Shown one piece after another: positions 1-64,000 of a DNA stretch of 64,000 bases; position 1 is the first letter of the stretch; each line of letters opens with the position of its first letter. Origin of the DNA: Methanoregula sp. (lineage in GTDB: Archaea > Halobacteriota > Methanomicrobia > Methanomicrobiales > Methanospirillaceae); contig JAJRCF010000005.1 in the NCBI GenBank assembly GCA_028679075.1, forward strand, positions 1 to 64,000, in the 5' to 3' direction. A program made the translations under genes and the position numbers. The notes beneath the pieces were generated by a model that worked only from the letters and a program-made list of their open reading frames with translations, was not told the origin of the DNA and ran no database searches.

Positions 1-1
1 C

Positions 2-547
2 GGCCTGATCGGGGAGAACAACCTTTCAGCGGGTTCCGCCGATCTCAGGCAGATCATTGCGTTGGAGGGTAATCCCTGGTACCTCTTTACCGGTCAAACC
101 GGACCACTTTCTGAACAGGGGAGCACGAAACAAAACGGGGATCAGGAAATGACCATAAGTAACTCATCACATTCTGTATCTCCATCCCCTGAGTTACCCC
201 ATGTACCGGAAGACTGGGTTATCGCTTCATTCGGTCGTGACGAGGAAAATCCGGAGCGAACGGTCTTTTTGAAAAATCCAGATCTCCTGAATGCCTTCAT
301 CAATGCATCTGAAAAGGAAACCGGTTCCGATAATTTCCCAGGTGCGGTTCTCGGTTACGTGAAGGACAGCGATGGATCAATCGTTGTCCTGTTGAGTCCA
401 AATGAACCGGTTAACCAGACCCTTGTCAATGAGATATACAGCCAAATCTCTGTACGGGGAAGATCATTTAACGTAACGAATGTTCCCTGTAAATTTATCC
501 GGATGGATGTTGTCCATGTTGAAGTTCCTAAAGATACGATGCCATGA
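2..547 (+). CDS. C-terminal part of an unknown protein (5' end outside window)
   Basis: The reading frame is open from base 2, before the first possible start (TTG at 62), and the translation upstream of 62 (residues such as GENNLSAGSADLRQ) looks coding. I therefore treat this as the 3' part of a gene that begins outside the window. The visible 181 residues are hydrophilic, with no membrane segment or metal motif. A Ser/Pro-rich linker near codon 55 separates a short N-terminal piece from a C-terminal alpha/beta-looking domain. I do not recognise the family. It ends 32 bases before the start of a repeat-rich intergenic region. Confidence 0.6.
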   Translation, partial: GLIGENNLSAGSADLRQIIALEGNPWYLFTGQTGPLSEQGSTKQNGDQEMTISNSSHSVSPSPELPHVPEDWVIASFGRDEENPERTVFLKNPDLLNAFINASEKETGSDNFPGAVLGYVKDSDGSIVVLLSPNEPVNQTLVNEIYSQISVRGRSFNVTNVPCKFIRMDVVHVEVPKDTMP

Positions 548-750
548 GGGGAATTGTTATGGAGATAATTACGTTTTTGTCAGCAGAAAACTCTCTTAAT
601 GATTTGCACCGTTTTAAAATTCCCCCACCATACCAGAATTAATGCATTATGGTGAACCCGATAACAGGGTCGAAGATCATCATCATCCTTCCTTCCACGC
701 TTCGAGGAACGACCGCTCCTCCCAATACAAACTGGATAGGTTTTCTCTGC

Positions 751-887
751 GATGGCTGCCGCCGCCCTTTCGCAGAGATATGACCGGCGGCTCAATAACC
801 GGTAATCTGCCCAACGGGGATTTTGATGAGTATCGGACATTGCATCAGCAATGTCTGATTCGCAGAAGCCATCAGGCTTCGAGGGGA
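751..887 (+). repeat. Composite dispersed repeat, copy A
   Basis: Starts with the module GCGATGGCTGCCGCCGC and ends with a block of about 70 bases that is identical to the end of copy B (1939-2010). The shared block holds two perfect hairpins with the same ATCA loop: 836-855 (8-bp stem, GACATTGC) and 865-880 (6-bp stem, GAAGCC). Copy A lacks the internal module seen in copies B and D, so it looks like an internally shortened member. Confidence 0.8.
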
Positions 888-899
888 CCGGGCGAACTT

Positions 900-920
900 G
901 AAGAACCCGTGGGGTTCTTC
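900..920. repeat. GAAGAA-type palindrome (9-bp stem, GTG loop)
   Basis: GAAGAACCC pairs perfectly with GGGTTCTTC around a 3-base loop. One of about a dozen such units in the window. See 10896, 19749, 19803, 58081, 58334, 58374, 58409 and 59166. Confidence 0.8.
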
Positions 921-1086
921 TCAACTTCCTGCGTCGGTCCTCGAAGGAGGTAGAGAGAAATTGCTATTGAAAGCGGCGGGGCTGTGATCGGGCCGGGGAT
1001 CGTGTGGGGCACGGGGCTTGTTATTGATATGACCGACAGCACCGCATGCGGACGAAAATAAATTAAAAAAAAGTTGGTCTCAACTA

Positions 1087-1359
1087 TCAATAGTAGCGAC
1101 CATATCTCTTATGTGCCTGCTCAATGGTCATCAGATCAAGAACAACCACGCAATTCGTCTCTTTGTAAATTTTGAAAATTACGGTATAGGTCCGCCCGAT
1201 ATGCATACGATATACCTGCACTTTGGGATGCAGACATTCTACATCGGGTGCGCTGTACGGATCTTCAAGTTTGCAGAGGTGGTTGAAGATAAGTTCCCGG
1301 ATTTTCTCCGGATATTTCTCAAGGGTCTTGATAACGCCCTTCTCAATGCTGACTTCCAC
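1087..1359 (-). CDS. RelE/ParE-superfamily toxin
   Basis: A 90-residue protein with the usual size and pattern of the RelE/ParE fold: an N-terminal helix pair (KTLEKYPEKIREL), then beta strands with VYRMHIGRTYTVIFKI, and a basic C-terminus ending HKRYGRYY. The conserved R-x-x-I-G-x-x-Y-x-V-x-F core matches the family. Toxins of this family are usually ribosome-dependent mRNA interferases (RelE) or gyrase poisons (ParE); sequence alone does not tell which. It starts with GTG, preceded by GAGGATG. It lies 71 bases downstream of a likely antitoxin on the same strand, the antitoxin-first order typical of archaeal pairs. Confidence 0.8.
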   Translation of the reverse strand: MEVSIEKGVIKTLEKYPEKIRELIFNHLCKLEDPYSAPDVECLHPKVQVYRMHIGRTYTVIFKIYKETNCVVVLDLMTIEQAHKRYGRYY

Positions 1360-1430
1360 TCTTTCACATCCTCGTCTTCGCCGTCAACAACTTTTTAGGA
1401 AGACTATTTCTCGCCGGCTTATTCTGTCAG

Positions 1431-1652
1431 TCAGATATTATGGATGTTGAGCTGTTTTGCTGCATCTTTCAGGCTGACAAACTCGCCATTCTTTTCAATT
1501 TCTTCAATATGCGCCAGAAAATCACGTTCCTGTTTGAGTGCGATCATTTCAGCCAGGAGCTGATCATACGTCTGACCATGTTTTTTAAGATCTGCAAGGG
1601 ATTCCCAAATCTCTTCAGTTACGGGAATTCTCTTGTTTGCAACTTCAGTCAA
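1431..1652 (-). CDS. Antitoxin of the RelE/ParE-type pair
   Basis: A 73-residue acidic protein. The N-terminal stretch (residues 1-35, KRIPVTEEIWESLADLKKHGQTYDQLLAEM) resembles the short archaeal antitoxins of the VapB-like / DUF7557 kind: a strand for ribbon-helix-helix-like DNA binding followed by helices. The C-terminal half, which would wrap the toxin, is helical and charged. It starts with TTG behind a good ribosome site (GGAGTGA, 8 bases upstream). It is probably co-transcribed with the toxin and represses the pair, as is usual for these systems. Confidence 0.7.
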   Translation of the reverse strand: MTEVANKRIPVTEEIWESLADLKKHGQTYDQLLAEMIALKQERDFLAHIEEIEKNGEFVSLKDAAKQLNIHNI

Positions 1653-1818
1653 TATATTTCACTCCGGTTAGGTAAGGTAGCGTTGAGGTAGGTTACGGTC
1701 ACGTTATAATTACACGAGTCGGTTACAGTTATTTAAGTTTTGTAAGCACTTACAGTATTGTAAGTGAGTTAAGATAAAGGTTGTGCTCTAACCCGGGCTG
1801 CCCTTGCAGAATCCATGT

Positions 1819-2010
1819 TGCGATGGCTGCCGCCGCTCCCGCGAGAGCGCAGTCGAAGGTTGATACCTTCTCCAGTCAGTCCTCGCTGATGCGACGACTG
1901 CCTTTTCGCGGCGGGGCGATTGCCGGGAGTTTGCCCAGCGGGATTTTGATGAGTATCGGACATTGCATCAGCAATGTCTGATTCGCAGAAGCCATCAGGC
2001 TTCGAGGGGA
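1819..2010 (+). repeat. Composite dispersed repeat, copy B (longest copy)
   Basis: Contains all modules: the GCGATGGCTGCCGCCGCT start, an internal block of about 62 bases shared exactly with copy D, a GGCGGGGCGATTGCCGG block shared with C and D, and a 3' block shared exactly with copy A. Four hairpins have ATCA or TGAT loops: 1855-1870 (perfect 6 bp), 1877-1900 (9 of 10 bp), 1959-1978 (perfect 8 bp) and 1988-2003 (perfect 6 bp). Confidence 0.85.
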
Positions 2011-2124
2011 GAGCGACTATTCACGTAGCGGGGAGGGCGAAACCAAACGGAAAGTACCGATGAACCGGGGCCTGATGTTTATTTTCACCCCGCACCGTCA
2101 CACTATATGTGCCAGTACTTCCGG

Positions 2125-2132
2125 TATATATT
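2125..2132 (+). promoter_or_regulatory. TATA box of dinD
   Basis: TATATATT lies 37 bases before the GTG start of dinD. With the usual archaeal spacing of about 25 bases, the transcript would begin within about 15 bases of the start codon, giving a nearly leaderless mRNA. Confidence 0.55.
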
Positions 2133-2168
2133 TGTAGACAGAATATTCGTCAGGCCGGGGATTAAAAC

Positions 2169-3047
2169 GTGAAACCAGCAATTATTCGACGCCTTCATAA
2201 AAATTTCGAGGACTATGTTCACGTACAGGAAGGTGTTGAATTCTGGTTTGCCCGGGATTTACAGAGACTTCTTGGTTATGATGAATGGAGAAATTTTTTA
2301 AAAGTTATCGAAAAAGCCAAAGAATCCTGCAAAACTGCAAACAACGCAGTTTTAGATCATTTTGTTGACGCCAACAAATCGATACCGGTTCCCAAAGGGG
2401 GTGAACGAATGATCGAAGATCTCCTCCTCACCCGGTATGCCTGTTATCTTATCGCCCAGAACGGTGATCCCCGGAAAGAGGAGATCGCGTTTGCCCAGAG
2501 TTATTTTGCAGTCCAGACCCGTAAGCAGGAAATTATCGAAGACCATATCCGGCTGGCTGAACGGCTGAAAGCAAGAAAACACCTGAAAGATTCCGAGAAA
2601 GAGTTGTCCCGGAATATTTACGAACGCGGTGTGGATGAATCAGGTTTTGCCCGGATCCGGAGCAAAGGAGATGTGGCTCTCTTCGGGGGCTATTCAACTC
2701 ACGTGATGAAAGCACGCATGGAAGTTCCGGACAACCGGCCGCTTGCAGATTTTCTTCCCACGGTTACGATCACGGCAAAGAATCTCGCAACCGAGATTAC
2801 GAATTTCAATGTTACCAAGGAAGACATGCAGGGCGAGGATCCGATCACTATCGAGCATGTCCAGAATAACCAGGATGTCCGCGAGCTGCTCCTGAAGCGG
2901 GGGATCCGACCAGAAACTCTCCCGCCAGAAGAAGATCTCATAAAACTTGAGCGCCGGGTAAAAACACAGGAAAAGCAAATTGCCGGTCGGGCGGGGAAAA
3001 TTTCTCCTGATCTGCGTAGTACCGGGAAGGAACCGGAAGACCAGTAA
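2169..3047 (+). CDS. dinD: DNA damage-inducible protein D
   Basis: 292 residues, with strong resemblance to E. coli DinD over the whole length. The N-terminal BRO-N-like domain (about residues 15-110) shows FWFARDLQRLLGY and YEEWRNFLKVIEKA-type motifs, followed by LLTRYACYLIAQNGDPRKEEIAFAQSYFA. A central helical region carries the DinD-typical ARxRSKGDxALFGG motif. The C-terminus is charged and helical. DinD is known as an SOS-induced inhibitor of RecA strand exchange in bacteria. Its partner and control in an archaeon are unknown, since there is no LexA. It starts at GTG just after a TATA box. It sits among repeats and toxin-antitoxin genes, which suggests an acquired gene. Confidence 0.9.
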   Translation: MKPAIIRRLHKNFEDYVHVQEGVEFWFARDLQRLLGYDEWRNFLKVIEKAKESCKTANNAVLDHFVDANKSIPVPKGGERMIEDLLLTRYACYLIAQNGDPRKEEIAFAQSYFAVQTRKQEIIEDHIRLAERLKARKHLKDSEKELSRNIYERGVDESGFARIRSKGDVALFGGYSTHVMKARMEVPDNRPLADFLPTVTITAKNLATEITNFNVTKEDMQGEDPITIEHVQNNQDVRELLLKRGIRPETLPPEEDLIKLERRVKTQEKQIAGRAGKISPDLRSTGKEPEDQ

Positions 3048-3114
3048 AATAATGAATTATTTCGACTGGTTATCTGCCCGGCGAAGCGGCCGTAGCACCC
3101 CGAGCGACTCAAGT

Positions 3115-3171
3115 CGAAGGCTTCGCCTTCGAAGATCCCTTGGTCTTCTCATGTCTCAAGTCTGATGACTT
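3115..3171 (+). repeat. Two adjacent hairpins after dinD
   Basis: CGAAGGC/GCCTTCG hairpin near 3115-3131, then a perfect 5-bp hairpin AAGTC-TGAT-GACTT at 3158-3171. The second has the same TGAT loop as the composite repeats and the same pattern as 10927-10940. Confidence 0.65.
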
Positions 3172-3308
3172 TCGGTATTCTCCAACTCGTGGTTCATAAG
3201 AACCACTCGTTTTGCGAAGCATGGAGGAGGGATTTCCGAAATCACTATTGATTGGGATAATTTACAGCTTTTTTATAATTTCATCAGTCCAACAATCCAT
3301 TGTTCTGA

Positions 3309-4067
3309 ATGGGTAGTTACCGAGGCCATTTGCTGGGCATGATAGTTGTATCAGGTATTCTGTTCCTGACATATAGTATCGGATTCTGCCTGTATTTCGT
3401 CAATCTGCTTCTTGCTTCGAATGGTCTCCGAGTGCCGTATGCCGGGATCACGATGAATGAAATATATTTCCTTATCATATCCGGTTTTTTTCTGGCCTTC
3501 GGACTTATTAAAGTGAGAACGGACAATAATCCCTTCCCGGCATGGGCTGTGGAAAATGATCCCGATTATCAGCAGCACCTTCCGGACCCGGCAATGCATC
3601 CTTCTGATATCAAAGAGATCTCCAAAAAACTGGCAGATGCGGGAAACCGGTACCTGATGTATTTCATCGCACTTGAGGGCCTGATCCTGCTGGTTCTCAT
3701 ATCCATGGGCAACCAGATTCTGATCCTTCTGCAGATTCAGCCGGGGTTGATGGTGGCAGGGATGTTCGCCGGCATAGGCATCGGCATACTTCCATTTTTA
3801 TGGCTCGATGCCAGGTATCGCGAAGCCATCACCGAACTCAAAAAATATTCTCCGGATCAATTTGCACTTATACGATTTGTTACCCTGCGATTCTCCTACG
3901 AACCGGGATTCTCCCATTATGCGCTCACCGGTTCGATGGTCTTCCTGATATTTGTCTTTGTGGTCGGAAACATACTCTTTGGTGACAGTCGGTTTATTGA
4001 AAACAGTGCCGTTCTTGGTCTGGCCGGCCTGTACATCCAGTATTTCGTCTTCAGTCTGAAGGAGTGA
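3309..4067 (+). CDS. Multi-pass membrane protein, unknown function
   Basis: 252 residues with about six hydrophobic segments (roughly 9-33, 48-65, 112-130, 140-165, 203-222 and 229-247) and a soluble loop of about 50 residues between the second and third (PFPAWAVENDPDYQQ...). There are no cofactor or transporter motifs. A second stretch near 165-195 (DARYREAITELKKY) is also polar. I cannot assign a family. It stands alone between dinD and the exported deaminase gene. Confidence 0.65.
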   Translation: MGSYRGHLLGMIVVSGILFLTYSIGFCLYFVNLLLASNGLRVPYAGITMNEIYFLIISGFFLAFGLIKVRTDNNPFPAWAVENDPDYQQHLPDPAMHPSDIKEISKKLADAGNRYLMYFIALEGLILLVLISMGNQILILLQIQPGLMVAGMFAGIGIGILPFLWLDARYREAITELKKYSPDQFALIRFVTLRFSYEPGFSHYALTGSMVFLIFVFVVGNILFGDSRFIENSAVLGLAGLYIQYFVFSLKE

Positions 4068-4440
4068 GATGCTCGTTGGGTGCCGGGGACATGCGATTTC
4101 TCCGTAGTGACTTCCCCGAGGCTGGAACCCCTTCCGGAATAAATCCTAAAAAAACCGGAATAAATCGATGAAAACCCGGAATATGTCCCCATTTGTAACC
4201 ACGTTTCCTGTCGGAAAAACGCGGACGCAAATAGCGCTAATACAGAGGCATAACGCAGGGGCCGGTGAGGTAGAGGAGGAGGAGGAAAGGGGCGGGCCTG
4301 GGGGGTGCCGGCGTCCCAGCAGAAATCATTGACAGGGAAAAAGTTATAACGGAGGATGCCTATGACTCCAGCTATACAATACTGCTATCACTCCGACATC
4401 TGTTGTCATTTGAAATAACAACCGGAATGGGAAAATCAAC
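4068..4440. other. Intergenic region with a 20-bp-period triplicate
   Basis: About 370 bases without a gene. At 4134-4181 the motif CCGGAATAAATC (third copy CCGGAATATGTC) occurs three times with a start-to-start spacing of about 20 bases, separated by A-rich runs. The spacing of about two helical turns would suit an array of protein-binding sites. The rest shows nothing I recognise. Confidence 0.5.
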
Positions 4441-5154
4441 ATGAAGAATACCGCAATGAAAGTGGTGCCCGTGGTTCTGTTTTTAGTCCTGCTTCTGGCA
4501 CTTGGTGCCTGTATGATGAAACCGGCAGACAACGACACCAGCTGCAATTGCGGACCTTACGGTCAGGTTGTGAGCGGCACTCCGGGCACGCTGGACATTC
4601 CTGACGTGAAAAAATCAGTCCCCGTGATCTCAGGGCCGGGATCGGAAGACGGGAATTATTTTTCGGACGGGAAAGATTTTCCCCTTACTCATGAGCAGAT
4701 CCTGAAACACCTGAGGACGGCGAGTGAGGTTGCGAAGGAAGCGAAGGCATCCGGCCATCACCCCTTTGGCGCAGTGCTTGTGGCGCCGGATGGCGAGACG
4801 GTGCTGATGAAACAGGGAAACATGGGGGGTCTCTCGCATGCCGAAACAGAGCTTTCACGGCGGGCGTCTGTGCAATACGATCCTGATTACCTGTGGAATT
4901 GTACCCTGGTGACGACGTTTGAACCGTGCGCCATGTGCAGCGGAAACATCTATTGGGCCAATATCGGAAATATGGCCTATGGCGCTCCGGAAACCACGTT
5001 GAAGAACCTGACCGGCGCAAACAAGGCCAATCCCACGATGAACCTGCCGTCCCGCACGATCTTTGCGGCGGGGCAGAAGCCTATCCGGGTGGCGGGTCCC
5101 TTCCCGGAACTGGAAGACGAACTGGTTGCCCCCCACAGGGACTTCTGGAAATGA
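4441..5154 (+). CDS. Exported lipoprotein with a cytidine/guanine deaminase fold
   Basis: 237 residues. Residues 1-24 form a signal peptide with a lipobox (LALGAC, Cys 24), so the mature protein is probably lipid-anchored outside the membrane. Residues about 80-235 form a CMP/dCMP-deaminase-type domain. The zinc motif HAE lies near residue 138 (SHAETELSRRA) and PCAMC near 161 (FEPCAMCSGNIYWANI). The HPFGAVLVAP motif is typical of nucleoside/guanine deaminases and TadA. Enzymes of this family hydrolytically deaminate a base or nucleoside. All catalytic residues appear present, so the domain should be active, but outside the cytoplasm. The substrate is unknown. Export of this fold is unusual. 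Confidence 0.85.
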   Translation: MKNTAMKVVPVVLFLVLLLALGACMMKPADNDTSCNCGPYGQVVSGTPGTLDIPDVKKSVPVISGPGSEDGNYFSDGKDFPLTHEQILKHLRTASEVAKEAKASGHHPFGAVLVAPDGETVLMKQGNMGGLSHAETELSRRASVQYDPDYLWNCTLVTTFEPCAMCSGNIYWANIGNMAYGAPETTLKNLTGANKANPTMNLPSRTIFAAGQKPIRVAGPFPELEDELVAPHRDFWK

Positions 5155-5660
5155 AATCTGCTGTGCTTTTTCTGACGTTATTTCCTTTTTTCCCGGGTAA
5201 CGTATCAACCCGCCCCTGGCTTTTGCTCAACAATTGAATGAGTCGTTAATTTTAATTCATTCCTGATTAGTCCAGTGATTGTATCTCCAGACAACTCCCC
5301 TGATCAGAGTGGTATCCTCTGTTGACGAATTCCCTTTTTTTTGTGGATATCTTTCTTTTCCGGTATCCCCAGAATCCCTCAAGGCCGGTGCGGGCGAGGG
5401 GACGACGAGCGCCCGGTGCGGGGGGGTAGGAGGCGGCCGGGCACTGCGGTTACGAGGAAATGGTGAGATCAGAATGCGTTTAGAATTATAATATCATTCA
5501 TGCAATGAGTTGTTTCGATGGATAATTACATGAGAAAATTTAAAAAAAATTAATAAATTTTTTATGGGGAGAAATACTCAAACGGGATAAGAAAAATGGC
5601 CGGAAATTTCTACTATAAATAACTTTCTACAAAAATTGATTTAAATCATTTCAATATCCA
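5155..5660. other. Intergenic region, nothing recognised
   Basis: About 500 bases. The first half is GC-rich, the second half strongly AT-rich, with a sharp change near 5475. I see no gene or structured element that I can support. Confidence 0.5.
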
Positions 5661-5810
5661 TCATAAATAATAATAATAGCAGCAAAGGCTAATCAATCCC
5701 CCTTTCCGTTCTTTGAAAATTGTGAAATATTTAGGGATAGCCTCCACTATTGTGATGATACCAGCAAGTAAGCTGATCACAAATGTGAGCAAAACTACAG
5801 CATCATCCAT
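5661..5810 (-). CDS. Small single-span membrane protein (49 aa)
   Basis: An open frame of 49 residues: a short acidic N-terminus (MDDAVVLL), one membrane segment (about residues 4-24, LLTFVISLLAGIITIVEAIP), a basic stretch (FKERKG), and an odd tail CCYYYYL. There is no convincing ribosome site. The positive-inside pattern and clean membrane segment favour a real gene, but it is short and AT-rich, so this is tentative. Confidence 0.4.
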   Translation of the reverse strand: MDDAVVLLTFVISLLAGIITIVEAIPKYFTIFKERKGGLISLCCYYYYL

Positions 5811-5970
5811 AGTGATAAGCCCATGTTTTTCTTTCTAACAATTTATTCTTTTTCATATGAGCAAATGCAGAAATGGTAACTTTTAATTTTTACGCGAATT
5901 TTTTCTTCATAATATAAATTTCATATTTGTGAATTATTATCAGTTTATAGGTAATCGAATGATGTCCTTA

Positions 5971-6612
5971 TCATGAATTATTAAATGAAGAATTTAGTGA
6001 ATTTGTGATAAACGTAATTCCTTCTGGAGTTAAACGATTTTTAGGATTAATAAAACCTTTTTTACGCATATCATCAATAAATACAGGATTATAACGTCCC
6101 ATAGTAGATTCGAATAACTTTTTTAATTTTTGTTTTGGCATACTTCGGAGTTCGTCAAGAGATTTGTTTAAATGCCATGGTGCGGAGTTGCGAAAATATT
6201 CAGACATTTTTGATATTGGAAGGGGTGAGCGTTCTTGAAATATCCAATTCATAGGATTAAATTTCCCAACAATTCCTTTTTTATGTAAATTAGAGCGCGG
6301 ATTTTCTGGAGCGTTACTAACTAATTGATTGTTTTCAAAATTTTTGTTATTTTTTTCATCTTCCATCCCCTCAATGATCGCAAGAACTTTTTTACCGGTG
6401 TCGGTTGTACGGTAATACCGGTCCCTGTTTTCAGTCGGTGTCAGGCATTCCACGAGCCCCACTTTTTCCATTGCATGGATGGTACGACTTACCGCAGCCC
6501 GGTCGACATCAATTATCTTCGCAAGTTCCGTTGTGGTGGCTGGACGAAGAAGCCCCTTGATCACTTTCCTTCTTACGCTCCCCCGTGTCACAAAACTCAC
6601 GAGATTATACAT
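5971..6612 (-). CDS. Winged-helix regulator with a second C-terminal domain
   Basis: 213 residues. Residues 1-80 are a MarR/ArsR-like winged helix: VIKGLLRPATTTELAKIIDVDRAAVSRTIHAMEKVGLVECL is the helix-turn-helix, followed by the wing (NRDRYYRTTDTGKKVLAII). Residues 85-213 are Asn/Lys-rich with a second possible helical domain (PISKMSEYFRNSAPWHLNKSLDEL) of unknown role. Base composition changes within the gene near 6355: the DNA-binding part is GC-rich and the rest AT-rich, which suggests a fusion. Regulatory targets are not evident. Confidence 0.7.
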   Translation of the reverse strand: MYNLVSFVTRGSVRRKVIKGLLRPATTTELAKIIDVDRAAVSRTIHAMEKVGLVECLTPTENRDRYYRTTDTGKKVLAIIEGMEDEKNNKNFENNQLVSNAPENPRSNLHKKGIVGKFNPMNWIFQERSPLPISKMSEYFRNSAPWHLNKSLDELRSMPKQKLKKLFESTMGRYNPVFIDDMRKKGFINPKNRLTPEGITFITNSLNSSFNNS

Positions 6613-7173
6613 TAATTGAACAAGGAATAGTATACGTATCAGGATGTTTGATAGATGTTTAACAAATTTTATCTCCTCTTTCGTCGATTATTATAGTGGT
6701 GCCTGGTGACCGTGAATCGCACAAGTGTGATACAAAAAGCCAGAGATGGCAACCCCCGGCGTTAATCACGGGTTCCGACGGCTCCGTTCGTCACACCGGA
6801 GGGACTTCGCCAGACACCATTCAGGGAATTACGGGCACGACCTAAATAACCCCGCTGCGGGCTCCGTTTGCCGACTCCGGATGAGATTAGGTGTCTCATT
6901 CGGGAAAATGCATGTCTCTTTTTTCGGGAAAATCTCAAAATGCAGTCCGTTTGGTGTGAATCATGGCAATTCGGGCCGGGATACGTGTCTCTTTAGGTCT
7001 CTTTCAGTGGCAAAAGTCAGAGGGGGGAGGGCGTTAGGACGTGGGTGAGGGGCTGGCCGGGGGAATGGGATACCGGAAATCTGCCCAGCGAGGGGTCGGT
7101 AGACCCCCGAGCGACTCCGAGCAGAGCGAGGAGGGGGAAGGAGGGGCTTGGGCTGATCGCAGTGAGAGCTGAT
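6613..7173. other. Intergenic region, mixed composition
   Basis: About 560 bases without a supported gene. It contains short repeat-like words (two GTCTC...TTCGGGAAAAT units around 6893 and 6922) and a GC-rich piece at 7060-7100 resembling part of the composite repeat (ACCGGAAATCTGCCCAGCGA). Confidence 0.45.
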
Positions 7174-7899
7174 ATGTGGATTAAGAAGTACAGGGAAGAT
7201 ATATCATACAATACTAATTTTTATTCTATAATGTATTTAATAAAAAAATTAATTGGGCAAATTACTAAATACAGATTTTCACTATTTCCAGGATTATGGT
7301 TAATCGAATTACTCATCCTCTCTTTTGTAATTCTGAAAGAACTAAATCCTTTAATTACCACAATCATTGGTCTTTTATTTTCTGTACCGATCAGCCTCTT
7401 TTGGTTAGAATATAATATACCAGTTCTTCAAATCCAGAGAGAAATTGAAGAGGTAATAATTGAACTTCCCCCTACGACAGATGCAATTATTAGATATAGG
7501 TTGGAATTGCCGACAGACCAATATGGTGAATACCCTCAAATTACTTATAAGTGCATAAGAATAATCATCGACAATATCGGAAGAAACGCCGCAAAAAAAT
7601 GTAAAGCTTATTTTGTAACTTCAAGTGGCAAAGAAAGAATTTGCTGGACAATTCCTACTGAAAAGCCAGATGCAACAATTAACGTAAATGATAATGAACG
7701 TCTAGATTTTTGTGCATTTCCCATGGAAATAAAAGACAATTATAGAATTCTTGTCCCGAATGAAAATGGGTGGGATAAACCGCGGATTACTGGGCCTTTG
7801 ATAAAATGTAAAGTACTGGTTACTTCAGAAAATGCGGAACCTGTCGAAGCAAATGTCAAAATTCATTTTGATAAAAATAACGTTGAAATCGAGGATTAG
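7174..7899 (+). CDS. Membrane-anchored protein of unknown function
   Basis: 241 residues from the ATG at 7174; a later ATG at 7231 is also possible. Two membrane segments lie near residues 36-55 (LFPGLWLIELLILSFVI) and 62-80 (LITTIIGLLFSVPISLFW). A soluble C-terminal domain of about 150 residues, rich in beta strands, follows (IIIDNIGRNAAKKCKAYFVTS). It is AT-rich compared with flanking DNA, which suggests transfer. It lies next to the AAA/DUF262 operon, but convergently and separated by repeat copy C. The family is not recognised. Confidence 0.6.
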   Translation: MWIKKYREDISYNTNFYSIMYLIKKLIGQITKYRFSLFPGLWLIELLILSFVILKELNPLITTIIGLLFSVPISLFWLEYNIPVLQIQREIEEVIIELPPTTDAIIRYRLELPTDQYGEYPQITYKCIRIIIDNIGRNAAKKCKAYFVTSSGKERICWTIPTEKPDATINVNDNERLDFCAFPMEIKDNYRILVPNENGWDKPRITGPLIKCKVLVTSENAEPVEANVKIHFDKNNVEIED

Positions 7900-7933
7900 A
7901 GAAACCCTTTCTCATTTTCATGATTGATCTAAT

Positions 7934-8025
7934 ATGATGGCTGCCGCCGCTCCCGCTGAGACGTATTCTCGGTGGGGCAATTACCGGTAGTTTACCCAAC
8001 GGGGATTCGGTGACGGGGCCGAGCG
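7934..8025 (+). repeat. Composite dispersed repeat, copy C (short)
   Basis: Begins ATGATGGCTGCCGCCGCTCCCGC and continues with the GGGGCAATTACCGGTAGTTTACCCAACGGGGATTCGG block shared with copies B and D. It lacks the hairpin modules with ATCA loops. Confidence 0.7.
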
Positions 8026-8114
8026 AGCACCAAAGGGAGGGGAAAAGAATCACAATAAAGATTTGGGCGGGGAAAAATAATCCACTATTTTTTCAATGCA
8101 TGACATACATGATA

Positions 8115-9638
8115 TCAAACAGGTTGTTTCATAAATTCTTTATAAAATTCCATAAAAAAATTCGCTGCAGGTTCTCGGTTATATTTATACCATATTTTTA
8201 CCATACTTTCCCATAATAAATTCGGATTTTCACCAAGTTTATACGCAATAGCGCTAATCCATTCATGAAAATCTAAAATCGTCATCGATGAATCAATCGC
8301 TTCAGAAATAACAGGTATTGGTTTATACAATATATCTGATAAATCCTGGAGATGGTTATGAACTTCATTAACAACAATTATTTCAGGAGGTTTACTTCCA
8401 GGAAGTTTTAGAATATGTTTTGGGAATTTTTTTCTGTGTACTCTCTCATACTCTTCAATCGAATAATCTCCATCAACTACTCCAATAAAATTTGATAAAT
8501 CTAAGGAGTTTGTTGTATCGATAAAATCAATTATTTTTGAATCGCCCTTGCAACAAATGATTTCAATCTGATGTGATAACGACGGACAATCAAATGATAT
8601 TATTGATTCTAAAAAAGATTTCCCTTTCTCGTCCTCGACACATACAATTTTTTTATTTTGGATCGTTGTCCCCAAATCATCTTTTGCAAGCCAATTCGGA
8701 CAATTGCAGATCGATTTAATGTTGGAATTTTCAAATTTGATTAAAATGAGTGAATCCCTAGATACATGATCAATAATTGTGGGTGAATGAGAGGTTAAAA
8801 TAAATTGGATATGCTCCTCATGTGCGGTTTTATGAATTAACTCAATAAGTTTTTTTTGAACGCCAGAATGAAGATAATTCTCTAATTCTTCTATGATAAC
8901 AATAGATCCAGCGTTTAAATCATTTAAGCCCCATAAAAATTGATTTACATAGAACTCTCCAGAACCCATTGAATAGGAATCGTAGATAGTTCCATCTTCC
9001 AATGTTATTCGATAATATTCTTTTAGAGTATTTTTATCAAAAACCTCATCGATCTCTTCGTCACCAGTTAGTTCGACACCCTCTTGTTCATCAAAATCTT
9101 CTAAATCACCTAAATCGATTATTCTTTCAGCAGTTTTAATTCGCTTCTCCACAAATTCTTGTAAATAGGATAATAAATGTCCAGGTAATGGTAAAGAATC
9201 AAATTGTTGTAATGTTGCGATATAAGTTAATCTATCGAATGAGGTACTATTTTTAAAAAACGAGTATAGTTTAGAATTAAAAGTAAGATCTATAACAATT
9301 GGTAACGAGAAATCATTTTTTGTAATTTTCCCATTATTGATAATAGTTTTTTTACCTTTCCGATCACTTAAACAAATTTCACTATCTTTAATAGATGACA
9401 ATATTCCATCATCGCGATCAATTTGTTGGATATGAAAAACATAATGAATTGCATTAATGCATGTTGATTTCCCCACACCATTCTTTCCGGTGATTATTAT
9501 TATTGGTGCATTTAACTCAATAGTACTATCATGCCAATTAAAAACGTTTTTCAGTGAAATTTGTTGAATAAAATATGCTTTTGAACCCCACTTTTTGCGA
9601 CATTTGTTTTGGTAATCCTCATATTCTTTAAAAATCAT
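8115..9638 (-). CDS. AAA ATPase with C-terminal TOPRIM-like domain (OLD/PARIS-like)
   Basis: 507 residues. An ABC/SMC-type AAA ATPase core: Walker A GKNGVGKST at 51-59, signature-like SMGSGEF at 223-229, Walker B SIVIIEE at 245-251, and the H-loop TSHSP at 282-286. The insertion at about 100-220 is a lid. Residues about 328-430 look like a TOPRIM or DUF4435-type nuclease domain (VCVEDE at 332-337, GVVDGDY at 386-392). This architecture matches OLD-family nucleases and fused AriAB-like (PARIS) anti-phage proteins. It is AT-rich and overlaps the upstream DUF262 gene by 11 bases, so the two are translationally coupled. A defence role is inferred. Confidence 0.8.
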   Translation of the reverse strand: MIFKEYEDYQNKCRKKWGSKAYFIQQISLKNVFNWHDSTIELNAPIIIITGKNGVGKSTCINAIHYVFHIQQIDRDDGILSSIKDSEICLSDRKGKKTIINNGKITKNDFSLPIVIDLTFNSKLYSFFKNSTSFDRLTYIATLQQFDSLPLPGHLLSYLQEFVEKRIKTAERIIDLGDLEDFDEQEGVELTGDEEIDEVFDKNTLKEYYRITLEDGTIYDSYSMGSGEFYVNQFLWGLNDLNAGSIVIIEELENYLHSGVQKKLIELIHKTAHEEHIQFILTSHSPTIIDHVSRDSLILIKFENSNIKSICNCPNWLAKDDLGTTIQNKKIVCVEDEKGKSFLESIISFDCPSLSHQIEIICCKGDSKIIDFIDTTNSLDLSNFIGVVDGDYSIEEYERVHRKKFPKHILKLPGSKPPEIIVVNEVHNHLQDLSDILYKPIPVISEAIDSSMTILDFHEWISAIAYKLGENPNLLWESMVKIWYKYNREPAANFFMEFYKEFMKQPV

Positions 9639-10701
9639 TTTTTTCCTCGAGGACTCCCGTGTTTAGGAACTTTTCATAAAATTCCATTAGGATACGATGT
9701 CGTCCTTTTAAGGAAGAAGGATCAAGCCAACCTTTGCTTAAATATGTGTTAAATTCGACATATTTTTTATTCACACGATAATTAACTTCGTCAAGATCAC
9801 TTTCATAAAACGATTTTTGCTCATTCCTCCATCTCTCAAAATTAATTAAAAATTCAGATGCATTTTTTTTATTAAAACGATCTTGTTTATTTAATTCTCT
9901 TAAAAACCAATAATAACTTAATAAGACGGATTTTGTTAATTTAAACCCGTGCATTTTATTAAAACCACTAATTGTTGATTCAACAAGATCCAAATTTCGG
10001 TCTAGGTTTTGTTGAATTCGACCATCGATTTTTTTTTCAAAATACATCTTTTCTAATATTCTGGAAGTAGGTTTGAATTCTAAAGATTCTATTTTCTCTA
10101 AAAAGAATATTTTATCCAAAGAATCTTGATATGCCATTCGTTTATTTTCAAATCCTAAAGTGCTATCACAAAATAATTTGGGGTGTGAATTAAGCATTTG
10201 TCTTAAAAATTCCTTTACAGGCCCATAGATGCAATTTCTTTTTTCAGATGCAGATACATTTACACCTTGATTTAATCTTAAAAATAATTCAGTAGCTTCA
10301 TCCATTTTTACTTCAGTAACTTTAAAAATTCGGATAGGACTCATTTCTATTTCTTTTTGAAGTCCTGAAGGAAATTCTGAAAAATGTTTTAAATGAAATT
10401 GAGAGAAATCGTCAACACCGGGTAAAAAATTCCCATTGAATGGAAACCGATCCGTTACAAAATTGTAAATTGAATAAAGTCGCTGCTTTCCATCAAGCAC
10501 TTCATACTTTTCTTTTCCTTCAACTTTAACTAGATGAATTGGTGGAATATGCCATTTTCTAATAATGGAATCTATCAATTTTTGTTGTTTTTCAATACTC
10601 CAAACCAAATCTCTTTGGAAATCAGGCTCTAAATCATAGGTTCCATCTTCAATACGATTTACAATTGATCGAATATCAGGATCAGTAACGGTAATTTTCA
10701 T
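9628..10701 (-). CDS. DUF262 (GmrS/ParB-like) protein
   Basis: 357 residues. The N-terminal DUF262 domain shows LEPDFQRDLVWSIEKQQKLIDSI (residues 24-46) and the signature LDGKQRL (69-75), the ParB/sulfiredoxin-like catalytic loop. This family includes the NTP-hydrolysing GmrS half of type IV restriction enzymes and several defence partners. The rest is helical and Lys-rich. No HNH (GmrD/DUF1524) motif is visible, so nuclease activity would have to come from the ATPase-TOPRIM partner encoded directly downstream. It is the first gene of the two-gene operon and strongly AT-rich. Confidence 0.8.
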   Translation of the reverse strand: MKITVTDPDIRSIVNRIEDGTYDLEPDFQRDLVWSIEKQQKLIDSIIRKWHIPPIHLVKVEGKEKYEVLDGKQRLYSIYNFVTDRFPFNGNFLPGVDDFSQFHLKHFSEFPSGLQKEIEMSPIRIFKVTEVKMDEATELFLRLNQGVNVSASEKRNCIYGPVKEFLRQMLNSHPKLFCDSTLGFENKRMAYQDSLDKIFFLEKIESLEFKPTSRILEKMYFEKKIDGRIQQNLDRNLDLVESTISGFNKMHGFKLTKSVLLSYYWFLRELNKQDRFNKKNASEFLINFERWRNEQKSFYESDLDEVNYRVNKKYVEFNTYLSKGWLDPSSLKGRHRILMEFYEKFLNTGVLEEKNDF

Positions 10702-10895
10702 TTGAATATCTCAATTTTTGATTATTGGTGAGACATCAATATATTTCTTACATTTTTACATTATTGAAAATTTTTTAAGATTCTTATCTAAACACAAATT
10801 TCCCTTCCTCTCCCCAAATCGAAGAACCCTTATGGATCCTTCTCTTCTTCCAGGCACACTCAAATATTTCTAACTCAGTTGACCTGTCGCAAGTC

Positions 10896-10917
10896 GAAGA
10901 ACGCTCACGCGTTCTTC
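10896..10917. repeat. GAAGAA-type palindrome (9-bp stem, TCAC loop)
   Basis: GAAGAACGC pairs perfectly with GCGTTCTTC. It is followed 10 bases later by the TGAT-loop hairpin AGGTC/GACCT at 10927-10940. Confidence 0.8.
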
Positions 10918-10971
10918 TCTTCCTCCAGGTCTGATGACCTGTCGGACCATGCTAAGCACTAGCACACACGC

Positions 10972-10979
10972 TTATATAC
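10972..10979 (+). promoter_or_regulatory. Candidate TATA box of the aromatic operon
   Basis: TTATATAC lies in otherwise GC-rich DNA, 276 bases before the first gene. It is the best TATA-like sequence upstream. The long leader it implies makes this tentative. Confidence 0.35.
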
Positions 10980-11254
10980 AACCAGCTCCAACCCAATAAG
11001 CATGCAGGAAGAGTGCCACAGCATTCGTGAGGGTTTTTTCGCCCGTGAATGTCTTTATCTCCACTAGCCAGGCCTCTCTCCGTTGCACAAAGCGCATTTC
11101 TGAATCATCGCCCGCCCACGGTACCGTCTGGTCCCGCGTCTCCGGCTTTTTTAGTTTCTTTAGCTTTTATTACCGGTTTTATTACTGGTATTGATCAAGC
11201 CCCTTGGTTTGCACAATAATTCGTGTAAATGCAGGGGCAGGTGTTGTTGTTACT

Positions 11255-12043
11255 ATGAGAGGAAAGGAAATCCGTCTGGAAAGGATCATGAACCGTAATA
11301 CGAAGAAGACCGTCATCATCCCGATGGACCACGGGGTCAGTAACGGCCCGATCCCGGGCCTGATCGATATGGGCCAGGCCGTGAACCTTGTTGCGGAAGG
11401 CGGGGCGAACGCGGTGGTCGGGCACGTGGGGCTTGCGCTCCACGGGCACCGGCAGGGCGGACGGGACGTGGGGCTGATCCTGCACCTGTCCGCAAGCACG
11501 ATGCTCGCGCCGGACCCGAACGAGAAGGTGCTCGTCAACTCGGTGACGAACGCACTCAAGATGGGCGCCGACGCGGTCTCGATGCACGTGAACATCGGGG
11601 CCGAGAGCGAGGCCCGGATGCTCGCGGACCTTGGCGCGGTCTCCGTGGAATGCATGGAATGGGGCATGCCGCTCCTCGCGATGATGTACCCGCGGGGCAA
11701 GAACATCAAGAAGGCAAACGACGTCGAACAGGTGAAGCTCGCGGCCCGGGTCGCGGCCGAGCTCGGCGCCGACATCGTCAAGACCGTGTATACCGGAGAC
11801 CCGGAGAGCTTCCGTGAGGTCACCCGGGGCTGTCCGGTACCGGTCGTGGTGGCCGGAGGTTCAAAGACCGATGACCGCACAACGCTTGAACTGATAGAGG
11901 GCGCAATGGCGGGCGGGGCGGCCGGGATCTCGATTGGCCGGAACGCCTTCCAGCACAAGAGCCCGGCAAAGTTCGTGCGGGCAGCGGCGTGTATCGTGCA
12001 TGCGAACAAGAGCGTAGAAGAAGCACTGGAAATTCTGAAGTGA
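11255..12043 (+). CDS. 2-amino-3,7-dideoxy-D-threo-hept-6-ulosonate synthase, paralog 1
   Basis: 262 residues, class I fructose-bisphosphate aldolase-like TIM barrel, as in Methanocaldococcus MJ0400. This enzyme starts the archaeal aromatic pathway by transaldol transfer onto L-aspartate semialdehyde. PMDHGVS holds the catalytic Asp, MMYPRGK the catalytic Tyr, and [14 protein letters not shown] the Schiff-base Lys. I take the ATG at 11255, since the extra N-terminal residues from 11204 are not family-like and residues [12 protein letters not shown] match the family start. It is followed 6 bases later by a close paralog. Confidence 0.85.
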
Positions 12044-12048
12044 ACATC

Positions 12049-12834
12049 ATGATTGGCAAGGACATCAGGATCGAACGGATTATGGACAGGAACACGGGCA
12101 GGTCGGTCATCGTGCCGATGGACCACGGGTTCAGTATGGGACAGATTGACGGACTGCTGGATATGACGCAGGTGATCTCGGACGTCTCCAACGGAGGCGC
12201 GAACGCGATCATCCTCCACAAGGGCCTCGTGAAGCGCGGCCACCGCAAGCACGGCCGCGACATCGGCCTCTTCATCCACCTCTCGGGCTCGACCTCGCTC
12301 AACCCGGACCCGAACGACAAAGTGCAGGTCTGCTCGGTGGAGGAAGCGATCGCGCTCGGGGCCGACGCGGTCTCGATCCACATCAACCTGGGCTCGCCCA
12401 GCGAGTCCAAGATGCTGGAGATCGGTGCGAATGTTGCACGGGACTGCAACCGCTGGGGCATGCCGCTCCTGATCATGTGCTACCCGCGGGGCAAGGGGAT
12501 CGACTCCTTCTCGCCGCAGTCGGTCGGGCACGCGGTCCGTGTTGCAGAAGAGCTGGGCGCGGACATGATCAAGACCAATTACCCGAACGATCCCGAAGCG
12601 TTCCGGAAGATCGTCAAGGCCTGCTCGGTGCCGGTCTTCATTGCCGGCGGCGAAAAGACCGGCGACCTCGACTCGCTGAAGATCATCCGGGACGCGGTCA
12701 CGGTCGGCGGTGCAGGAGTCTGCGTGGGACGGAATGCGTTCCAGCGCAAGGACACGCAGGCATTTGTCCAGGCGCTCTGCCGCGTTGTGCACCACAACGT
12801 TGACCCGGCGAAAGCGCTGGAGCAGCACAAATGA
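12049..12834 (+). CDS. 2-amino-3,7-dideoxy-D-threo-hept-6-ulosonate synthase, paralog 2
   Basis: 261 residues, co-linear with the preceding gene from its first residues (MIGKDIRIERIMDRNTGRS). It keeps the catalytic residues: PMDHGFS, MCYPRGK and DMIKTNYPNDPEAF. The pair is a tandem duplication that has diverged. Either both copies are ADTH synthases, or one has become the general aldolase that supplies the 6-deoxy-5-ketofructose donor, as methanogen genomes often carry two members (MJ0400 and MJ1585 types). Which copy does which job cannot be decided from sequence alone. It overlaps the next gene by 4 bases. Confidence 0.85.
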   Translation: MIGKDIRIERIMDRNTGRSVIVPMDHGFSMGQIDGLLDMTQVISDVSNGGANAIILHKGLVKRGHRKHGRDIGLFIHLSGSTSLNPDPNDKVQVCSVEEAIALGADAVSIHINLGSPSESKMLEIGANVARDCNRWGMPLLIMCYPRGKGIDSFSPQSVGHAVRVAEELGADMIKTNYPNDPEAFRKIVKACSVPVFIAGGEKTGDLDSLKIIRDAVTVGGAGVCVGRNAFQRKDTQAFVQALCRVVHHNVDPAKALEQHK

Positions 12835-13817
12835 AGCAGTTCTGGGTTGACATCAGGCCGTGGAACAAGGAGATCGCCACCACCGCGATCGAGAGCGGTG
12901 CGGATGCACTCGTGGTCGACAGGGCAGAGGACGTAAAACGGCTCGGCCGCATCACCACTGTTGCGCCGGACGGCGACATCAAGCCCGGGACCGACATCAC
13001 CGAGTGCACGATCACGGACAAGGCAAGCGAGAACGCGGCGGCACAGGCAGGCAAACACAAGCCGGTCATTGTCACCACGAGCGACTGGACCGTGATCCCG
13101 CTCGAGAACCTCGTGGCCCAGTCCGACAGGATCATCGCACGGGTCAGGGACCAGAAGGAAGCGGAGCTCGCCCTCAACGTGCTGGAGAAAGGCACGTACG
13201 GCATCCTGCTCAAGACGGACAGCCCGGCGGTTGTCAAATCCGTTGCCGGGCTCATCAAGGCCGGTACCGGGAAAGTCGGCCTCGTCCCGTTCACGGTCAC
13301 GAAGATCCATCCCGTTGGGATGGGCGACCGGGTCTGCGTGGACACCTGCTCGATGCTCTCTGACGGCGAGGGTATGCTGATGGGGAACACCTCTTCAGCA
13401 ATGCTCCTCGTCCATGCCGAGACGCTGGAGAACCCGTACGTGGCCCCGCGCCCGTTCCGCGTCAACGCCGGCGCAGTCCACGCGTACATCCTCCTGCCGG
13501 ACGGCAAGACCGCATACCTCGCGGACCTCGCGATCGGCGGGCAGGTGCTGGTCTCCGATGCAAAGGGGACGGCGCACTCCGCAATCATCGGCCGCACGAA
13601 GATCGAGCGGCGCCCGCTGCTGCTGGTCGAAGCCGCGGCAGCGAAGTCGAAGGTGAGCCTGATCCTCCAGAACGCCGAGACGATCCGGCTCGTGGGCGAG
13701 GACGGGAGCGCGATCTCTGTCGTCCACCTCAAGGTTGGCGACAAAATCATGGGCAGCATACTCGAAGGCGGCAGGCATTTCGGGATGGCCGTCAAAGAGA
13801 CCATCCGCGAGAAGTGA
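12831..13817 (+). CDS. 3-dehydroquinate synthase, archaeal type II (AroB')
   Basis: 328 residues, matching MJ1249-type DHQ synthase II throughout (MKQFWVDIRPWNKEIATTAIE at the start; VNAGAVHAYILLPDGKTAYLADL in the middle). The enzyme oxidatively deaminates and cyclises ADTH to 3-dehydroquinate with NAD+, the second step of the archaeal route. It is unrelated to bacterial AroB. It overlaps the upstream gene (ATGA) and is followed 2 bases later by tyrA, so translation is probably coupled along the operon. Confidence 0.92.
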   Translation: MKQFWVDIRPWNKEIATTAIESGADALVVDRAEDVKRLGRITTVAPDGDIKPGTDITECTITDKASENAAAQAGKHKPVIVTTSDWTVIPLENLVAQSDRIIARVRDQKEAELALNVLEKGTYGILLKTDSPAVVKSVAGLIKAGTGKVGLVPFTVTKIHPVGMGDRVCVDTCSMLSDGEGMLMGNTSSAMLLVHAETLENPYVAPRPFRVNAGAVHAYILLPDGKTAYLADLAIGGQVLVSDAKGTAHSAIIGRTKIERRPLLLVEAAAAKSKVSLILQNAETIRLVGEDGSAISVVHLKVGDKIMGSILEGGRHFGMAVKETIREK

Positions 13818-13819
13818 TC

Positions 13820-14644
13820 ATGAAAGTTGGAATCATCGGCGGCACCGGGAAGATGGGGCAGTTTTTTGTCCCGGTCTTTGAGCGTGCAGGACACGAGGTG
13901 CGGGTCTCAGGACGGAAGACCACGCTCACGAACGAAGAGCTTGCAGCAACGTGCGACATCGTCATCGTCTCCGTCCCTATCCACGACACGTGCCGCGTCA
14001 TTAAGGAGATCGCCCCGCTGATGCAAAAAGACCAGCTCCTCTGCGACCTCACGTCGCTCAAGGTCCGGCCGGTCGAAGCGATGCTCGCATCAAAGGCAAA
14101 CGTGATCGGCCTCCACCCGATGTTCGGGCCCACGGTCGGCTCGCTCAAAAGCCAGACGATCATTGTCTGCCCGGCCCGGGCGGACGAGTACCGCACCGAA
14201 ACGCTGCTGAAAATATTCAGGAATGAAGGGGCAACATGCACGGTCACGACACCGGAGGAGCACGACCGGATGGTCGCCATCGTCCAGGGCCTCACGCATT
14301 TTGTGACGCTCTGCATGGCCGACACGGTGAGGAGGCTCGGCATCGACATCCGGGCAACGCAGGAGTTCACGAGCCCCGTGTACCAGATCGAGCTCTCGCT
14401 CATGGGCCGGCTCCTCTCGCAGGACCCTGCACTCTATGCCGACATCCTCCAGCAGAACCCGTACGTGCCGGCCGTGCTTGCCGCGTGCCGGGGCTCCGCG
14501 GCCGACCTCTCGTCCGTTGTTGCCGGGGGGGACTCGGAACTGTTCCGGCTCTTCTTCGAGCGGAACAGCCGTCACCTCGGCTCCTACTGCGAAGAGGGGC
14601 AGAAGATGACCGATGCCCTCATCGAATGCATGGTGGACCGATGA
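13820..14644 (+). CDS. tyrA: Prephenate dehydrogenase
   Basis: 274 residues. The N-terminal Rossmann domain has GIIGGTGKMGQFF (residues 5-17). The C-terminal helical domain carries the TyrA-typical HDRMVAIVQGLTHF motif with its His pair, and HPMFGPTV. It converts prephenate to 4-hydroxyphenylpyruvate for tyrosine. No chorismate mutase domain is attached and none is seen in this operon, so that step must come from elsewhere. A GTG at 13814 is in frame, but the ATG at 13820 gives the family-like start. The stop overlaps the start of pheA (ATGA). Confidence 0.92.
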   Translation: MKVGIIGGTGKMGQFFVPVFERAGHEVRVSGRKTTLTNEELAATCDIVIVSVPIHDTCRVIKEIAPLMQKDQLLCDLTSLKVRPVEAMLASKANVIGLHPMFGPTVGSLKSQTIIVCPARADEYRTETLLKIFRNEGATCTVTTPEEHDRMVAIVQGLTHFVTLCMADTVRRLGIDIRATQEFTSPVYQIELSLMGRLLSQDPALYADILQQNPYVPAVLAACRGSAADLSSVVAGGDSELFRLFFERNSRHLGSYCEEGQKMTDALIECMVDR

Positions 14645-15438
14645 AGCTCATCACGCTCGGGCCGGAGGGGACCTTCTCCCACGAGCTCGCCCTGAAGCTG
14701 GAGAACGACAAGGAAAACATCGTCCTCCTCCCCACGATCCGGGGCATTATGTCCGCGGTGGCACGCGGGGAGGGCGACGGGATCGTGCCCATGGAGAACT
14801 CCGAGGCCGGCAGTGTCGGCGAGACCCTTGACGGCCTCACCCGCTTCCCGCTCTCCATCACGGCCGAGATGTACATGCCCATCCACCACAACCTCGCCTC
14901 GTCCGTCCCGCTCGAAATGGTCCGCGTCATCTTCGCCCACCCCCAGACGCACGAGCAGTGCAGCGACAGGATCGAAGAGTGGGGCGTCCCGGTCATCCAC
15001 ACGAGCAGCAATGCGTCCAGTGCGCTTGACGCACGGAGGGCCCCCAATGCCGGTGCCATCCTCTCGACCACGGCCGCGGCGCTCTACCGGCTCCCCGTCA
15101 TTGTGAAGGACACCGAGAACAGCGCTACCAATACCACGCGATTTGTCCGGATCTCGGCAACGCCTGCCCGAGACAGGAAGCCGGAGAAGTGCAGCATCCT
15201 CATCGACCCGAGCACGGACCGGGCCGGCCTCCTCCACGACCTGCTGGAGGTCTTTGCCATCCGCGGGATCAACTTGTCAAGGATCGAGTCCCGGCCCTCA
15301 AAGCGGGGGATCGGGAACTATGTCTTCTTCCTCGACTTCTCGTGGTCGGAGAAGACCGCAGACGCGCTCGTTGAACTCAAGACAATCACCGAGGTCCGGG
15401 AACTCGGCTGTTACCGGAAGGTGGAAGTCCCATCATGA
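14641..15438 (+). CDS. pheA: Prephenate dehydratase with ACT domain
   Basis: 265 residues. The periplasmic-binding-like catalytic part (about 1-175) shows LGPEGTFSHELAL at the start, DGIVPMENSEAGSV, and the dehydratase hallmark NTTRFVRI (TRF motif). The C-terminal ACT domain (about 185-262) shows DRAGLLHDLLEVFAIRGINLSRIESRP, including the ESRP Phe-sensing motif, so feedback inhibition by phenylalanine is expected. It makes phenylpyruvate. ATGA overlaps join it to tyrA and aroA. Confidence 0.93.
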   Translation: MKLITLGPEGTFSHELALKLENDKENIVLLPTIRGIMSAVARGEGDGIVPMENSEAGSVGETLDGLTRFPLSITAEMYMPIHHNLASSVPLEMVRVIFAHPQTHEQCSDRIEEWGVPVIHTSSNASSALDARRAPNAGAILSTTAAALYRLPVIVKDTENSATNTTRFVRISATPARDRKPEKCSILIDPSTDRAGLLHDLLEVFAIRGINLSRIESRPSKRGIGNYVFFLDFSWSEKTADALVELKTITEVRELGCYRKVEVPS

Positions 15439-16699
15439 ACGTGATTGTACCACAGGCGGAAAACGTTGACCTGACTGTCGCTGCACCGCCCTCGAAAAGT
15501 TTCACGCACCGGGCACTGATCGCCGCTGCCCTTGCTGAGGGGAAGAGCACGATCTTCCGCCCGCTGGATGCCGAAGATACAAGGCTCACGGCCACGGCCC
15601 TCCGCCAGCTGGGCGTGGGCATCGCGGAGCAGCAGGGCCGGCTCATCGTCACCGGCTGCAACGGCTCGCTCCCGGACCGCAGGGAGACCACGCTCGATCT
15701 CCGGAACTCCGGCACGAGCCTCAGGCTCCTCACCACCCTGGCCCTGCTCTGCAACCACCCGGTCACCCTCACCGGCAGTGCACGGATGCTGGAGCGGCCG
15801 ATCGGCCCACTCGCAGAAGCGCTCCCGGCCATTGGCGGCGTTGTCAGGTTCTTAAAAAATCCCGGCTACCCTCCGCTGGAAGTCAGCGGGAAACTCACCG
15901 GGGGACCTGTTACCATCGACGGCTCCATGAGCAGCCAGTTCATCTCCTCCATCCTGATGGCCGCACCGTACGCACAGCGGGAGGTCGAAGTCGTGATCCC
16001 GGCACCGCCGGCCTCGGCCTCGTACCTCGATATCACGACAAACGTGATGGAAGCGTTCGGCGCAAAGGTTGAGCGGACCGGGTACGGGCGGTTCGCTGTC
16101 AGCACCGCCGACCGGTACAAAGGCCGGCGCTATACTATCGAAGGCGATTACTCGTCGGCCTCGTACTTCTTTGCGATCGCCGCGATCTGCGGGGGCAGGG
16201 CGACCGTCAAGAACCTTGAGCCGGAGTCCGTGCAGGGCGACCGGAGGTTCCTCGATGCGCTCCGCCAGATGGGGTGCACGGTCACGTGGGCCGGCAATGC
16301 CGTCGGCATTGAGCGGACCGGCGAACTCCGCGGGATCACGTTCGACATGTCGTCATCACCGGACACGGTCCAGACCCTCTGCATGGTGGCGGCGATGGCA
16401 ACATCCCCGACCACGATCACGGGCATCAGTCATTTAAAGTTCAAGGAGAGCGACCGTATCAATGGGACCGCAGATCGCCTCCGGGCTCTCGGGGGCGACG
16501 TCGAGGTCGGGGACGACCGGATCACGATACGTCCCGCACCCCTGCATGGCGGCACCATCGACCCGGAGAACGACCACCGGACCGCGATGAGTTTTGCCGT
16601 GCTGGCCTCGGCACCGGGGGAGTCACGATAACGGATGCGGAGTGCGTGAACAAATCGTTCCCGGCGTTCTGGGACAATCTTGGGAACCTCATACCATGA
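15435..16699 (+). CDS. aroA: EPSP synthase, interrupted by a frameshift near its 3' end
   Basis: 3-phosphoshikimate 1-carboxyvinyltransferase, with PPSKSFTHRAL, LDLRNSGTSLRLL, GSMSSQFISS and LKFKESDRI. As given, the frame ends at 16629-16631, giving 398 residues and losing the family C-terminus. Adding one base in the G run at 16616-16620 restores GGVTITDAECVNKSFPAFWD and a stop at 16697-16699, giving 421 residues. That stop makes the same ATGA overlap with the next gene that joins most genes of this operon. I therefore annotate the full span. The frameshift is either a homopolymer sequencing error or a recent mutation; an essential gene here makes an error more likely. Confidence 0.88.
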
Positions 16700-18087
16700 A
16701 GCGGATCGTACTGACCGGCTACCGCGGGACCGGCAAGACCGAGATCGGGAAGCAGCTGGCACAGCAGAACGGCGTGCCGTTCCTTGACACGGACGCGCTC
16801 ATCGAGCAGAAGACCGGCAGGTCCATCCCCGACATCTTCCACGAGGACGGGGAGGAGCGGTTCCGGGACATCGAGCGGGAGGTGACCGCCTCGCTCCCGC
16901 CCGCAGATGCAGTCATCGGCACGGGCGGCGGGATTGTCATGGACACGGGCAACATGAAAAACCTTCGAAAGGACAGCATGCTCGTCCTCCTCACCGCTGA
17001 CATCGACACCATCGAGCAGCGGATCAACCACTCGTCCCGCCCGGCACTCACGGGCCTGCCCCTCCGCGAGGAGATCGCGGTGATGATGGACCGCCGGCGG
17101 CAGCAGTACTATGCATCCGCCGATCTCTGCTTCAACACAAGCGGGACAACAGCCGCAGCAGCAGCGGAGAAGATCACCGGCCTGTTAAAGACCGGAACGG
17201 CAACACCCGCTGCACGGGCAGCAGCCCTCGCATTCTTCCGCAGCGGAAGGATCCCGGCCCCGTCCATGAAACGACTTGAGGAGATCCTCGCAAATCCACC
17301 GGCCGACCCGGCCACCCGCATCCTTGGCGTAGCGGGCTACCCGTGCGCCCACAGCAAGGGACCGACCCTCTTCAGCGGGCTCTTTGCCGAGTACGGCCTC
17401 AACTGCTTCTACACGCTTTTTGAGGACCCGGAACTCGAAGAGATCGTGGAGGTGGCAAAATCCATCGGTGCAAAGGGCCTCTCGGTCACCACCCCGTTCA
17501 AGCAGGACGTGATAGCATACTGCGACGAGGTGGACGAGCACGCGGCGCAGCAGATCGGGGCCGTGAACACCGTTGTCTTTGCCTGCGGTGAGGCTATCGG
17601 GTACAACACGGACTGGCTCGGCATACGAAAACCGCTTGTCACCATGAAAGGGGTAAAGGCCGTGCTGCTCGGGGCGGGCGGGGTCGCATCGGCGGCTGCT
17701 TATGCACTCAGGGACCTTGACATGGATGTCACCATCCTGAACCGTACTCCCGAACGGGCAAAGGAACTGGCAAAACGGTCCGGCTGCCGGTGGGCGGCCT
17801 GGGACACGTTCGACACCATCCACCCGGACCTCGTGGTGAACACTACCACACTTGGCATGGAGCCGGACACCCGGAGCCCGCTTACCGAACAGCAGCTGTA
17901 CCCGGACCTCACGGTCTACGATCTGGTGTACACGCCCCCCATCACCCCGCTTATCGAGATGGCCCGGGCAAAGGGCTGCACGACGATTACGGGCACGGGC
18001 CTTTTCCTCGAACAGGCAAAAGAACAGTTCTACCTCTGGTTCGGGATCGACGTCCCCGATGAAACGATGAGGAAGTATCTCCCATGA
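16696..18087 (+). CDS. aroKE: Bifunctional shikimate kinase - shikimate dehydrogenase
   Basis: 463 residues. Residues 1-165 are a bacterial-type (AroK, P-loop) shikimate kinase: GYRGTGKT at 8-15, the DTD shikimate-binding pair, and IGTGGGIV. Residues about 205-463 are shikimate dehydrogenase (AroE): [17 protein letters not shown] with catalytic Lys, GYNTDWLGI with catalytic Asp, and [13 protein letters not shown] for NADP+. Most archaea use a GHMP-type shikimate kinase, so the P-loop form and the fusion are notable. The second Ser of the usual HSxS substrate motif is Gly. The start overlaps the restored aroA stop. Confidence 0.9.
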
Positions 18088-19073
18088 ACACCTTTGGCAC
18101 AAATTTTCGCATCACAAGCTTTGGCGAGAGCCACGGCGCCGCAGTCGGCGTCGTGGTGGACGGCTGCCCCCCGGGCATGGCACTGAATGAAGCAGACATC
18201 CAGCCGCTGCTCGACCGGCGCAGGCCCGGCACCTCACCGCTCGTCTCCCCGCGGGACGAGCAGGACAGAATCGAGATCCTCTCGGGTATCTTTGACGGGA
18301 AAACCACCGGCACGCCCATCGCGATGATGGTGAGGAACAACGCGGCCCGTTCGCAGGACTACGAGGAACTCAGAACGCTCTTCCGCCCGGGCCATGCCGA
18401 CTTCACGTACCAGCAGAAGTACGGCACCCGTGACCACCGGGGCGGCGGCCGCAGTTCCGGGCGCGAGACGGTCGGGCGTGTCGCAGCCGGTGCGGTTGCA
18501 TTGAAATTCCTTGCAGCAAAAGGGATCGCGGTCTCCGGCCGCATCGTCTCGGTCCACGGGAAGACCGGCCAGGGTGAGATCGAGGCCGAGATTACGAGGG
18601 CGAAGAATGCCGGCGACTCCGTTGGCGGCATTGCCGAGATCGTGGCAAAGGGCTGTCCCTGCGGCCTCGGCGACCCGGTCTTTGGCAAGCTCGACGCACA
18701 GATCGCGGGCGCCATGATGGGCATCGGTGCCGTGAAGGGGGTCGAGATCGGCAGCGGCTTTGCTGTGGCAGGCCGGTTCGGGAGCGAGAACAACGACCCG
18801 ATCACAAAGGACGGCTTCCTGAGCAACAACGCAGGAGGGATCCTCGGGGGCATCTCCTCCGGGCAGGACATTGTCGTCCGTATCGCGGTGAAACCAACGC
18901 CGTCCATTGCCAAACCGCAGCGGACGGTTGACGTCAACGGCAACGATGCCGAGATCACCGTTAAGGGCCGGCACGACCCGTGCATCGTGCCGCGTATCGT
19001 CCCGGTGGCCGAGGCGATGCTGGCGCTCGTGCTCGCTGATGCAATGCTGGAACAGGCAAAGTACCGCTCATAA
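18084..19073 (+). CDS. aroC: Chorismate synthase
   Basis: 329 residues, with all family signatures: [45 protein letters not shown]-type region [27 protein letters not shown], and GGISSGQDI with the flavin-binding C-terminal part. It makes chorismate from EPSP using reduced FMN. It is slightly shorter than the E. coli enzyme, but no motif is missing. It is the last gene of the aromatic operon, and a run of eight T follows at 19092-19099. Confidence 0.95.
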
Positions 19074-19084
19074 CGCGGGCGGGG

Positions 19085-19099
19085 CAGCCCCTTTTTTTT
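19085..19099 (+). terminator. Terminator of the aromatic operon
   Basis: A GC-rich stretch followed by an eight-T run 18 bases after the aroC stop. A poly-T tract of this kind is the main termination signal in archaea. Confidence 0.55.
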
Positions 19100-19179
19100 A
19101 ATCCGGCAACAGGCCGGCATTCACATTAATGTGAAGGCCCGGCTTCCCGGTGCAGCAGGACAAACGAAAAAAAGGGATT

Positions 19180-19680
19180 TCAGATACGGGCAGCAAAGAC
19201 CTGCTCGTCCATTACTTTGTACGTTGTCCCGGCTGACTGGATATACACCACGCACCGGTCGCCGTCACGGGTGCCCTGCACGATAATCTCATTGCCGGGG
19301 ATCGGCTTCTTGCCGTCGTTCATCACGGATTCCACGTACGTGCCGTCAGTGCCATACATGTGCATGGTGATCTTCTGGGTGAACATCTCTCCCGGGCCGC
19401 CCTGGTAGAGCAGCGAGATCTTGGAAGTCGGGCGGTCTTTCGTGAGCAGCAGGGTCACCTGCTGGGGTTCGGGCATCACCTGGATCGGCCCCTTATCCGG
19501 GTTCGCCGTCGCGGTCACAACGGGCACCGAGGTGGTTGGCGGTGCGGTCGTTGGCGGTAACGTGAGATCGGGGGTCGGCACCGTAGTTGCAGGAGCCGCC
19601 CCGCTATCCGAGGTGCAGCCGGCAACGAGCACGCAGAACAGGACTGCGATCGCGAGGATAAAGACAGAGACTGGTTTCAT
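19180..19680 (-). CDS. Small lipoprotein with Thr/Pro-rich linker
   Basis: 166 residues. A signal peptide with lipobox (LVAGC, Cys near residue 20) is followed by a Thr/Pro-rich linker (about 28-62) and a domain of about 95 residues made of beta strands (QQVTLLLTKDRPTSKISLLYQGG). It is probably lipid-anchored outside the membrane. The domain type is common in Methanomicrobiales surface lipoproteins, but its function is unknown. I chose the ATG at 19680 because it puts the hydrophobic segment at the N-terminus. Confidence 0.7.
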   Translation of the reverse strand: MKPVSVFILAIAVLFCVLVAGCTSDSGAAPATTVPTPDLTLPPTTAPPTTSVPVVTATANPDKGPIQVMPEPQQVTLLLTKDRPTSKISLLYQGGPGEMFTQKITMHMYGTDGTYVESVMNDGKKPIPGNEIIVQGTRDGDRCVVYIQSAGTTYKVMDEQVFAARI

Positions 19681-19748
19681 TCGAAGAGGATTGATGTGTA
19701 TTCCTCTTATCATTTTTGTTTGGCGAATCCCGGAGGGATGAGCCACGA

Positions 19749-19769
19749 GAAGAATCTAATCGATTCTTC
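19749..19769. repeat. GAAGAA-type palindrome (8-bp stem)
   Basis: GAAGAATC pairs with GATTCTTC around TAATC. It is followed by a second unit at 19803-19823. Confidence 0.75.
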
Positions 19770-19802
19770 GAGATGCTGATGCCCAACGGGGCTGAAGCAA
19801 GA

Positions 19803-19823
19803 GAAGAATCCGAAGGATTCTTC
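19803..19823. repeat. GAAGAA-type palindrome (9-bp stem, GAA loop)
   Basis: GAAGAATCC pairs perfectly with GGATTCTTC. Between it and the previous unit lies a GATGCCCAACGGGG word also found in the composite repeats. The pair lies just outside the duplicated aroD end. Confidence 0.8.
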
Positions 19824-19849
19824 GAGTTGGAGATGGATATGTCCGCATA

Positions 19850-19891
19850 TTACACGCCCAGCATCTTCCTCAGCTGCACGAACTCTTCCAC
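19850..19891 (-). pseudogene. Displaced copy of the 3' end of aroD (13 codons and stop)
   Basis: On the minus strand this reads VEEFVQLRKMLGV then TAA, matching the C-terminus of AroD (VEEFVQLKKMLGV, stop TGA) encoded at 21530-21571. The two stretches share about 38 bases with only a few differences, mostly silent. Immediately upstream the frame hits a stop, so only the end is present. It lies just downstream of the DUF4143 ATPase gene, so that gene is bracketed by two aroD 3' ends. Confidence 0.8.
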
Positions 19892-19907
19892 CGGCTATCC
19901 GCAAAAT

Positions 19908-21179
19908 CTACCGGATTATTCCATCCGGTCTCTCAAGCCACTTCCAGAGCGGCACGTACCGGACCGTCCCCTGCATGCCGAACCATTCGGCAGTCTCTGT
20001 CTTCTCCTCGCGTTCCGACAGGATGACAAGGTTATCGCAGTGGAGCTCACGCGATGCTTTCAGGAGTGCCCGTACCTCGCGGGACCGGGTCTTCTCATCC
20101 TGCACATCGGCACAGACCTGGATGAGCGCCATGACCCGGCCGTCCTGCTGCACCACAAAGTCCACCTCCTCCTGCTGGGCGTTCTTCCAGTAAAAGATTG
20201 ATGCGCTGCCCTGCAACCGGAGTTTCCAGAGCGCGATGGCAACAAGGTTCTCGTACAGCTTCCCCCGGTTCTCCGAAAAGCGGAACGCCTTTGCGGCAAC
20301 AAACCCGGTGTCCGTGCAGTAGCACTTCTTGTTGGCCGCAACCTGTTCCCGCACCTTGAACGAGAAGCGGGAGAGCGAGAAGAAGAGGAAGGCTTCCTCA
20401 AGGTACCCGAGATATTTCTGGACAGTCATCGGGCTCCTGCTCCGCGTGACACGGGCGAGCGACCCGTAGGAGTACTCGGATGCGGTGTTGGAGAGGAGGT
20501 ACAGGGCGAGGTCCTCGATCCCCTGCACGGAACGGATGCGGAACCGTTTCACGATATCCTTGTACACGATGGAATCGAAGAGCGTTGCAAGATAGTCGCG
20601 GGAGGGGAATTTTTTCACCAGCGGTTCGGGATATCCCCCGCCCTCCGCATATGCAGGGAGCGCGGATATTTTCTCTTCGGTCGTATGCTCGCGGGGTTCG
20701 AGCCGGAGATATTCTGCAAAAGAGAAGGGAAGGATCACGGTCTGGAGGTAACGCCCGGTGAGGTGGGTTGCCAGCTCCGCGCTGAGCAGGTGCGAGTTGC
20801 TGCCGGTGATCACGAGGTCGTATCCCTGCCGTGCGAGCCGGTTGACAAACAACTCCCACTGGGGGAGGTTCTGGATTTCATCAAGGAGCAGGACCTTCGG
20901 CTTGTTGTACACTGAATCCACTGCTGCAACAATCTCATCGTAATCTGCAAGACCGGTGAGCCGCTCATCATCGAAGTTGACGTACCCGAACGCCCGGCTG
21001 TCGCTCCCGGCAAGATGGTGGATGGCAAAGAACGACTTGCCGGCCCGGCGCGGGCCGATGATCACCTTGATGAGAGGTGTACGAGACCCGGCGATCGATG
21101 TCTCCCGCTCGATATACGTCTCGGCCAGTGCCTTCTGCAGGTCCCGCTGCTGGATGAGGATGATGTCACGAACGGTCAT
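19908..21179 (-). CDS. AAA ATPase with DUF4143 domain
   Basis: 423 residues. The N-terminal AAA_14 ATPase has Walker A IGPRRAGKSFF (about 41-51), Walker B KVLLLDEIQNL (about 93-103), and VITGSNSHLLS (sensor 1). The C-terminal DUF4143 domain (about 200-385) holds the KCYCTDTGF-type core and FYWKNAQQEEVDFVVQQDG, a PD-(D/E)XK-like element. Such ATPases are frequent and mobile in archaea; their function is not established. A strong TATA-like element just before the ATG suggests a leaderless mRNA. It is flanked by the duplicated aroD ends. Confidence 0.85.
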   Translation of the reverse strand: MTVRDIILIQQRDLQKALAETYIERETSIAGSRTPLIKVIIGPRRAGKSFFAIHHLAGSDSRAFGYVNFDDERLTGLADYDEIVAAVDSVYNKPKVLLLDEIQNLPQWELFVNRLARQGYDLVITGSNSHLLSAELATHLTGRYLQTVILPFSFAEYLRLEPREHTTEEKISALPAYAEGGGYPEPLVKKFPSRDYLATLFDSIVYKDIVKRFRIRSVQGIEDLALYLLSNTASEYSYGSLARVTRSRSPMTVQKYLGYLEEAFLFFSLSRFSFKVREQVAANKKCYCTDTGFVAAKAFRFSENRGKLYENLVAIALWKLRLQGSASIFYWKNAQQEEVDFVVQQDGRVMALIQVCADVQDEKTRSREVRALLKASRELHCDNLVILSEREEKTETAEWFGMQGTVRYVPLWKWLERPDGIIR

Positions 21180-21529
21180 AATCCCACTATCTGATTAAGT
21201 ATAGTATATGAAAATAGATAAAATTGCCTACTACGATTGACTGATGTTGTGTAAAATCGTGAGTACCTTCCGGTCGGAAAACGCTTTCAAAAACCCCCAT
21301 TACCATACGCAGGATGGCAGATCTTCTATAAACCCATCTTTTATTTTTATCTGATTTGCTGCTGAAAATCACCCTGTGAAAAACCGCGGTTATTCGCCTC
21401 CGGTGGGGCGATATCGTGCCCGGGAAGAGGCAACACCAAAAGAGGGGGACAGGGCAGATGGGAGATCGCCGGTTTTACGTCGGTGGAAAACCCCCCAGAA
21501 TCCGCACCAGCGACGGGGGCCGCGGGTGT
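21180..21529. other. Region between ATPase gene and aroD
   Basis: 350 bases with the ATPase promoter at its left end. The rest shows no gene or structured element I can support. Confidence 0.5.
21197..21208 (-). promoter_or_regulatory. TATA box of the DUF4143 ATPase gene
   Basis: Reading on the minus strand, TCATATACTATA lies about 18-29 bases before the ATG at 21179, so transcription would start at or next to the start codon. Confidence 0.5.
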
Positions 21530-22162
21530 TCAGACGCCCAGCATCTTCTTCAGCTGCACGAACTCCTCAACAGAGTACTGCCCATCAGCCGTCGGGTCGC
21601 CGGTATGGCAGTACACGAACTCAGAGCCGAAGAGGGGCAGCAGGGCCCGGGCATGCCGGAACTGCGAGCCCATCACACCGGTGCAGATCGGCTTGTTTGC
21701 GGCCTGCGTAAAGGACAGGAGCTCGATAATGTCCTCGTTGTTCTGCGGGGTCACGACAATCTTGGGGAGGTCCCCGAATGCCCGGAGCTCGCGTTCCATC
21801 ACGAAGAGGATGTAGAGCGGCACCATCAGTCCCGCGTGGTGCGAGGCAATGATCTTCTTCCCCGCGTTCCGTACCGCCGGGGCGTGCTGCGCAAAGGGCT
21901 GCTCGATATCGATGTAATCCGCAAACGGGATGAGCGGTTCGAGTTTCTTCATCCACTCGTCCGCGGTGCCGAAGAACCGGCCGCCTTCCTGTGCGGAGCG
22001 GAGCGTGATGATGACGGGGAGGGAGCAGGCGGCTTTCGCGTCCTTCACCTGCTGCACTACGTCACCCTCGTACAGATCGACCCGGAGCTCGATGAGGTCA
22101 GCGCCCTGCGATTGTGCCTGTGCGGCATGGGTGGGATCGGTCAGTGCAGCAACGATCTTCAT
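21530..22162 (-). CDS. aroD: 3-dehydroquinate dehydratase, type I
   Basis: 210 residues, the expected size for archaeal type I enzymes. GADLIELRVDLYEGD holds the substrate-binding Glu/Arg pair, KKIIASHHAG the catalytic His, and KPICTGVMGS the Schiff-base region, although the usual Lys sits in a K-x-x-C context here (NKPICTGVMG). It removes water from dehydroquinate and supplies the step missing from the large aromatic operon. I chose the ATG at 22162 (MKIVAALTD), since longer versions add residues unlike the family. Its last 13 codons are repeated at 19850-19891. Confidence 0.88.
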   Translation of the reverse strand: MKIVAALTDPTHAAQAQSQGADLIELRVDLYEGDVVQQVKDAKAACSLPVIITLRSAQEGGRFFGTADEWMKKLEPLIPFADYIDIEQPFAQHAPAVRNAGKKIIASHHAGLMVPLYILFVMERELRAFGDLPKIVVTPQNNEDIIELLSFTQAANKPICTGVMGSQFRHARALLPLFGSEFVYCHTGDPTADGQYSVEEFVQLKKMLGV

Positions 22163-22260
22163 GTACCTGATGGTTGGGAGGCACTTTACAAAAAGATGCG
22201 CTATGGAACGCCCGGGAAAGATACGTTTTATGCCACGCCGGCTCAACATAGAAGACGATC

Positions 22261-22812
22261 ATGGAACTCTGGGACCGGAGCACATTCATACGTCACATCG
22301 TGGCAGCGCTGGGACGCGGCGTGCTCGTTGCCGTTATCTTCCCCCTCGTCCCGGTCCTGCTCTTTGGGATTCCCCTCGCCCCCACGCTCGCCCTCATCGG
22401 GAGCGGCCTCGTGATCGAGTACGGGGCGGCCCCGGTCGGCATCGCGCTCGGCCTCTCCCCGCTCTTTGTCTTCTATGTCCTGATGTGCACTGAGACCGGG
22501 ATCTTCCTTGGCCTCTTCGACATCTTCGATACGATCGGCCACACGTATGAACCCGCGATGCGGTTCCTGGAAAAGTCCCGGCAGTACGTCCACCAGTCAG
22601 CAAGTGTTGAGCGGTATGGTATCCTCGCTCTTATTCCCTGTGAGGTCCTGCTCGGGGTCTACGTCAACGCGCCGGTCTCGTGGGTGCTTGGCTGGCGGGA
22701 AGACCATGCCCTCCTCATCACCCTTGCAGCGTACTGCGGTGCACTCATCATCACGATCATCCTGACCATCGGCCTGATCCGGATGAACCTCCCGGGACTG
22801 GTGCCCCTGTGA
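22261..22812 (+). CDS. Small multidrug export family-like membrane protein
   Basis: 183 residues with four or five membrane segments: about 13-35, 40-58, 62-85, 118-136 and 150-172. The pattern GIALGLSPLFVFYVLMCTET and the later YGILALIPCEVLLGVYVNAPVSWVLG resemble the Sm_multidrug_ex family (PF06695), where two inverted halves each carry a re-entrant Pro/Gly-rich loop. The transport role in that family is only presumed. The stop overlaps the GTG start of the U32 peptidase gene (GTGA), so the two are co-translated. Confidence 0.65.
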   Translation: MELWDRSTFIRHIVAALGRGVLVAVIFPLVPVLLFGIPLAPTLALIGSGLVIEYGAAPVGIALGLSPLFVFYVLMCTETGIFLGLFDIFDTIGHTYEPAMRFLEKSRQYVHQSASVERYGILALIPCEVLLGVYVNAPVSWVLGWREDHALLITLAAYCGALIITIILTIGLIRMNLPGLVPL

Positions 22813-25451
22813 CCGCACAACACCCGGCCCTGCCCGAACTCCTCGCCCCGGCCGGATCGCCGGAGGCATTCCGTGCCGCGGTTGCTGCCGGGGCGGACGC
22901 GGTCTACCTGAGCGGGAAGCGGTTCGGCGCCCGGAAATTTGCCGCAAATTTCTCCGATGCGGAGATCGAAGCGGCCGTGAAGTATGCGCACGCGTGGGGC
23001 ATCCGCGTGTACGTGACGGTCAACACCCTGGTCCATGACCGGGAACTGGCCGGCGCGATGGACTATCTTGCATGGCTGTACTCCATCGGCGTGGACGCGG
23101 TCCTCATCCAGGACACCGGCCTCGCTGCCCTCGCACGGGAACACATTCCCGGTCTCGTCATCCATGCCTCGACCCAGCTGACCGTCCACAACGCGGACGG
23201 TGTGCGCTGGGCACATGAACGCGGCTTCTCCCGGGTCGTCCTTGCCCGTGAACTTTCGCTGGACGAAGTGAAGCGGATTGCACAAGAGACGAAGGATACC
23301 GGTATCGGGCTCGAGGTCTTTGCCCACGGGGCACTCTGCTACGGGTACTCCGGCCAGTGCCTCCTCTCGTCCGTGATCGGAGGACGGAGCGGGAACCGGG
23401 GCATGTGCGCCCAGCCGTGCCGTAAGCCGTACACGCTCGTGCACGGGGAGACGGATGAGCTTGGCAGGCCGGATCAGCTCTCGGACGTACCGCTGAAGGA
23501 GAAGTACCTGCTCTCGCCAAAAGACCTCGCAACGTACCGGCACCTGCCGGAACTCGTGCGTTCACCGGTGGTTTCGCTGAAGATTGAAGGGCGGATGAAG
23601 TCCCCGGAATACGTGGCCATCGTGGTCTCCACGTACCGGAAGGCGCTCGATGCAATCGCGGCCGGGAAATGGAAACAATCCGAAGAGGCGTACCGCGACC
23701 TCCTGCTCGCGTTCAACCGGGGGTTCACGGCCGGCTATCTCTTCAGGGACCAGTACGAGCGGCTGATGGGACGCGACGCCCCCGACAACCGGGGCCTCCT
23801 GGTCGGGCGGGTCGAACGCCACGACCCCCGGACCGCGACAGCATGGGTGCGGCCCGCCATCCGGATCGTCCCGGTCACGGGCGACGGGGTCCTCATCTCG
23901 CACCCGGAGAGACCGGAGTTCGACCGGGGGTTCGCCTTGAACACGACACCAAGAGAGGTACGCGGCGGATATACCCTGCCTCTCCCGGGACCGGTGCCTG
24001 ATGGTGCCCTCGTTTACATCACCTCCTCCCGCGATCTCGAAGCACGGGCGAAACGGATCATGGCAAAGCCTTCCCCGGAGCTGCTCCGGCCGCTGCCGGT
24101 GGACCTCGATGTGATCGTGAGTCCTGAGGGTTCGTTCCGGTTTGAGGGCACCATCGCCCGCCCGGATGGCAGGGAGGTCCCGGTCTCGTTCGTGCCCTCG
24201 CAACATCTTGAGCCGGCACGAACTCACCCCCTCACGCGTGACCAGATGGAAGAGCAGTTCCGGAAGACCGGGGGCACCCCGTTTGTTGTCCGGAAGTGTA
24301 CGATCAATTATGAGGGCAACCTCTTTGCACCCATGGCGCTCTTAAACGAGCTGCGGCGTGAGTTCTTCCGGATCGCCGGGGAGCAGCTGGACGCTGCATC
24401 CCGCCCGGCACCGGAACAGGTCGGGCAGACCCGTGAGAGGCTGCAGGCTGCCTCCCTCCCGGCTGCTGACATTTCCCCGTCAGCAGGCGCCCGGCACACA
24501 GGTCAGCTCCGCATCTCGGTGTACGCAGATTCGGTTGACGGCGTGAAGGCGGCCGCGGGTGCAGGTGCCGGGACCGTGTATTTCGAACCCCCGCTCCACT
24601 CCGCACGGCACCTCTGCGAGGGGGACGTTCCGGGCCGGTCACTCCGTTCGCAGCTCGCTGCGGCACGGGACTCCTGCAAAAAGGCCGGGGCGCTCTTCGT
24701 ATGGAAGCTCCCCCGCATCGTGCACGACGGAGAGCTGGATCAGGTTATCCCCGAACTGGCGTTCCTGCGCGAGAGCGGACCGGTCACGTGCATGTCGGAG
24801 AACCATGGCACATCCCATGCGGTGCTCCGTGCCGTACCCGATATCACCCTGCACGGATCGGCTGGCCTCAATATCTTCAACAGGGCCGCCACCGGGGGAG
24901 TGCCACGGTACGCGGTGCTCACGCTCTCGCCGGAACTCTCCCGCGATGAGATTGCCACGCTGGTAACCCTAGCCGGGGCAGGCAACGGGGCACCGGGATT
25001 TTCCCTCATTGTCCAGGGAAACAGCGAGGCACTTGTCACCGAAGACTGCATCTCCCGCATTGTCCGGCACTGCAAACCCGAGAGCAGGGGAAAGGAAACA
25101 TTGCCCGTCCAAGAGTTCACCGGCATACGCGACGAGACCGGCCGGGTCTTTCCCATCCACGGCGATGGCACCTGCCGGACCCATATTGCCAACGCGGCCG
25201 AGCTCTGTCTCATCGACCATCTCCCGGCAATCCGCGATGCCGGGATCACGGATATCGCCATTGACGCACGCTGGCGTCCCCCGGCGTACGCGGGAGCAAT
25301 CGTCCCGCTCTACCGCGAGGCCCTTTGCGTCATGCAGACGAAAACAGGGAAGGCCCGCGATGAGGAACTCGGGCGGCTGAAAGAACAGGTAAAAGAGATC
25401 GCCATCGGGGGCATCACGGCCGGCCATTTTATCCGGGGACTCAGAGAATAA
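22809..25451 (+). CDS. U32 family peptidase with DUF3656 domain
   Basis: 880 residues from the GTG at 22809. The N-terminal half has the U32 signatures [44 protein letters not shown] and [14 protein letters not shown], with four conserved Cys. A DUF3656-type region follows (about 380-560), then a second U32-like TIM-barrel part. Bacterial relatives include YhbU/YegQ (RlhA) and TrhP, which act in RNA hydroxylation rather than proteolysis, so the peptidase name is by family only. The N-terminal residues [10 protein letters not shown] are short and plausible. Confidence 0.88.
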
Positions 25452-25554
25452 CAGTGGGCCCCCGCAGGCCTGTCATCAATTCCAAATATTCATCATTCCT
25501 CAATGGAAAGGAGTAATTAATCATCCACCATCGGATTGTTGCGGAGAAACTGGT

Positions 25555-26223
25555 ATGACATCACCACTGATTCTGGTAAACTTAAAGACCTACCGGGAAG
25601 GGACCGGCAACCGTGCCCACATGATCGCACAGGCCGCACAGCTGGTTGCGCAGGATAGCGGCGTTACCATCGGTATCGCGCCGGGCTATATCGACCTCCA
25701 CCCGCTCTGCCACCATTTTTCCATCCCCGTCTATGCCCAGCATGTTGACGGGTGCGAACCCGGGGCAAACACCGGGCATATCACGGTCGATGCGATCAAG
25801 ACGGCCGGGGCCGCAGGGTCCCTCATCAACCATTCCGAACGGCGCCTGACCCTTGCAGAGATCGAGGCGTCCGTCCGCGGCCTGCAGGCACACAAGCTCA
25901 TCTCCGTGATCTGCTCGAACAACGAGACCACGAGCGCCGGGGCGGCGGCACTCGTCCCGGATTATGTGGCCATCGAGCCGCCGGAACTGATCGGGAGCGG
26001 GGTCTCGGTCTCAAAGGCAAACCCGGAGATCATCAGGAAGTCCGTTGCCGCGGTCCACGCGGTCAGCCCGAAGGTGAAAGTGCTCACCGGGGCAGGGATC
26101 CAGACCGGGGAATGCGTGAAGATCGCCGTTGACCTCGGGACCGATGGCGTGCTTCTTGCATCAAGCGTGGTAAAATCAAAAGAGCCGGCCGCAGTACTCC
26201 GCGACCTGGTATCAAAACTCTGA
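25555..26223 (+). CDS. tpiA: Triosephosphate isomerase
   Basis: 222 residues, the short archaeal form, which is usually tetrameric. Catalytic residues are present: Lys in VNLKTY, His in INHSERR, and Glu in [11 protein letters not shown], with the phosphate loop TGAGIQTGE. It interconverts dihydroxyacetone phosphate and glyceraldehyde 3-phosphate in gluconeogenesis. It stands alone, with AAAGGAG about 50 bases before and GGAGAAAC just before the ATG. A T6 run follows the stop. Confidence 0.95.
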
Positions 26224-26250
26224 TCCTTTTTTATCCTTCGGTGACAGCGG

Positions 26251-26352
26251 TCACTTCAGGAACAGGTACCATACCCCCACGATAACAAGGAATAACACAA
26301 CTCCAATCGCGATCACAGTCATAGTGCTGATTTCCGTTGTCTCTTCTGCCAT
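26251..26352 (-). CDS. Small single-span membrane protein (33 aa)
   Basis: Encodes MAEETTEISTMT followed by one membrane segment (VIAIGVVLFLVIVGVWYLF) and a Lys at the end. It has a ribosome site (GGAGTTTAAC) directly before the ATG and a TATA box at a sensible distance (26407-26416). This combination, and the acidic-outside topology, make it a convincing small gene despite its length. No partner is evident. Confidence 0.65.
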   Translation of the reverse strand: MAEETTEISTMTVIAIGVVLFLVIVGVWYLFLK

Positions 26353-26406
26353 GTTAAACTCCAGACCGCGGCGTTATCGCCACGTTAAGTAACCGTTAAT
26401 CATATA

Positions 26407-26416
26407 CAATATAAAG
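26407..26416 (-). promoter_or_regulatory. TATA box of the 33-residue membrane protein gene
   Basis: On the minus strand CTTTATATTG lies about 55-64 bases before the ATG, which would give a leader of about 30 bases that includes the ribosome site. Confidence 0.5.
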
Positions 26417-26484
26417 ATTTGTGTCGCTGCACGGACCGGCGCGTCGCGTCGTATGAGACCAAAAAGAGATCAGGAAGAATTGCC

Positions 26485-27039
26485 CTAAACGATGAGCGAG
26501 ATCAGGTCGTGTTTCGTGATCACGCCCCGCACGAGCCGGCCCTCGACAACGAGCACCGCGTGGTTCTGCTGGAGGATATTGACCACCGTCTCGACGTCCA
26601 TATCGGGGGGCACCGTGGGAAAACCCGGCTCCATGAAATCCTTAACAAAGAAGAGGTGGGTCCGGTGCAGGCGCTGCTGCTCGATCGCCTTGACGATCAC
26701 GGACTCCGATATGCACCCGACCGGGACGCCCCGCTCGATGACCGGCAACTGGGAGATGTTGTTCTTCTCGATAATCTCCACGGCACGGCTGATCGCGTCC
26801 TGCGGCTGGACCGATAGCACGGGCGTGTGCATGATCTGCATGGCTCGGATCTTCCGGGGCTCGGCGGTGTTGAGGACGACAATGATCTTGTTGAGCGTGC
26901 TGACGCGGGGGTCCACGTTGCCCGCCTCGATCCGCGCCACCATGGACTGGCTGATACCGGCACGCCGGGCAAGCTCGGTCTGTTTCAGGCCAAGCGCCTC
27001 GCGGCGCGTGCGGAGCTCTTCCGGAGTTGGTACGTGCAT
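26485..27039 (-). CDS. Helix-turn-helix regulator with two CBS domains
   Basis: 184 residues. Residues 5-60 are a Cro/C1-type helix-turn-helix (RREALGLKQTELARRAGISQSMVARIEAGN). Residues 65-184 are a CBS pair: IMHTPVLSVQPQDAISRAVEIIEKNNISQLPVIE and FMEPGFPTVPPDMDVETVVNILQQNHAVLVVEG. This XRE-CBS design is common in methanogens, where the CBS pair is thought to sense an adenine nucleotide or similar ligand. Targets are not visible. It is transcribed alone. Confidence 0.85.
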   Translation of the reverse strand: MHVPTPEELRTRREALGLKQTELARRAGISQSMVARIEAGNVDPRVSTLNKIIVVLNTAEPRKIRAMQIMHTPVLSVQPQDAISRAVEIIEKNNISQLPVIERGVPVGCISESVIVKAIEQQRLHRTHLFFVKDFMEPGFPTVPPDMDVETVVNILQQNHAVLVVEGRLVRGVITKHDLISLIV

Positions 27040-27260
27040 TGCTGATTACTGATGGTTATAGGAAGTTATCAACCTTGTCCTCGCGGTTGCCCCGGCCTGT
27101 TATCGTTAATAAATATGGATGCCTGCATGAGCGGGACCCGGCCGGGAAGTCCCCTGCACGGCCCGCATTTATGATCGGCAGTCATTTTTACGGATCGCGT
27201 CCCGGCAGTGCCGGTTACCAAAAATCCTTTTACATACATGGTCGCAATAGCTGGTAACGA

Positions 27261-27286
27261 TAATCCAATGCCATGATGTTGGATTA
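27261..27286 (+). promoter_or_regulatory. Perfect inverted repeat TAATCCAA / TTGGATTA
   Basis: Two perfect 8-base arms separated by 10 bases, near the expected transcription start of the peptide-ligase operon. It could be a dimeric repressor operator or an mRNA hairpin. Confidence 0.55.
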
Positions 27287-27325
27287 GTGTTCTCTATGGC
27301 AGAGTCTTTGGAAAGCGACGATGAT

Positions 27326-27358
27326 GAAGAGAACCATCGGCGGTTCTCTTCCCTTTTT
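27326..27358 (+). terminator. Perfect 10-bp hairpin followed by T5 (possible attenuator)
   Basis: GAAGAGAACC pairs perfectly with GGTTCTCTTC around a 6-base loop, followed by CCTTTTT. It lies about 75 bases before the first gene of the operon and inside its probable leader. It could terminate transcripts conditionally, or it may be a diverged member of the GAAGAA palindrome family. Confidence 0.5.
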
Positions 27359-27432
27359 GTTCTCCCGGACCGTGGTTCCGGGTTGCATGTGATGATGAAC
27401 GCACGTCCCGTGCCGTATGGGCAGGTACTGCC

Positions 27433-28230
27433 ATGAACAACCCGGGTGAAATCCATCCGGATCCGTTCCGGCATAGTGCCACGGGTGTCATGTCCTGCGT
27501 CCCGCTTGTTCACCGGCCTGACGGTGCGGGCCCGGAAATTACCGCCCCGGCACTACCGGGACAGAAGAAACCCAACCACCGGAACCTGGTCCGGCGTGAA
27601 GCGGCCATTACCCGCGACACGCTCTTTACCGTCCGGCAGGGCGATGCATACCATATTGTCAGCGAGGACTATGCGTACAAGACCGAGTCGTACTACCGGA
27701 TCCTCCGGCACGAACTGGAGGGACGGAACGTGCGCCCGTCAAGCGCAGCCATACTCGATGCCTGCGTGGTCCCGATCTGCCTGGAACGGGCGCACCTTGC
27801 CGGCATCCCGGTCTGCGAATGGGGGATCTCGCAGGGCTATGCCCCGCTCCCGTCCATTGTCTACGGCCTGAACTACTTTGCCACGACAGCGGACCACACG
27901 GTCATCCACGATCACGAGAGCGCAAAAGAGGTGATCAAGCACATCACCAACAAGGGAAAGTATCCCTTCTGCTACCAGAAGCTGGAGGCCGGCGCCGAGA
28001 TCGGGTCATGCACGGCGATCTTCGGGAAGACCGCCGGGACCTGCCGGGAGGCAGCGGATATTGCGCGGGCCGTGTACGGTCTCTTTGAGATCCCGCTTTT
28101 CACCCTCGTCTACGTGAAGTGCGGGGACCGGTACCTTCTCTCGTCCCTCTCGCCTACCCGGTATTCCGGGCTCTCCGCTGATGAACGCACGCTCCTCTCG
28201 GCGCACCTTTCGCACCAGGAGTTCCTATGA
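27433..28230 (+). CDS. RimK-like ATP-grasp N-terminal (RLAN) domain protein
   Basis: 265 residues. After a variable first 50 residues, the protein resembles the stand-alone RLAN partner of RimK-like ATP-grasp ligases: FTVRQGDAYHIVSEDYAYKTESYYRILRHELEG, then PSSAAILDACVVPICLERA and KYPFCYQKLEAGAEIGSCTAIFGKT. It has no ATP-grasp catalytic motifs of its own, and its function is unknown beyond this association. It overlaps the ATP-grasp gene by 4 bases (ATGA), so the two proteins are made together and probably act as a complex. Confidence 0.75.
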   Translation: MNNPGEIHPDPFRHSATGVMSCVPLVHRPDGAGPEITAPALPGQKKPNHRNLVRREAAITRDTLFTVRQGDAYHIVSEDYAYKTESYYRILRHELEGRNVRPSSAAILDACVVPICLERAHLAGIPVCEWGISQGYAPLPSIVYGLNYFATTADHTVIHDHESAKEVIKHITNKGKYPFCYQKLEAGAEIGSCTAIFGKTAGTCREAADIARAVYGLFEIPLFTLVYVKCGDRYLLSSLSPTRYSGLSADERTLLSAHLSHQEFL

Positions 28231-29099
28231 GCCGGCTCGGGATCTTCGTTGACCGGAAGACGCTCTCGAACGCGGAGCAGCTGGGCGCCCTCATCCGGTG
28301 CCGGGACGTGGCCGAGAACAAGGGGCATGGCGTGGACTTCATCTTCCCGGTGGACATTGCCAAGATCAAGAAGATGGATGCCCTCTTCATCCGTGCACGG
28401 ACCGACCCGATGAACGTCACGTACGTTGCCGCCCGGATGGCAAGCTTCCACGGCATCCCGGTGATCGATGACCCGCAGTCCATCCAGGTCTGCTCGGACA
28501 AGATCAACATGTACTCGCACCTGATCCGGAACGGTGTCGCGCTCCCGAAGACCGTCTTCCTCTCGAAGCAGGACCTCACTGTCGAGTGCGTGACCCGCCT
28601 GTTCGACGAGCTGGGCACCCCGCTCATCGTCAAGGAGCCCTCGACGTCCTTCTCGCTCCGCGTGGAGAAGGTGAACGATATTGCCGGGTTTTTCCAGGTC
28701 GCCCACCGGTTCATCCACATGTCGGACTGGATCGTGGTCCAGCAGTATATCGAGAGCAAATACGACTGGCGGGTCGGCGTGCTTGACGGGAAGCTCCTGT
28801 ACGTCTGCAAGTATACCATCCCGTCGGTCACGTTCAAGATCCAGGCCTCGGTCAACGGGCACGTGGTCTACTGCGGGGTCGAGAGCGTCCCTGAACCGGA
28901 CGTTCCCCCGCACGTGGTCAGGCTCGGGATCGAGGCAGCAGGCGCGATAGGCCGTGGCCTGTACGGCGTGGACATAAAGAACACGAACGGCGATGCCTAC
29001 GTGATCGAAGTGAACGACAACCCGTCCATCGAGAGCGGGTAGGATGACTGCTATCCCCGCGTCTTCGACCAGATCGTTGACCACCTGTTTGCTGCGTGA
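28227..29099 (+). CDS. RimK-like ATP-grasp ligase with an in-frame TAG near its end
   Basis: ATP-grasp enzyme joining an amino acid or peptide to a carboxylate. Visible motifs are KEPSTSFSLRVEKV (ATP-binding Lys and loop), DWIVVQQYIESKYDWRVGVLDGK, and the metal-binding EVNDNPSIESG. A TAG stands at 29040-29042 directly after ESG. The same frame then continues for 18 codons (DDCYPRVFDQIVDHLFAA) to TGA at 29097-29099, just before the next gene. Relatives usually continue with Glu-Asp there, so GAG to TAG is likely. As given, the product is 271 residues; read through, it is 290. Confidence 0.85.
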
Positions 29100-29103
29100 T
29101 ACC

Positions 29104-29607
29104 ATGACCGAGGACTGGATTCTCCGTGCCGAGGCCATCTGTCTTGCCTGCGGCGGGCACTGCTGCAATGATGCGCACCCCCCGGTATCGGAACGCTGTT
29201 ACCAGCGGCTGGTTGCCGGGGGACTGCCGGACAATGCATTTGAGCGGGACGGGTACCGCTATATCAGGACCCGGGCTGACGGGACCTGTTCGCTCTGGAA
29301 CGGGGGCAAATGCGGCATCCATACCATCAAGCCCGAGACCTGCCGGGCAGGCCCTTTCACCTTTGATGTGAAGGGCGACGTGATCGAGATCTTCTTAAAA
29401 TTCGAGACGATCTGCCCGCTGGTCCGGCTCCTCAGGGACGTGCCGGAGGCCTACAGCCAGCAGTATGACCTTGCGGTCCGGAGCATCACGCACCTGGTCT
29501 CGGACCTGGCCGATGAGGAGATTGCTGCGATCTGCCGGATCGAAGAGCCGGAGACCGAGAAAGTGGCGGAGATCCCGCGAGTATATTCCCATGACCACCG
29601 GCACTGA
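29104..29607 (+). CDS. YkgJ-type cysteine-cluster protein
   Basis: 167 residues, with a Cys cluster typical of the YkgJ/CxxCxxCC family: CLACGGHCCND (about residues 13-23), then CSLWNGGKCGIHTIKPETCRAGPF. Family members bind zinc or an Fe-S cluster, but their reaction is mostly unknown. Its place between ATP-grasp and GCS2 ligase genes suggests a role in modifying or sensing the ligated product. It starts 4 bases after the restored ATP-grasp stop, and its 3' end overlaps the next gene by 17 bases. Confidence 0.75.
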   Translation: MTEDWILRAEAICLACGGHCCNDAHPPVSERCYQRLVAGGLPDNAFERDGYRYIRTRADGTCSLWNGGKCGIHTIKPETCRAGPFTFDVKGDVIEIFLKFETICPLVRLLRDVPEAYSQQYDLAVRSITHLVSDLADEEIAAICRIEEPETEKVAEIPRVYSHDHRH

Positions 29608-30700
29608 ACACGAGTTCTCCATCAATGACCGGCAGTTCCATGCCCTGCCGGTCTCTGACCGTATCCTGAAGACGATCTGCGGGAGGTACGAGAGCGAGAT
29701 CCTCTTTGGCGACGTCAAGCTGGGAAAGGAACTCCAGAAGACCGTGCTCGAGATGGTCCCGCGTTCCCCGGCGGAGGACCTTGCGCCGCTGGAAGCGCAG
29801 CTCGTAAAAGGGCTGGCAAAATTCAACCATGTCTTTGCCGGCCAGTACCGGCTCCTCGGCCTCGGTATGCACCCGACCGCCCGGCTGGACGACATCACGG
29901 TCTGGGACCATGACGAAGGCGAGTATTACGAGGCATACGACCGGCTCTTCGATATCCGCCAGCATGGCTGGCTGAACATCCAGGCCCTCCAGGTCAACCT
30001 CTCTTACCGGAGCAGCAGGGAACTCGTAGCCATGTACAACAAGCTCCGCACCCTGCTCCCGTACCTCATCGCGGTGACGGCATCGTCCCCCGTGGTCGAA
30101 GGAAAATTGACCGGGACCTGCGACAACCGTCTCGTGTACTATCGCGGGAACCAGAAGGAGATCCCCCTCATCTGTAACCGGATCGTGCCGGAGAGGATCG
30201 CGTCAGTTGGGGATTACCTCGCGCAGCAGGAGGAGATCTTTTCGGAACTGAGGTCCCGGGGTGCAGACATCCTCTGCGAGGAATGGGTCAATTCCGGGGG
30301 GATCATCATACGCTTCTCCCGCAAATGCCTTGAGATCAAGGCCCTTGACGAACAGGAGTCGATCCGTTCCGATATGGCGGTCTGCGCATTTATCCGGTCG
30401 CTCCTGCGCTGCCGCTCGCTGCCGGTTGAGACGGACCAGGACGCCCTGCTGGCGCTGACGGAGGTGGCGATTCGTGACGGGACTGCCGGGCTGAAAGAGG
30501 AACTTGAACAATTGTACGATGCGGCATGGCGGCATGCGACCGCGGACGAGCGGCATTACCTGCCGGTTATTAAGGAACGGATTGACCGGGGGTCTCTTGC
30601 AGAACTGATGAGCGAACGGATCTCGAAGGGGGAGGAGCTCACCCCGATACTATCCGGGATGGCGGAATGCCTGAGGACAAACCGGTCGTACGGGATGTGA
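29591..30700 (+). CDS. GCS2-family carboxylate-amine ligase
   Basis: 369 residues resembling the glutamate-cysteine ligase 2 / YbdK family. Visible: NDRQFHALPVSDRIL and a substrate/metal segment LLGLGMHPTARLDDITVWDHDEGEYYEAYDRLFDIRQHGWLNIQALQVNL, where the H, E and Q residues match the GCS fold. SSPVVEGKLTGTCDNRLVYYR lies further on. These enzymes couple ATP hydrolysis to gamma-glutamyl or related amide formation. With the ATP-grasp gene in the same operon, the cluster may make a small peptide or modify a cofactor or protein. I chose the ATG at 29591 because the preceding residues are not family-like. Confidence 0.8.
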   Translation: MTTGTEHEFSINDRQFHALPVSDRILKTICGRYESEILFGDVKLGKELQKTVLEMVPRSPAEDLAPLEAQLVKGLAKFNHVFAGQYRLLGLGMHPTARLDDITVWDHDEGEYYEAYDRLFDIRQHGWLNIQALQVNLSYRSSRELVAMYNKLRTLLPYLIAVTASSPVVEGKLTGTCDNRLVYYRGNQKEIPLICNRIVPERIASVGDYLAQQEEIFSELRSRGADILCEEWVNSGGIIIRFSRKCLEIKALDEQESIRSDMAVCAFIRSLLRCRSLPVETDQDALLALTEVAIRDGTAGLKEELEQLYDAAWRHATADERHYLPVIKERIDRGSLAELMSERISKGEELTPILSGMAECLRTNRSYGM

Positions 30701-30717
30701 AGTAGGGGCGGGGGAAG

Positions 30718-30912
30718 ATGCAGATCGCCCTGCGGGACAGGACGTTTGATCTGAAAAAAGAAGAGCGGGTCGTCATCCCCAAAGGCGTGGACCACAAGCC
30801 CGTCTGTCCGGAACAATGCACGGTGCTCTTACTGGAGCCGGGGGGGACCTGTAACACCGGCAATGCCGGCGGGGCATTGATGGATAGCAGGGGGAGTGGA
30901 TTTAATTTTTGA
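30718..30912 (+). pseudogene. C-terminal half of a cupin protein
   Basis: 64 residues matching only the second half of small single-domain cupins: MQIALRDRTFDLKKEERVVIPKGVDHKPVC (the second cupin motif with its His), then LLLEPGGTCNTGNAGG. The first motif with HxH is missing. Translating a few codons upstream (GRGK before MQIAL) still matches the family, up to a TAG at about 30703. The missing N-terminal half lies at 36487-36655. It is probably non-functional. Confidence 0.7.
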
Positions 30913-31061
30913 ATCGGTCGGGTATTACAATCTCTCCCCACCCTGAAAAAAATGAGGGGAGATCATACGGCCCAATGTCTCTTTACAGGAATTGTTTCAG
31001 ATGAGAATGGTGCCGAATAACGTTCATGCGGATTGCAATCGCGCCACAAAACACCGTATCC

Positions 31062-31619
31062 TTACGAGGAGGCAGTCTCAAAAAGCGCCGCACCGACATG
31101 GCATAATCCGATAAGTGGCAGGAAGACCATCATGAAAATTGCTGAATATCCACCAATAATATTCCATGATGTCTGCAGGGGATGTAAAAGACCGGATACA
31201 ATCAGGTATATCAGGAAAAATGCATAGGCACTGAATACCCCGGAAATGAGAGCAAAAAGCCGGGCAATTTTTTGTTGTGGCTTTGGAAATGCGATAAAAA
31301 ATCCAACGGACGTAAAGGGAAGGAGCGCAAAAGACAGGATCAAAAAATCCGTGTTCCACACCAAGGAAACGAGCATCATGGCTGCGGAGATACAGATAAT
31401 CCCGATTGCCGCCACATGAAAAATCCCCAGGTACCAGCGATCCGATTCCTTCCTCAGTCGGACGACTACAAGGACCGATCCACAGAATGAGATTCCTGCC
31501 ACTATGAGCGGCACTATCGTGTGCAATGACGGGCCCGACACCCGGAAAGCGACGATAATTACGAATAGGAAGAATACCAGCGAGGTGCACAACAGCGGGA
31601 TAACCTGTCCGGTTTTCAT
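31062..31619 (-). CDS. Six-span membrane protein, unknown function
   Basis: 185 residues, almost entirely hydrophobic, with about six segments (8-27, 32-52, 66-86, 92-110, 118-140 and 152-175). Resembles DUF998-type or similar small methanogen membrane proteins in pattern, but no motif secures this. GAGG lies 7 bases before the ATG at 31619, so I prefer it over the in-frame ATG at 31652. It stands alone. Confidence 0.6.
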   Translation of the reverse strand: MKTGQVIPLLCTSLVFFLFVIIVAFRVSGPSLHTIVPLIVAGISFCGSVLVVVRLRKESDRWYLGIFHVAAIGIICISAAMMLVSLVWNTDFLILSFALLPFTSVGFFIAFPKPQQKIARLFALISGVFSAYAFFLIYLIVSGLLHPLQTSWNIIGGYSAIFMMVFLPLIGLCHVGAALFETASS

Positions 31620-31677
31620 AGTCTGCCTCAAAAAAATTGTGGGTCTTTTCAACCTATATAGATTGCAAACTCATTAA

Positions 31678-31863
31678 TTGATCCCGTATTTCCTGCGGAC
31701 CGCGGTTGTGCTGGCGAACACGTCATCAAAAAACACCTGGTCGTACCGTATGGATACAACCGGGATGGCCGGGGATGATTACCTCATCTATGTCAGGGAA
31801 AGCCAGAAGGATGCGTTCTATACCAATACCCTGTTCCACCTGTTTTCACGCGATGGTATGTAA
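31678..31863 (+). pseudogene. Fragment of a DUF3821/S-layer-type surface protein
   Basis: The frame holds TWSYRMDTTGMAGDDYLIYVRESQKDAFYTNTLF, a pattern typical of the repeated beta domains in Methanomicrobiales surface proteins (TTGxxxDxYxIYVxESQKDA). Nothing upstream or downstream completes a protein, and there is no signal peptide or membrane anchor. I read it as a decayed piece of a former surface-protein gene. Confidence 0.4.
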
Positions 31864-31913
31864 CCTGCCGCCTCGTCACCCCCCTCCACAGGCCGGCTCC
31901 TGTTGTGCCGGGT

Positions 31914-32549
31914 CTACTTCACGATCACGGTAAGATTGAACCGGAGATCTCCCCTCGGGTCTTCGTTGGGAGTGATGACTAATTTTCCGTTAAGGGCCGA
32001 TGTCCCGGGGCTGACCGCCCGGTACCTGGCCCGGAAATAACCGGTATTATTCCAGAAATCACCCCCTGTGTAATAGTTCCCGTCATTCACCAGCTCGAGT
32101 CCGCAGCCAGAGACGGGGACAGTCCAGCGCATGGCAAGACCCGGGGCAAATCCAAGGTTGATCTCAACAATGTCCCCCTTCCCGAGGACGATGGTCCTGT
32201 CGGAATCGTTTTTGTTCAGGGAATACCGGATGCCGGGCATCGGGTCCTGGATAGGGACGGACGTATCGACCGGAACAGGGAACCGGGGCTCGGCGTCCTG
32301 AGGATCGCATCGGGCCCCGGGATCCTGCGTAGAACCGGGTACGGCCGGAGAGGATGGTTGAGCCGGTGCCGGAATAACGGGTGTTGGCTGAAGGGTAAGC
32401 TGAAGGTCCTGCGGTTGGTTCTGGCGAAGATCTTCTGACGGAAAATACATATGGTAAACAAAATAACTTCCGGTAATTACCAGAATAACCAGGCAAATAA
32501 ACGCCCCCCCGACAAAAACTATTCTGGATTCTTGTTTCATGGTATTCAA
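31914..32549 (-). CDS. Membrane-anchored protein with chagasin-like (I42) domain
   Basis: 211 residues. One membrane segment (about 10-32) is followed by a Pro/Gln/Thr-rich linker (about 40-90) and a C-terminal beta domain (about 105-211). That domain resembles chagasin-type cysteine protease inhibitors: DRTIVLGKGDIVEINLGFAPGLAMRWTV corresponds to the NPTTGY-W loop, and FRARYRAVSPGTSALNGKLVI to the RPW-side strands. Membership is tentative, because the loop sequence departs from NPTTG. It is probably exposed outside the cell. Confidence 0.6.
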   Translation of the reverse strand: MNTMKQESRIVFVGGAFICLVILVITGSYFVYHMYFPSEDLRQNQPQDLQLTLQPTPVIPAPAQPSSPAVPGSTQDPGARCDPQDAEPRFPVPVDTSVPIQDPMPGIRYSLNKNDSDRTIVLGKGDIVEINLGFAPGLAMRWTVPVSGCGLELVNDGNYYTGGDFWNNTGYFRARYRAVSPGTSALNGKLVITPNEDPRGDLRFNLTVIVK

Positions 32550-32628
32550 TACCTATCAGACTCTCTTGTTGTTCCTCTGTTTTTCTCCTGATGAAAAAAT
32601 TCCTTACGAAAACTCCGGTTTTCCCTGA

Positions 32629-33843
32629 TCACCTCCGTTTTACGTAGTGCCCTGCCCCGATGACAATGAGAAGACTAATACCAATTGTGAGAGGATCGAG
32701 ACCAGCTTGTGCAGAGGTTCTTGATACCACAGGCACCGTTGAGGAGATGTTTGATGAGAGCGGTGCGGTTGTTGCTGGTGTTTGAGCCGGAACCTGAAGC
32801 GGCATATACCAGACATCGCCAGAGATACCGCCATTATCCGTACCTCCAAGAACCCAGATCCCATTATGAAATACTGTAACCCCATGAAGGAACCGTGGAC
32901 TAAACCCGGCATCTTCAGTTTCGAGAGTCCAGTTGTTGCCATCGGGAGATGACCAGATCTCACTGAATGCACGGGGCTGAACATACTTCGTTGATCTCGT
33001 CAACGTTATCCAATTTCCACCCCCGATAATCCAGATCCTGTTGCCAGATGCCGTCACCGGTGTAAATTCCAGATATTTGAACGGGGCATCTGCGGTAACA
33101 AGAGTCCAGTTTTTTCCATTCGTTGAAGACCACACATCTTTTGATCCTCCCTCACTGATATAGGTGTAATCTGTGACAGGATCAGTATATCCACTGTCGC
33201 TGATGCCTCCGATAATCCAGAGTTTGTTGCCAAATGCTACAACGCCCTTGCCAAATCGCGGACTGAACTCTGCGTTGGCGGTAACCTGTGTCCAGGTCTT
33301 CCCATCCGGTGAAGACCAGACGTCATTCTTCATATTCGGATATTCTCCACCAGCGATTACCCAGAGCCGGTTTTCAAATACCACAACACTCATATCACCT
33401 CGCGGGCTGAATCCTGCATTATCCGTTTCAAGTGTCCAGGCAACACCATCTGGTGAAGACCAGACATCATTCTTCATATTGCCAAAAGTGCCGCCGCCGA
33501 TCACCCAGAGCCGGTTATTGAATACGGCCACACCATGACCGGAACGAGGACTGAACCCGGCATTGTCCGTTACCAGTGTCCAGTTTTGCCCATCCGGCGA
33601 TGACCAGACATCGTTCTTATCACAGGTTGAATTGCTATGACAAATCCACATATATCCATCCAAAATATGTCCCCCGATCACCCAGAGCCGGTCGTTGAAA
33701 GTTGCAGCACCGAAATCATATCTCGGACTAAAATTCGCGTTTGATGCGATCTCAGTCCAGTTTCCATAGGTGGGCATCTCTGCGCTTATCGTTCCAATAA
33801 GAAGACTGCAGCATACTAATATCATAATAATGGCAATTTTCAT
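32629..33843 (-). CDS. Secreted kelch-like beta-propeller with C-terminal anchor
   Basis: 404 residues. Signal peptide at 1-21 (ending ISAEM), then six kelch-like repeats of about 50 residues with the pattern WTLxTxNAxFSPRxxxxxxVFxNRLWVIGG and DVWSSPDGxxW. A Thr/Pro/Ser linker near 350 and a C-terminal membrane segment with VKRR tail anchor it to the membrane, the usual plan for methanogen surface proteins. The propeller probably binds other surface molecules. The repeats are very alike at DNA level (for example at 33293-33330 and 33437-33474), so recombination can change their number. Confidence 0.8.
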   Translation of the reverse strand: MKIAIIMILVCCSLLIGTISAEMPTYGNWTEIASNANFSPRYDFGAATFNDRLWVIGGHILDGYMWICHSNSTCDKNDVWSSPDGQNWTLVTDNAGFSPRSGHGVAVFNNRLWVIGGGTFGNMKNDVWSSPDGVAWTLETDNAGFSPRGDMSVVVFENRLWVIAGGEYPNMKNDVWSSPDGKTWTQVTANAEFSPRFGKGVVAFGNKLWIIGGISDSGYTDPVTDYTYISEGGSKDVWSSTNGKNWTLVTADAPFKYLEFTPVTASGNRIWIIGGGNWITLTRSTKYVQPRAFSEIWSSPDGNNWTLETEDAGFSPRFLHGVTVFHNGIWVLGGTDNGGISGDVWYMPLQVPAQTPATTAPLSSNISSTVPVVSRTSAQAGLDPLTIGISLLIVIGAGHYVKRR

Positions 33844-33878
33844 ACACGCTCTTCCTTTTAAAAAAATGATATTTTAAT

Positions 33879-35195
33879 TTATATATTTCCTGTATTCAGT
33901 GTAATGGATGTCGGCCATGACGTATTAGTGACTGACAATCCATATTGTGAAGGGCTCCAATTCACGCTGTTCACGTATCCGGGCATAGATGCCGGAATGG
34001 CATTGTATCCATCTATATCATTAATAATGATATTACCGAAAGTAACATTTCCGGGGATATAACTGGAATTGTAGTCTTCGGGATTCAATGCGCGTGTGGA
34101 CCACCCCTCTAATACGATATATGCCTGAAGGTTCCGATAGGTCAGATCCGAAGACTGAGATGAATTAAGGAAGAGCGTCGAACTTACACCTAACGTCAAA
34201 TCAGTTATTGCGCCGGTCCAGGTAGCGCCGTAGTGCATCATATTACCTTGGATCTGATGCCCGGAAAGAATTAATTCTCCCGTGGATGGGATACCATAGC
34301 GTCGTGTTGAGTGCATCCCCCGGTTATTGTATTCTTTCGGAGAGACCCACCAGGTGGCAATACTCCAGTTAGCGGTACTTGGGTTTGGATCCGATGCATT
34401 CTTCTTGACATACCATTCGAGGACTGGTTGGAGAAGATATGTTCCATTTGTATCCTCAAGGCCATTCCAGATTGTAGATTGTGAGCCATCCAATCTGTTC
34501 TGGGAATAATTAACAGTTAATATCGGGTTTTTGGGAACATTCCAGCGTGCTGAGAATTGACCAACCGTTGGAATCCGTGCTGTTTCGCCATATTCAATCC
34601 ATTGTGGGGATAGTGTTTGTGGGCTATAAACCTGTTTTGTGAAGGATGCTGATTTTTTCTGTAATCCCTTTGAATCATCAAGGATAGTCAGAATCCTTTG
34701 TTTGTCATAGAACACGTTTGTGACACTATTATCATCTACGATCAATGATTTATCCGGGATTTCAAACACTTCAGTCGCTCGCAGGACACCATCCGGCGTA
34801 TTGATCAGTGACGCTTGGGAATCTTTCGCTGCGAACAGCTGTTGTCCTGTCGAATCAAATACGGTCGTTATCCCATCGTTTGAATGATGGACAATTGCGC
34901 CAAAAGGAATGTCTGATACGGTTGGGGCGGCAGATGCAGCTATCATATCTGCAATCTGCGTACTCTGCGTACTCTCTTGTATTTTGAACTCCCCGTTGAC
35001 AATGACCTTCTTTTGGGTTTTATCATACTGTAACTGAGGCAATTGTGTATTACTCTGGTTAAGAGATACTGCATTCAATTCATCTATGGTAGCAGCGTCC
35101 GGATTTTGTACTCCCGCCGCACTCACCATCGGTACCATCGCCATCGCTGCCAGCAGCAGTGCCAGCAGGACGACAAATGTTTTGTGTAAGTTCAT
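33879..35195 (-). CDS. Secreted protein, possibly glutamic-peptidase (eqolisin)-like
   Basis: 438 residues with a signal peptide (about 1-27, MVSAAG) and no C-terminal anchor, so it may be released. The N-terminal part (30-190) could be a propeptide. The C-terminal part shows VGQFSARWNVPKNPI, STIWNGLED...LLQPVLEWYV and ATWWVSPKEY, reminiscent of the eqolisin jelly roll with its W-x-V-P start, Gln-containing strand and Glu. This is pattern recognition only; the catalytic Gln/Glu pair needs a structure-based check. The start at 35195 is backed by GGAGG 8 bases upstream. Confidence 0.6.
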   Translation of the reverse strand: MNLHKTFVVLLALLLAAMAMVPMVSAAGVQNPDAATIDELNAVSLNQSNTQLPQLQYDKTQKKVIVNGEFKIQESTQSTQIADMIAASAAPTVSDIPFGAIVHHSNDGITTVFDSTGQQLFAAKDSQASLINTPDGVLRATEVFEIPDKSLIVDDNSVTNVFYDKQRILTILDDSKGLQKKSASFTKQVYSPQTLSPQWIEYGETARIPTVGQFSARWNVPKNPILTVNYSQNRLDGSQSTIWNGLEDTNGTYLLQPVLEWYVKKNASDPNPSTANWSIATWWVSPKEYNNRGMHSTRRYGIPSTGELILSGHQIQGNMMHYGATWTGAITDLTLGVSSTLFLNSSQSSDLTYRNLQAYIVLEGWSTRALNPEDYNSSYIPGNVTFGNIIINDIDGYNAIPASMPGYVNSVNWSPSQYGLSVTNTSWPTSITLNTGNI

Positions 35196-35786
35196 TTGTT
35201 TTCCTCCGTTTTTTCCATACGCTACGCTCGCCGGCATGGAAAACCTTCATAGGATCAGAAGATAACATTCTCATGCCTACGGGCGGGACCAGGTTCAGCC
35301 GCAATTCGATCTGGGGCGATCCTGTCCTTTCACTTTTCGTGGAACAACCCCCGGCTGTCCACAATGGGCGATTTATAATGACGATATATATATGATTTAT
35401 GTCCTATTCAGCTACACGTTCGAAAATACAAAAGGTACTCGGTGACAAAAAGTAAATAGGACTTATCCGTCAAGTCATTAAGAATCAAAACCCCGCCGTG
35501 TGTGATATCTGCGCGGTAGATTTTCGAAGATTTTCATCCCCTCATTCTGTTTTTTCATCCTTTGCTGGATCCGCTCCCCTCGCCGAATCCCCGCTGGGCA
35601 AATTCTCAGTAATTGCCCCGCCGGGAAAAGGCAGTCGTCGCATCAGCGAGGACTGACTGGAGAAGGTATCAACCTTCGACTGCGCTCTCAACGGTAGCGG
35701 CGGCAGCCATCGTAAAGAAAAATCCACATACTTAATTTGTGGAGAAAGGGGATGTCCGGAATGCCCTCTCCGAATCGATAAAAAAA
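35196..35786. other. Intergenic region with long AT-rich promoter and repeat copy D
   Basis: About 590 bases. TATATATATA near 35385-35394 could be the promoter of the secreted protein gene, giving a leader of about 165 bases. Repeat copy D follows. No gene is supported. Confidence 0.5.
35573..35713 (-). repeat. Composite dispersed repeat, copy D (inverted)
   Basis: Read on the minus strand it begins CGATGGCTGCCGCCGCT and shares with copy B the internal block of about 62 bases. That block includes the hairpins 35662-35677 (GAAGGT-ATCA-ACCTTC) and the long CAGTC...GACTG hairpin near 35631-35654 with an ATCA loop. It ends with the GGGGCAATT/GCCCAGCGGGGATTCGG block shared with copy C. It lacks the ending common to A and B. 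Confidence 0.8.
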
Positions 35787-36032
35787 TTATCCCTTTAGAG
35801 ACACTTCGCCGGCGGGAAGCGGACGCATGCACAGTTTTTTCGCTTGGGCGTCCCGCATGACACCATCGATTTTCCGGGAAGTCCCGGCCGTGTAATATGC
35901 CTCACCACACTGCTCGCAGACATATGCCGGAACATCCTTGATCACGATGACCTCACCGGCAGCATGTGCCATAAATTCCGTTGTTCCCTCGCGGAGTTTT
36001 CCTTTGCAGAAGCTGCAATGATCCGGAATCAT
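35787..36032 (-). CDS. YgiT-type zinc finger antitoxin
   Basis: 81 residues. Two CxxC pairs (CSFCKGKL near residue 6 and CEQCGEAYY near 39) form the MqsA/YgiT-type zinc finger. The middle shows GEVIVIKDVPAYVCEQCGE, standard for this family. No C-terminal DNA-binding helix-turn-helix is present, so it is the short form that pairs with DUF4258 toxins. It overlaps the upstream DUF4258 gene by 4 bases. The order is toxin first, as usual for this pair. Confidence 0.85.
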   Translation of the reverse strand: MIPDHCSFCKGKLREGTTEFMAHAAGEVIVIKDVPAYVCEQCGEAYYTAGTSRKIDGVMRDAQAKKLCMRPLPAGEVSLKG

Positions 36033-36340
36033 GGTTCATTCCTCCTCTTACGGTACTCAATCCATTTGTCTTCTTCCGGGATATAAACTGTGATGACCCG
36101 GATATGATCCGTACAAACCGCGATGACCGTGTGGTATGCAACAGCATCGATCAAACCAATAATAAGAACCGATGGGCATGGTTCATCTTCGGGATATTCT
36201 TCGATAATTTCTCCTGTTGAGATAATCGCGATCAGATCATCTGTTGAGACGTTGCGTTCAAACATTCTGACCCGGGCATGATGGGAAATGAGGATCTCCC
36301 CGGATCTGATCAAACCCGCAATTTTTTCTTTGTCGTTCAT
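36029..36340 (-). CDS. DUF4258 toxin-like protein
   Basis: 103 residues. ISHHARVRMFERNVSTDDLIAIISTGEIIEEYPEDEPCPSVLIIG is the core of DUF4258 (H-A-x-x-R-M-x-E-R motif), and the C-terminal part has strands HTVIAVCTDHIRVITVY. DUF4258 belongs to the BECR/RelE-like RNase fold and commonly pairs with YgiT zinc fingers. The His, Arg and Tyr residues proposed for catalysis appear to be present. Both genes form one transcript. Confidence 0.85.
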   Translation of the reverse strand: MNDKEKIAGLIRSGEILISHHARVRMFERNVSTDDLIAIISTGEIIEEYPEDEPCPSVLIIGLIDAVAYHTVIAVCTDHIRVITVYIPEEDKWIEYRKRRNEP

Positions 36341-36486
36341 TTCCCACCACCTGTATCTTCGATTTCCTAATTCTCATTCGGATGTCTGGCTTTTTATATT
36401 ATTATAGTAGGGTGTGAAAATGAGAGCGGCCGGGGGTATACAGAAAAAATCAAAATCCTTACCCTCCCAAAAACCAAACCCCCTTG

Positions 36487-36693
36487 ATGGACATCCGTGT
36501 CGTCAGCCTGAAAGAAAAATCCGGTAAGATCCACGAGCTCCACTTGTACAAACTCATCGCCGGGCTTAACAACTACCAGATAAAATGGGTGAAAGCAAAA
36601 AGGGAGTTCATCTGGCATCACCACGATGACGCTGATGAATTATTTATGGCAGTCTTCATCATCGCATATGGGGTAACCAATAATCAGCATTAA
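36487..36693 (+). pseudogene. N-terminal half of a cupin protein
   Basis: Starts as a normal small cupin: MDIRVVSLKEKSGKIHELHLYKLI, then WVKAKREFIWHHHDDADELFMAV (first cupin motif with HxH and Glu). After Val at about 36655 the family sequence stops and an unrelated tail of about a dozen residues leads to TAA. The missing half is the one found at 30718. Together they would make one complete cupin of about 120 residues. It lacks the second metal-binding His, so it is probably non-functional. Confidence 0.7.
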
Positions 36694-36731
36694 TAACGGT
36701 TCCATACCACTCTCTATCAGGACCGTTTGCG

Positions 36732-38795
36732 ATGACAAGGACATTACTTTCCGAGGCCGAAGGGTATGCGCTGCTCTCAGCCCGTTCCATCCCGGTACCC
36801 CGGCATGAGATCGCGGGTACGCCGGAAGATGCTATCCGTGCTGCCGATGCGATGGGATACCCGGTAGTGATGAAGATCGTCTCACCGGACATTATCCACA
36901 AGAGCGATGCCGGGGGAGTTGTCACGGGGATACAGACCGCAACGGAAGCCCGGGACGCATTCGACCGGATTACCCGCAACGTAACCACCCGCCACCCCGG
37001 TGCGAAGATCGCGGGAGTCATGGTGGAGCAGCAGATGGCGCCCGGGCTGGAACTGATCATCGGGGGAAAGACCGACCCGGCGTTCGGTAAGGTGATCACA
37101 GTCGGGCTCGGGGGTAAGATGGTCGAGTTGCTGCGGGACATCGCAATCCGCGTCCTTCCCATTGACGAGAACGAGATCCGGGCCATGGTCCGGGAACTCA
37201 AAGGGTACCGCCTCATCACCGGTTACCGCGACGAACCGGCACGGGACGAAGCGGCGCTCGCCGGGATCATCGGCTCGGTTGCCGCACTCTTCCTCTCCGA
37301 CCCGCATATCAGCGAGTTCGATATCAACCCCCTTGTCCTGTACGAAAACGGGGCCTGCGCCGTGGATGCACGGTTTTATCGCGATGATACCGCTGCAACC
37401 CGCGAGGTCCCGTTCCGGGAGATGCCGCCGGGCCTGCTCGATATTCATTCCATTGCCGTTGTCGGGGCATCGCAGGACCCAAACAAGGTCGGGTACGCGA
37501 TCTGCCGGAACCTGCTGACATTCCCCGGTGCCCTGTACCCGGTCAACCCAAAGTCCCCCATGATACTCGGGCGCACCGCGTACCCTGACCTTGCCTCCAT
37601 CCCGGAAAAAGTGGACGCTGCCGTAATCGCGGTCCCGGCTCCCGCGGTCCCCAGGGTGATCGAAGAGGCCGGGCAGAAAGGCGTGCCGCTCGCCATCATC
37701 ATCTCATCCGGCTTCCGGGAAGGAGGAGGCGAGGGGAGCCGGCTTGAAGAGGAGGTCCTTGCAACAGCACAGCGTTACGGCATGAGGATCATGGGCCCCA
37801 ACTGCCTTGGGCTCATGCTCCCGCACAAGGGGATCAATACGACCTTCGACCCGGTCTCGCCAAAACCGGGCAGGATCGCCTTCATCTCCCAGAGCGGCGC
37901 GATCATCACGACCATCGTGGACTGGAGCCTGCCGGAGGAGATCGGGTTCTCGGCCGTCATCAGTGTCGGCAACCAGTCCGACCTCACTTTCGAGGACTTC
38001 ATCCGGTATGCCGGGAGCGATCCGGATACCCGCGCCATCATCCTCTACATCGAACAGATCCGGTTCGGCACCCGTTTTATGGAAACGGTCCGGAGAGTCT
38101 CCCTGACAAAACCGGTTGTTGCCATCAAGTCAGGTTCATCACGGATCGGGCAGAAAGCTGCATCCTCGCATACCGGCTCCCTTGCCGGGAGTCACGAGGT
38201 CTACATGGCGGCATTCCACCAGGCAGGGGTCATCCCGGTCAGGTCCATCCGGGAGGCGTTCGAGACCGCCGAGCTGCTCTCGTCCGAAGGGTATCCCCGG
38301 GGCACACGGGCCATCGTGATCACGAATGCCGGGGGGTTTGCCGTCCTCTCCTCCGATTATGCCGAGCGGTTCGGCATCGATATGGTCGAATTCTCACCGG
38401 AACTTATCGGCGAACTAAATGCCGTGCTCCCGGCAAACTGGAGCCGTGAGAACCCCATCGACATGGTCGGGGACTCCAGCGCCGACCGCTTCGCCCGCAC
38501 GTTCGACATCATGATCCGGCACCAGAACCTCTGGGACATTGCGTTCGTGATCGCGGTGCCGTCCGCCATATCAGACCCGATCCGGGTGGCAAACGAGATC
38601 GTCCGGTTCTCAACACACACCCACAAGATGATCGTCGGCTGCATGATCGGTGGCGACAGCATGAAGACCCCGCTGCGCATCCTGCGGGACTCGCAGATCC
38701 CGAACTTCCCGGACCTCGAAGACGCGTTCAGGGCGGTGGGAAATATCTGCCGGCACCGGTGCAGCGCGGATACGACGGAATGCAGGCACGGGTAG
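36732..38795 (+). CDS. Acetate/acyl-CoA ligase (ADP-forming), beta-alpha fusion
   Basis: 687 residues. Residues 1-220 are the ATP-grasp beta part (GYPVVMKIVSPDIIHKSDAGGVVTGI, SEFDINPL). Residues 235-687 are the alpha part: a CoA-binding Rossmann domain (IAVVGASQDPNKVGYAICRNL), then the two ligase domains with MGPNCLGL and the phospho-His loop SGSSRIGQKAASSHTGSLAGS. It reversibly makes acyl-CoA and ADP from an acid, CoA and ATP. The fused order is common in methanogens. Which acid it uses cannot be told. The start ATG follows a natural sequence break, and no operon partner is seen. Confidence 0.92.
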   Translation: MTRTLLSEAEGYALLSARSIPVPRHEIAGTPEDAIRAADAMGYPVVMKIVSPDIIHKSDAGGVVTGIQTATEARDAFDRITRNVTTRHPGAKIAGVMVEQQMAPGLELIIGGKTDPAFGKVITVGLGGKMVELLRDIAIRVLPIDENEIRAMVRELKGYRLITGYRDEPARDEAALAGIIGSVAALFLSDPHISEFDINPLVLYENGACAVDARFYRDDTAATREVPFREMPPGLLDIHSIAVVGASQDPNKVGYAICRNLLTFPGALYPVNPKSPMILGRTAYPDLASIPEKVDAAVIAVPAPAVPRVIEEAGQKGVPLAIIISSGFREGGGEGSRLEEEVLATAQRYGMRIMGPNCLGLMLPHKGINTTFDPVSPKPGRIAFISQSGAIITTIVDWSLPEEIGFSAVISVGNQSDLTFEDFIRYAGSDPDTRAIILYIEQIRFGTRFMETVRRVSLTKPVVAIKSGSSRIGQKAASSHTGSLAGSHEVYMAAFHQAGVIPVRSIREAFETAELLSSEGYPRGTRAIVITNAGGFAVLSSDYAERFGIDMVEFSPELIGELNAVLPANWSRENPIDMVGDSSADRFARTFDIMIRHQNLWDIAFVIAVPSAISDPIRVANEIVRFSTHTHKMIVGCMIGGDSMKTPLRILRDSQIPNFPDLEDAFRAVGNICRHRCSADTTECRHG

Positions 38796-39056
38796 AGACG
38801 TGGGGGGAATACCGGGAAAATTCTGCCGATACGATGAACGACGACGCCATCGCGCATGATACTATTTTTTCCGGTGATGAACAGGCAATCCGATAAAGCA
38901 TCTGCAATCTTCGACAACCGGACAACCCATGATTGGTAGATTTTTGTCACAGAATTCGTTTAAACTCTAAAAAAAAGACCGGATAGTCATTGATCTGTTA
39001 CATCCTCATGGATATATCCGGATCCAAAAAAAACTGAAAAGGAGTGTGTGATTTTT

Positions 39057-40259
39057 ATGGAACTGAAAAAAAATCCAATCCTGATCGCTTGTGTCATCAT
39101 CTGTATCGTGGTGGGGACCGGTATTGTCTTCGTATTGCAATCTCACAATACCGCTGCCGAACATCAACTGCCAGCGAACCAGACGATCGGGACACCGGTC
39201 CCCCCGGTAGCATCGACTCCTCAGACAATCCACCCCCCGGATTCCTCGCTTTCGGCAAAAATCACTCGGGATGAGGCAACAGCACGCATGCAGGAAGAGT
39301 ATCCTTCCTCGATGTATACCATCGATCACAGTAACCTGACTGACCGGTATTCCGGAAAAACCTTGTATGAATTTGCCATCGTACCGGCAGAATCTTCCCG
39401 CTATGAAAAGAATACAACGGTCTTCATCGATGCTGAAACCGGCGATCTCTATTCCCCCCTGCAGGAGACAGCAGGGATCACCATTGAACAGGCAAAACTC
39501 CGTGCCCGCCAGGCATTTCCCGCGTGGACTATCGACCGGGTCAGGATAAAGTACATTGACGGGACACAGTATGTCCGGTCCTGGGAATTCTACCTGTACA
39601 AGGATGACAAGGAACTTGTCCATGGCAGTCTTGATGCCGATACCGGTGAGCTCAGTACCTACGCGATCGGTGTCACACGGATGGGGCGGCCGGAAAACCC
39701 GTCAATTACTATCGATGCTGCACAGCAGGTGGCTGACCGGGAAATTGAGGAACGCAACGGTGTTATACCGGTCGTCCTCTCCGATTCCCGGCTGGACCCG
39801 CTCGGCATGCCCGGGGAGAAGATTGCCGGGAGATACGTCTTTGTCTATAACCGGGTTATCCGAAACGTTCCCTGCGACAGCGACGGCTTTACTATCGTCG
39901 TCGATTCAGTTGCAGGAAATGTTATCGAATACCGCAAGTCGTGGAGCCTTCCGGAGAACGCCGTAGCGGCATCGTCAAACCCTGCAATAACAAAGGATGC
40001 CGCAATAAAAACCGTTGAGCAGGAAGCGGCAACGATCTATCCGGCATCCACCGCCAGCCTGAAGATCGTCTCCGCAGAACTCCGGTGGAAGGATTTCCAT
40101 AATCCCGACAAGGTCGTCCCGGCGCCCGGGAGTATCCCGCTTGCCTGGAAGGTACAGTTCGATGACGAATTCATCCGGGCGCAGCAGTGGCCGAACCCGG
40201 CAACCGGGTGGGTCGATGCGCAGAATGGGACCCTGATGGATATGTACTACCGGCACTAA
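39057..40259 (+). CDS. Membrane-anchored protein with PepSY-like repeats
   Basis: 400 residues from the ATG at 39057; a GTG at 39048 is in frame but too near the GGAG site. One N-terminal membrane segment (about 8-27), then a Thr/Pro linker. Three or more repeats follow of the PepSY/YcdB kind: ITRDEATARMQEEYP, ITIEQAKLRARQAFP, ITIDAAQQVADREIEE and ITKDAAIKTVEQEA, each followed by strands ending in a DAETGDLY or DAQNGTL turn. PepSY domains often inhibit or hold proteases. The protein is extracellular. A specific target is not evident. Confidence 0.75.
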   Translation: MELKKNPILIACVIICIVVGTGIVFVLQSHNTAAEHQLPANQTIGTPVPPVASTPQTIHPPDSSLSAKITRDEATARMQEEYPSSMYTIDHSNLTDRYSGKTLYEFAIVPAESSRYEKNTTVFIDAETGDLYSPLQETAGITIEQAKLRARQAFPAWTIDRVRIKYIDGTQYVRSWEFYLYKDDKELVHGSLDADTGELSTYAIGVTRMGRPENPSITIDAAQQVADREIEERNGVIPVVLSDSRLDPLGMPGEKIAGRYVFVYNRVIRNVPCDSDGFTIVVDSVAGNVIEYRKSWSLPENAVAASSNPAITKDAAIKTVEQEAATIYPASTASLKIVSAELRWKDFHNPDKVVPAPGSIPLAWKVQFDDEFIRAQQWPNPATGWVDAQNGTLMDMYYRH

Positions 40260-40647
40260 TCCCTTCATTGTCGCGAATCATCCGGCGGTCAGCAGATTGA
40301 GATCACTCGTTTTTTTCGAGAGTGTTACTGGCCGGTATAACTGCTGGATGCTGGATCCGTGTGCGAACGGGCAGCACGAGATCCGGAGCCGGGTCCCTGG
40401 TGCCGGAGATATCATCATTCCTGATCGCTGCGGTTGCAAAATAAGGTACTATGCAGGAGCGACCCCGTGCTTTTATGGTAATTCGTTCAGAAATGTGCGG
40501 CTTTGCAGGGTATTGTGAAGCGGTGAAAACAAAATCTTATCTTGTGGATCGATTATTCATTCCGGGTTATGGCTTCTTACCTGATGAATACATTCAATTG
40601 AGGTCTGATGAATGGAATTTACCGTTATTATTCCCTTACCACACCTG
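40260..40647. other. Intergenic region, nothing recognised
   Basis: About 390 bases between convergent genes. Short open frames exist but have no ribosome site or family resemblance. Confidence 0.45.
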
Positions 40648-42036
40648 TCAGTACCAGCACAGGTCGTACGGTACCGGACGTTCAGCCGAATCTCCCGCTA
40701 CCGCAACAGTCCATTTTCCCGGTTCAAGATATTCCCCGTTGACTCCGGAAATAGTCATGCGGACGGCCCGATCTGTCCGGGAATCATCGGCATCAGAAAA
40801 ATGCCAGGTCGAGCCACCCGGGCTCACAAGCGTCAGTGACAGTGAGGATGCGGGATCATTCCACCGAAGTTCAAACGAGATTTCCTTATCGCTCACCGAA
40901 GGTTCGAGCGAGTACCATTCAATGTTATTGTCTGAAATGGTGCTGTAATACCGGACCCGGGTGTCCGGCGTGGGGATGGCAGTAGGTGTGGCAGAATAGC
41001 CGGTTCCCGTTCCCATTCCCAAAAAGTTTGGCGTGCGGTTCCCTGAATAATGGTATAGGAAGATATCATGCGCATCATTGCGACCGTCAGACCAGACAAC
41101 ATACTCCCCGAATACTCTCGGGAACTCCAGGGAAAACGGACCTTCCGCCACGATTTTGGTCATATTCGTGGTCGTGTCATAGAGCCGGATATCCCCGTTC
41201 CCCCGGAAATCCCGGGAACCTGCCGGTGAATTCCGGTAGTCCTCCCAGACAACCAGGTTACCGGAAATATCTGGATACATCTGGAAAGAATCCGAAGGAC
41301 TTACCGGTCTCGCTTCCCCACTCTTCAGGTCATGGAGAAATACCTGGTACGGCCCGTTGCGTCCGTCGATCCAGACAACACGGTCCCCTTCGATTGCGGG
41401 CATCGCACGGGAGCCCGGCTCGTCGCACAGTACGGTCTCTTCTCCCGTGGTGATGTCCAGGAGCATGATCCGATCATGGGTGAGCCCGGCTTCACTGTAC
41501 ACAACCCTGTTGCCGGAAATTGCCGGATCGCCCAGGGATCCGGTTGATGATACCACGGTGCGGTGTGTTCCGGAAATCACGTCGTACATCACCAGGAAAT
41601 ATTCCCGTTCGCTTGTTTCCACCCAGAGGACCGTATTCCCGTCAATAGCCGGGGAGTACTGGCGGCTGCCGGAAGAGTATAAAAATGTGAGTTTCTCCTG
41701 TTCCTCATCGTACAGGAAGATACCCCGGCCATCGCTCCAGACATACCGGTCCCCGGAGAATGCGAGGTCACGTTTCCATGACGTGTCACGGATCACCAGT
41801 TCCTTTCTTCCGCCAGAAACATTATACCGGTAGACAGCCCGGGAATAATTCCCGGAACCCGGCCCCGTCTCATACTCGACCCATGCCACATTCCCGTCAT
41901 CACAGGCGATGGCATTGTACTTTTCAGAATCGCCCTTTGCCACAAGATAGGCATCGAACGAATCCGCCCCGGAACACGGAACGGTACACAAAATGAGGGA
42001 GAGAAGGATCAAAAAAACAACTATTCCCGCTTTCAT
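40648..42036 (-). CDS. Secreted TolB-like beta-propeller
   Basis: 462 residues. Signal peptide at 1-23 (VPCSGAD). Six to seven propeller blades of about 45 residues repeat the pattern DPAISGNRVVYSE / AIEGDRVVWIDGRNGPYQVFLHDL, close to TolB/DUF5050-like blades. The C-terminal domain (about 350-462) resembles a pre-peptidase / P-like beta sandwich (SFELRWNDPASSLSLTLVSPGG ... GKWTVAVAG). No membrane anchor, so it is probably secreted or held by its partner. GAGGAG precedes the ATG at 42036, and the upstream DUF3821-like gene ends 7 bases away, so the two form an operon. Confidence 0.8.
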   Translation of the reverse strand: MKAGIVVFLILLSLILCTVPCSGADSFDAYLVAKGDSEKYNAIACDDGNVAWVEYETGPGSGNYSRAVYRYNVSGGRKELVIRDTSWKRDLAFSGDRYVWSDGRGIFLYDEEQEKLTFLYSSGSRQYSPAIDGNTVLWVETSEREYFLVMYDVISGTHRTVVSSTGSLGDPAISGNRVVYSEAGLTHDRIMLLDITTGEETVLCDEPGSRAMPAIEGDRVVWIDGRNGPYQVFLHDLKSGEARPVSPSDSFQMYPDISGNLVVWEDYRNSPAGSRDFRGNGDIRLYDTTTNMTKIVAEGPFSLEFPRVFGEYVVWSDGRNDAHDIFLYHYSGNRTPNFLGMGTGTGYSATPTAIPTPDTRVRYYSTISDNNIEWYSLEPSVSDKEISFELRWNDPASSLSLTLVSPGGSTWHFSDADDSRTDRAVRMTISGVNGEYLEPGKWTVAVAGDSAERPVPYDLCWY

Positions 42037-42043
42037 GGTCTCC

Positions 42044-43408
42044 TCATTTTTTCCTGAGGTTATTGACAATCAGGACAAGTACGATAATTCCGGCCGCAGA
42101 TGCCACGACCAGTATCCCGGGATCTGCCGGAAATCCTGCTTCACTGGCAGGAGTACCGGTGATGACGGTCTTTGTTTCCGGATCGACACTATAGGTCTTT
42201 GCGATAAGTGTTCCTGCTGGAGAACTACCGGGATCGTAGAGACCGTCAAAGAGAACCATAATCCTGACAGCCTCCGTGGAACCGGTCCGTACCTTCACAA
42301 TGTATTCACCGGGAGGAAGGTCTGAAGTGCTGATTACGGCATGCCACGAACCACGTCCGACAGTCCCGTCTGTAACGGGGATGGCGGGAACCGTGGATGC
42401 CGGTTGGTTCATACGATCGATATCCGGAGGAAAAATCCCGGTATCGAGAAGCGTTCCGGCATTCAGGTTCGTTGTCCCTGATATCTCAACAGGCGTTCCG
42501 GAAACCGCATCGGGAATTTCATTCATCTGTATCACGGGTTCTTCAAGAAGGATCATGAATTTCTGGTAAGGATTCTGCTTTTCATAGACCTTCAGTTTCG
42601 TTTCCAGTTCATCGGCCGGAATGTATGCGGATGGATCTTTTTTATCGGGAATAACTTCCAGGGATTTTCCCCCGTCCACCACATACATGAAATACTGGCC
42701 GGATCTCCATTCGGTCGTATTCGGGAGATCATATTCCGCCTTCCCCGATCCGTCCGATGAGATCACCTGGTACCGGGTAAACCGGTTTACCGGAAAACCA
42801 TTGGTGATCCAGATACCGACACTGTTACCGGGTTGTGTTGCAACGGTTATCGTCAGGGGAGCCCCTTTCGCGAGAATGTTACACCGGGTGTTGAGGTCCG
42901 GCGTGGTTCTGACCGTAAAAGTCCCGCCGGGGGAGGTATATACCGGTGAGGTAAACTCCCCACACGTGGTCCTCTGCGTTGTCTTTGGCGTTGGCACAGG
43001 TGTCCCATTTCCCGGGATAAGCCGGACCTGCACAGAAACACGGTCATCGCTTCCCTCTTTTCCGATCCGGAAGGTATATTCCGCTGGCGCGTAGCCTTCT
43101 GTAAGGATCGGGACTTTCCAGACCTGGCCGGCAGCTCCCTTTTCGACCGGGATTATTCCTCCCGCGCCGGAATATTCGCCATACGTAACCTTCCCGGTTT
43201 CTGCTGCCCCGCGTGAGAACTCATAGTGCAGGTTCGTCCCCACCGGGAGAGTCGTTGATCCGGAGATCTCGATGATTGATCCGGTCATCAGGTTCCCGGG
43301 TATGGGATCGATGATAATCTGGGATGTTGCAGATACCGGGCTGATACAGAGCAACACTACTCCTAAAAGGAGCAGGAGGGGTGCTCGTGCCTTAGTAGGT
43401 ATTTTCAT
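42044..43408 (-). CDS. DUF3821-like surface protein with C-terminal anchor
   Basis: 454 residues. Signal peptide at 1-27, several Ig-like beta domains of the DUF3821 type (GNLMTGSIIEISGSTTLPVGTNL and GTPVEISGTTNLNAGTLLDTGI mark domain starts), and a C-terminal membrane segment (about 430-449) with a KK tail. These proteins coat methanogen cells. The short leader has a good promoter (TATA near 43457) and GGACG before the start. Its divergent neighbour is a membrane-tethered regulator that shares the promoter region. Confidence 0.8.
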   Translation of the reverse strand: MKIPTKARAPLLLLLGVVLLCISPVSATSQIIIDPIPGNLMTGSIIEISGSTTLPVGTNLHYEFSRGAAETGKVTYGEYSGAGGIIPVEKGAAGQVWKVPILTEGYAPAEYTFRIGKEGSDDRVSVQVRLIPGNGTPVPTPKTTQRTTCGEFTSPVYTSPGGTFTVRTTPDLNTRCNILAKGAPLTITVATQPGNSVGIWITNGFPVNRFTRYQVISSDGSGKAEYDLPNTTEWRSGQYFMYVVDGGKSLEVIPDKKDPSAYIPADELETKLKVYEKQNPYQKFMILLEEPVIQMNEIPDAVSGTPVEISGTTNLNAGTLLDTGIFPPDIDRMNQPASTVPAIPVTDGTVGRGSWHAVISTSDLPPGEYIVKVRTGSTEAVRIMVLFDGLYDPGSSPAGTLIAKTYSVDPETKTVITGTPASEAGFPADPGILVVASAAGIIVLVLIVNNLRKK

Positions 43409-43456
43409 CTTTTCACACGTCCTTTTTCATCCTTTTACGAGTGAGCGTAGGAAGCG

Positions 43457-43543
43457 TGTATATAAGTGATTTCTGTGAGAGGTCTCACCGGATAAAACGG
43501 AGTGCATGGACAGGTTGAGTGTTCTCACAGAACTTATATAAAA
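43457..43543. promoter_or_regulatory. Divergent promoters with an inverted operator pair
   Basis: TATA boxes at 43457-43465 (minus, surface operon) and 43533-43543 (plus, regulator) sit about 75 bases apart. TTCTGTGAGA at 43471-43480 and its exact reverse complement TCTCACAGAA at 43523-43532 lie next to each promoter. The first is part of a palindrome GTGAGA-GG-TCTCAC (43475-43488), the second of GTTCT-CAC-AGAAC (43521-43533). A third TCTGTGAGA occurs at 44365-44373. These look like operators for the adjacent winged-helix regulator. Confidence 0.65.
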
Positions 43544-43575
43544 TACCGGCCCGTTCATCTTTTCAGGTAGTGTTC

Positions 43576-44337
43576 ATGGAATTTTCAAAAAGGATCACCT
43601 CAGGATATGTGCCGGTTTTTTTCCTGGTGGCTGCCTGCCTGGTCCTCCTCATTGTTCCTGCTTCAGCATATGCACATCCCCATTCCGTCCTGCCCTGGTC
43701 AGAAAATCCCCCGACCGGTGAAGCAAAACTCCCGGTCCCGGTGGACGTATGGCAAGTTCCGCCGGCAGCGATGCTCCTGGTAGTTACTGCGGTATTCCTG
43801 CCGTTCTGCCTTGTACCTGTGGAGATCCTTATATCGTGTGCGGGGTTTGTGGTCCTGAATTTCCGGAGAATCCGTAAAACTGAAGTGTTTGGAAACGATT
43901 GCCGGATGCGGATTTATCATCATATCGTAGCGAACCCGGGGTCCGGGTTCGCCGGGATAATGCAGAGTCTTCCGGTAAACCGCGGGACATTGCACTATCA
44001 TCTGGGAGTCCTCTGCCGTGAGAGGCTTGTCGTTGCCTTTTCAATAAATAACAGTATCTGTTATTTCCAGAATGCAGGGAAATTTTCTGATACGGAAATG
44101 GATGCGATTGCCCGGTTGCGGAACCGCAAGAACCTCACGATTTGTACATTCCTGTCCTCGTTACCCGATGCATCGCGGCAGGATATTGCAGAGATGCTGA
44201 AAACTACCGGTTCAACGGTATCGTGGCATATGCGCCGGCTCTGTGAAGCACGGCTCATCACATCAGCAAGGGTGGGGAGGAATGTCCGCTACAGGCTGAC
44301 TCCTGTGGCGGCGAAGGTTATCGATCAACTGCGGTGA
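43576..44337 (+). CDS. Membrane-tethered regulator with two winged helices
   Basis: 253 residues. An N-terminal signal-like segment (about 11-31) is followed by a short outside loop (AHPHSVLPWSENPPTGE) and a second membrane segment (about 62-92). Two winged-helix domains lie in the cytoplasm. The first (about 100-170) has MRIYHHIVANPGSGFAGIMQSLPVNRGTLHYHLGVL. The second (about 185-253) has DASRQDIAEMLKTTGSTVSWHMRRLCEARLI. It probably senses something at the membrane and controls the divergent surface-protein operon and itself. Residues before the ATG at 43576 are not family-like, and AGGTAGTG precedes that ATG. Confidence 0.8.
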   Translation: MEFSKRITSGYVPVFFLVAACLVLLIVPASAYAHPHSVLPWSENPPTGEAKLPVPVDVWQVPPAAMLLVVTAVFLPFCLVPVEILISCAGFVVLNFRRIRKTEVFGNDCRMRIYHHIVANPGSGFAGIMQSLPVNRGTLHYHLGVLCRERLVVAFSINNSICYFQNAGKFSDTEMDAIARLRNRKNLTICTFLSSLPDASRQDIAEMLKTTGSTVSWHMRRLCEARLITSARVGRNVRYRLTPVAAKVIDQLR

Positions 44338-44467
44338 GGAGGGGACGGGAAAAGGCCAGCGATATCTGTGAGAATCAGTGTCGAAAGATACCGGGCTTAT
44401 CTCGTATCCGGCAAAAGAGAGAGGAAAAATGAACTGGAAACCAGTCTCGTAATGACGGGGGAAAAAA

Positions 44468-45742
44468 TTACCCGGTTGGGTTTTCCACCCGACCTATAAA
44501 GAGAATATTCCCGCTTGTGTTGTCCTGAATAAGGAATATGAATGGGTGATCTGCCCTGAACACCGGAATGGGATCTCCTGTGGGGGCAGCACCTTTCCCC
44601 CACATTACAACAGCTGTCGCTGCGGCAGCCTCAGTGCCTTCTTCATTTACATCCACGTACGCTTGGTGAATAATCTCCTGGATAGAGAGATATCTCGTTC
44701 CATCCATGCCGGAGAAATCGGCGTCACCGAATGCTGTGGGCATTCCCATCTCCGAGAGTGTTTGGCGCAGGGAGTATTTTGTTTCAAGGGTAAATTTCGG
44801 TAAGTAGACCATCACGCGCCGTGATGCAGAGGAGTTCTGCAATTCCGAAAGATTATCTGGATCAAGATAGTTCTCTGCCGCTGCAAGGTCATCGTTTTTG
44901 GGGAGCAGGATAAGCATGGACAGTTCAGTTCCATTTCCTTGTTCATAGGGGATTTTGAGAATCTGAACAGTACCGGTCTCTGCATACGGGTATACGGCAT
45001 CTTCATCAGTTCTCTCCATCATCGGGACCGGAACGTTTTTCCCGGAAGAGAGCTTGAAATCAGCGTTCCGGGTTTTGTTTTTGTCGAACTGCCTGACCCA
45101 CGTACCTTTAAAGTACACTGCATCCGTTATCACCAGCCGGGTCATCGGGGTAATGGACCCGGCGGGTACCAGGTCCCTGATGGTATTACGGGTCTTTTCT
45201 TCCACCCACCGGTTGATGGTGGTCTGCGCAGCGTCCGGGTCATTGATGAAATCGAGATTCGTGGTGTTTGCGGAGTAATAGGTTTGGGCCGTATTGATAT
45301 ACCCGGGAAGGAACGGATACGTTTTTTCTGCCCAGAGAGCATTTGCATTGAGCAGGGTATATCTGGCATTCTGGCTGTTTATGTCCGCAATAGTAGTGGA
45401 ATATTCCTGCCTGAGTAAGGAAGTATTCTCCGGGTAGTGGAAAACGGACCGGATTTCATCTGCGGTACTTCCCCGGGCTCCCTCGTACGTTACCGCTAAA
45501 GCAGAGGAGATGGAGAACGGCGAGAAGAAGATATTGTCTCCAGTATACTCCGGATCCTTTGCCAGCCGTGAATACAGGTCAAATGCAAACCGGTTGTTTG
45601 CTGCAACAACGCTGTTTCCACTGTCCGAAACAGGACCGCTCTCAGTTGGTTGTTCCGGTTTTATCCCGGTACATCCTGCCAGAACCATGCTGAGGACGAC
45701 CAGGGACGTGAGAGCCCACACGGCGATAGTTTTTGCCTCCAT
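44468..45742 (-). CDS. Serpin lipoprotein
   Basis: 424 residues from the ATG at 45742; an ATG at 45775 is also possible. A signal peptide with lipobox (MVLAGC, Cys 24) precedes a full serpin fold: NIFFSPFSISSALAVTYEGARGSTADEI, ITDAVYFKGTWVRQFD, and the C-terminal signature FRADHPFIFLIQDNTSGNILFIGRV. The hinge of the reactive loop, EEGTEAAAATAVV, is the inhibitory type with small residues, so it should inhibit serine or cysteine proteases. The cleavage site probably lies around MWGKGAA, with Lys a candidate P1. The protein would sit on the outer face of the membrane and guard surface proteins from proteases. Confidence 0.93.
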   Translation of the reverse strand: MEAKTIAVWALTSLVVLSMVLAGCTGIKPEQPTESGPVSDSGNSVVAANNRFAFDLYSRLAKDPEYTGDNIFFSPFSISSALAVTYEGARGSTADEIRSVFHYPENTSLLRQEYSTTIADINSQNARYTLLNANALWAEKTYPFLPGYINTAQTYYSANTTNLDFINDPDAAQTTINRWVEEKTRNTIRDLVPAGSITPMTRLVITDAVYFKGTWVRQFDKNKTRNADFKLSSGKNVPVPMMERTDEDAVYPYAETGTVQILKIPYEQGNGTELSMLILLPKNDDLAAAENYLDPDNLSELQNSSASRRVMVYLPKFTLETKYSLRQTLSEMGMPTAFGDADFSGMDGTRYLSIQEIIHQAYVDVNEEGTEAAAATAVVMWGKGAAPTGDPIPVFRADHPFIFLIQDNTSGNILFIGRVENPTG

Positions 45743-46725
45743 GGCAGAACGTTTGCCTGCGGGCTTGTTAAACATGATGTTGGGTGCGGTTTTTTTCGCA
45801 GGTATTGTTTGAAGATAGATCGGGATACACCGGATTTTTAGGGGATATCTCCACTCTTCCTTATTGGTTCCTGCGTTTGAATAAATCCCTCGACCCGGAG
45901 CCAATGACACCGGGGGGATTTGTCCTGCAAACCCGGGACGGATAATTCGCGACACTCATGCTCTCCGGTTCGTGAGCAGGGAGACCCCCCGTACGTACCT
46001 ATCACTAGTCAAGTCGAAGTTATCACTTCTCCACGGCCTTCGGCTGTCCCCGCAGCGGTCCAGTGACGTGAAATTCCGGATTTTCAGGATACCGGATCCG
46101 GACGATCACGCACGATCCCTGTTACCTCCCCTCCGCGGTTTGATCCCAGAACCCCGCGGTTATATCCATCCGGCCCCGTATTGGCTTTAATTATCCGTCG
46201 AAAATTATTTCGTTTGCAGATAAAACCAACAAGTATATATTGGAATTTTACTTCCTTAGAATAATCACAATGCTCGCGGACATCCACAATCCTCTGACGT
46301 TGAAGATCATGGGCCTCGGTCAGCCGCTCCATGAAGCTGAGCGGATCGCGTCCGTGCTTGTCATCTGGGTTGTGCTGCTCTGTGCCATGACGGGATATAC
46401 GATCTGCCCTCCCGGTCCGGAAGGCGATCCGGGCAATCTTCCCGGTTCATTTGGATTCGTAACCCGTGGCAACGCTGATGTTACCGGTTGTGGGATTTTC
46501 CCGGCAGTTCCCGGGACCGCAGTTGGCCTCCCTCACGTTCCGGTGCTCATATAATCACCTGCCGGCAGCCGGCGTGGCGCATCCTCCCCGCACAGGACGG
46601 TTTTTTTCCAGCCGTCCCCGGTGAGCAGCGCCATACGGGCCGGATGCCGGTTTTAATGCACGATCGAACGAGCGGAGCGGATGCCTCCCGTATCGCTTAC
46701 GAAAAAAACCAATAACCTGAACCAT
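45743..46725. other. Region between serpin and the 46.7 kb operon
   Basis: About 980 bases without a gene I can support. A 104-residue frame at 46240 and a 72-residue frame at 45972 are weak. A short hairpin GAAGT-TATC-ACTTC lies near 46017-46030. Confidence 0.4.
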
Positions 46726-47274
46726 ATGACCCAAAAAAAGTACGAGATCACTACCGCAGGGTCCGACAGGATCCCGCAGCGGAGAATCGGAGAGGGTTTC
46801 GGAAAATCCCGGCAAAGAGAAGCGAGGCTGACAGCCGGACTTCGAAGCACCGGGATTTCCGGACCTTCCCGCGAGGTATCGCAATGCGACCATGCACCGT
46901 CCGGTGCAGTATGTGCCGGACGGGACGATGACGAACTCCGGTGGGCACAAAAACACGTGCCGGAGGAGGTGGAATCCCATGCGAAGAGATCGGTCTTCCG
47001 GAAGACGGAACTCCATCACACTTCGCCGGGATCCACCGGGGGGGATGCCGCAAAGGCACGAAAACGTGTGGATAAGGAACTCGACAATCCCATGTCGGGC
47101 GTGACCCTCCGCCCGTACGAGACAGCGTTCCGCGATCTCATCTGCTCGATTGTCGGGCACCAGGACCTGGCTGAAGAGAAACTCTTCCTGGACATCGCCG
47201 ACCTCCAGCAGCAGATCACCGAGCTCCAGGAACAGGTCGGGGCGCTCGAACAGAAACTCGGCGTGACGGACTAG
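46726..47274 (+). CDS. Hypothetical protein with C-terminal coiled coil
   Basis: 182 residues. The first 120 residues are basic and low in hydrophobic content. The C-terminal part (GVTLRPYETAFRDLICSIVGHQDLAEEKLFLDIADLQQQITELQEQVGALEQKLG) is a clear alpha-helix and coiled coil with heptads of Leu/Ile. Only this C-terminal part, perhaps starting at the Met at 47095, is strongly supported as coding. It belongs to a run of same-strand genes that ends at a terminator near 48286. No family recognised. Confidence 0.45.
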   Translation: MTQKKYEITTAGSDRIPQRRIGEGFGKSRQREARLTAGLRSTGISGPSREVSQCDHAPSGAVCAGRDDDELRWAQKHVPEEVESHAKRSVFRKTELHHTSPGSTGGDAAKARKRVDKELDNPMSGVTLRPYETAFRDLICSIVGHQDLAEEKLFLDIADLQQQITELQEQVGALEQKLGVTD

Positions 47275-47467
47275 GCAGCCCCGGCACAAACGCCCACGAC
47301 CGATCACCCGGAGGGATATGTCTGATACTCCATCACGGTCTGCCAACGAAATGGAGAAATTTCCTGAACTTTCTTGCATACCTGCCGGACCGGCTGCCGC
47401 ACCGTCTCATCTACAAGATCGGGCGGTGCAACAAACGGCTGGTCCGGCGCGAAACAAAGGGAGCGCT

Positions 47468-47740
47468 ATGGTGAAAAAATCCAGGTCGCGAACCGTGAGC
47501 GAGATCCCCCTTCACCTGCTCCCGCAGGCCGTTGCCCGGCAGGTCCGGGACTGGGGCGATGCCGTGCACCGGATCAGCATCCGGAGGACGCACTGGCACC
47601 ACTTCAACGTGACCGTGAGGACAAAGCCGGTGCCCCGCGAGCTTGCGTCACGGGTAACAGCAACATACTCGTTCCCCAATGTCAGGGACACAACCGGAAT
47701 CCCTGCCGCAGCCGGCAGGCGCCGGGGGAGCCCTGCATGA
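47468..47740 (+). CDS. Small basic hypothetical protein
   Basis: 90 residues (MVKKSRSRTVSEIPLHLLPQ ... RISIRRTHWHHFNVTVRTK). It is basic, with a beta-rich middle. The same frame is open back to an ATG at 47318 that has an excellent ribosome site (GGAGGGAT), which would make 140 residues. A one-base change there would instead make a separate short helical peptide that ends on the ATG at 47468. I choose the shorter start with low certainty. The stop overlaps the next gene (ATGA), which supports the frame. Confidence 0.5.
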   Translation: MVKKSRSRTVSEIPLHLLPQAVARQVRDWGDAVHRISIRRTHWHHFNVTVRTKPVPRELASRVTATYSFPNVRDTTGIPAAAGRRRGSPA

Positions 47741-48225
47741 CCCGCGGGCCCGAACCCCTCAAGGCAATCGATAAGGCAATGAAGAACTCGGCAGCTCGGG
47801 GGAAGGTGATAGACCGGGACCACCTCAGGGAATCCCGGATCCAGTTCATCCTTTTCTGTGCCAGCCTCACGGTCTTTGTCCTGGTCCGCAGGACCCGGGT
47901 ACATCTCACGAGCCCGGAGGATTGTGCCTATGAATACCGGATGGACATCCTGCGTCTCCGCAGGGTGCCGCTGACGAATGTAGATGCCCGCGAGCTCTGG
48001 CTCCTCACTCCGTGGGGGACCTGGCAGTACTTCCGGATCCTTGACGACCGGGTCATCGAGATCCGGGCGGACGGGACGTCTCTGTTGACGGAGAAAACGG
48101 TGCCGGCTAAGAGTCCGGAGCCTGCTCCGGGGCCGGATGTTGTACCGGAGGCTGTGCCGGATATGGCGAGTCTTCCGGGATTATACCCCGTGGGGGCTGC
48201 CTCTTCCTCCGACGACGGAGGGTAA
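47737..48225 (+). CDS. Hypothetical protein, unknown family
   Basis: 162 residues. A helical, basic N-terminus (EPLKAIDKAMKNSAARGKVIDRDHLRES) is followed by a hydrophobic stretch (IQFILFCASLTVFVLV) and a beta domain (YEYRMDILRLRRVPLTNVDARELWLLTPWGTWQYFRILDDRVIEI). A low-complexity Pro/Ala/Glu tail ends it. It starts inside the stop of the previous gene and is followed by a good terminator, so it is the last gene of a small operon. Function not recognised. Confidence 0.55.
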   Translation: MTRGPEPLKAIDKAMKNSAARGKVIDRDHLRESRIQFILFCASLTVFVLVRRTRVHLTSPEDCAYEYRMDILRLRRVPLTNVDARELWLLTPWGTWQYFRILDDRVIEIRADGTSLLTEKTVPAKSPEPAPGPDVVPEAVPDMASLPGLYPVGAASSSDDGG

Positions 48226-48650
48226 TATCCTCCTTTTTTCGACTATGAGTACGCTCACATACCCGGATCGGTGAAAATGACCTATCCGGGCTTGATTTGA
48301 GCCCGGTTTCCCTTTTTCCGGATCACTCTGACCGGCCTGTTTCGGGGATTTTTGCGAGGAGTGTCACGGGAACTCTTTCAACGGGCCCCGTTTGTTTATC
48401 GGGGGGTTTTGCGAGGGGAAAAACCGGCCTGTTTAGAGCTTGTTTTAACGAAGAATAGGTCGGGGGGACGAAGTACAGGCTGGGGCGGGGTGGGGGTGCG
48501 GAAACGCGATAGGGCTTTTTCGGGGGAACAGTTCATGGTTTGCCTGAAAAAATGGACTCGCGAATCTCAACCTTTTACTTTCACTTCAACCAACAACAAC
48601 ATTAATAATCCCATCCAAATATGTCAGTAACCATAATTTGGTGACGCCTT
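48226..48650. other. Intergenic region with terminator and GC-rich direct repeats
   Basis: After the terminator (48286-48317) there are imperfect GC-rich direct repeats (GTTTCGGGGATTTTTGCGAGG and GTTTATCGGGGGGTTTTGCGAGG near 48336 and 48390). The last 100 bases are AT-rich. No gene is supported. Confidence 0.5.
48286..48317 (+). terminator. Hairpin plus T-rich tail ending the 46.7-48.2 kb operon
   Basis: CCGGGCT pairs perfectly with AGCCCGG around a 7-base loop, followed by TTTCCCTTTTT, about 60 bases after the last stop codon. Confidence 0.6.
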
Positions 48651-49577
48651 TTGGTCAAAAACTCTCTTCTGAAATATTCTGTCGAACGATTACTGTATGA
48701 AGCAAATCCAGAAGGGGACACGTTTTTCGGGGCGACTGCATTCAATAAAATGATTTTTCTATTGTACAAGCGTCTTCTCACCGCCGATATTGATATAAAA
48801 TTACCCTATTACTGGTACCTTCAGGGATCATTGATTGAAGAAAATCAGTTCGAGGAGGATGTCGGCCAATCGCGGGAATTTTATATCACATCGGATCGTT
48901 CCAGCAGAAAAATGACGAGAGTCCCCAAATCCTCTGTTCCAGAGGATCTTCAACGGCAGATTGATGATCAGATTCAGAGTCTAGTTCAGAATTACCGCCA
49001 GACGAGCGGGTTCTTCAAGAAAGGTTACATTAGTCTCCTTCTTGATGACGTTTATTCCCAGGCACCGTATGAATTCCAGAGGACATTCAACCGGGGCCTG
49101 GTACCTTTTCTGGATTCCATTCATGATCCGGAACGCGTGAAAAACAAGACATCCTTTTCTTTGAACGATGCGGAAAAAGACAAAATTGAAACATTACTTG
49201 ACGATTCATTCAGGGTTTTTCCGCAATGCGATATGAGACGGATTTATGACACATACGTTGATTGGGACGATACGATCCGGATAACACTTGAATCCAGCGA
49301 GAGACAAATTTTCCCGATAACGAAAAACTTCTGGGACTTTTTCTGTCATAATCTCCGGATCCTTCAGAATGAAAACCTGCCCTCTGATCTCATCCGGCAG
49401 TGGGATTCCCGGTTTATAGAAAATGTTCTTCCAAAATACCAAGATGGTTTGGAGAAAACGAGAAAAACATTATTGCAGAGATGGAGGAAAAGCCAGAACG
49501 AAGATCGGGAAATTGAGAATGTCGTTAATAAATTAAACTTCATTTCCCGGAATAATCTGAATCAATCGGACACCTGA
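48651..49577 (+). CDS. Hypothetical protein, possibly Panacea-like antitoxin
   Basis: 308 residues from a TTG. The N-terminal 70 residues (FGATAFNKMIFLLYKRLLTADIDIKLPYYWYLQGSLIEE) recall the Panacea (DUF4065/SocA) fold, where an N-K-x-x-x-L-L-Y core is followed by a W-Y-x-x-G motif. Panacea proteins act as antitoxins to many unrelated toxins. The rest is helical and charged, with no known motif. A PIN-like gene starts 10 bases after its stop, behind GAGGCGG, so the two form an operon. The Panacea assignment is tentative. Confidence 0.55.
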   Translation: MVKNSLLKYSVERLLYEANPEGDTFFGATAFNKMIFLLYKRLLTADIDIKLPYYWYLQGSLIEENQFEEDVGQSREFYITSDRSSRKMTRVPKSSVPEDLQRQIDDQIQSLVQNYRQTSGFFKKGYISLLLDDVYSQAPYEFQRTFNRGLVPFLDSIHDPERVKNKTSFSLNDAEKDKIETLLDDSFRVFPQCDMRRIYDTYVDWDDTIRITLESSERQIFPITKNFWDFFCHNLRILQNENLPSDLIRQWDSRFIENVLPKYQDGLEKTRKTLLQRWRKSQNEDREIENVVNKLNFISRNNLNQSDT

Positions 49578-49586
49578 GGCGGAAAA

Positions 49587-50228
49587 TTGCCATTTTTCCT
49601 TGATAGTAACGTACTTATCGGATTTTATTTCTCGTGTGCCGATCAGTGGGGAAATCAGGCAAAAAAAGTTATTGAGAAAACAGGTGTAAAACACAGCAGC
49701 ACCACTGTCTGGCATGAATGTTTTGGAGATGGAGGAGCAGGGAAGTGCAGGACGATTTTTTATGAGATTAAGGATGAGTTTCGTGCGGCAATTAATCTTT
49801 TAACTAAAGAAAATTATCCTCCCACCGAACTTTTTTGCCTTGCCGTAGCGGAGAAATGGAAGACTCTGGAGATTTTCCAAGAGTTGGTGGGCAAATATCA
49901 ACACGATACAAAAGAGCTGGTCAGGAAAATCCGTAAAGCTGAATGGAAATACGAGAGCGATTGCGATACTCGTTTAGCGCAGCTGAGAAAGCCTGCAGTC
50001 CTTCAGATTCATAGCAGGGTCAATGAGTATCTCGCAACGAAAAGACATCTTGATACCATGATAGAGGATCCGTCCGATGTAGTAATTGTCCTTGATGCTC
50101 ATCATGTTGGAGGAATTATTCAAGATTTGAATTTTGTGACAGGTGATCACAATCACATCGTCCGTCATAGAGATTTTATCGTACAACACACGAATATTTC
50201 AGATGTGACTTTTCTGGATTATGTTTAG
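49587..50228 (+). CDS. PIN-domain-like nuclease
   Basis: 213 residues from a TTG with GAGGCGG just upstream. It starts FFLDSNVLIGFYF, the first acidic strand of PIN domains. DPSDVVIVLDAHHVGG holds further acidic residues, and DLNFVTGDHNHIVRHRDFI resembles the last strand with T-G-D. A long helical insertion (about 60-150) separates them. PIN proteins cut RNA. With the gene before it, this could be a toxin-antitoxin or defence pair. It is AT-rich compared with the core genes. Confidence 0.65.
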   Translation: MPFFLDSNVLIGFYFSCADQWGNQAKKVIEKTGVKHSSTTVWHECFGDGGAGKCRTIFYEIKDEFRAAINLLTKENYPPTELFCLAVAEKWKTLEIFQELVGKYQHDTKELVRKIRKAEWKYESDCDTRLAQLRKPAVLQIHSRVNEYLATKRHLDTMIEDPSDVVIVLDAHHVGGIIQDLNFVTGDHNHIVRHRDFIVQHTNISDVTFLDYV

Positions 50229-50269
50229 ATCTGAAAAACCTTTCATGTGGGATTCGGGATTGATGGAGA

Positions 50270-51070
50270 TTAATCTAATAATCCACTAATATGTGCAATG
50301 TAATTCCCTGATTTTGTTATGGAAATGAATACATTTCGTCCATCTTTTTTCCGGGAGATATACCCATGCTTTTCCAGTTTCGTGAGAACGGTCTTATCGA
50401 GCTTCATCAACTGATTACTTTGCAGAGATCTCATCCTACTTTCTTCTACTTCATCAAATAATTCCTGAAATCCCGGGACATTTTCTTCCTTTAAAAATCC
50501 CAAAATATCCCTCATCTTTTTTGGTTTTCCCCCCTTGCTTAAGAGAAGTAAAATTTTCATTCCGATTTCTTCAGGCATCTTGATCTCAAAATTTTCCAGT
50601 ATGTCCGATTTTTTCAAGTTACAAATACTCAGTCCATGTTTACGACGAGATGATTTATTCGTGGGATATTCATCTGCATGAACGTAATACACATTTGCCT
50701 TATGAGCCATTCCAGCCAGTGTTGCTGCAACGGAGGTAAGCCGTCCTGCGGCAGACATATTAACAAAAACCCGATTATGCAGAGCCGTTTCTTTGACAAT
50801 AATTTGGGAGACGGTTTTCATCACATCGAGGAGATCAAAAAGATTTACATCAAGAATCTTCGTGACCTCAATTTTTTTCCGTTGTAAAATTTTCTCTACT
50901 TTTTCTAAACATATCTTCTGATTTTTGAACATTTCATCATCTGATCGTTCAATTTCCAAGTTTGTAAGTAGATAAACGCGGTCTGCTTTAAGGCTTTCAA
51001 AGGGTTTCACAGCCCGATCTATCTCATGACCTAAAGGAATTATATGGACGGTCTCTTCGATATTTGGCAT
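50270..51070 (-). CDS. CARF-like domain with C-terminal winged helix (HFX_2341/DUF6293 type)
   Basis: 266 residues. The N-terminal domain (about 5-150) is Rossmann-like: VHIIPLGHEIDRAVKPFESLKADRVYLLTN, then HNRVFVNMSAAGRLTSVAATLAG, which matches the ligand loop of CARF/DUF6293 regulators. The C-terminal part (about 170-266) is a winged helix (EIGMKILLLLSKGGKPKKMRDILGFL and LDKTVLTKLEKHGYISRKKDGRNVFISIT). CARF domains bind cyclic oligoadenylate in type III CRISPR signalling, but no CRISPR array or cas gene is visible here. It is convergent with the PIN-like gene. Confidence 0.78.
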   Translation of the reverse strand: MPNIEETVHIIPLGHEIDRAVKPFESLKADRVYLLTNLEIERSDDEMFKNQKICLEKVEKILQRKKIEVTKILDVNLFDLLDVMKTVSQIIVKETALHNRVFVNMSAAGRLTSVAATLAGMAHKANVYYVHADEYPTNKSSRRKHGLSICNLKKSDILENFEIKMPEEIGMKILLLLSKGGKPKKMRDILGFLKEENVPGFQELFDEVEESRMRSLQSNQLMKLDKTVLTKLEKHGYISRKKDGRNVFISITKSGNYIAHISGLLD

Positions 51071-51155
51071 AAGCTAACAATGCTAAATATGTTAATTATG
51101 TTAAAATAAAACTTACCATATACAGATCACGACAAAATATTACAAAGGTAATTTA

Positions 51156-51446
51156 ATGACTAAAAATCACGTCGAACGCGGAATCGCGTATGAAAAGAGA
51201 AAAGCAGGTGAACACAGGGCAAAACATGTGGGAGGTCCTGGTATGCACGACTATCAACGAGGTGAGGTTATCGGTGAAGTCAAGGCTCGTCAGACTCCTG
51301 TGACCAAACCAGAGCTGCAGCGACTGATCAGACAGAAATGCGTTACTGAGGTCGATAGTAAGGCTGGGTTTACTCAACCTGCAATCGACTATCGTGACCG
51401 CTATCAACCGGATGTCAAACTGATTAGTAGACGCAAAGTAATTTGA
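51156..51446 (+). CDS. Small PD-(D/E)XK nuclease-like protein
   Basis: 96 residues. A basic N-terminus (AYEKRKAGEHRAKHVGGPG) precedes MHDYQRGEVIGEVKARQTPVTKPELQRLI, which shows the D...ExK arrangement of the restriction endonuclease fold. CVTEVDSKAGFTQPAIDYRDRYQPDVKLI follows. I recall similar small archaeal proteins, but there is no characterised function. Its ribosome site is AAGGTAATTT. The membrane protein gene follows 13 bases later. Confidence 0.6.
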   Translation: MTKNHVERGIAYEKRKAGEHRAKHVGGPGMHDYQRGEVIGEVKARQTPVTKPELQRLIRQKCVTEVDSKAGFTQPAIDYRDRYQPDVKLISRRKVI

Positions 51447-51459
51447 TCCCGGTGGAATC

Positions 51460-52218
51460 ATGACTTCGATTTTTTTTAAAAGAAATATGAATGATTCTGG
51501 AGATTTTGATATGGGTTCGCTTGCCGGTCTGATTTTCTTAATTTTGATCTTCGGTAGTCTGTATCTTCTCGTTATGTATCCTCAGATACGCGGTCCTGCT
51601 GCGGATGTTGAAGTGAATGCTGTCCTCACCCCTTCCGGTTTATTATCTGAATATCAAGTGACATTCCAGTTTGTTGATGATATGAGTTATTCCCAATTTC
51701 TCTTGTACCTGAATTCCCAGAAATTTGTCTCTATGAATGACTATGAAACGAGAACCATAGCGGACAAACAATCTATTTCAATTCAAAATGATTCATCATC
51801 GAGAACCATCAGGATTACAGCAAAGCAACCATTTGACCCCAACAATGTGACAACAACTATTCGGCTGAATAAATATCCAGACTCCTGGGAGTTCATAGAT
51901 AATTCGATTGTAAATTCATCCTATCTTCCGGAAAAGTACCTCAATAAATTCACTTACAACCTTGCCGTTCCAACAGATCTGATTAATGCAAACACTCTTG
52001 AAAATTCCTCCAGCTGGTGGATGGATGGGAAACAACTCACTTGGCATATTAACCGGAATAAAAATCCTCTGAATCCATTGGGAGATAATATCGCATCGCA
52101 GACAATTTATGCAAAATTCAAGGTACCTGATCAAAATACAATTCCGAGGATTTACTTCATAATTATCGGAGGATTAATAATTTTAGCAGTAATTATTCTC
52201 GTCGTCAAAAGAAGATGA
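51460..52218 (+). CDS. Double-anchored membrane protein with large outside domain
   Basis: 252 residues with a membrane segment at each end (about 19-41 and 227-248, the latter followed by KRR). In between is a beta-rich domain of about 185 residues (ADVEVNAVLTPSGLLSEYQVTFQFVDDM...), with many Asn-Ser/Thr sites that could be glycosylated. The layout resembles DUF2207-type proteins but I cannot confirm this. It lies 61 bases before the radical SAM gene on the same strand. Confidence 0.6.
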   Translation: MTSIFFKRNMNDSGDFDMGSLAGLIFLILIFGSLYLLVMYPQIRGPAADVEVNAVLTPSGLLSEYQVTFQFVDDMSYSQFLLYLNSQKFVSMNDYETRTIADKQSISIQNDSSSRTIRITAKQPFDPNNVTTTIRLNKYPDSWEFIDNSIVNSSYLPEKYLNKFTYNLAVPTDLINANTLENSSSWWMDGKQLTWHINRNKNPLNPLGDNIASQTIYAKFKVPDQNTIPRIYFIIIGGLIILAVIILVVKRR

Positions 52219-52279
52219 TTCTTTTTTGATGGAAAACTGATAGATTAATCTGTTATCATTCTCAACTACTCCTCATTAG

Positions 52280-53350
52280 ATGGCAAAAAAACCCAATCGG
52301 GATGAACCCCAGAATTTCTATTTTCAGTGGCACATCACCAATAAATGCAATCTCCGGTGCAGTCATTGTTACCAGGAAAGTTATACCGATCAAATCGATC
52401 TCTCCATTGATGAACTCAAAGCAATCGCCGACAAGATTTTTGTAACGATGGCGAAGTGGAACAAAAAAGGTGATATTTCCATTACCGGCGGAGAACCTTT
52501 TATTAAAAAAGAATTGTTCCCGCTCATGACCTATCTTGATAGCTCCGATAATATTTCCCGTCTTGATGTTCTCTGCAATGGTATTTTTATCACCGACAAA
52601 ATCGCACAGGACCTGAAAAAAATCCGGAAACTGAACAATGTTCAGGTGTCCCTTGATGGCGCTACATCAATGATCCACGACCAGATCCGCGGAACCGGTA
52701 CCTTTGAAAAAGCAATGAAAGGAATCCGGACGCTGGTGAATCATGGAATTGATGTCAAGGTCATGTTCACGTTGCAACAGTTGAATAAAGAGGAGATTCC
52801 CGATCTCATTGCTCTGGCAATCCGGGAAAATATCAGCGGTCTTACCATTGAGCGAATGGTCCCGACAGGTTCGGGAAGAGATAAAAAAGATGCCATCTTA
52901 AGTCCGCGGGAGCTCGAATACACATTTCAGTATATCTCTGACCGTGCCGATCTCGAGTACCAAAAAGGCCATGACCTACGCATCCTGAAGTACCGGCCGT
53001 TATGGATCAACCTGGACCCCTGTCGGGCAAACGCAGATTCCGGAATTGGCCCCCATGAAGAACTCGGCGCAATCTGTTCGATCGGGTACGACGGCCTGTG
53101 TATCATGCCGGACGCTTCCGTGCTTGCCTGCCGCAGACTGCCGATCACCATCGGGAACCTGAAAACGGACAGCATAGAAAAGATCTGGTTCGAGTCCGAA
53201 CTGCTCTGCCAGATCCGGGACAAGCGGAACCTGAAAGGCAAGTGCAAATCCTGCGAGCACATCCCGCGTTGTAGCGGCTGCCGGTCCATGGCCTATGCAG
53301 TCACCGGCGATTACCTTGCGGAAGATCCGCAATGCTGGAAATCGGAATAA
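52280..53350 (+). CDS. Radical SAM/SPASM enzyme, probably peptide-modifying
   Basis: 356 residues. Radical SAM motif CNLRCSHC with Cys 23, 27 and 30; SISITGGEPF-type SAM-binding segment (DISITGGEPFIKK). The C-terminal SPASM region has many Cys: CRANADSG, CSIGYDG, CRRLP, then CKSCEHIPRCSGCRS and a last Cys in DPQCW. They would bind two auxiliary Fe-S clusters. The layout fits enzymes that modify ribosomal peptides (SPASM family, such as those for mycofactocin, thioether or quinohemoprotein peptides). A 54-residue Cys-tailed peptide is encoded 30 bases downstream. It is moderately GC-rich, unlike the AT-rich gene after the peptide. Confidence 0.9.
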   Translation: MAKKPNRDEPQNFYFQWHITNKCNLRCSHCYQESYTDQIDLSIDELKAIADKIFVTMAKWNKKGDISITGGEPFIKKELFPLMTYLDSSDNISRLDVLCNGIFITDKIAQDLKKIRKLNNVQVSLDGATSMIHDQIRGTGTFEKAMKGIRTLVNHGIDVKVMFTLQQLNKEEIPDLIALAIRENISGLTIERMVPTGSGRDKKDAILSPRELEYTFQYISDRADLEYQKGHDLRILKYRPLWINLDPCRANADSGIGPHEELGAICSIGYDGLCIMPDASVLACRRLPITIGNLKTDSIEKIWFESELLCQIRDKRNLKGKCKSCEHIPRCSGCRSMAYAVTGDYLAEDPQCWKSE

Positions 53351-53380
53351 TTATCATGTGACGGAATTCAAGTGGTTATT

Positions 53381-53545
53381 ATGGAATTAGTTGATGTAAC
53401 ACAATCCTCAACACCCATTTTCCGTGACCGGGCAATGCTTTCTTCCGAGCAGCTTAGTGATCCTGATTATGCATTAAAAGAACTGGAAATTCTCAACAAC
53501 GGAAAATACTCGATCACGTGCAGCAAGTGTCACCACTGCAGATAG
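53381..53545 (+). CDS. Candidate RiPP precursor peptide (54 aa, Cys-rich C-terminus)
   Basis: Encodes a polar leader-like N-terminal part (about residues 1-44, with helical SSEQLSDPDYALKELEILNN) and a short core-like end GKYSITCSKCHHCR, with three Cys in a C-x2-C-x2-C pattern and two His. It lies between the radical SAM/SPASM gene (30 bases) and the HD gene (13 bases), same strand. Length, leader/core layout and context fit a substrate of the SPASM enzyme. A metal-binding micro-protein is the alternative. There is no strong ribosome site, so translation may be coupled. Confidence 0.7.
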   Translation: MELVDVTQSSTPIFRDRAMLSSEQLSDPDYALKELEILNNGKYSITCSKCHHCR

Positions 53546-53558
53546 TTTTTTTGAAATA

Positions 53559-55643
53559 ATGGAACCTAAAATTGTTAGTCATACTCAAATAGTGAGGCAA
53601 TTAGAGACATATCTTCTATCCAAGCAATACACATTATATCACTATTTAGAGGAAACTCCCGAGTTTATAGAAAATAACAAAGAAACACGTGAATTATTTT
53701 TATTCAATTGGGATGATGTTGTCGGGGACCAACGAGTATGGCTCGAAAATTATTTTGTTGATAAATTTCAGGTACATTGGGTACGAAATTCAATTATTAC
53801 AAAAAATGATGAATTGATTAAAATAAAAGATAAGGCCTCATCAAATCACATTCTTTTAAAAAAAGAAGGAAATAAAATCACATTTGAAATTAATGGAAAA
53901 AAGATCACTCTTCATACAAAGATCGATGAAGAAAAATTAATTGTATATGAAAAAATTGAACGGTCAATTATCGATCCAAATCTACCTGTTGACTTGATTT
54001 CATCAAAAATTGACAAAGGGGTTACTTATTATATCGTTTATTTGATTGTTTCAACAGATTTTTCGAAAGACTATTCCAAAGTTGAGTTAGAAAAAAGAGT
54101 GAAGTATTATCGATATTATCTTTCCAGAATAAAAACTCTAAAAGATTTGAAAATAATCCTTGTTATGCCTAAATCTATTGACTTAAATTCAAAATTTTTT
54201 AAAGAGACTGGAATTGGTCAATGGATCTATTTAGGTGATGGAACAATTCAAGAAAAAATTGAAACGTTCAGTATCACTGAACAAATGCAACATGAATATC
54301 GAGATGATATTGCAAAAATAAAAAAAGGCGAAACACCCGATTTCTTCAGCAAATTTGTATATGATTCGGTAAATGCAATTGCTGGGCTAAATCCAGATCA
54401 ATTTGGAAAAAGTTCTATCGATAGAAAGTTATTAGATCAAATTTTTGATTTGAACACGATTTCTTATCGTGATGAATTATTTGAATATATTAATGAACAT
54501 CTCACTGAAAAAGGAGATGAATATGTTTTCACAAGTGAGATTTTCTCTTCGTTGTGGAAAAAAGAATTGGGCCCATCGTATTCCGATTTTTTAGAAGTGT
54601 TTGAACCTTCATTACAATATATTTCTGCATCTAACCTAAAACGTGGAGGCCGTATTTATCGAGACCATTATATTCACCAATTCCAAGTTTTTTTGTTAGG
54701 ACTTCCCATAATCGATAAAAAATATAATCTTTTTAAAGAACGATATAAGCAACCTGAATTAGTCTGGCTTGTCGCTGCATCTTTTCATGATAATGCATAC
54801 CCCGTTCAATTATACGACAAATGGAGCGGAGAATTCTTTAAACGAGTTTTTAACATTCAAAAAGAGATCGGAACCATAGAATTAAAATCAAAATTTATAG
54901 ATGAAGACTTCTTAAGTTGCCTTGGGTATCTAATTTGCTCGTTTTGCAAAACACACCCTCCACAAAGAACACTTGAAAATAATTGGCTGGCTTCGGAAAG
55001 TGAGTTAATCCAGTTTATTCATAGGATGATTACTGAAGAAAAAAATCATGGGGTTTTGAGTTGTGTGTCATTATTAAAAATGCTCACTTCAATTCCCAAA
55101 GAAACTGACGATAGTACCGGAAATAATCAAATAAAAAAAGAACCAAGCAATAGAGAGAAAGTTACCGAAATTCATCATGATTTTGAATCTGCATTAAACG
55201 AAATATTTGTTCCTGGTGCTTTAGCTATTGCTCTTCATGACGAAAAAGTATGGGATGCGGAAATTAAAGGAAAACAACCTGATGAAAAAGAAAAATTCTT
55301 AACGAAACTGTGTTTTGATGATGATCCAATTTCATTTTTATTAATATTCTGTGATTGCGTCCAAGAATGGGGACGCCCCTCGAAATCACAGGATCTTGAT
55401 GAAAATCAGAAAGAAAAGAAATTTTATTTAAAAACAATTGATATCAACGAAGAATTTGTGAAAATTACATTATGGGCACCATATCATTCAAAAACTGAGG
55501 ATTTTTTCTTGAAAAAACAAGAGGAATTGAAAAAGATTCAAAGATTTTTATGTCAAGGTGATTCGTATAAATTTATTATTCGCATTGAAGATAAAAAACT
55601 AAAAGGTGAGGAGTATGAAATGGAAGGGCCTCCCACTACTTAA
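53559..55643 (+). CDS. Large AT-rich protein with HD-superfamily domain
   Basis: 694 residues. The N-terminal half (1-330) shows no motif. Residues about 360-640 carry HD-type metal ligands in order: GRIYRDHYIHQFQVFLLG, AASFHDNAYPVQLYD (His-Asp pair), VPGALAIALHDEKVW, and FLLIFCDCVQEWGRP. The order H...HD...H...D is that of HD phosphohydrolases, which act on nucleotides, cyclic dinucleotides or nucleic acid. The substrate is unknown. Codon use is strongly AT-rich, so it was probably acquired. It follows the candidate peptide gene with no promoter that I can see, so it may belong to that operon. Confidence 0.65.
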   Translation: MEPKIVSHTQIVRQLETYLLSKQYTLYHYLEETPEFIENNKETRELFLFNWDDVVGDQRVWLENYFVDKFQVHWVRNSIITKNDELIKIKDKASSNHILLKKEGNKITFEINGKKITLHTKIDEEKLIVYEKIERSIIDPNLPVDLISSKIDKGVTYYIVYLIVSTDFSKDYSKVELEKRVKYYRYYLSRIKTLKDLKIILVMPKSIDLNSKFFKETGIGQWIYLGDGTIQEKIETFSITEQMQHEYRDDIAKIKKGETPDFFSKFVYDSVNAIAGLNPDQFGKSSIDRKLLDQIFDLNTISYRDELFEYINEHLTEKGDEYVFTSEIFSSLWKKELGPSYSDFLEVFEPSLQYISASNLKRGGRIYRDHYIHQFQVFLLGLPIIDKKYNLFKERYKQPELVWLVAASFHDNAYPVQLYDKWSGEFFKRVFNIQKEIGTIELKSKFIDEDFLSCLGYLICSFCKTHPPQRTLENNWLASESELIQFIHRMITEEKNHGVLSCVSLLKMLTSIPKETDDSTGNNQIKKEPSNREKVTEIHHDFESALNEIFVPGALAIALHDEKVWDAEIKGKQPDEKEKFLTKLCFDDDPISFLLIFCDCVQEWGRPSKSQDLDENQKEKKFYLKTIDINEEFVKITLWAPYHSKTEDFFLKKQEELKKIQRFLCQGDSYKFIIRIEDKKLKGEEYEMEGPPTT

Positions 55644-55875
55644 CATCTATTTATCTCATACTCTTTCTTGCTTTGAGTTAGTCTTTCGAATTCGAATCCC
55701 AATATTTTTTCAATTTATTGGTTAGCGGAGAATAATCAAGCCGAGGAAACTCCGATTAGTGCCAGTCTTTGAACATCAATTTAAAATATTGAATATCTGC
55801 GATTAAAGATATGAACTCAAGAAATGCAAGGTCTAACTTGTATTTTTGAAATTATCGACTATGCTTTCCTGCTCA

Positions 55876-56409
55876 TCAGAAATTTATCCCCATCACATTC
55901 CAGCAGAACTGCCGGGCAACAATCAGGAGATCATTGCGGGATGAGAACGGTGCCTCATTCCATCGCGGATAGCAGGACTTCACCAGTCCCCTGAACAGAC
56001 TCGCGGGCTTGCATCCATCATCGACAAGAACGAGAACCCGGGGATTATCCTCCCGCCTCCCAGAATCCTGCATGTCGTAGAGGTACTGCACTTCCTGGGA
56101 GACCGACTGGTTGATATTGGTCTCGCCGGGCCCTTCCGAAAAAACAATGAAGATACAGATGCCGCACCTGTCAATAAGTTCACGGCTGATCCGAAAATTA
56201 TAGACGTCGATATCTTCGCCTTCCGCTTTCGGGGTCCGGGCCATACAATCTGTTGAGAGATATGCATCATACCCGCTGGCAACGAGATGATCCCGGAGGG
56301 CTGCAAGAAGATCGTAGCGATGGAACGAGCCGAAAATGCCGATCGGAACCACGCGTTTGTTATCGTGATAGGCGGCAAGCCGGTCCCCGTATTCCCGGGA
56401 TATATCCAT
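55876..56409 (-). CDS. NDT/TIR-like (nucleoside deoxyribosyltransferase-like) protein
   Basis: 177 residues. The Rossmann-like pattern IGIFGSFHRYDLLAALRDHLVASGYDAYLSTD, then VYNFRISRELIDRCGICIFIVFSEGPGETNINQSVSQEVQYL, matches the nucleoside 2-deoxyribosyltransferase-like and related TIR/SLOG folds (G-S near the start, S-x-x-Q-E late). Such proteins cut or sense nucleotides and are common in defence operons. The role here is not settled. I choose the ATG at 56409: the TTG at 56451 would lie before the likely transcription start. The gene is divergent from a regulator. Confidence 0.6.
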   Translation of the reverse strand: MDISREYGDRLAAYHDNKRVVPIGIFGSFHRYDLLAALRDHLVASGYDAYLSTDCMARTPKAEGEDIDVYNFRISRELIDRCGICIFIVFSEGPGETNINQSVSQEVQYLYDMQDSGRREDNPRVLVLVDDGCKPASLFRGLVKSCYPRWNEAPFSSRNDLLIVARQFCWNVMGINF

Positions 56410-56444
56410 ATACCGGATTTTTTCCCCGCCCACAATAACCTTAG

Positions 56445-56498
56445 TAGTCAAGTATATATGACTAGTCGGCTTATTGGTACATAGTCAAAAATAGTTGA
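56445..56498. promoter_or_regulatory. Divergent promoter with TAGTCA/TGACTA operator
   Basis: TAGTCA (56445-56450) and TGACTA (56459-56464) form a perfect inverted repeat around AGTATATA, the TATA box of the NDT-like gene. Another TAGTCA (56482-56487) and TAGTTGA (56492-56498) lie towards the regulator gene. Binding of the regulator here would block the NDT-like gene directly. Confidence 0.6.
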
Positions 56499-56517
56499 TT
56501 GAAGGGAGGACATCGTA

Positions 56518-57081
56518 ATGCGCGATGAAGCAGTGGTAGAATATCTCGGTACGATCCCCGCTGAGATCCGGGATGCGGTCAGCGCACTTTCGAGCCCGCA
56601 ACGTTGGGCAGTCTTTTTAGCAATCCTGAAAGAGGACCGGTACTTCAACAAACTCAGGGCCGAACTCGGGATATCCGCTGAACAACTGGATAATATTCTG
56701 TGCCAGCTCGTCACGTGCGGGATGGTCTTTAAAGAAATGGAATCCCCTGCAGAGATCGGGGACCGGAAGAAGACCCGGTATACCGTCACCCCGGCAGGTG
56801 AAAAGATCGTCCGCTGCCTGCTTGAAGGATTCCTGCCGGGATCTTCCTCCCAGCATGAGAGACCAACATACCCCATTACAAGCTCGCGGAAAAAGAACCG
56901 GATGTCAGTCTACGATCCCGGCGAGACCTCCTTCAGCGAGGAATACCATCGATCGACAAAAGTCCGGGTATCCGGAACAGCCAGCGAAGAAAAAATTGCG
57001 TTCTCTGAAAACAAAACTGCAACACTCAGGCATACAGCGAGAAAGACACCGGCCCGGTCCCCGAGAAGAATATCATCTTAG
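56518..57081 (+). CDS. Winged-helix regulator
   Basis: 187 residues. Residues 1-100 are a winged helix of the ArsR/MarR sort: LSSPQRWAVFLAILKEDRYFNKLRAELGISAEQLDNILCQLVTCGMVF, then a wing with RKKTRYTVTPAGEKIVRCLL. The C-terminal 85 residues are polar and probably disordered (SSSQHERPTYPITSSRKK...RSPRRISS). GGGAGGA lies 8 bases before the ATG. It is divergent from the NDT-like gene, with operator-like repeats between them, so autoregulation and control of that gene are likely. Confidence 0.78.
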   Translation: MRDEAVVEYLGTIPAEIRDAVSALSSPQRWAVFLAILKEDRYFNKLRAELGISAEQLDNILCQLVTCGMVFKEMESPAEIGDRKKTRYTVTPAGEKIVRCLLEGFLPGSSSQHERPTYPITSSRKKNRMSVYDPGETSFSEEYHRSTKVRVSGTASEEKIAFSENKTATLRHTARKTPARSPRRISS

Positions 57082-57484
57082 AAGCGTGTCGGGTCTTACA
57101 ATCTTTTTTCATGCAACCGTCCAGATGAAGGCATAGTATCTTTTTCCCGGATAAAGTTCCGACAACATGACTTTTTGTCAAAATCGTCCGGCTAATTAGT
57201 TTCCTCCGTTTGCCCCCAATCCTCACCAAAATCCCCCATTTTCCATTTTCAAAATTTATTCAGCCAAGCCCATCTCCTTACAAAACCCATACTGGTATGT
57301 CAAAGGGCCCCGAGACGCGGCAAGGGAAAATTCCCTGGCCGTCCGGTGAAACCTGCGCAGGAATCACCGGGAAATCTACCGGGATCCGAAAGTGCGGATT
57401 CCCAACAACTCGAAGAAACCCGACAGGTTCTTCTCATCCTTAAAGTTCTGACGAACCTTTCGGAAAACCAAAGAGGAAACCAAC
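57082..57484. other. Intergenic region with one GAAGAA palindrome
   Basis: About 400 bases. A palindrome (57412-57433, GAAGAAACC with GGTTCTTC, one bulged A) stands about 50 bases before the next gene. The rest is pyrimidine-rich, and no gene is supported. Confidence 0.5.
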
Positions 57485-57988
57485 ATGGCAGATTTCGTAC
57501 AAAAGACAACCGTAAAGACAGCGGTTCGCGAACTCGCGAACCCGATTGCAGACGTGGCGGCGTTCAACACGATCGTCCAGTCGGTCATCACCGACAACCC
57601 GTTTGCCTGTGTAGCCTATGAGAGCGCCGGTGTAAACCACGCACCGGTAGAGAAGACCAAGGAGAACTACGTTGCAAAGATCGTGTACCAGGACGACGAT
57701 GCCAAAACCATCGGCAGCGACTCGCTGAAGTTCAACACGATCGCCGGGTTCAATGCCGGGCCCACCGCACTCCTTGCGGACGCGGCCTTCATCGCAACCC
57801 ACGGGGGCGAAGCGGTCCGGGACAGTGAGAACGAGACCTTCTCCGCGACCCTGAAGTGCCGCGATGCGAACGGGGAGATCTACATGGTTACCTTCGGCCG
57901 GAAGAGCATCAGTCTGACTTCTTACTCGGACGATGCAATCCGCACGAGGATCGAGACCTGGGCCGACACGGTGGCAGCTCTGGCATAA
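57485..57988 (+). CDS. Cassette protein 1: soluble protein, unknown function
   Basis: 167 residues, soluble and slightly acidic, with alternating strands: FVQKTTVKTAVRELANPIADVAAFNTIVQSVITDNPFACVAY, NYVAKIVYQDDDAKTIGSDSLKFNT, FSATLKCRDANGEIYMVTFGRKSISLTSYSDDAIRTRIETWADTVAAL. It looks well conserved in style (few low-complexity parts) and I believe relatives occur in other methanogens, but no function is known to me. AAAGAGG lies 9 bases before the ATG. First gene of a four-gene cassette; the hairpins around it are unusual. Confidence 0.65.
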   Translation: MADFVQKTTVKTAVRELANPIADVAAFNTIVQSVITDNPFACVAYESAGVNHAPVEKTKENYVAKIVYQDDDAKTIGSDSLKFNTIAGFNAGPTALLADAAFIATHGGEAVRDSENETFSATLKCRDANGEIYMVTFGRKSISLTSYSDDAIRTRIETWADTVAALA

Positions 57989-58080
57989 AGGAACCAGCCC
58001 GATCCGGAAAAATCCGGAAGAAAATCTGATCATCCCCCCTCTTGCGCCTCCGACTGGCTCTTCAGAACCAGGAGGATGAG

Positions 58081-58102
58081 AAGAACTCGCAAGAGTTCTT
58101 CG
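58081..58102. repeat. GAAGAA-type palindrome (9-bp stem, GCAA loop)
   Basis: GAAGAACTC pairs perfectly with GAGTTCTTC around GCAA, a GNRA tetraloop. A second palindrome with TGAT in its loop follows at 58116-58135. Confidence 0.85.
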
Positions 58103-58333
58103 AAGCGAAGAGTCGAAGAGCCTGATGACTCTTCTCCAGACTGCTCTCTGATGAGGGCAGTCTTCCCCCAAGGGGGACGGGGCGCATTGCGATAGGACGT
58201 AAATCCGATCATCGGAGAAATTCCGGTGGCAGGTAATACATCGTCATCGCATCCCGGGGGATGCCCACGCGGCGGGGGCGGAGTCCGAGTGGTTCATCTG
58301 AATCCGAAAGGTTCGTCAGAACCTTGAGGAAGA

Positions 58334-58429
58334 GAAGATTTTCCACAGGAAAATCTTCGAACCACGAGGATGAGAAGAACTCGTCAGAGTTCTTCGAAGC
58401 GAAGAATCGAAGAACCCTGCGGGTTCTTC
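58334..58429. repeat. Cluster of three perfect GAAGA-type palindromes
   Basis: 58334-58358: GAAGATTTTCC with GGAAAATCTTC (11 bp, loop ACA). 58374-58395: GAAGAACTC with GAGTTCTTC (9 bp, loop GTCA). 58409-58429: GAAGAACCC with GGGTTCTTC (9 bp, loop TGC). Stems differ but always keep pairing, which is compensatory change. Confidence 0.85.
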
Positions 58430-58511
58430 TCCTGTCTCGGGTCTGATGACTCTCGACACCCCCAAGAGCGTTAGATCTCTTCCGAATCTTCTGGACACGG
58501 AGGCATTCACA

Positions 58512-58676
58512 ATGGAAACAGAAATTCTTGGCATAGTACTCGGGGCAGTACTCCCGATCTATCCCCTGCTCTTCGTCATCCACCAGAAGATCGGCAGGTA
58601 CGATGAGATCGTTGAGGAGTTCAAGAAACTCCGGGACGACCACGAGCGATTCAGGGAGGCGTACCATGGAGGATAA
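58512..58676 (+). CDS. Cassette protein 2: small membrane/coiled-coil protein (54 aa)
   Basis: 54 residues: a membrane segment (about 4-22, EILGIVLGAVLPIYPLLFVI), then a charged helix (IGRYDEIVEEFKKLRDDHERFREAY) with coiled-coil heptads. The size and layout recall phage holin-like or small anchor proteins, but that is only a shape comparison. It overlaps the next gene by 11 bases. Confidence 0.6.
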   Translation: METEILGIVLGAVLPIYPLLFVIHQKIGRYDEIVEEFKKLRDDHERFREAYHGG

Positions 58677-59139
58677 CACGACACCGGTCGCAACCGTGAC
58701 CGGCCTGTACCGGGGGACCTTCTCCGGCCTCGAACCGCTCACAAAGGACACCCCACTCACGCTCGATGAAGTGAGACGCAACCCGGTATTCTACGAGCTG
58801 GATCTCCAGCCGGACCGGGAAGACGATAACCTGATCGTAGACATCATCTACGACAACATGAGGCCGCTGCGGTTAGCGGACCTTCTCCGGGGAACGGACA
58901 TCCCGAGGGGAATCCGTTTCTGGCCGGACTGGTTCGACATCCCGCACTACCGGGAGATGCGCGACATAGATGGCCGAAGGGTCTACCCACGTGCACCGGG
59001 CATCCACACGGTCCGGTTCCGCACGGCGGCCCGAAAGAGGACCGGGCTCGCCCGGGACTTCAGCCCGGCGAACGGCGGGTACACGAGCCCGGTCTTCGAA
59101 CTGACAATTGTTACGGAGGTGGAGGATGTCCGGGACTGA
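58666..59139 (+). CDS. Cassette protein 3: soluble protein, unknown function
   Basis: 157 residues. DLQPDREDDNLIVDIIYDNMRPLRLADLL and PRGIRFWPDWFDIPHYREMRDIDGRRVYPRAPGIHTVRFRTAARKR suggest a beta-rich fold with a Trp/His/Tyr patch. There is no known motif. Start at ATG 58666 behind GGGAGGCGT, inside the end of gene 2. Confidence 0.6.
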   Translation: MEDNTTPVATVTGLYRGTFSGLEPLTKDTPLTLDEVRRNPVFYELDLQPDREDDNLIVDIIYDNMRPLRLADLLRGTDIPRGIRFWPDWFDIPHYREMRDIDGRRVYPRAPGIHTVRFRTAARKRTGLARDFSPANGGYTSPVFELTIVTEVEDVRD

Positions 59140-59165
59140 TAAGGGTCAACAGACCCGGGTCACGA

Positions 59166-59182
59166 GAAGAACGAAGTTCTTC
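59166..59182. repeat. GAAGAA-type palindrome (7-bp stem, GAA loop)
   Basis: GAAGAAC pairs with GTTCTTC, 19 bases before the start of cassette gene 4. Confidence 0.75.
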
Positions 59183-59201
59183 GAACTCACGATCGTGGCG
59201 G

Positions 59202-59795
59202 ATGAGTGTAATGTTCGAGAATGAAATGCAGACCCGGGCCGCCATCTGCAGCTCCGGGCTCCTCCTCGGACTCATTTTTTTCTTTGCACATCTTCCGGTA
59301 GTCCTGCTCATCGTGCCGGTCGCAATCCTCTTCCTCGGCCTCGTTGCCGACCCGGAGGAGACACATGCGGTCTGGTACGGGATGCTGAACGCGCTCGGCA
59401 TCTTCGATCTCTCTACTCTCACTGATGCGGAGAAGGCGAACTACGCAGGGAAAAAGCATTACTTCTGGTTTGGCGAGGTCGGGATGGCCGCAATCATGGC
59501 CGGTGTGTTCGCGACCCCGCTCGGAATTTTCCTTGCGAGCCGGACTGAGATCACACTCGCGTTCACCGGGGCGGCGGTGTTGTTCCTCCCTCTCTTCGTC
59601 TTCCTGCCCAAGCTGATCCAGCGAGCCATGAAGACGGACGCAGATGCAATCATCCTCGCGTTCGGGAAGAACGAGCAGGTGAAGAAAGTGTTCTGGTCCC
59701 TGTTCGCGGTACTGGCCGGCCTCGTGCTCGCACAGGTCGCGGATCCGGTGACAGCTCAGCAGGTTATCAGTATCATCACGGGGATGGGGACGTGA
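59202..59795 (+). CDS. Cassette protein 4: membrane protein, unknown function
   Basis: 197 residues with about five membrane segments (14-33, 36-50, 90-110, 112-135 and 162-182) and a soluble loop (TDAEKANYAGKKHYFWF). No transporter motif is evident. A run of seven T follows the gene at 59821-59827, likely terminating the cassette transcript. An ATG at 59211 is a second possible start. Confidence 0.6.
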   Translation: MSVMFENEMQTRAAICSSGLLLGLIFFFAHLPVVLLIVPVAILFLGLVADPEETHAVWYGMLNALGIFDLSTLTDAEKANYAGKKHYFWFGEVGMAAIMAGVFATPLGIFLASRTEITLAFTGAAVLFLPLFVFLPKLIQRAMKTDADAIILAFGKNEQVKKVFWSLFAVLAGLVLAQVADPVTAQQVISIITGMGT

Positions 59796-59853
59796 CGCGG
59801 AGACTCCACACCCCCCTCACTTTTTTTAGGAGCACCGGCCATTTCTCATAAAT

Positions 59854-59860
59854 TATATAT
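59854..59860 (+). promoter_or_regulatory. TATA box of the regulator-ABC transporter operon
   Basis: TATATAT-like sequence about 25 bases before the ATG at 59884, so the mRNA is probably leaderless or nearly so. Confidence 0.6.
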
Positions 59861-59883
59861 AGTCAACCTACACACGTTGACAT

Positions 59884-60330
59884 ATGCTTCTGCCCATGGA
59901 CGAAAAACAGTTCGCGTTCTGGAAGATGCGGCGCAGCGGAACCCCGAACATCTCCATTGCCAACCTGCTTGGCATCTCCCGGCAGGCCGTCTCCAAGGCG
60001 CTGCTTGCCATGGACGGGAAGATCGATGCGGCACTCCGCGATATGGCGCAGTCAAACCAGATCGCGATCGAAGCAATCAATACCGAGCGGGGGATCCTGC
60101 TCGGGAGGTCGATACCGCTCCAGATCCCGGCGCTTATCTTCATCTCTGAAAAGCACGGGGTCCAGGTGTGGTACGATCATGAAGGCGACTGCGGCACGTG
60201 CCAGCGGTATACCGCATGCATCGAACTGCTCTGGGATTATGCAACCGAGCTCGGCATCAGGATCGAGAAGACCGCCCACCCGACGAAGATGGCAGAAGAA
60301 CTGTTTACCAAAGTGAAGGCGATGATATGA
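59884..60330 (+). CDS. Helix-turn-helix regulator with Cys cluster
   Basis: 148 residues. Residues 5-50 form a helix-turn-helix (FWKMRRSGTPNISIANLLGISRQAVSKALLAMDGKIDAAL). The C-terminal part has a metal-site candidate, HEGDCGTCQRYTACIELLWDYA, with three Cys and a His. This type is frequent in Methanomicrobiales and may sense metal or redox state. It is leaderless (TATA about 25 bases before). An ATG at 59896 is an alternative start. The gene overlaps the next by 4 bases. Confidence 0.8.
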   Translation: MLLPMDEKQFAFWKMRRSGTPNISIANLLGISRQAVSKALLAMDGKIDAALRDMAQSNQIAIEAINTERGILLGRSIPLQIPALIFISEKHGVQVWYDHEGDCGTCQRYTACIELLWDYATELGIRIEKTAHPTKMAEELFTKVKAMI

Positions 60331-61352
60331 CATTCCATTTATCCGAATTGTTCCGGAAATACCGGGCCTGGTGCCCGAATTCCGATGCACGGCCCCTGCG
60401 CACAGCACCACCGGTACTGGCAACACCACCGGTCACCCTCAATCCTGTCCAGCCGGGTGGCGGAGCCGGGGGATCGGGACGGATCGACCGTGGGATCAAA
60501 CTGACAACCGGAAGTATACGACTCCTGATCAGGAACCGGCAGCTGCTCTGGTTCTCGCTTCTCACCGGCCTGGTGATGATCTTCAGTCTCGTATCGAACC
60601 TGTATCTCCAGTTCATCTCCGGCACGGCACTGTTTCCGGGGACAGGCCTCGCGACCGGCCCTGCTTCCACCGCCATCTCATGGGGCTCGCCGCCCTGGAT
60701 TGCCCTGACGTTCATCATCGGCCTTGTCAGTACCTTCATCACGTACTATCTCCTGGCAGCACTGATCGCGTGTGTCTCGCGCATCCATTCAGGCCAGACA
60801 GCGACTGTCCATGACGGGCTGGCGCATGCCGGGCAATACCGGTGGCCGCTTTTCAGCTGGGCGATGATCTGGGCATGCATCGGGGTCGTGTTCTCGTTCT
60901 TCATGAACCCTTCCACAATGGGGAGTGTACTTGTAAACTTTGGGATGATTTACGGTTCCATGGCATTCATGGCATGTCTTTATGTCCTTACCCTGTTTGT
61001 AGTCCCGCTTCTTGTCCTTGCCAATGAAGACCTTGTTACCGCGGTTACGGGATCGTTATCCCTGTTCAGGAAGGTGTGGGCAGAGATTCTTGTCTGCTTT
61101 ATCATCTACGTCCTGATCGTGTTTGTCGTTATGTTAACATCCCTGGTCCCCATGATCGCGATCGGATTTTCATCGGGCAGTGCTTCAGCAGCACTTGCCG
61201 TTGTTGTCGCGTATATGCTGGTGATGCTCGTCATGCTCTTTATCGGCTCGACCATCGTCGGGATCACGATCACCGGCCTCTATCTCTACGGGAAGACCGG
61301 AATCCTGCCCGCGATGTTCGAAGGAAAAACGACGGATATTGAGCACGCATGA
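60327..61352 (+). CDS. Membrane protein of the regulator-ABC operon
   Basis: 341 residues. The first 60 residues are soluble (FRKYRAWCPNSDARPLRTAPPV), then about six membrane segments (80-100, 125-160, 185-210, 215-240, 255-285 and 295-330). It resembles DUF7847-type multi-pass proteins (LFRKVWAEILVCFIIYVLIVFV; TTDIEHA tail). Its function may be to support or insert a partner protein. It overlaps both neighbours by 4 bases (ATGA), so it is certainly part of this operon. Confidence 0.75.
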   Translation: MTFHLSELFRKYRAWCPNSDARPLRTAPPVLATPPVTLNPVQPGGGAGGSGRIDRGIKLTTGSIRLLIRNRQLLWFSLLTGLVMIFSLVSNLYLQFISGTALFPGTGLATGPASTAISWGSPPWIALTFIIGLVSTFITYYLLAALIACVSRIHSGQTATVHDGLAHAGQYRWPLFSWAMIWACIGVVFSFFMNPSTMGSVLVNFGMIYGSMAFMACLYVLTLFVVPLLVLANEDLVTAVTGSLSLFRKVWAEILVCFIIYVLIVFVVMLTSLVPMIAIGFSSGSASAALAVVVAYMLVMLVMLFIGSTIVGITITGLYLYGKTGILPAMFEGKTTDIEHA

Positions 61353-62257
61353 CAACCAGCGATCACAAAAAAGACGATAGTCGTAATGTCCTTGAGATTG
61401 AACACCTCACCAAGACCTTTGACAGCAGGAATATTCTCGAAGATCTCAGTTTTACCGTCAACAAGGGCGAGGTGTTCGGCCTCTTAGGCCCGAATGGGGC
61501 GGGCAAGACCACGCTCATCCGGACCATTCTCGACATCTTCCGGCCCGATGCCGGGACGATCTCGCTCTTTGGCAGGACGTTCTCCGATGAGATCAAGGAT
61601 GCGATCGGCTACCTGCCCGAGGAAGGGAGCCTGGATAAGGAGATCCCGGTCGCGGAGTGTATCCGGTATTTTGCGGAGCTCAAACATGTGGATGCGATTG
61701 ACCGGAAGATGGACGCGTGGCTGAAGAGACTGGATCTCACAGAATACCGGGACAAAAAGATCCAGGAACTGAGCAAGGGCATGCACCGCCGGCTCCAGTT
61801 CATTCTCGCGGTCATCCACGAACCGGACCTCCTCATCCTTGACGAGCCGTTCTCGGGACTCGACCCCCTCAACACAAAAACCCTCAAGGATATTCTCCTT
61901 GACCTGAGTGGGAAAGGCACGACCCTGATCATGAGCACGCACCAGATGGACGAGGTGGAACGGATGTGCGACCGGATCCTCATGCTCAATGAAGGGAAGA
62001 TGGTGCTCTACGGCAGCCTTGGTGAGATCCGCCGGCAGTTCGGATTGTCGGTCGAGGTCCGGTACGAAGGCACGCTCCCGCATATCGACCATATCCTTGG
62101 TATCAACGACTCCGGCAACGTCGCGGAGCTGATCGTTGAGAAGGATGCCGATACCCAGGCGATATTAAAAACGCTTGTCGCAAGCGTTACCATCCGGAAG
62201 TTCGAGGTCAAGCAGCGGTCCATGAACGAGATCTTCCTCGAGGTGTGCAAACGATGA
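61349..62257 (+). CDS. ABC transporter ATP-binding protein
   Basis: 302 residues. Walker A LLGPNGAGKTTL (about 45-56), signature LSKGMHRRLQ, Walker B LLILDEPFSGLD, and H-loop MSTHQ. A C-terminal DUF4162-like tail (about 225-302) is usual for NatA-type export ATPases. With the permease gene behind it, it forms an exporter, perhaps of Na+ or a toxic compound, like NatAB. The overlap of 4 bases with neighbours shows coupling. Confidence 0.93.
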   Translation: MTTSDHKKDDSRNVLEIEHLTKTFDSRNILEDLSFTVNKGEVFGLLGPNGAGKTTLIRTILDIFRPDAGTISLFGRTFSDEIKDAIGYLPEEGSLDKEIPVAECIRYFAELKHVDAIDRKMDAWLKRLDLTEYRDKKIQELSKGMHRRLQFILAVIHEPDLLILDEPFSGLDPLNTKTLKDILLDLSGKGTTLIMSTHQMDEVERMCDRILMLNEGKMVLYGSLGEIRRQFGLSVEVRYEGTLPHIDHILGINDSGNVAELIVEKDADTQAILKTLVASVTIRKFEVKQRSMNEIFLEVCKR

Positions 62258-63447
62258 CGGCAAAAGCTCTCGTTGTTGCAAAATTTGAATTTCTCAAAAC
62301 CGTACGGCGCAAAGGGTTCATCCTTGGCACGATCGGGCTTCCCGTGTTTATGCTCATCATCATCGGGCTCTCCCTGTATGCCGGTGCCGGGATCGGCACC
62401 GCCCCAGCGAACCAGACCGTCGGGTATGTCGATGCTGTCGGTTTTGTGCAGGCAGCGCCCGGCTTTGTCCAGTACCCTGACATTGCGGCCGGCAAGGCGG
62501 CGCTGGTGAACGGTGATATCCACAGCCTGCTGATCGTCCCTCCGGAGTATATCCGGACCGGCACGCTCACGGTATATACGATGGATAATTCCCTGCTCGG
62601 GTCAGCGGGCTCCAGCCGGTCGGTGCAGGAGTTTATGACACAGAACCTCCTGCGGCACGAGAACGTGTCCGACCAGGCTGCGCAGAAGATCCTCTCCCCG
62701 GTATCCCCCACGGTGATCGTCCTCGATGAAGCGGGCAATCCCAAAGGCGACCAGGAGATTCTTGGGTTCTTACTGCCGTTTGCCCTCACGATGGTCCTCG
62801 CCCTCGGCATCCTCACTTCGTCCGGTTACCTGATGCAGGGAATCGGTGAGGAGAAAGAGAGTCGGCGGGGTGAGTTCCTGCTCTCCCATTGCTCGGCCGA
62901 AGAACTGCTCGGAGGAAAGATCCTCGGGTATGCGTGTGTTGGCCTGCTCCAGATCGTAGTCTGGGTCACGATCGGCCTTGCCGTGATCGCCGCAAGCCCG
63001 TTCGCCCAGTTGTTCTCCGAACTCCAGGTGACGTGGCTCGTGTGCCTCGCGGTCATTTACTTTATTCTCGGGTACTTCCTGTTCTCGGTCTCGACCGCCT
63101 GCACGGCATCCCTCGCACCCTCGGTCAGGGAAGCCCAGCAGGTCTCGGCCATCTTCTCGATGTTTGCTGTCTTCCCGCTCATCTTCCTCCAGTTCCTCCT
63201 CCAGGACCCGAATTCCCTCATGATGCAGTTCCTGACCTATTTCCCGTACACCGCGCCGTTCATCGCGATGGTCCGGCTCACGCTCGTGACGGTACCGCCG
63301 TACGAGATTGTCGTGAGTATCGCCGTTCTTATCATATCCATTGCCGTCCTGACAAGGCTTGCCGCACGGATCTTCAGGATGGGCATGCTGACCTACGGGA
63401 AACGGGTGTCATTCAGGGAAGTATTTAGATTTATCAGGGAAAAATAA
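62254..63447 (+). CDS. ABC-2 type permease (NatB-like)
   Basis: 397 residues. One membrane segment near the N-terminus (KGFILGTIGLPVFMLIIIGLSL), a large outside loop (about 45-165), then five membrane segments from about 170 on. EEKESRRGEFLLSHCSAEELLGGKILGY is the conserved ABC-2 coupling motif. It pairs with the ATPase just upstream (ATGA overlap; I reject the GTG at 62245). The substrate is unknown. It is the last gene of the operon. Confidence 0.9.
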   Translation: MTAKALVVAKFEFLKTVRRKGFILGTIGLPVFMLIIIGLSLYAGAGIGTAPANQTVGYVDAVGFVQAAPGFVQYPDIAAGKAALVNGDIHSLLIVPPEYIRTGTLTVYTMDNSLLGSAGSSRSVQEFMTQNLLRHENVSDQAAQKILSPVSPTVIVLDEAGNPKGDQEILGFLLPFALTMVLALGILTSSGYLMQGIGEEKESRRGEFLLSHCSAEELLGGKILGYACVGLLQIVVWVTIGLAVIAASPFAQLFSELQVTWLVCLAVIYFILGYFLFSVSTACTASLAPSVREAQQVSAIFSMFAVFPLIFLQFLLQDPNSLMMQFLTYFPYTAPFIAMVRLTLVTVPPYEIVVSIAVLIISIAVLTRLAARIFRMGMLTYGKRVSFREVFRFIREK

Positions 63448-63670
63448 ATTTTAACCGGGGGAGGGCGACCCGGAGACCGCCCGGCAGATCATGGGGAGCA
63501 TTACCGGAATGGGAGGATAATTTAGGAAATTTCCATCTCCTGATTTCGGATGCCCGCAATGTTCCTGAAAAATCCGGATGGTTTTATCACCTTTTTTTTA
63601 GAACACGACCAGAATGCATTTAACGATATAATAAAAATAAAATTAAAATACACACGACCCGGTGACTCCA

Positions 63671-64000
63671 ATGAGAATAGAACGCGTCCAGTATTTTACC
63701 AAAAAGGAAGAAGAGTTCGTCAGCCTGTTGACCGGCATCGGGATAAAGAAGCATGTCGCAGCGCTGCTGGTATTCCTCGCAAACGTACCCGAGACATCGT
63801 CCCGTTCCATCGAGCGCGGGACCGACCTGCGGCAGCCGGAGGTAAGTATCGCGATGAAATATCTGATGGACCGGGGCTGGGTCAGGATGAGTGGGGAATC
63901 CTCCGAACACAAAGGCCGCCCGGTAAAAATTTACCAGCTGGCCTTACCGATAACGGCAATCATGAATTCCATCGAAGAAGAGAAGAAACGTGAAACCCGG
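63671..64000 (+). CDS. Transcriptional regulator, HTH, running off the right edge
   Basis: At least 110 codons without a stop from the ATG at 63671, which follows GGTGACTCCA. MRIERVQYFTKKEEEFVSLL, then HVAALLVFLANVPETSSRSIERGTDLRQPEVSIAMKYLMDRGWVRM and a wing with KGRPVKIYQL: a winged helix of the MarR/TrmB-like type found widely in methanogens, with a possible helical tail (IEEEKKRETR). The gene is incomplete at its 3' end. Confidence 0.8.
   Translation, partial: MRIERVQYFTKKEEEFVSLLTGIGIKKHVAALLVFLANVPETSSRSIERGTDLRQPEVSIAMKYLMDRGWVRMSGESSEHKGRPVKIYQLALPITAIMNSIEEEKKRETR

Follow-up and report, generated by a model that had tools for sequence, protein, structure and literature searches.

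A radical SAM/SPASM enzyme and a Cys-tailed peptide from Methanoregula as a probable reduced member of a cross-domain RiPP family

Introduction

The logic by which SPASM enzymes serve RiPP systems is known. SkfB, StsB and PapB act on Cys-containing cores, and a PqqD gene between the enzyme and the peptide is an arrangement familiar from peptide-modifying radical SAM systems. The PQQ and mycofactocin gene sets combine such an enzyme with PqqD, a peptide, and an MBL protein or a glycosyltransferase. Here we analysed a 64,000-nucleotide stretch of a Methanoregula sp. contig (JAJRCF010000005.1, hereafter the window), in which a radical SAM/SPASM enzyme is encoded next to a small peptide ending in a Cys-rich tail. 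We estimate a probability of about three in four that the two are a cognate pair, that the core is modified in the family, and that the window holds a reduced member of it. For the core motif and the set of partner genes described below, we found no published description in a literature search that covered titles and abstract openings, mostly without subscription journals and bioRxiv.

Results

The enzyme and the peptide of the window

The original prediction of a 356-residue enzyme with CxxxCxxC and a Cys-rich SPASM region proved exact in coordinates and motifs (Table 1). The frame is unbroken, and Pfam identified the Radical_SAM (PF04055, 2.7e-23) and SPASM (PF13186, 3e-7) domains. The enzyme is 41-51% identical to the eight homologues in alignment A2, and all nine aligned enzymes keep C23-x3-C27-x2-C30 as well as C266, C284, C322, C325, C331, C334 and C352, so that the window enzyme has both the CxxxCxxC motif and the seven-Cys region of the SPASM subfamily. 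No NCBIfam family model cleared its cut-off for this enzyme. The top model was AhbD (TIGR04545, 188.6 bits, E=1.9e-55; cut-off 500), followed by the ACGX maturase (TIGR04340, 182.9 bits; cut-off 400), which gave the best E-value across the nine homologues. The models for PqqE (86 against a cut-off of 381.35 bits), the mycofactocin maturase (123.6 against 265) and StsB (NF045574, 86.1 against 625) scored lower. The best solved-structure match of the enzyme profile was SkfB (6efn, 1.3e-26), which we take to be a sactipeptide maturase. The GC content of the enzyme gene climbs from its 5' end (about 0.4) to its 3' end (0.53-0.57) and is 0.31 in the following HD gene; a mosaic origin of the enzyme gene is possible from this gradient.

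Table 1. Positions of the features in the window
Feature	Position	Strand	Basis
Low-GC island holding the cassette	48651..55643		genes 31-48% GC vs 54% to the left and 56% to the right
CARF-type winged-helix regulator (HFX_2341/DUF6293)	50270..51070	-	PF19810 1.1e-36, PF22665 1.9e-22, PADLOC CARF3 8.3e-103
Radical SAM/SPASM enzyme, putative peptide maturase, 356 aa	52280..53350	+	PF04055, PF13186, alignment A2
Precursor peptide (candidate), 54 aa	53381..53545	+	aligned with 12 other peptides behind the enzyme; leave-out HMM test
C-terminal core TCSKCHHCR	53516..53542	+	alignments with the relatives' CxQCSxCHGC[RK]
694-aa HD-type protein, putative metal-dependent phosphohydrolase	53559..55643	+	L073 homologue, motifs

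The peptide likewise agrees with what had been read from the sequence, a 54-residue frame that starts thirty bases past the enzyme stop and ends in TCSKCHHCR; an alternative GTG start three codons 5' of its ATG would give 57 residues. Compared with the relatives' CxQCSxCHGC[RK], the window core has Ser at the first Cys position and retains three of the four core Cys, and an alignment of 13 peptides places an eight-residue insertion inside its leader. NCBIfam and Pfam searches at E up to 1 returned no match for the peptide. We then built a peptide HMM from the 12 other peptides, leaving out that of the window, and ran it on the 957 window ORFs of at least 20 residues. The window peptide ranked first (E=0.0069, 12.4 bits; next ORF 0.082). 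The 12 other peptides scored between 5.6e-14 and 8e-25, each ranking above all other ORFs of its locus, and the window peptide had by far the lowest score of the 13. Because its leave-out E-value is just 0.0069, the window peptide is credible mainly from its position and motif.

Conservation of the enzyme-peptide pair

A scan of GTDB contigs returned 20 loci with an enzyme homologue. Ten of them, at 37-51% enzyme identity, all have a frame of 43-59 residues behind the enzyme, with a common leader and a Cys-rich end. They represent nine distinct loci, as L013 and L014, from two MAGs, have identical ORFs at identical places and were counted as one. Whole-genome searches added members in genomes G279 and G1610, and an IMG/VR contig (L087) contributed another. 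Without the window, there are thus 12 distinct close loci, and the peptide family lies downstream of the enzyme in all 12, where close means at least 400 bits against profile A2, a cut chosen after the peptides were known (L087 scores 400.8 bits and the top peptide-less enzyme 367.8). The record titles of the peptide-bearing loci name Thermoplasmatota, Desulfobacterales, Deltaproteobacteria, Anaerovorax/Syntrophomonas, Firmicutes, Bacteroidales, Hydrogenedens and Aminicenantes. What appears to be one contig with the L013/L014 operon is binned in MAGs named Anaerovorax and Syntrophomonas, and the host of that operon is uncertain for this reason.

Most relatives share the leader consensus Y.KP.[FL]...M.FP.EI, and the cores fall into two types. 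CxQCSxCHGC[RK] occurs in seven peptides, with the CHGC[RK]-type core in the starred enzyme clade L015, L011, L012, L016 and L076 plus L009/L010, whereas CFGC[ST]NC[NS]C occurs in five, its CFGC[ST]NC-type core belonging to the starred clade L017, L087, L018, L013 and L077. At the level of sequence, the comparison shows that the core type tracks the enzyme clade. In 13 of 13 peptides, the residue after the second aligned core Cys is Ser or Thr.

Away from the close loci, the peptide was found in none of 25 more distant enzyme loci (L019-L028, L049-L063). In L019-L028, at 25-30% enzyme identity, no peptide-HMM match fell below E=0.015, the value of a 35-residue Cys-containing frame (L027, 7564-7671) that lies about 530 bases behind a 25%-identity enzyme and is the top match outside the family. 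The 15 ring-2 loci (L049-L063) gave nothing under E=0.18, including L050 with just 126 bases downstream, and were rejected as peptide carriers since all matches were at or above 0.18; in nine inspected ring-2 loci, no alternative peptide was seen by eye and no PqqD by profile. Among 395 sampled genomes of the phylum of G233, 17 encode the enzyme at E up to 1e-85, of which two have the peptide (G233, which is L011, and G279) and 15 have none. On the enzyme tree, the peptide label needs two changes (one change in 16% of 200 bootstrap trees), and none of 500 label shuffles was as low as the observed two. In this tree the peptide-bearing rows do not resolve as one clade, and a 14-row ring-2 clade lacking the peptide lies among them.

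The check proposed together with the original prediction, namely whether leader and core are jointly conserved near homologues of the enzyme, thus gave a positive answer in all 12 other close loci. A short precursor gene is paired with a modifying enzyme in each of these loci, and the peptide alignments, including that of 13 peptides, have a leader/core layout with a conserved core. From these comparisons, we regard it as highly probable that enzyme and peptide are cognate, and a RiPP-type pair is a very likely description of them.

A larger operon in the relatives

We derived the operon layout from wider stretches of eight relatives (L072-L074, L076-L080) together with L017 and L087; L073 equals L009, L072 equals L010 and L080 equals L013/L014. 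The gene set recurs across the relatives in varying order. Every one of the 12 other close loci has a PqqD-like frame that separates the enzyme from the peptide, as judged by Pfam in the two scanned (L009, L077), by BLAST homology in eight including those two, by profile in L087 (2.7e-26), and by position and motif by eye in L015, L016 and L076. All 10 loci that extend far enough encode a protein we call the toroid (L012 and L018 end at a contig edge).

Six type 1 operons are long enough for comparison (L072, L073, L074, L076, L078, L079). They have enzyme, PqqD and peptide, and all six encode the toroid (268-294 aa) and AsnB, which has about 270 residues in L072, L073 and L079 and 568-624 in L074, L076 and L078 (assigned by Pfam in L074 and in L009, which is the L073 operon, and by BLAST elsewhere). 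Five of the six encode an MBL protein of 951-1197 residues with HxHxDH in every case (Pfam via L010, L011 and L015 for L072, L074 and L078; BLAST for L076, where the gene is on the opposite strand, and L079); the sixth, L073, has an HD-type protein instead. A glycosyltransferase is also encoded in five of six, as assigned by Pfam in L072 and L074 and by BLAST in L073 (split), L076 and L079; none was seen in L078. Type 2 operons (L077, L080, L017, L087) have enzyme, PqqD and peptide as well as an amidohydrolase-like protein (Pfam in L017, with GNAT; BLAST in L077 and L080; by eye in L087). Two of the four have an AsnRS-like enzyme (Pfam in L080; NCBIfam in L087, 143 of 414 bits), L077 has a methyltransferase at that position, and L017 has neither. 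The toroid and a B12-binding-type radical SAM enzyme complete type 2 (Pfam/NCBIfam in L077; BLAST in L080 and L017; by eye, and split, in L087). The AsnRS-like enzyme of the two type 2 loci and the AsnB of type 1 may replace one another.

The AlphaFold model of the L073 toroid has a mean pLDDT of 90.1 and matches class II terpene cyclases best (top E 4.4e-8; TMq 0.64-0.70 among the first 14 rows). Drimenyl-PP synthase and squalene-hopene cyclase share the toroid fold, but the top matches are just 16-17% identical. Class II terpene cyclases usually carry the acid motif DxDD, whereas the corresponding site reads VEDT or VEET in type 1 and is further divergent in type 2. Complement-type thioester domains also match the model. 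That the toroid is a terpene cyclase agrees with its predicted fold, but the acid motif is not kept.

The HD gene of the window

The original prediction that the following HD-domain gene might share the operon is borne out by the L073 operon, which holds a homologue of 604 residues (26% identity over 517 aa, E=1e-35), and it is this homologue that ties the third gene of the window to the system. The window gene starts 13 bases past the peptide stop and encodes the motifs HYIHQF at 370, FHD at 409, NHG at 496, DDD at 587 and FCD at 597. The H, HD, NHG and D motifs are common to the window and L073 proteins, and L086 also shares the H...HD...D motifs. Pfam gave no match for the 694-residue protein, a PDB sequence search found nothing at E up to 10, and an AlphaFold model from a two-sequence alignment was unusable (mean pLDDT 33.3). 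Across 49 genomes, its own and those of relatives, we found only the protein itself and one weak match in a same-genus genome (E=1.3e-4, residues 368-612), an HD-type protein with 24% identity over 261 aa.

One Thermoplasmatota MAG carries two type 1 operons, L010/L072 and L009/L073. In the former, the MBL gene is directly behind the peptide; in the latter, the HD homologue lies between AsnB and the glycosyltransferase, the same place as the MBL gene in L079. In the window, the HD gene comes right after the peptide, like the MBL gene in L072 and L078, and HD and MBL genes occurred together in none of the operons examined. The L073 operon, a single relative, suggests that the two hydrolases are alternatives in the operon.

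A reduced cassette on a low-GC island

The three frames of the window cassette are intact. No homologue of PqqD, toroid, AsnB, glycosyltransferase or MBL was found on the 115-kb contig (the 64-kb window plus 51 kb), and the PqqD-type RRE that all 12 relatives have is absent beside the window pair. We searched the whole genome of the window for PqqD (PF05402) and with the peptide profile, and contig C5 for the toroid, AsnB and glycosyltransferase. At E up to 1, the PqqD genes of the genome lie on another contig near two other radical SAM genes. That locus (L081, G000:C1:26000-44000) has two radical SAM and two PqqD-type genes at about 8304-11335 on the minus strand (PF05402, 54.6 and 37.5 bits); one enzyme match there contains TGA, and a search with the peptide profile yielded no family member at this locus.

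The cassette lies within a 7-kb island in which the enzyme gene has 48% and the HD gene 31% GC, compared with 54-56% in the flanks. Given the missing partners, the altered peptide, the low GC and the rarity in the order, the cassette was probably acquired horizontally and is probably a reduced or decaying member; it may also act differently. A divergent CARF regulator, 1.2 kb upstream of the enzyme, is a possible controller of the cassette, of which its membership is uncertain. At the left end of the island (48651-50228), a 308-residue frame stands in tandem with a 213-residue frame that resembles a PIN-type nuclease by eye; neither has a significant Pfam or any PADLOC match, and by eye they are possibly a toxin-antitoxin pair. 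A tblastn match of the L017 amidohydrolase at 48843-49091 (E=0.008) was judged to be chance. The window has a second low-GC patch at 5971-10701 (30-38%), with genes of 507 and 357 residues at 8115-10701 on the minus strand.

Distribution and defence neighbourhood

The enzyme family is rare and patchy. The expectation that Methanomicrobiales carry families of this kind was not supported: at E up to 1e-45, the enzyme occurs in one of 232 genomes of the order, that of the window itself. At E up to 1e-112, with seeds counted, it was found in 1/243 genomes for the phylum of G232, 1/68 for G239, 1/247 for G240, 1/375 for the phylum of G238 and 3/378 for the phylum of G237, these sets being samples of larger groups except that of G239.

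A 133-kb IMG/VR contig (L087), found via the toroid scan and listed as viral in IMG/VR, carries a type 2 operon with the toroid, AsnRS-like enzyme, amidohydrolase-like protein, PqqD, peptide, enzyme and a split radical SAM gene, adjoining a spike-like gene. Divergent from it (L088, 3937-5703, minus strand) is a gene for a 588-residue protein that by eye reads as CARF plus AAA and RtcR-like; a CARF-type gene thus accompanies both the window cassette and this operon, in two cases only. Neither the enzyme alignment A2 nor the HD alignment A4 turned up a relative in scans of viral contigs, and such scans do miss members, because the A2 patterns overlooked this very contig. A rescan with A5 returned seven loci, the L087 contig and six enzymes at 20-25% identity. 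The window enzyme had no match at 1e-20 among named phages and three matches at 27-30% among named plasmids. Named plasmids yielded no match to the HD protein, the L079 toroid or, at 1e-40, the L087 enzyme; named phages and plasmids yielded none to the L087 toroid, and named phages none to the L087 spike-like protein.

In 7 of 12 relatives, the seven whose flanks the PADLOC scan covered, defence-type genes lie no more than about 10 kb from the operon. L080 (L013/L014) has bSEFIR directly upstream, then AbiGi, BrxL and PglZ, with GajA and GajB downstream; L078 has a PLD helicase, a DUF1156 methylase and DUF499; L072 has HmaC and HmaB; L074 has a DrmD-like helicase and a second helicase-like match; and L076, L079 and L073 have SIR2, a type I specificity subunit and an AriA/OLD-like ATPase, respectively. 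Of four proteins scanned in the window flanks, only the CARF regulator matched. The flanking proteins were chosen by eye (20 scanned, 16 with a match, at limits of 1e-10 and 1e-3), and a control of ten proteins from three ring-2 loci gave one match, to RT-Protease models over a protease-like part. With proteins picked by eye and a small control, the defence neighbours are a strong hint and not a statistic. The operon members scanned fit no PADLOC defence model of their own, the scan having covered members other than AsnB, glycosyltransferase and the AsnRS-like enzyme. PADLOC 2.0.0 matched the window enzyme only to pVip (2.4e-20, residues 16-176) and the L010 MBL protein weakly (best E=0.0035), and gave no match for the window HD protein, the L011 MBL protein, the L009 toroid and PqqD, the L017 amidohydrolase or the L013 493-residue protein. 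Plasmid NZ_CP030128.1 (L045) is annotated with three radical SAM genes and one PqqD gene beside toll-interleukin receptor, TIR-domain and SIR2-family genes, and may encode a further radical SAM peptide system in a defence context. The neighbourhood alone gives no function, because other RiPP clusters have also been tied to defence genes: lanthipeptide clusters reportedly lie close to phage-defence genes (PMC12715929), and co-expression with defence families is reported for ocean RiPP families (PMC11118758).

Discussion

The conservation of the pair, together with the larger set of tailoring-type genes, bears out the original prediction of a RiPP system, which is very probably correct as to the family. 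RiPP-type modification of the core is probable on the sequence comparisons. We propose that the enzyme would act on the leader-bound peptide, in the relatives via the PqqD-type RRE and in the window either by leader recognition without an RRE or with an RRE supplied in trans. Radical chemistry would then link core cysteines to neighbouring residues. A thioether is our first guess, because SkfB is the top solved match and Ser or Thr follows the second core Cys throughout; other SPASM chemistry is possible, and the odds of the thioether type are a little short of even. In the relatives, the toroid and an aspartate-activating enzyme (AsnB, or the AsnRS-like enzyme in two of four type 2 loci) would tailor the product, with further tailoring by the glycosyltransferase or the B12-type radical SAM enzyme, and the MBL or HD hydrolase would partner the product as effector or for immunity. 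The window would retain only the maturase, the peptide and the HD hydrolase. We suggest a role in microbial or viral conflict tentatively. The fully elaborated version, an immune or conflict system in which a Cys-tailed peptide, crosslinked by the SPASM enzyme and decorated by the toroid, the aspartate-activating enzyme and the glycosyltransferase, works with interchangeable metal phosphohydrolases (MBL with HxHxDH, or HD) that target nucleic acid or nucleotides, under CARF-type regulators sensing a nucleotide alarm signal, and moves with defence islands and at least once on a virus, is unlikely as a whole.

Several other explanations have to be weighed against a cognate pair with a modified core. 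The enzyme could be an AhbD- or NirJ-like heme-pathway enzyme working on a porphyrin, with the peptide beside it by accident, as the leading rank of AhbD among the NCBIfam models might suggest; however, that score is far below its cut-off, the ACGX model is nearly equal, and a peptide lies beside 12 of 12 other close enzymes, which makes a heme enzyme highly improbable. It is less implausible, yet still improbable, that the peptide is a small metal-binding protein that carries or delivers a metal and that the enzyme leaves covalently unchanged. The C-x2-C-x2-C-x2-C and His of the type 1 core look like a metal site and the adjoining hydrolases resemble metal enzymes, but the PqqD-type frame that all 12 relatives have between the enzyme and peptide genes and the several tailoring-type genes downstream favour a peptide substrate. 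Slightly better placed, if still rather improbable, is the proposal that the relatives do not make an effector peptide but, as the PQQ and mycofactocin systems do, release from the modified core a small metabolite that is cofactor-like or carrier-derived. It draws on the composition of those gene sets and on the possible exchange of AsnB for the AsnRS-like enzyme, and it is opposed by PqqE and mycofactocin scores well under their cut-offs and by a patchy spread, often near defence genes, unlike that of a housekeeping cofactor.

The explanation that concerns the window itself is that its cassette is a remnant, in which the enzyme and the HD gene are kept for other reasons while the peptide drifts. 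The RRE and tailoring genes are missing from the contig, the peptide has three of four core Cys and a weak HMM score, and the enzyme is confined to one of 232 genomes of the order, all of which would fit a remnant. The three intact frames with tight spacing (30 and 13 bases) and the retention of every conserved enzyme Cys speak against it, and we consider it unlikely, although it stands highest among these alternatives. A reduced member of a family of cognate, core-modifying pairs is the reading that we prefer.

The comparison gives an orphan archaeal pair a place in a defined family that spans domains, with a characteristic core motif and a recurring operon, and the natural swaps of MBL for HD and of AsnB for the AsnRS-like enzyme open its chemistry to tests. 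Should the product be a conflict peptide, defence islands would gain a RiPP of both archaea and bacteria; otherwise, the toroid and the aspartate-activating partners would still indicate an unusual tailoring chemistry, which to our knowledge has no counterpart in other radical SAM RiPPs.

Among described systems, we know of no peptide partner for AhbD heme b synthase (TIGR04545), whose model gave the highest single NCBIfam score without reaching its cut-off. Its substrate is reported to be a porphyrin (PMC10452713), unlike the peptide proposed here. The ACGX system, with the maturase AcgM (TIGR04340) and an ACGX-repeat peptide, similarly places a SPASM enzyme of comparable length beside a small Cys-containing peptide. 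However, the window enzyme scores under half of that cut-off, the present family has no ACGX repeats, and in the one annotated case examined (L046) the peptide lies upstream and toroid, AsnB and hydrolase are not named. The sactipeptide and ranthipeptide maturases SkfB, StsB and PapB have the SPASM fold in common with the window enzyme, and SkfB is the top solved match, but the StsB model is far below its cut-off, a thioether is here a conjecture, and we know of no toroid or AsnB/AsnRS-like partners for these maturases. The PQQ and mycofactocin systems (PqqA/D/E; MftA/B/C/F) resemble the present family in having a peptide, a PqqD-type partner and a SPASM enzyme, and the relatives likewise have an MBL protein or a glycosyltransferase. 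They differ in that their models score far under the cut-off, that the MBL proteins here, at about 950-1200 residues, are unlike PqqB in size, and that the core of the present family is rich in Cys.
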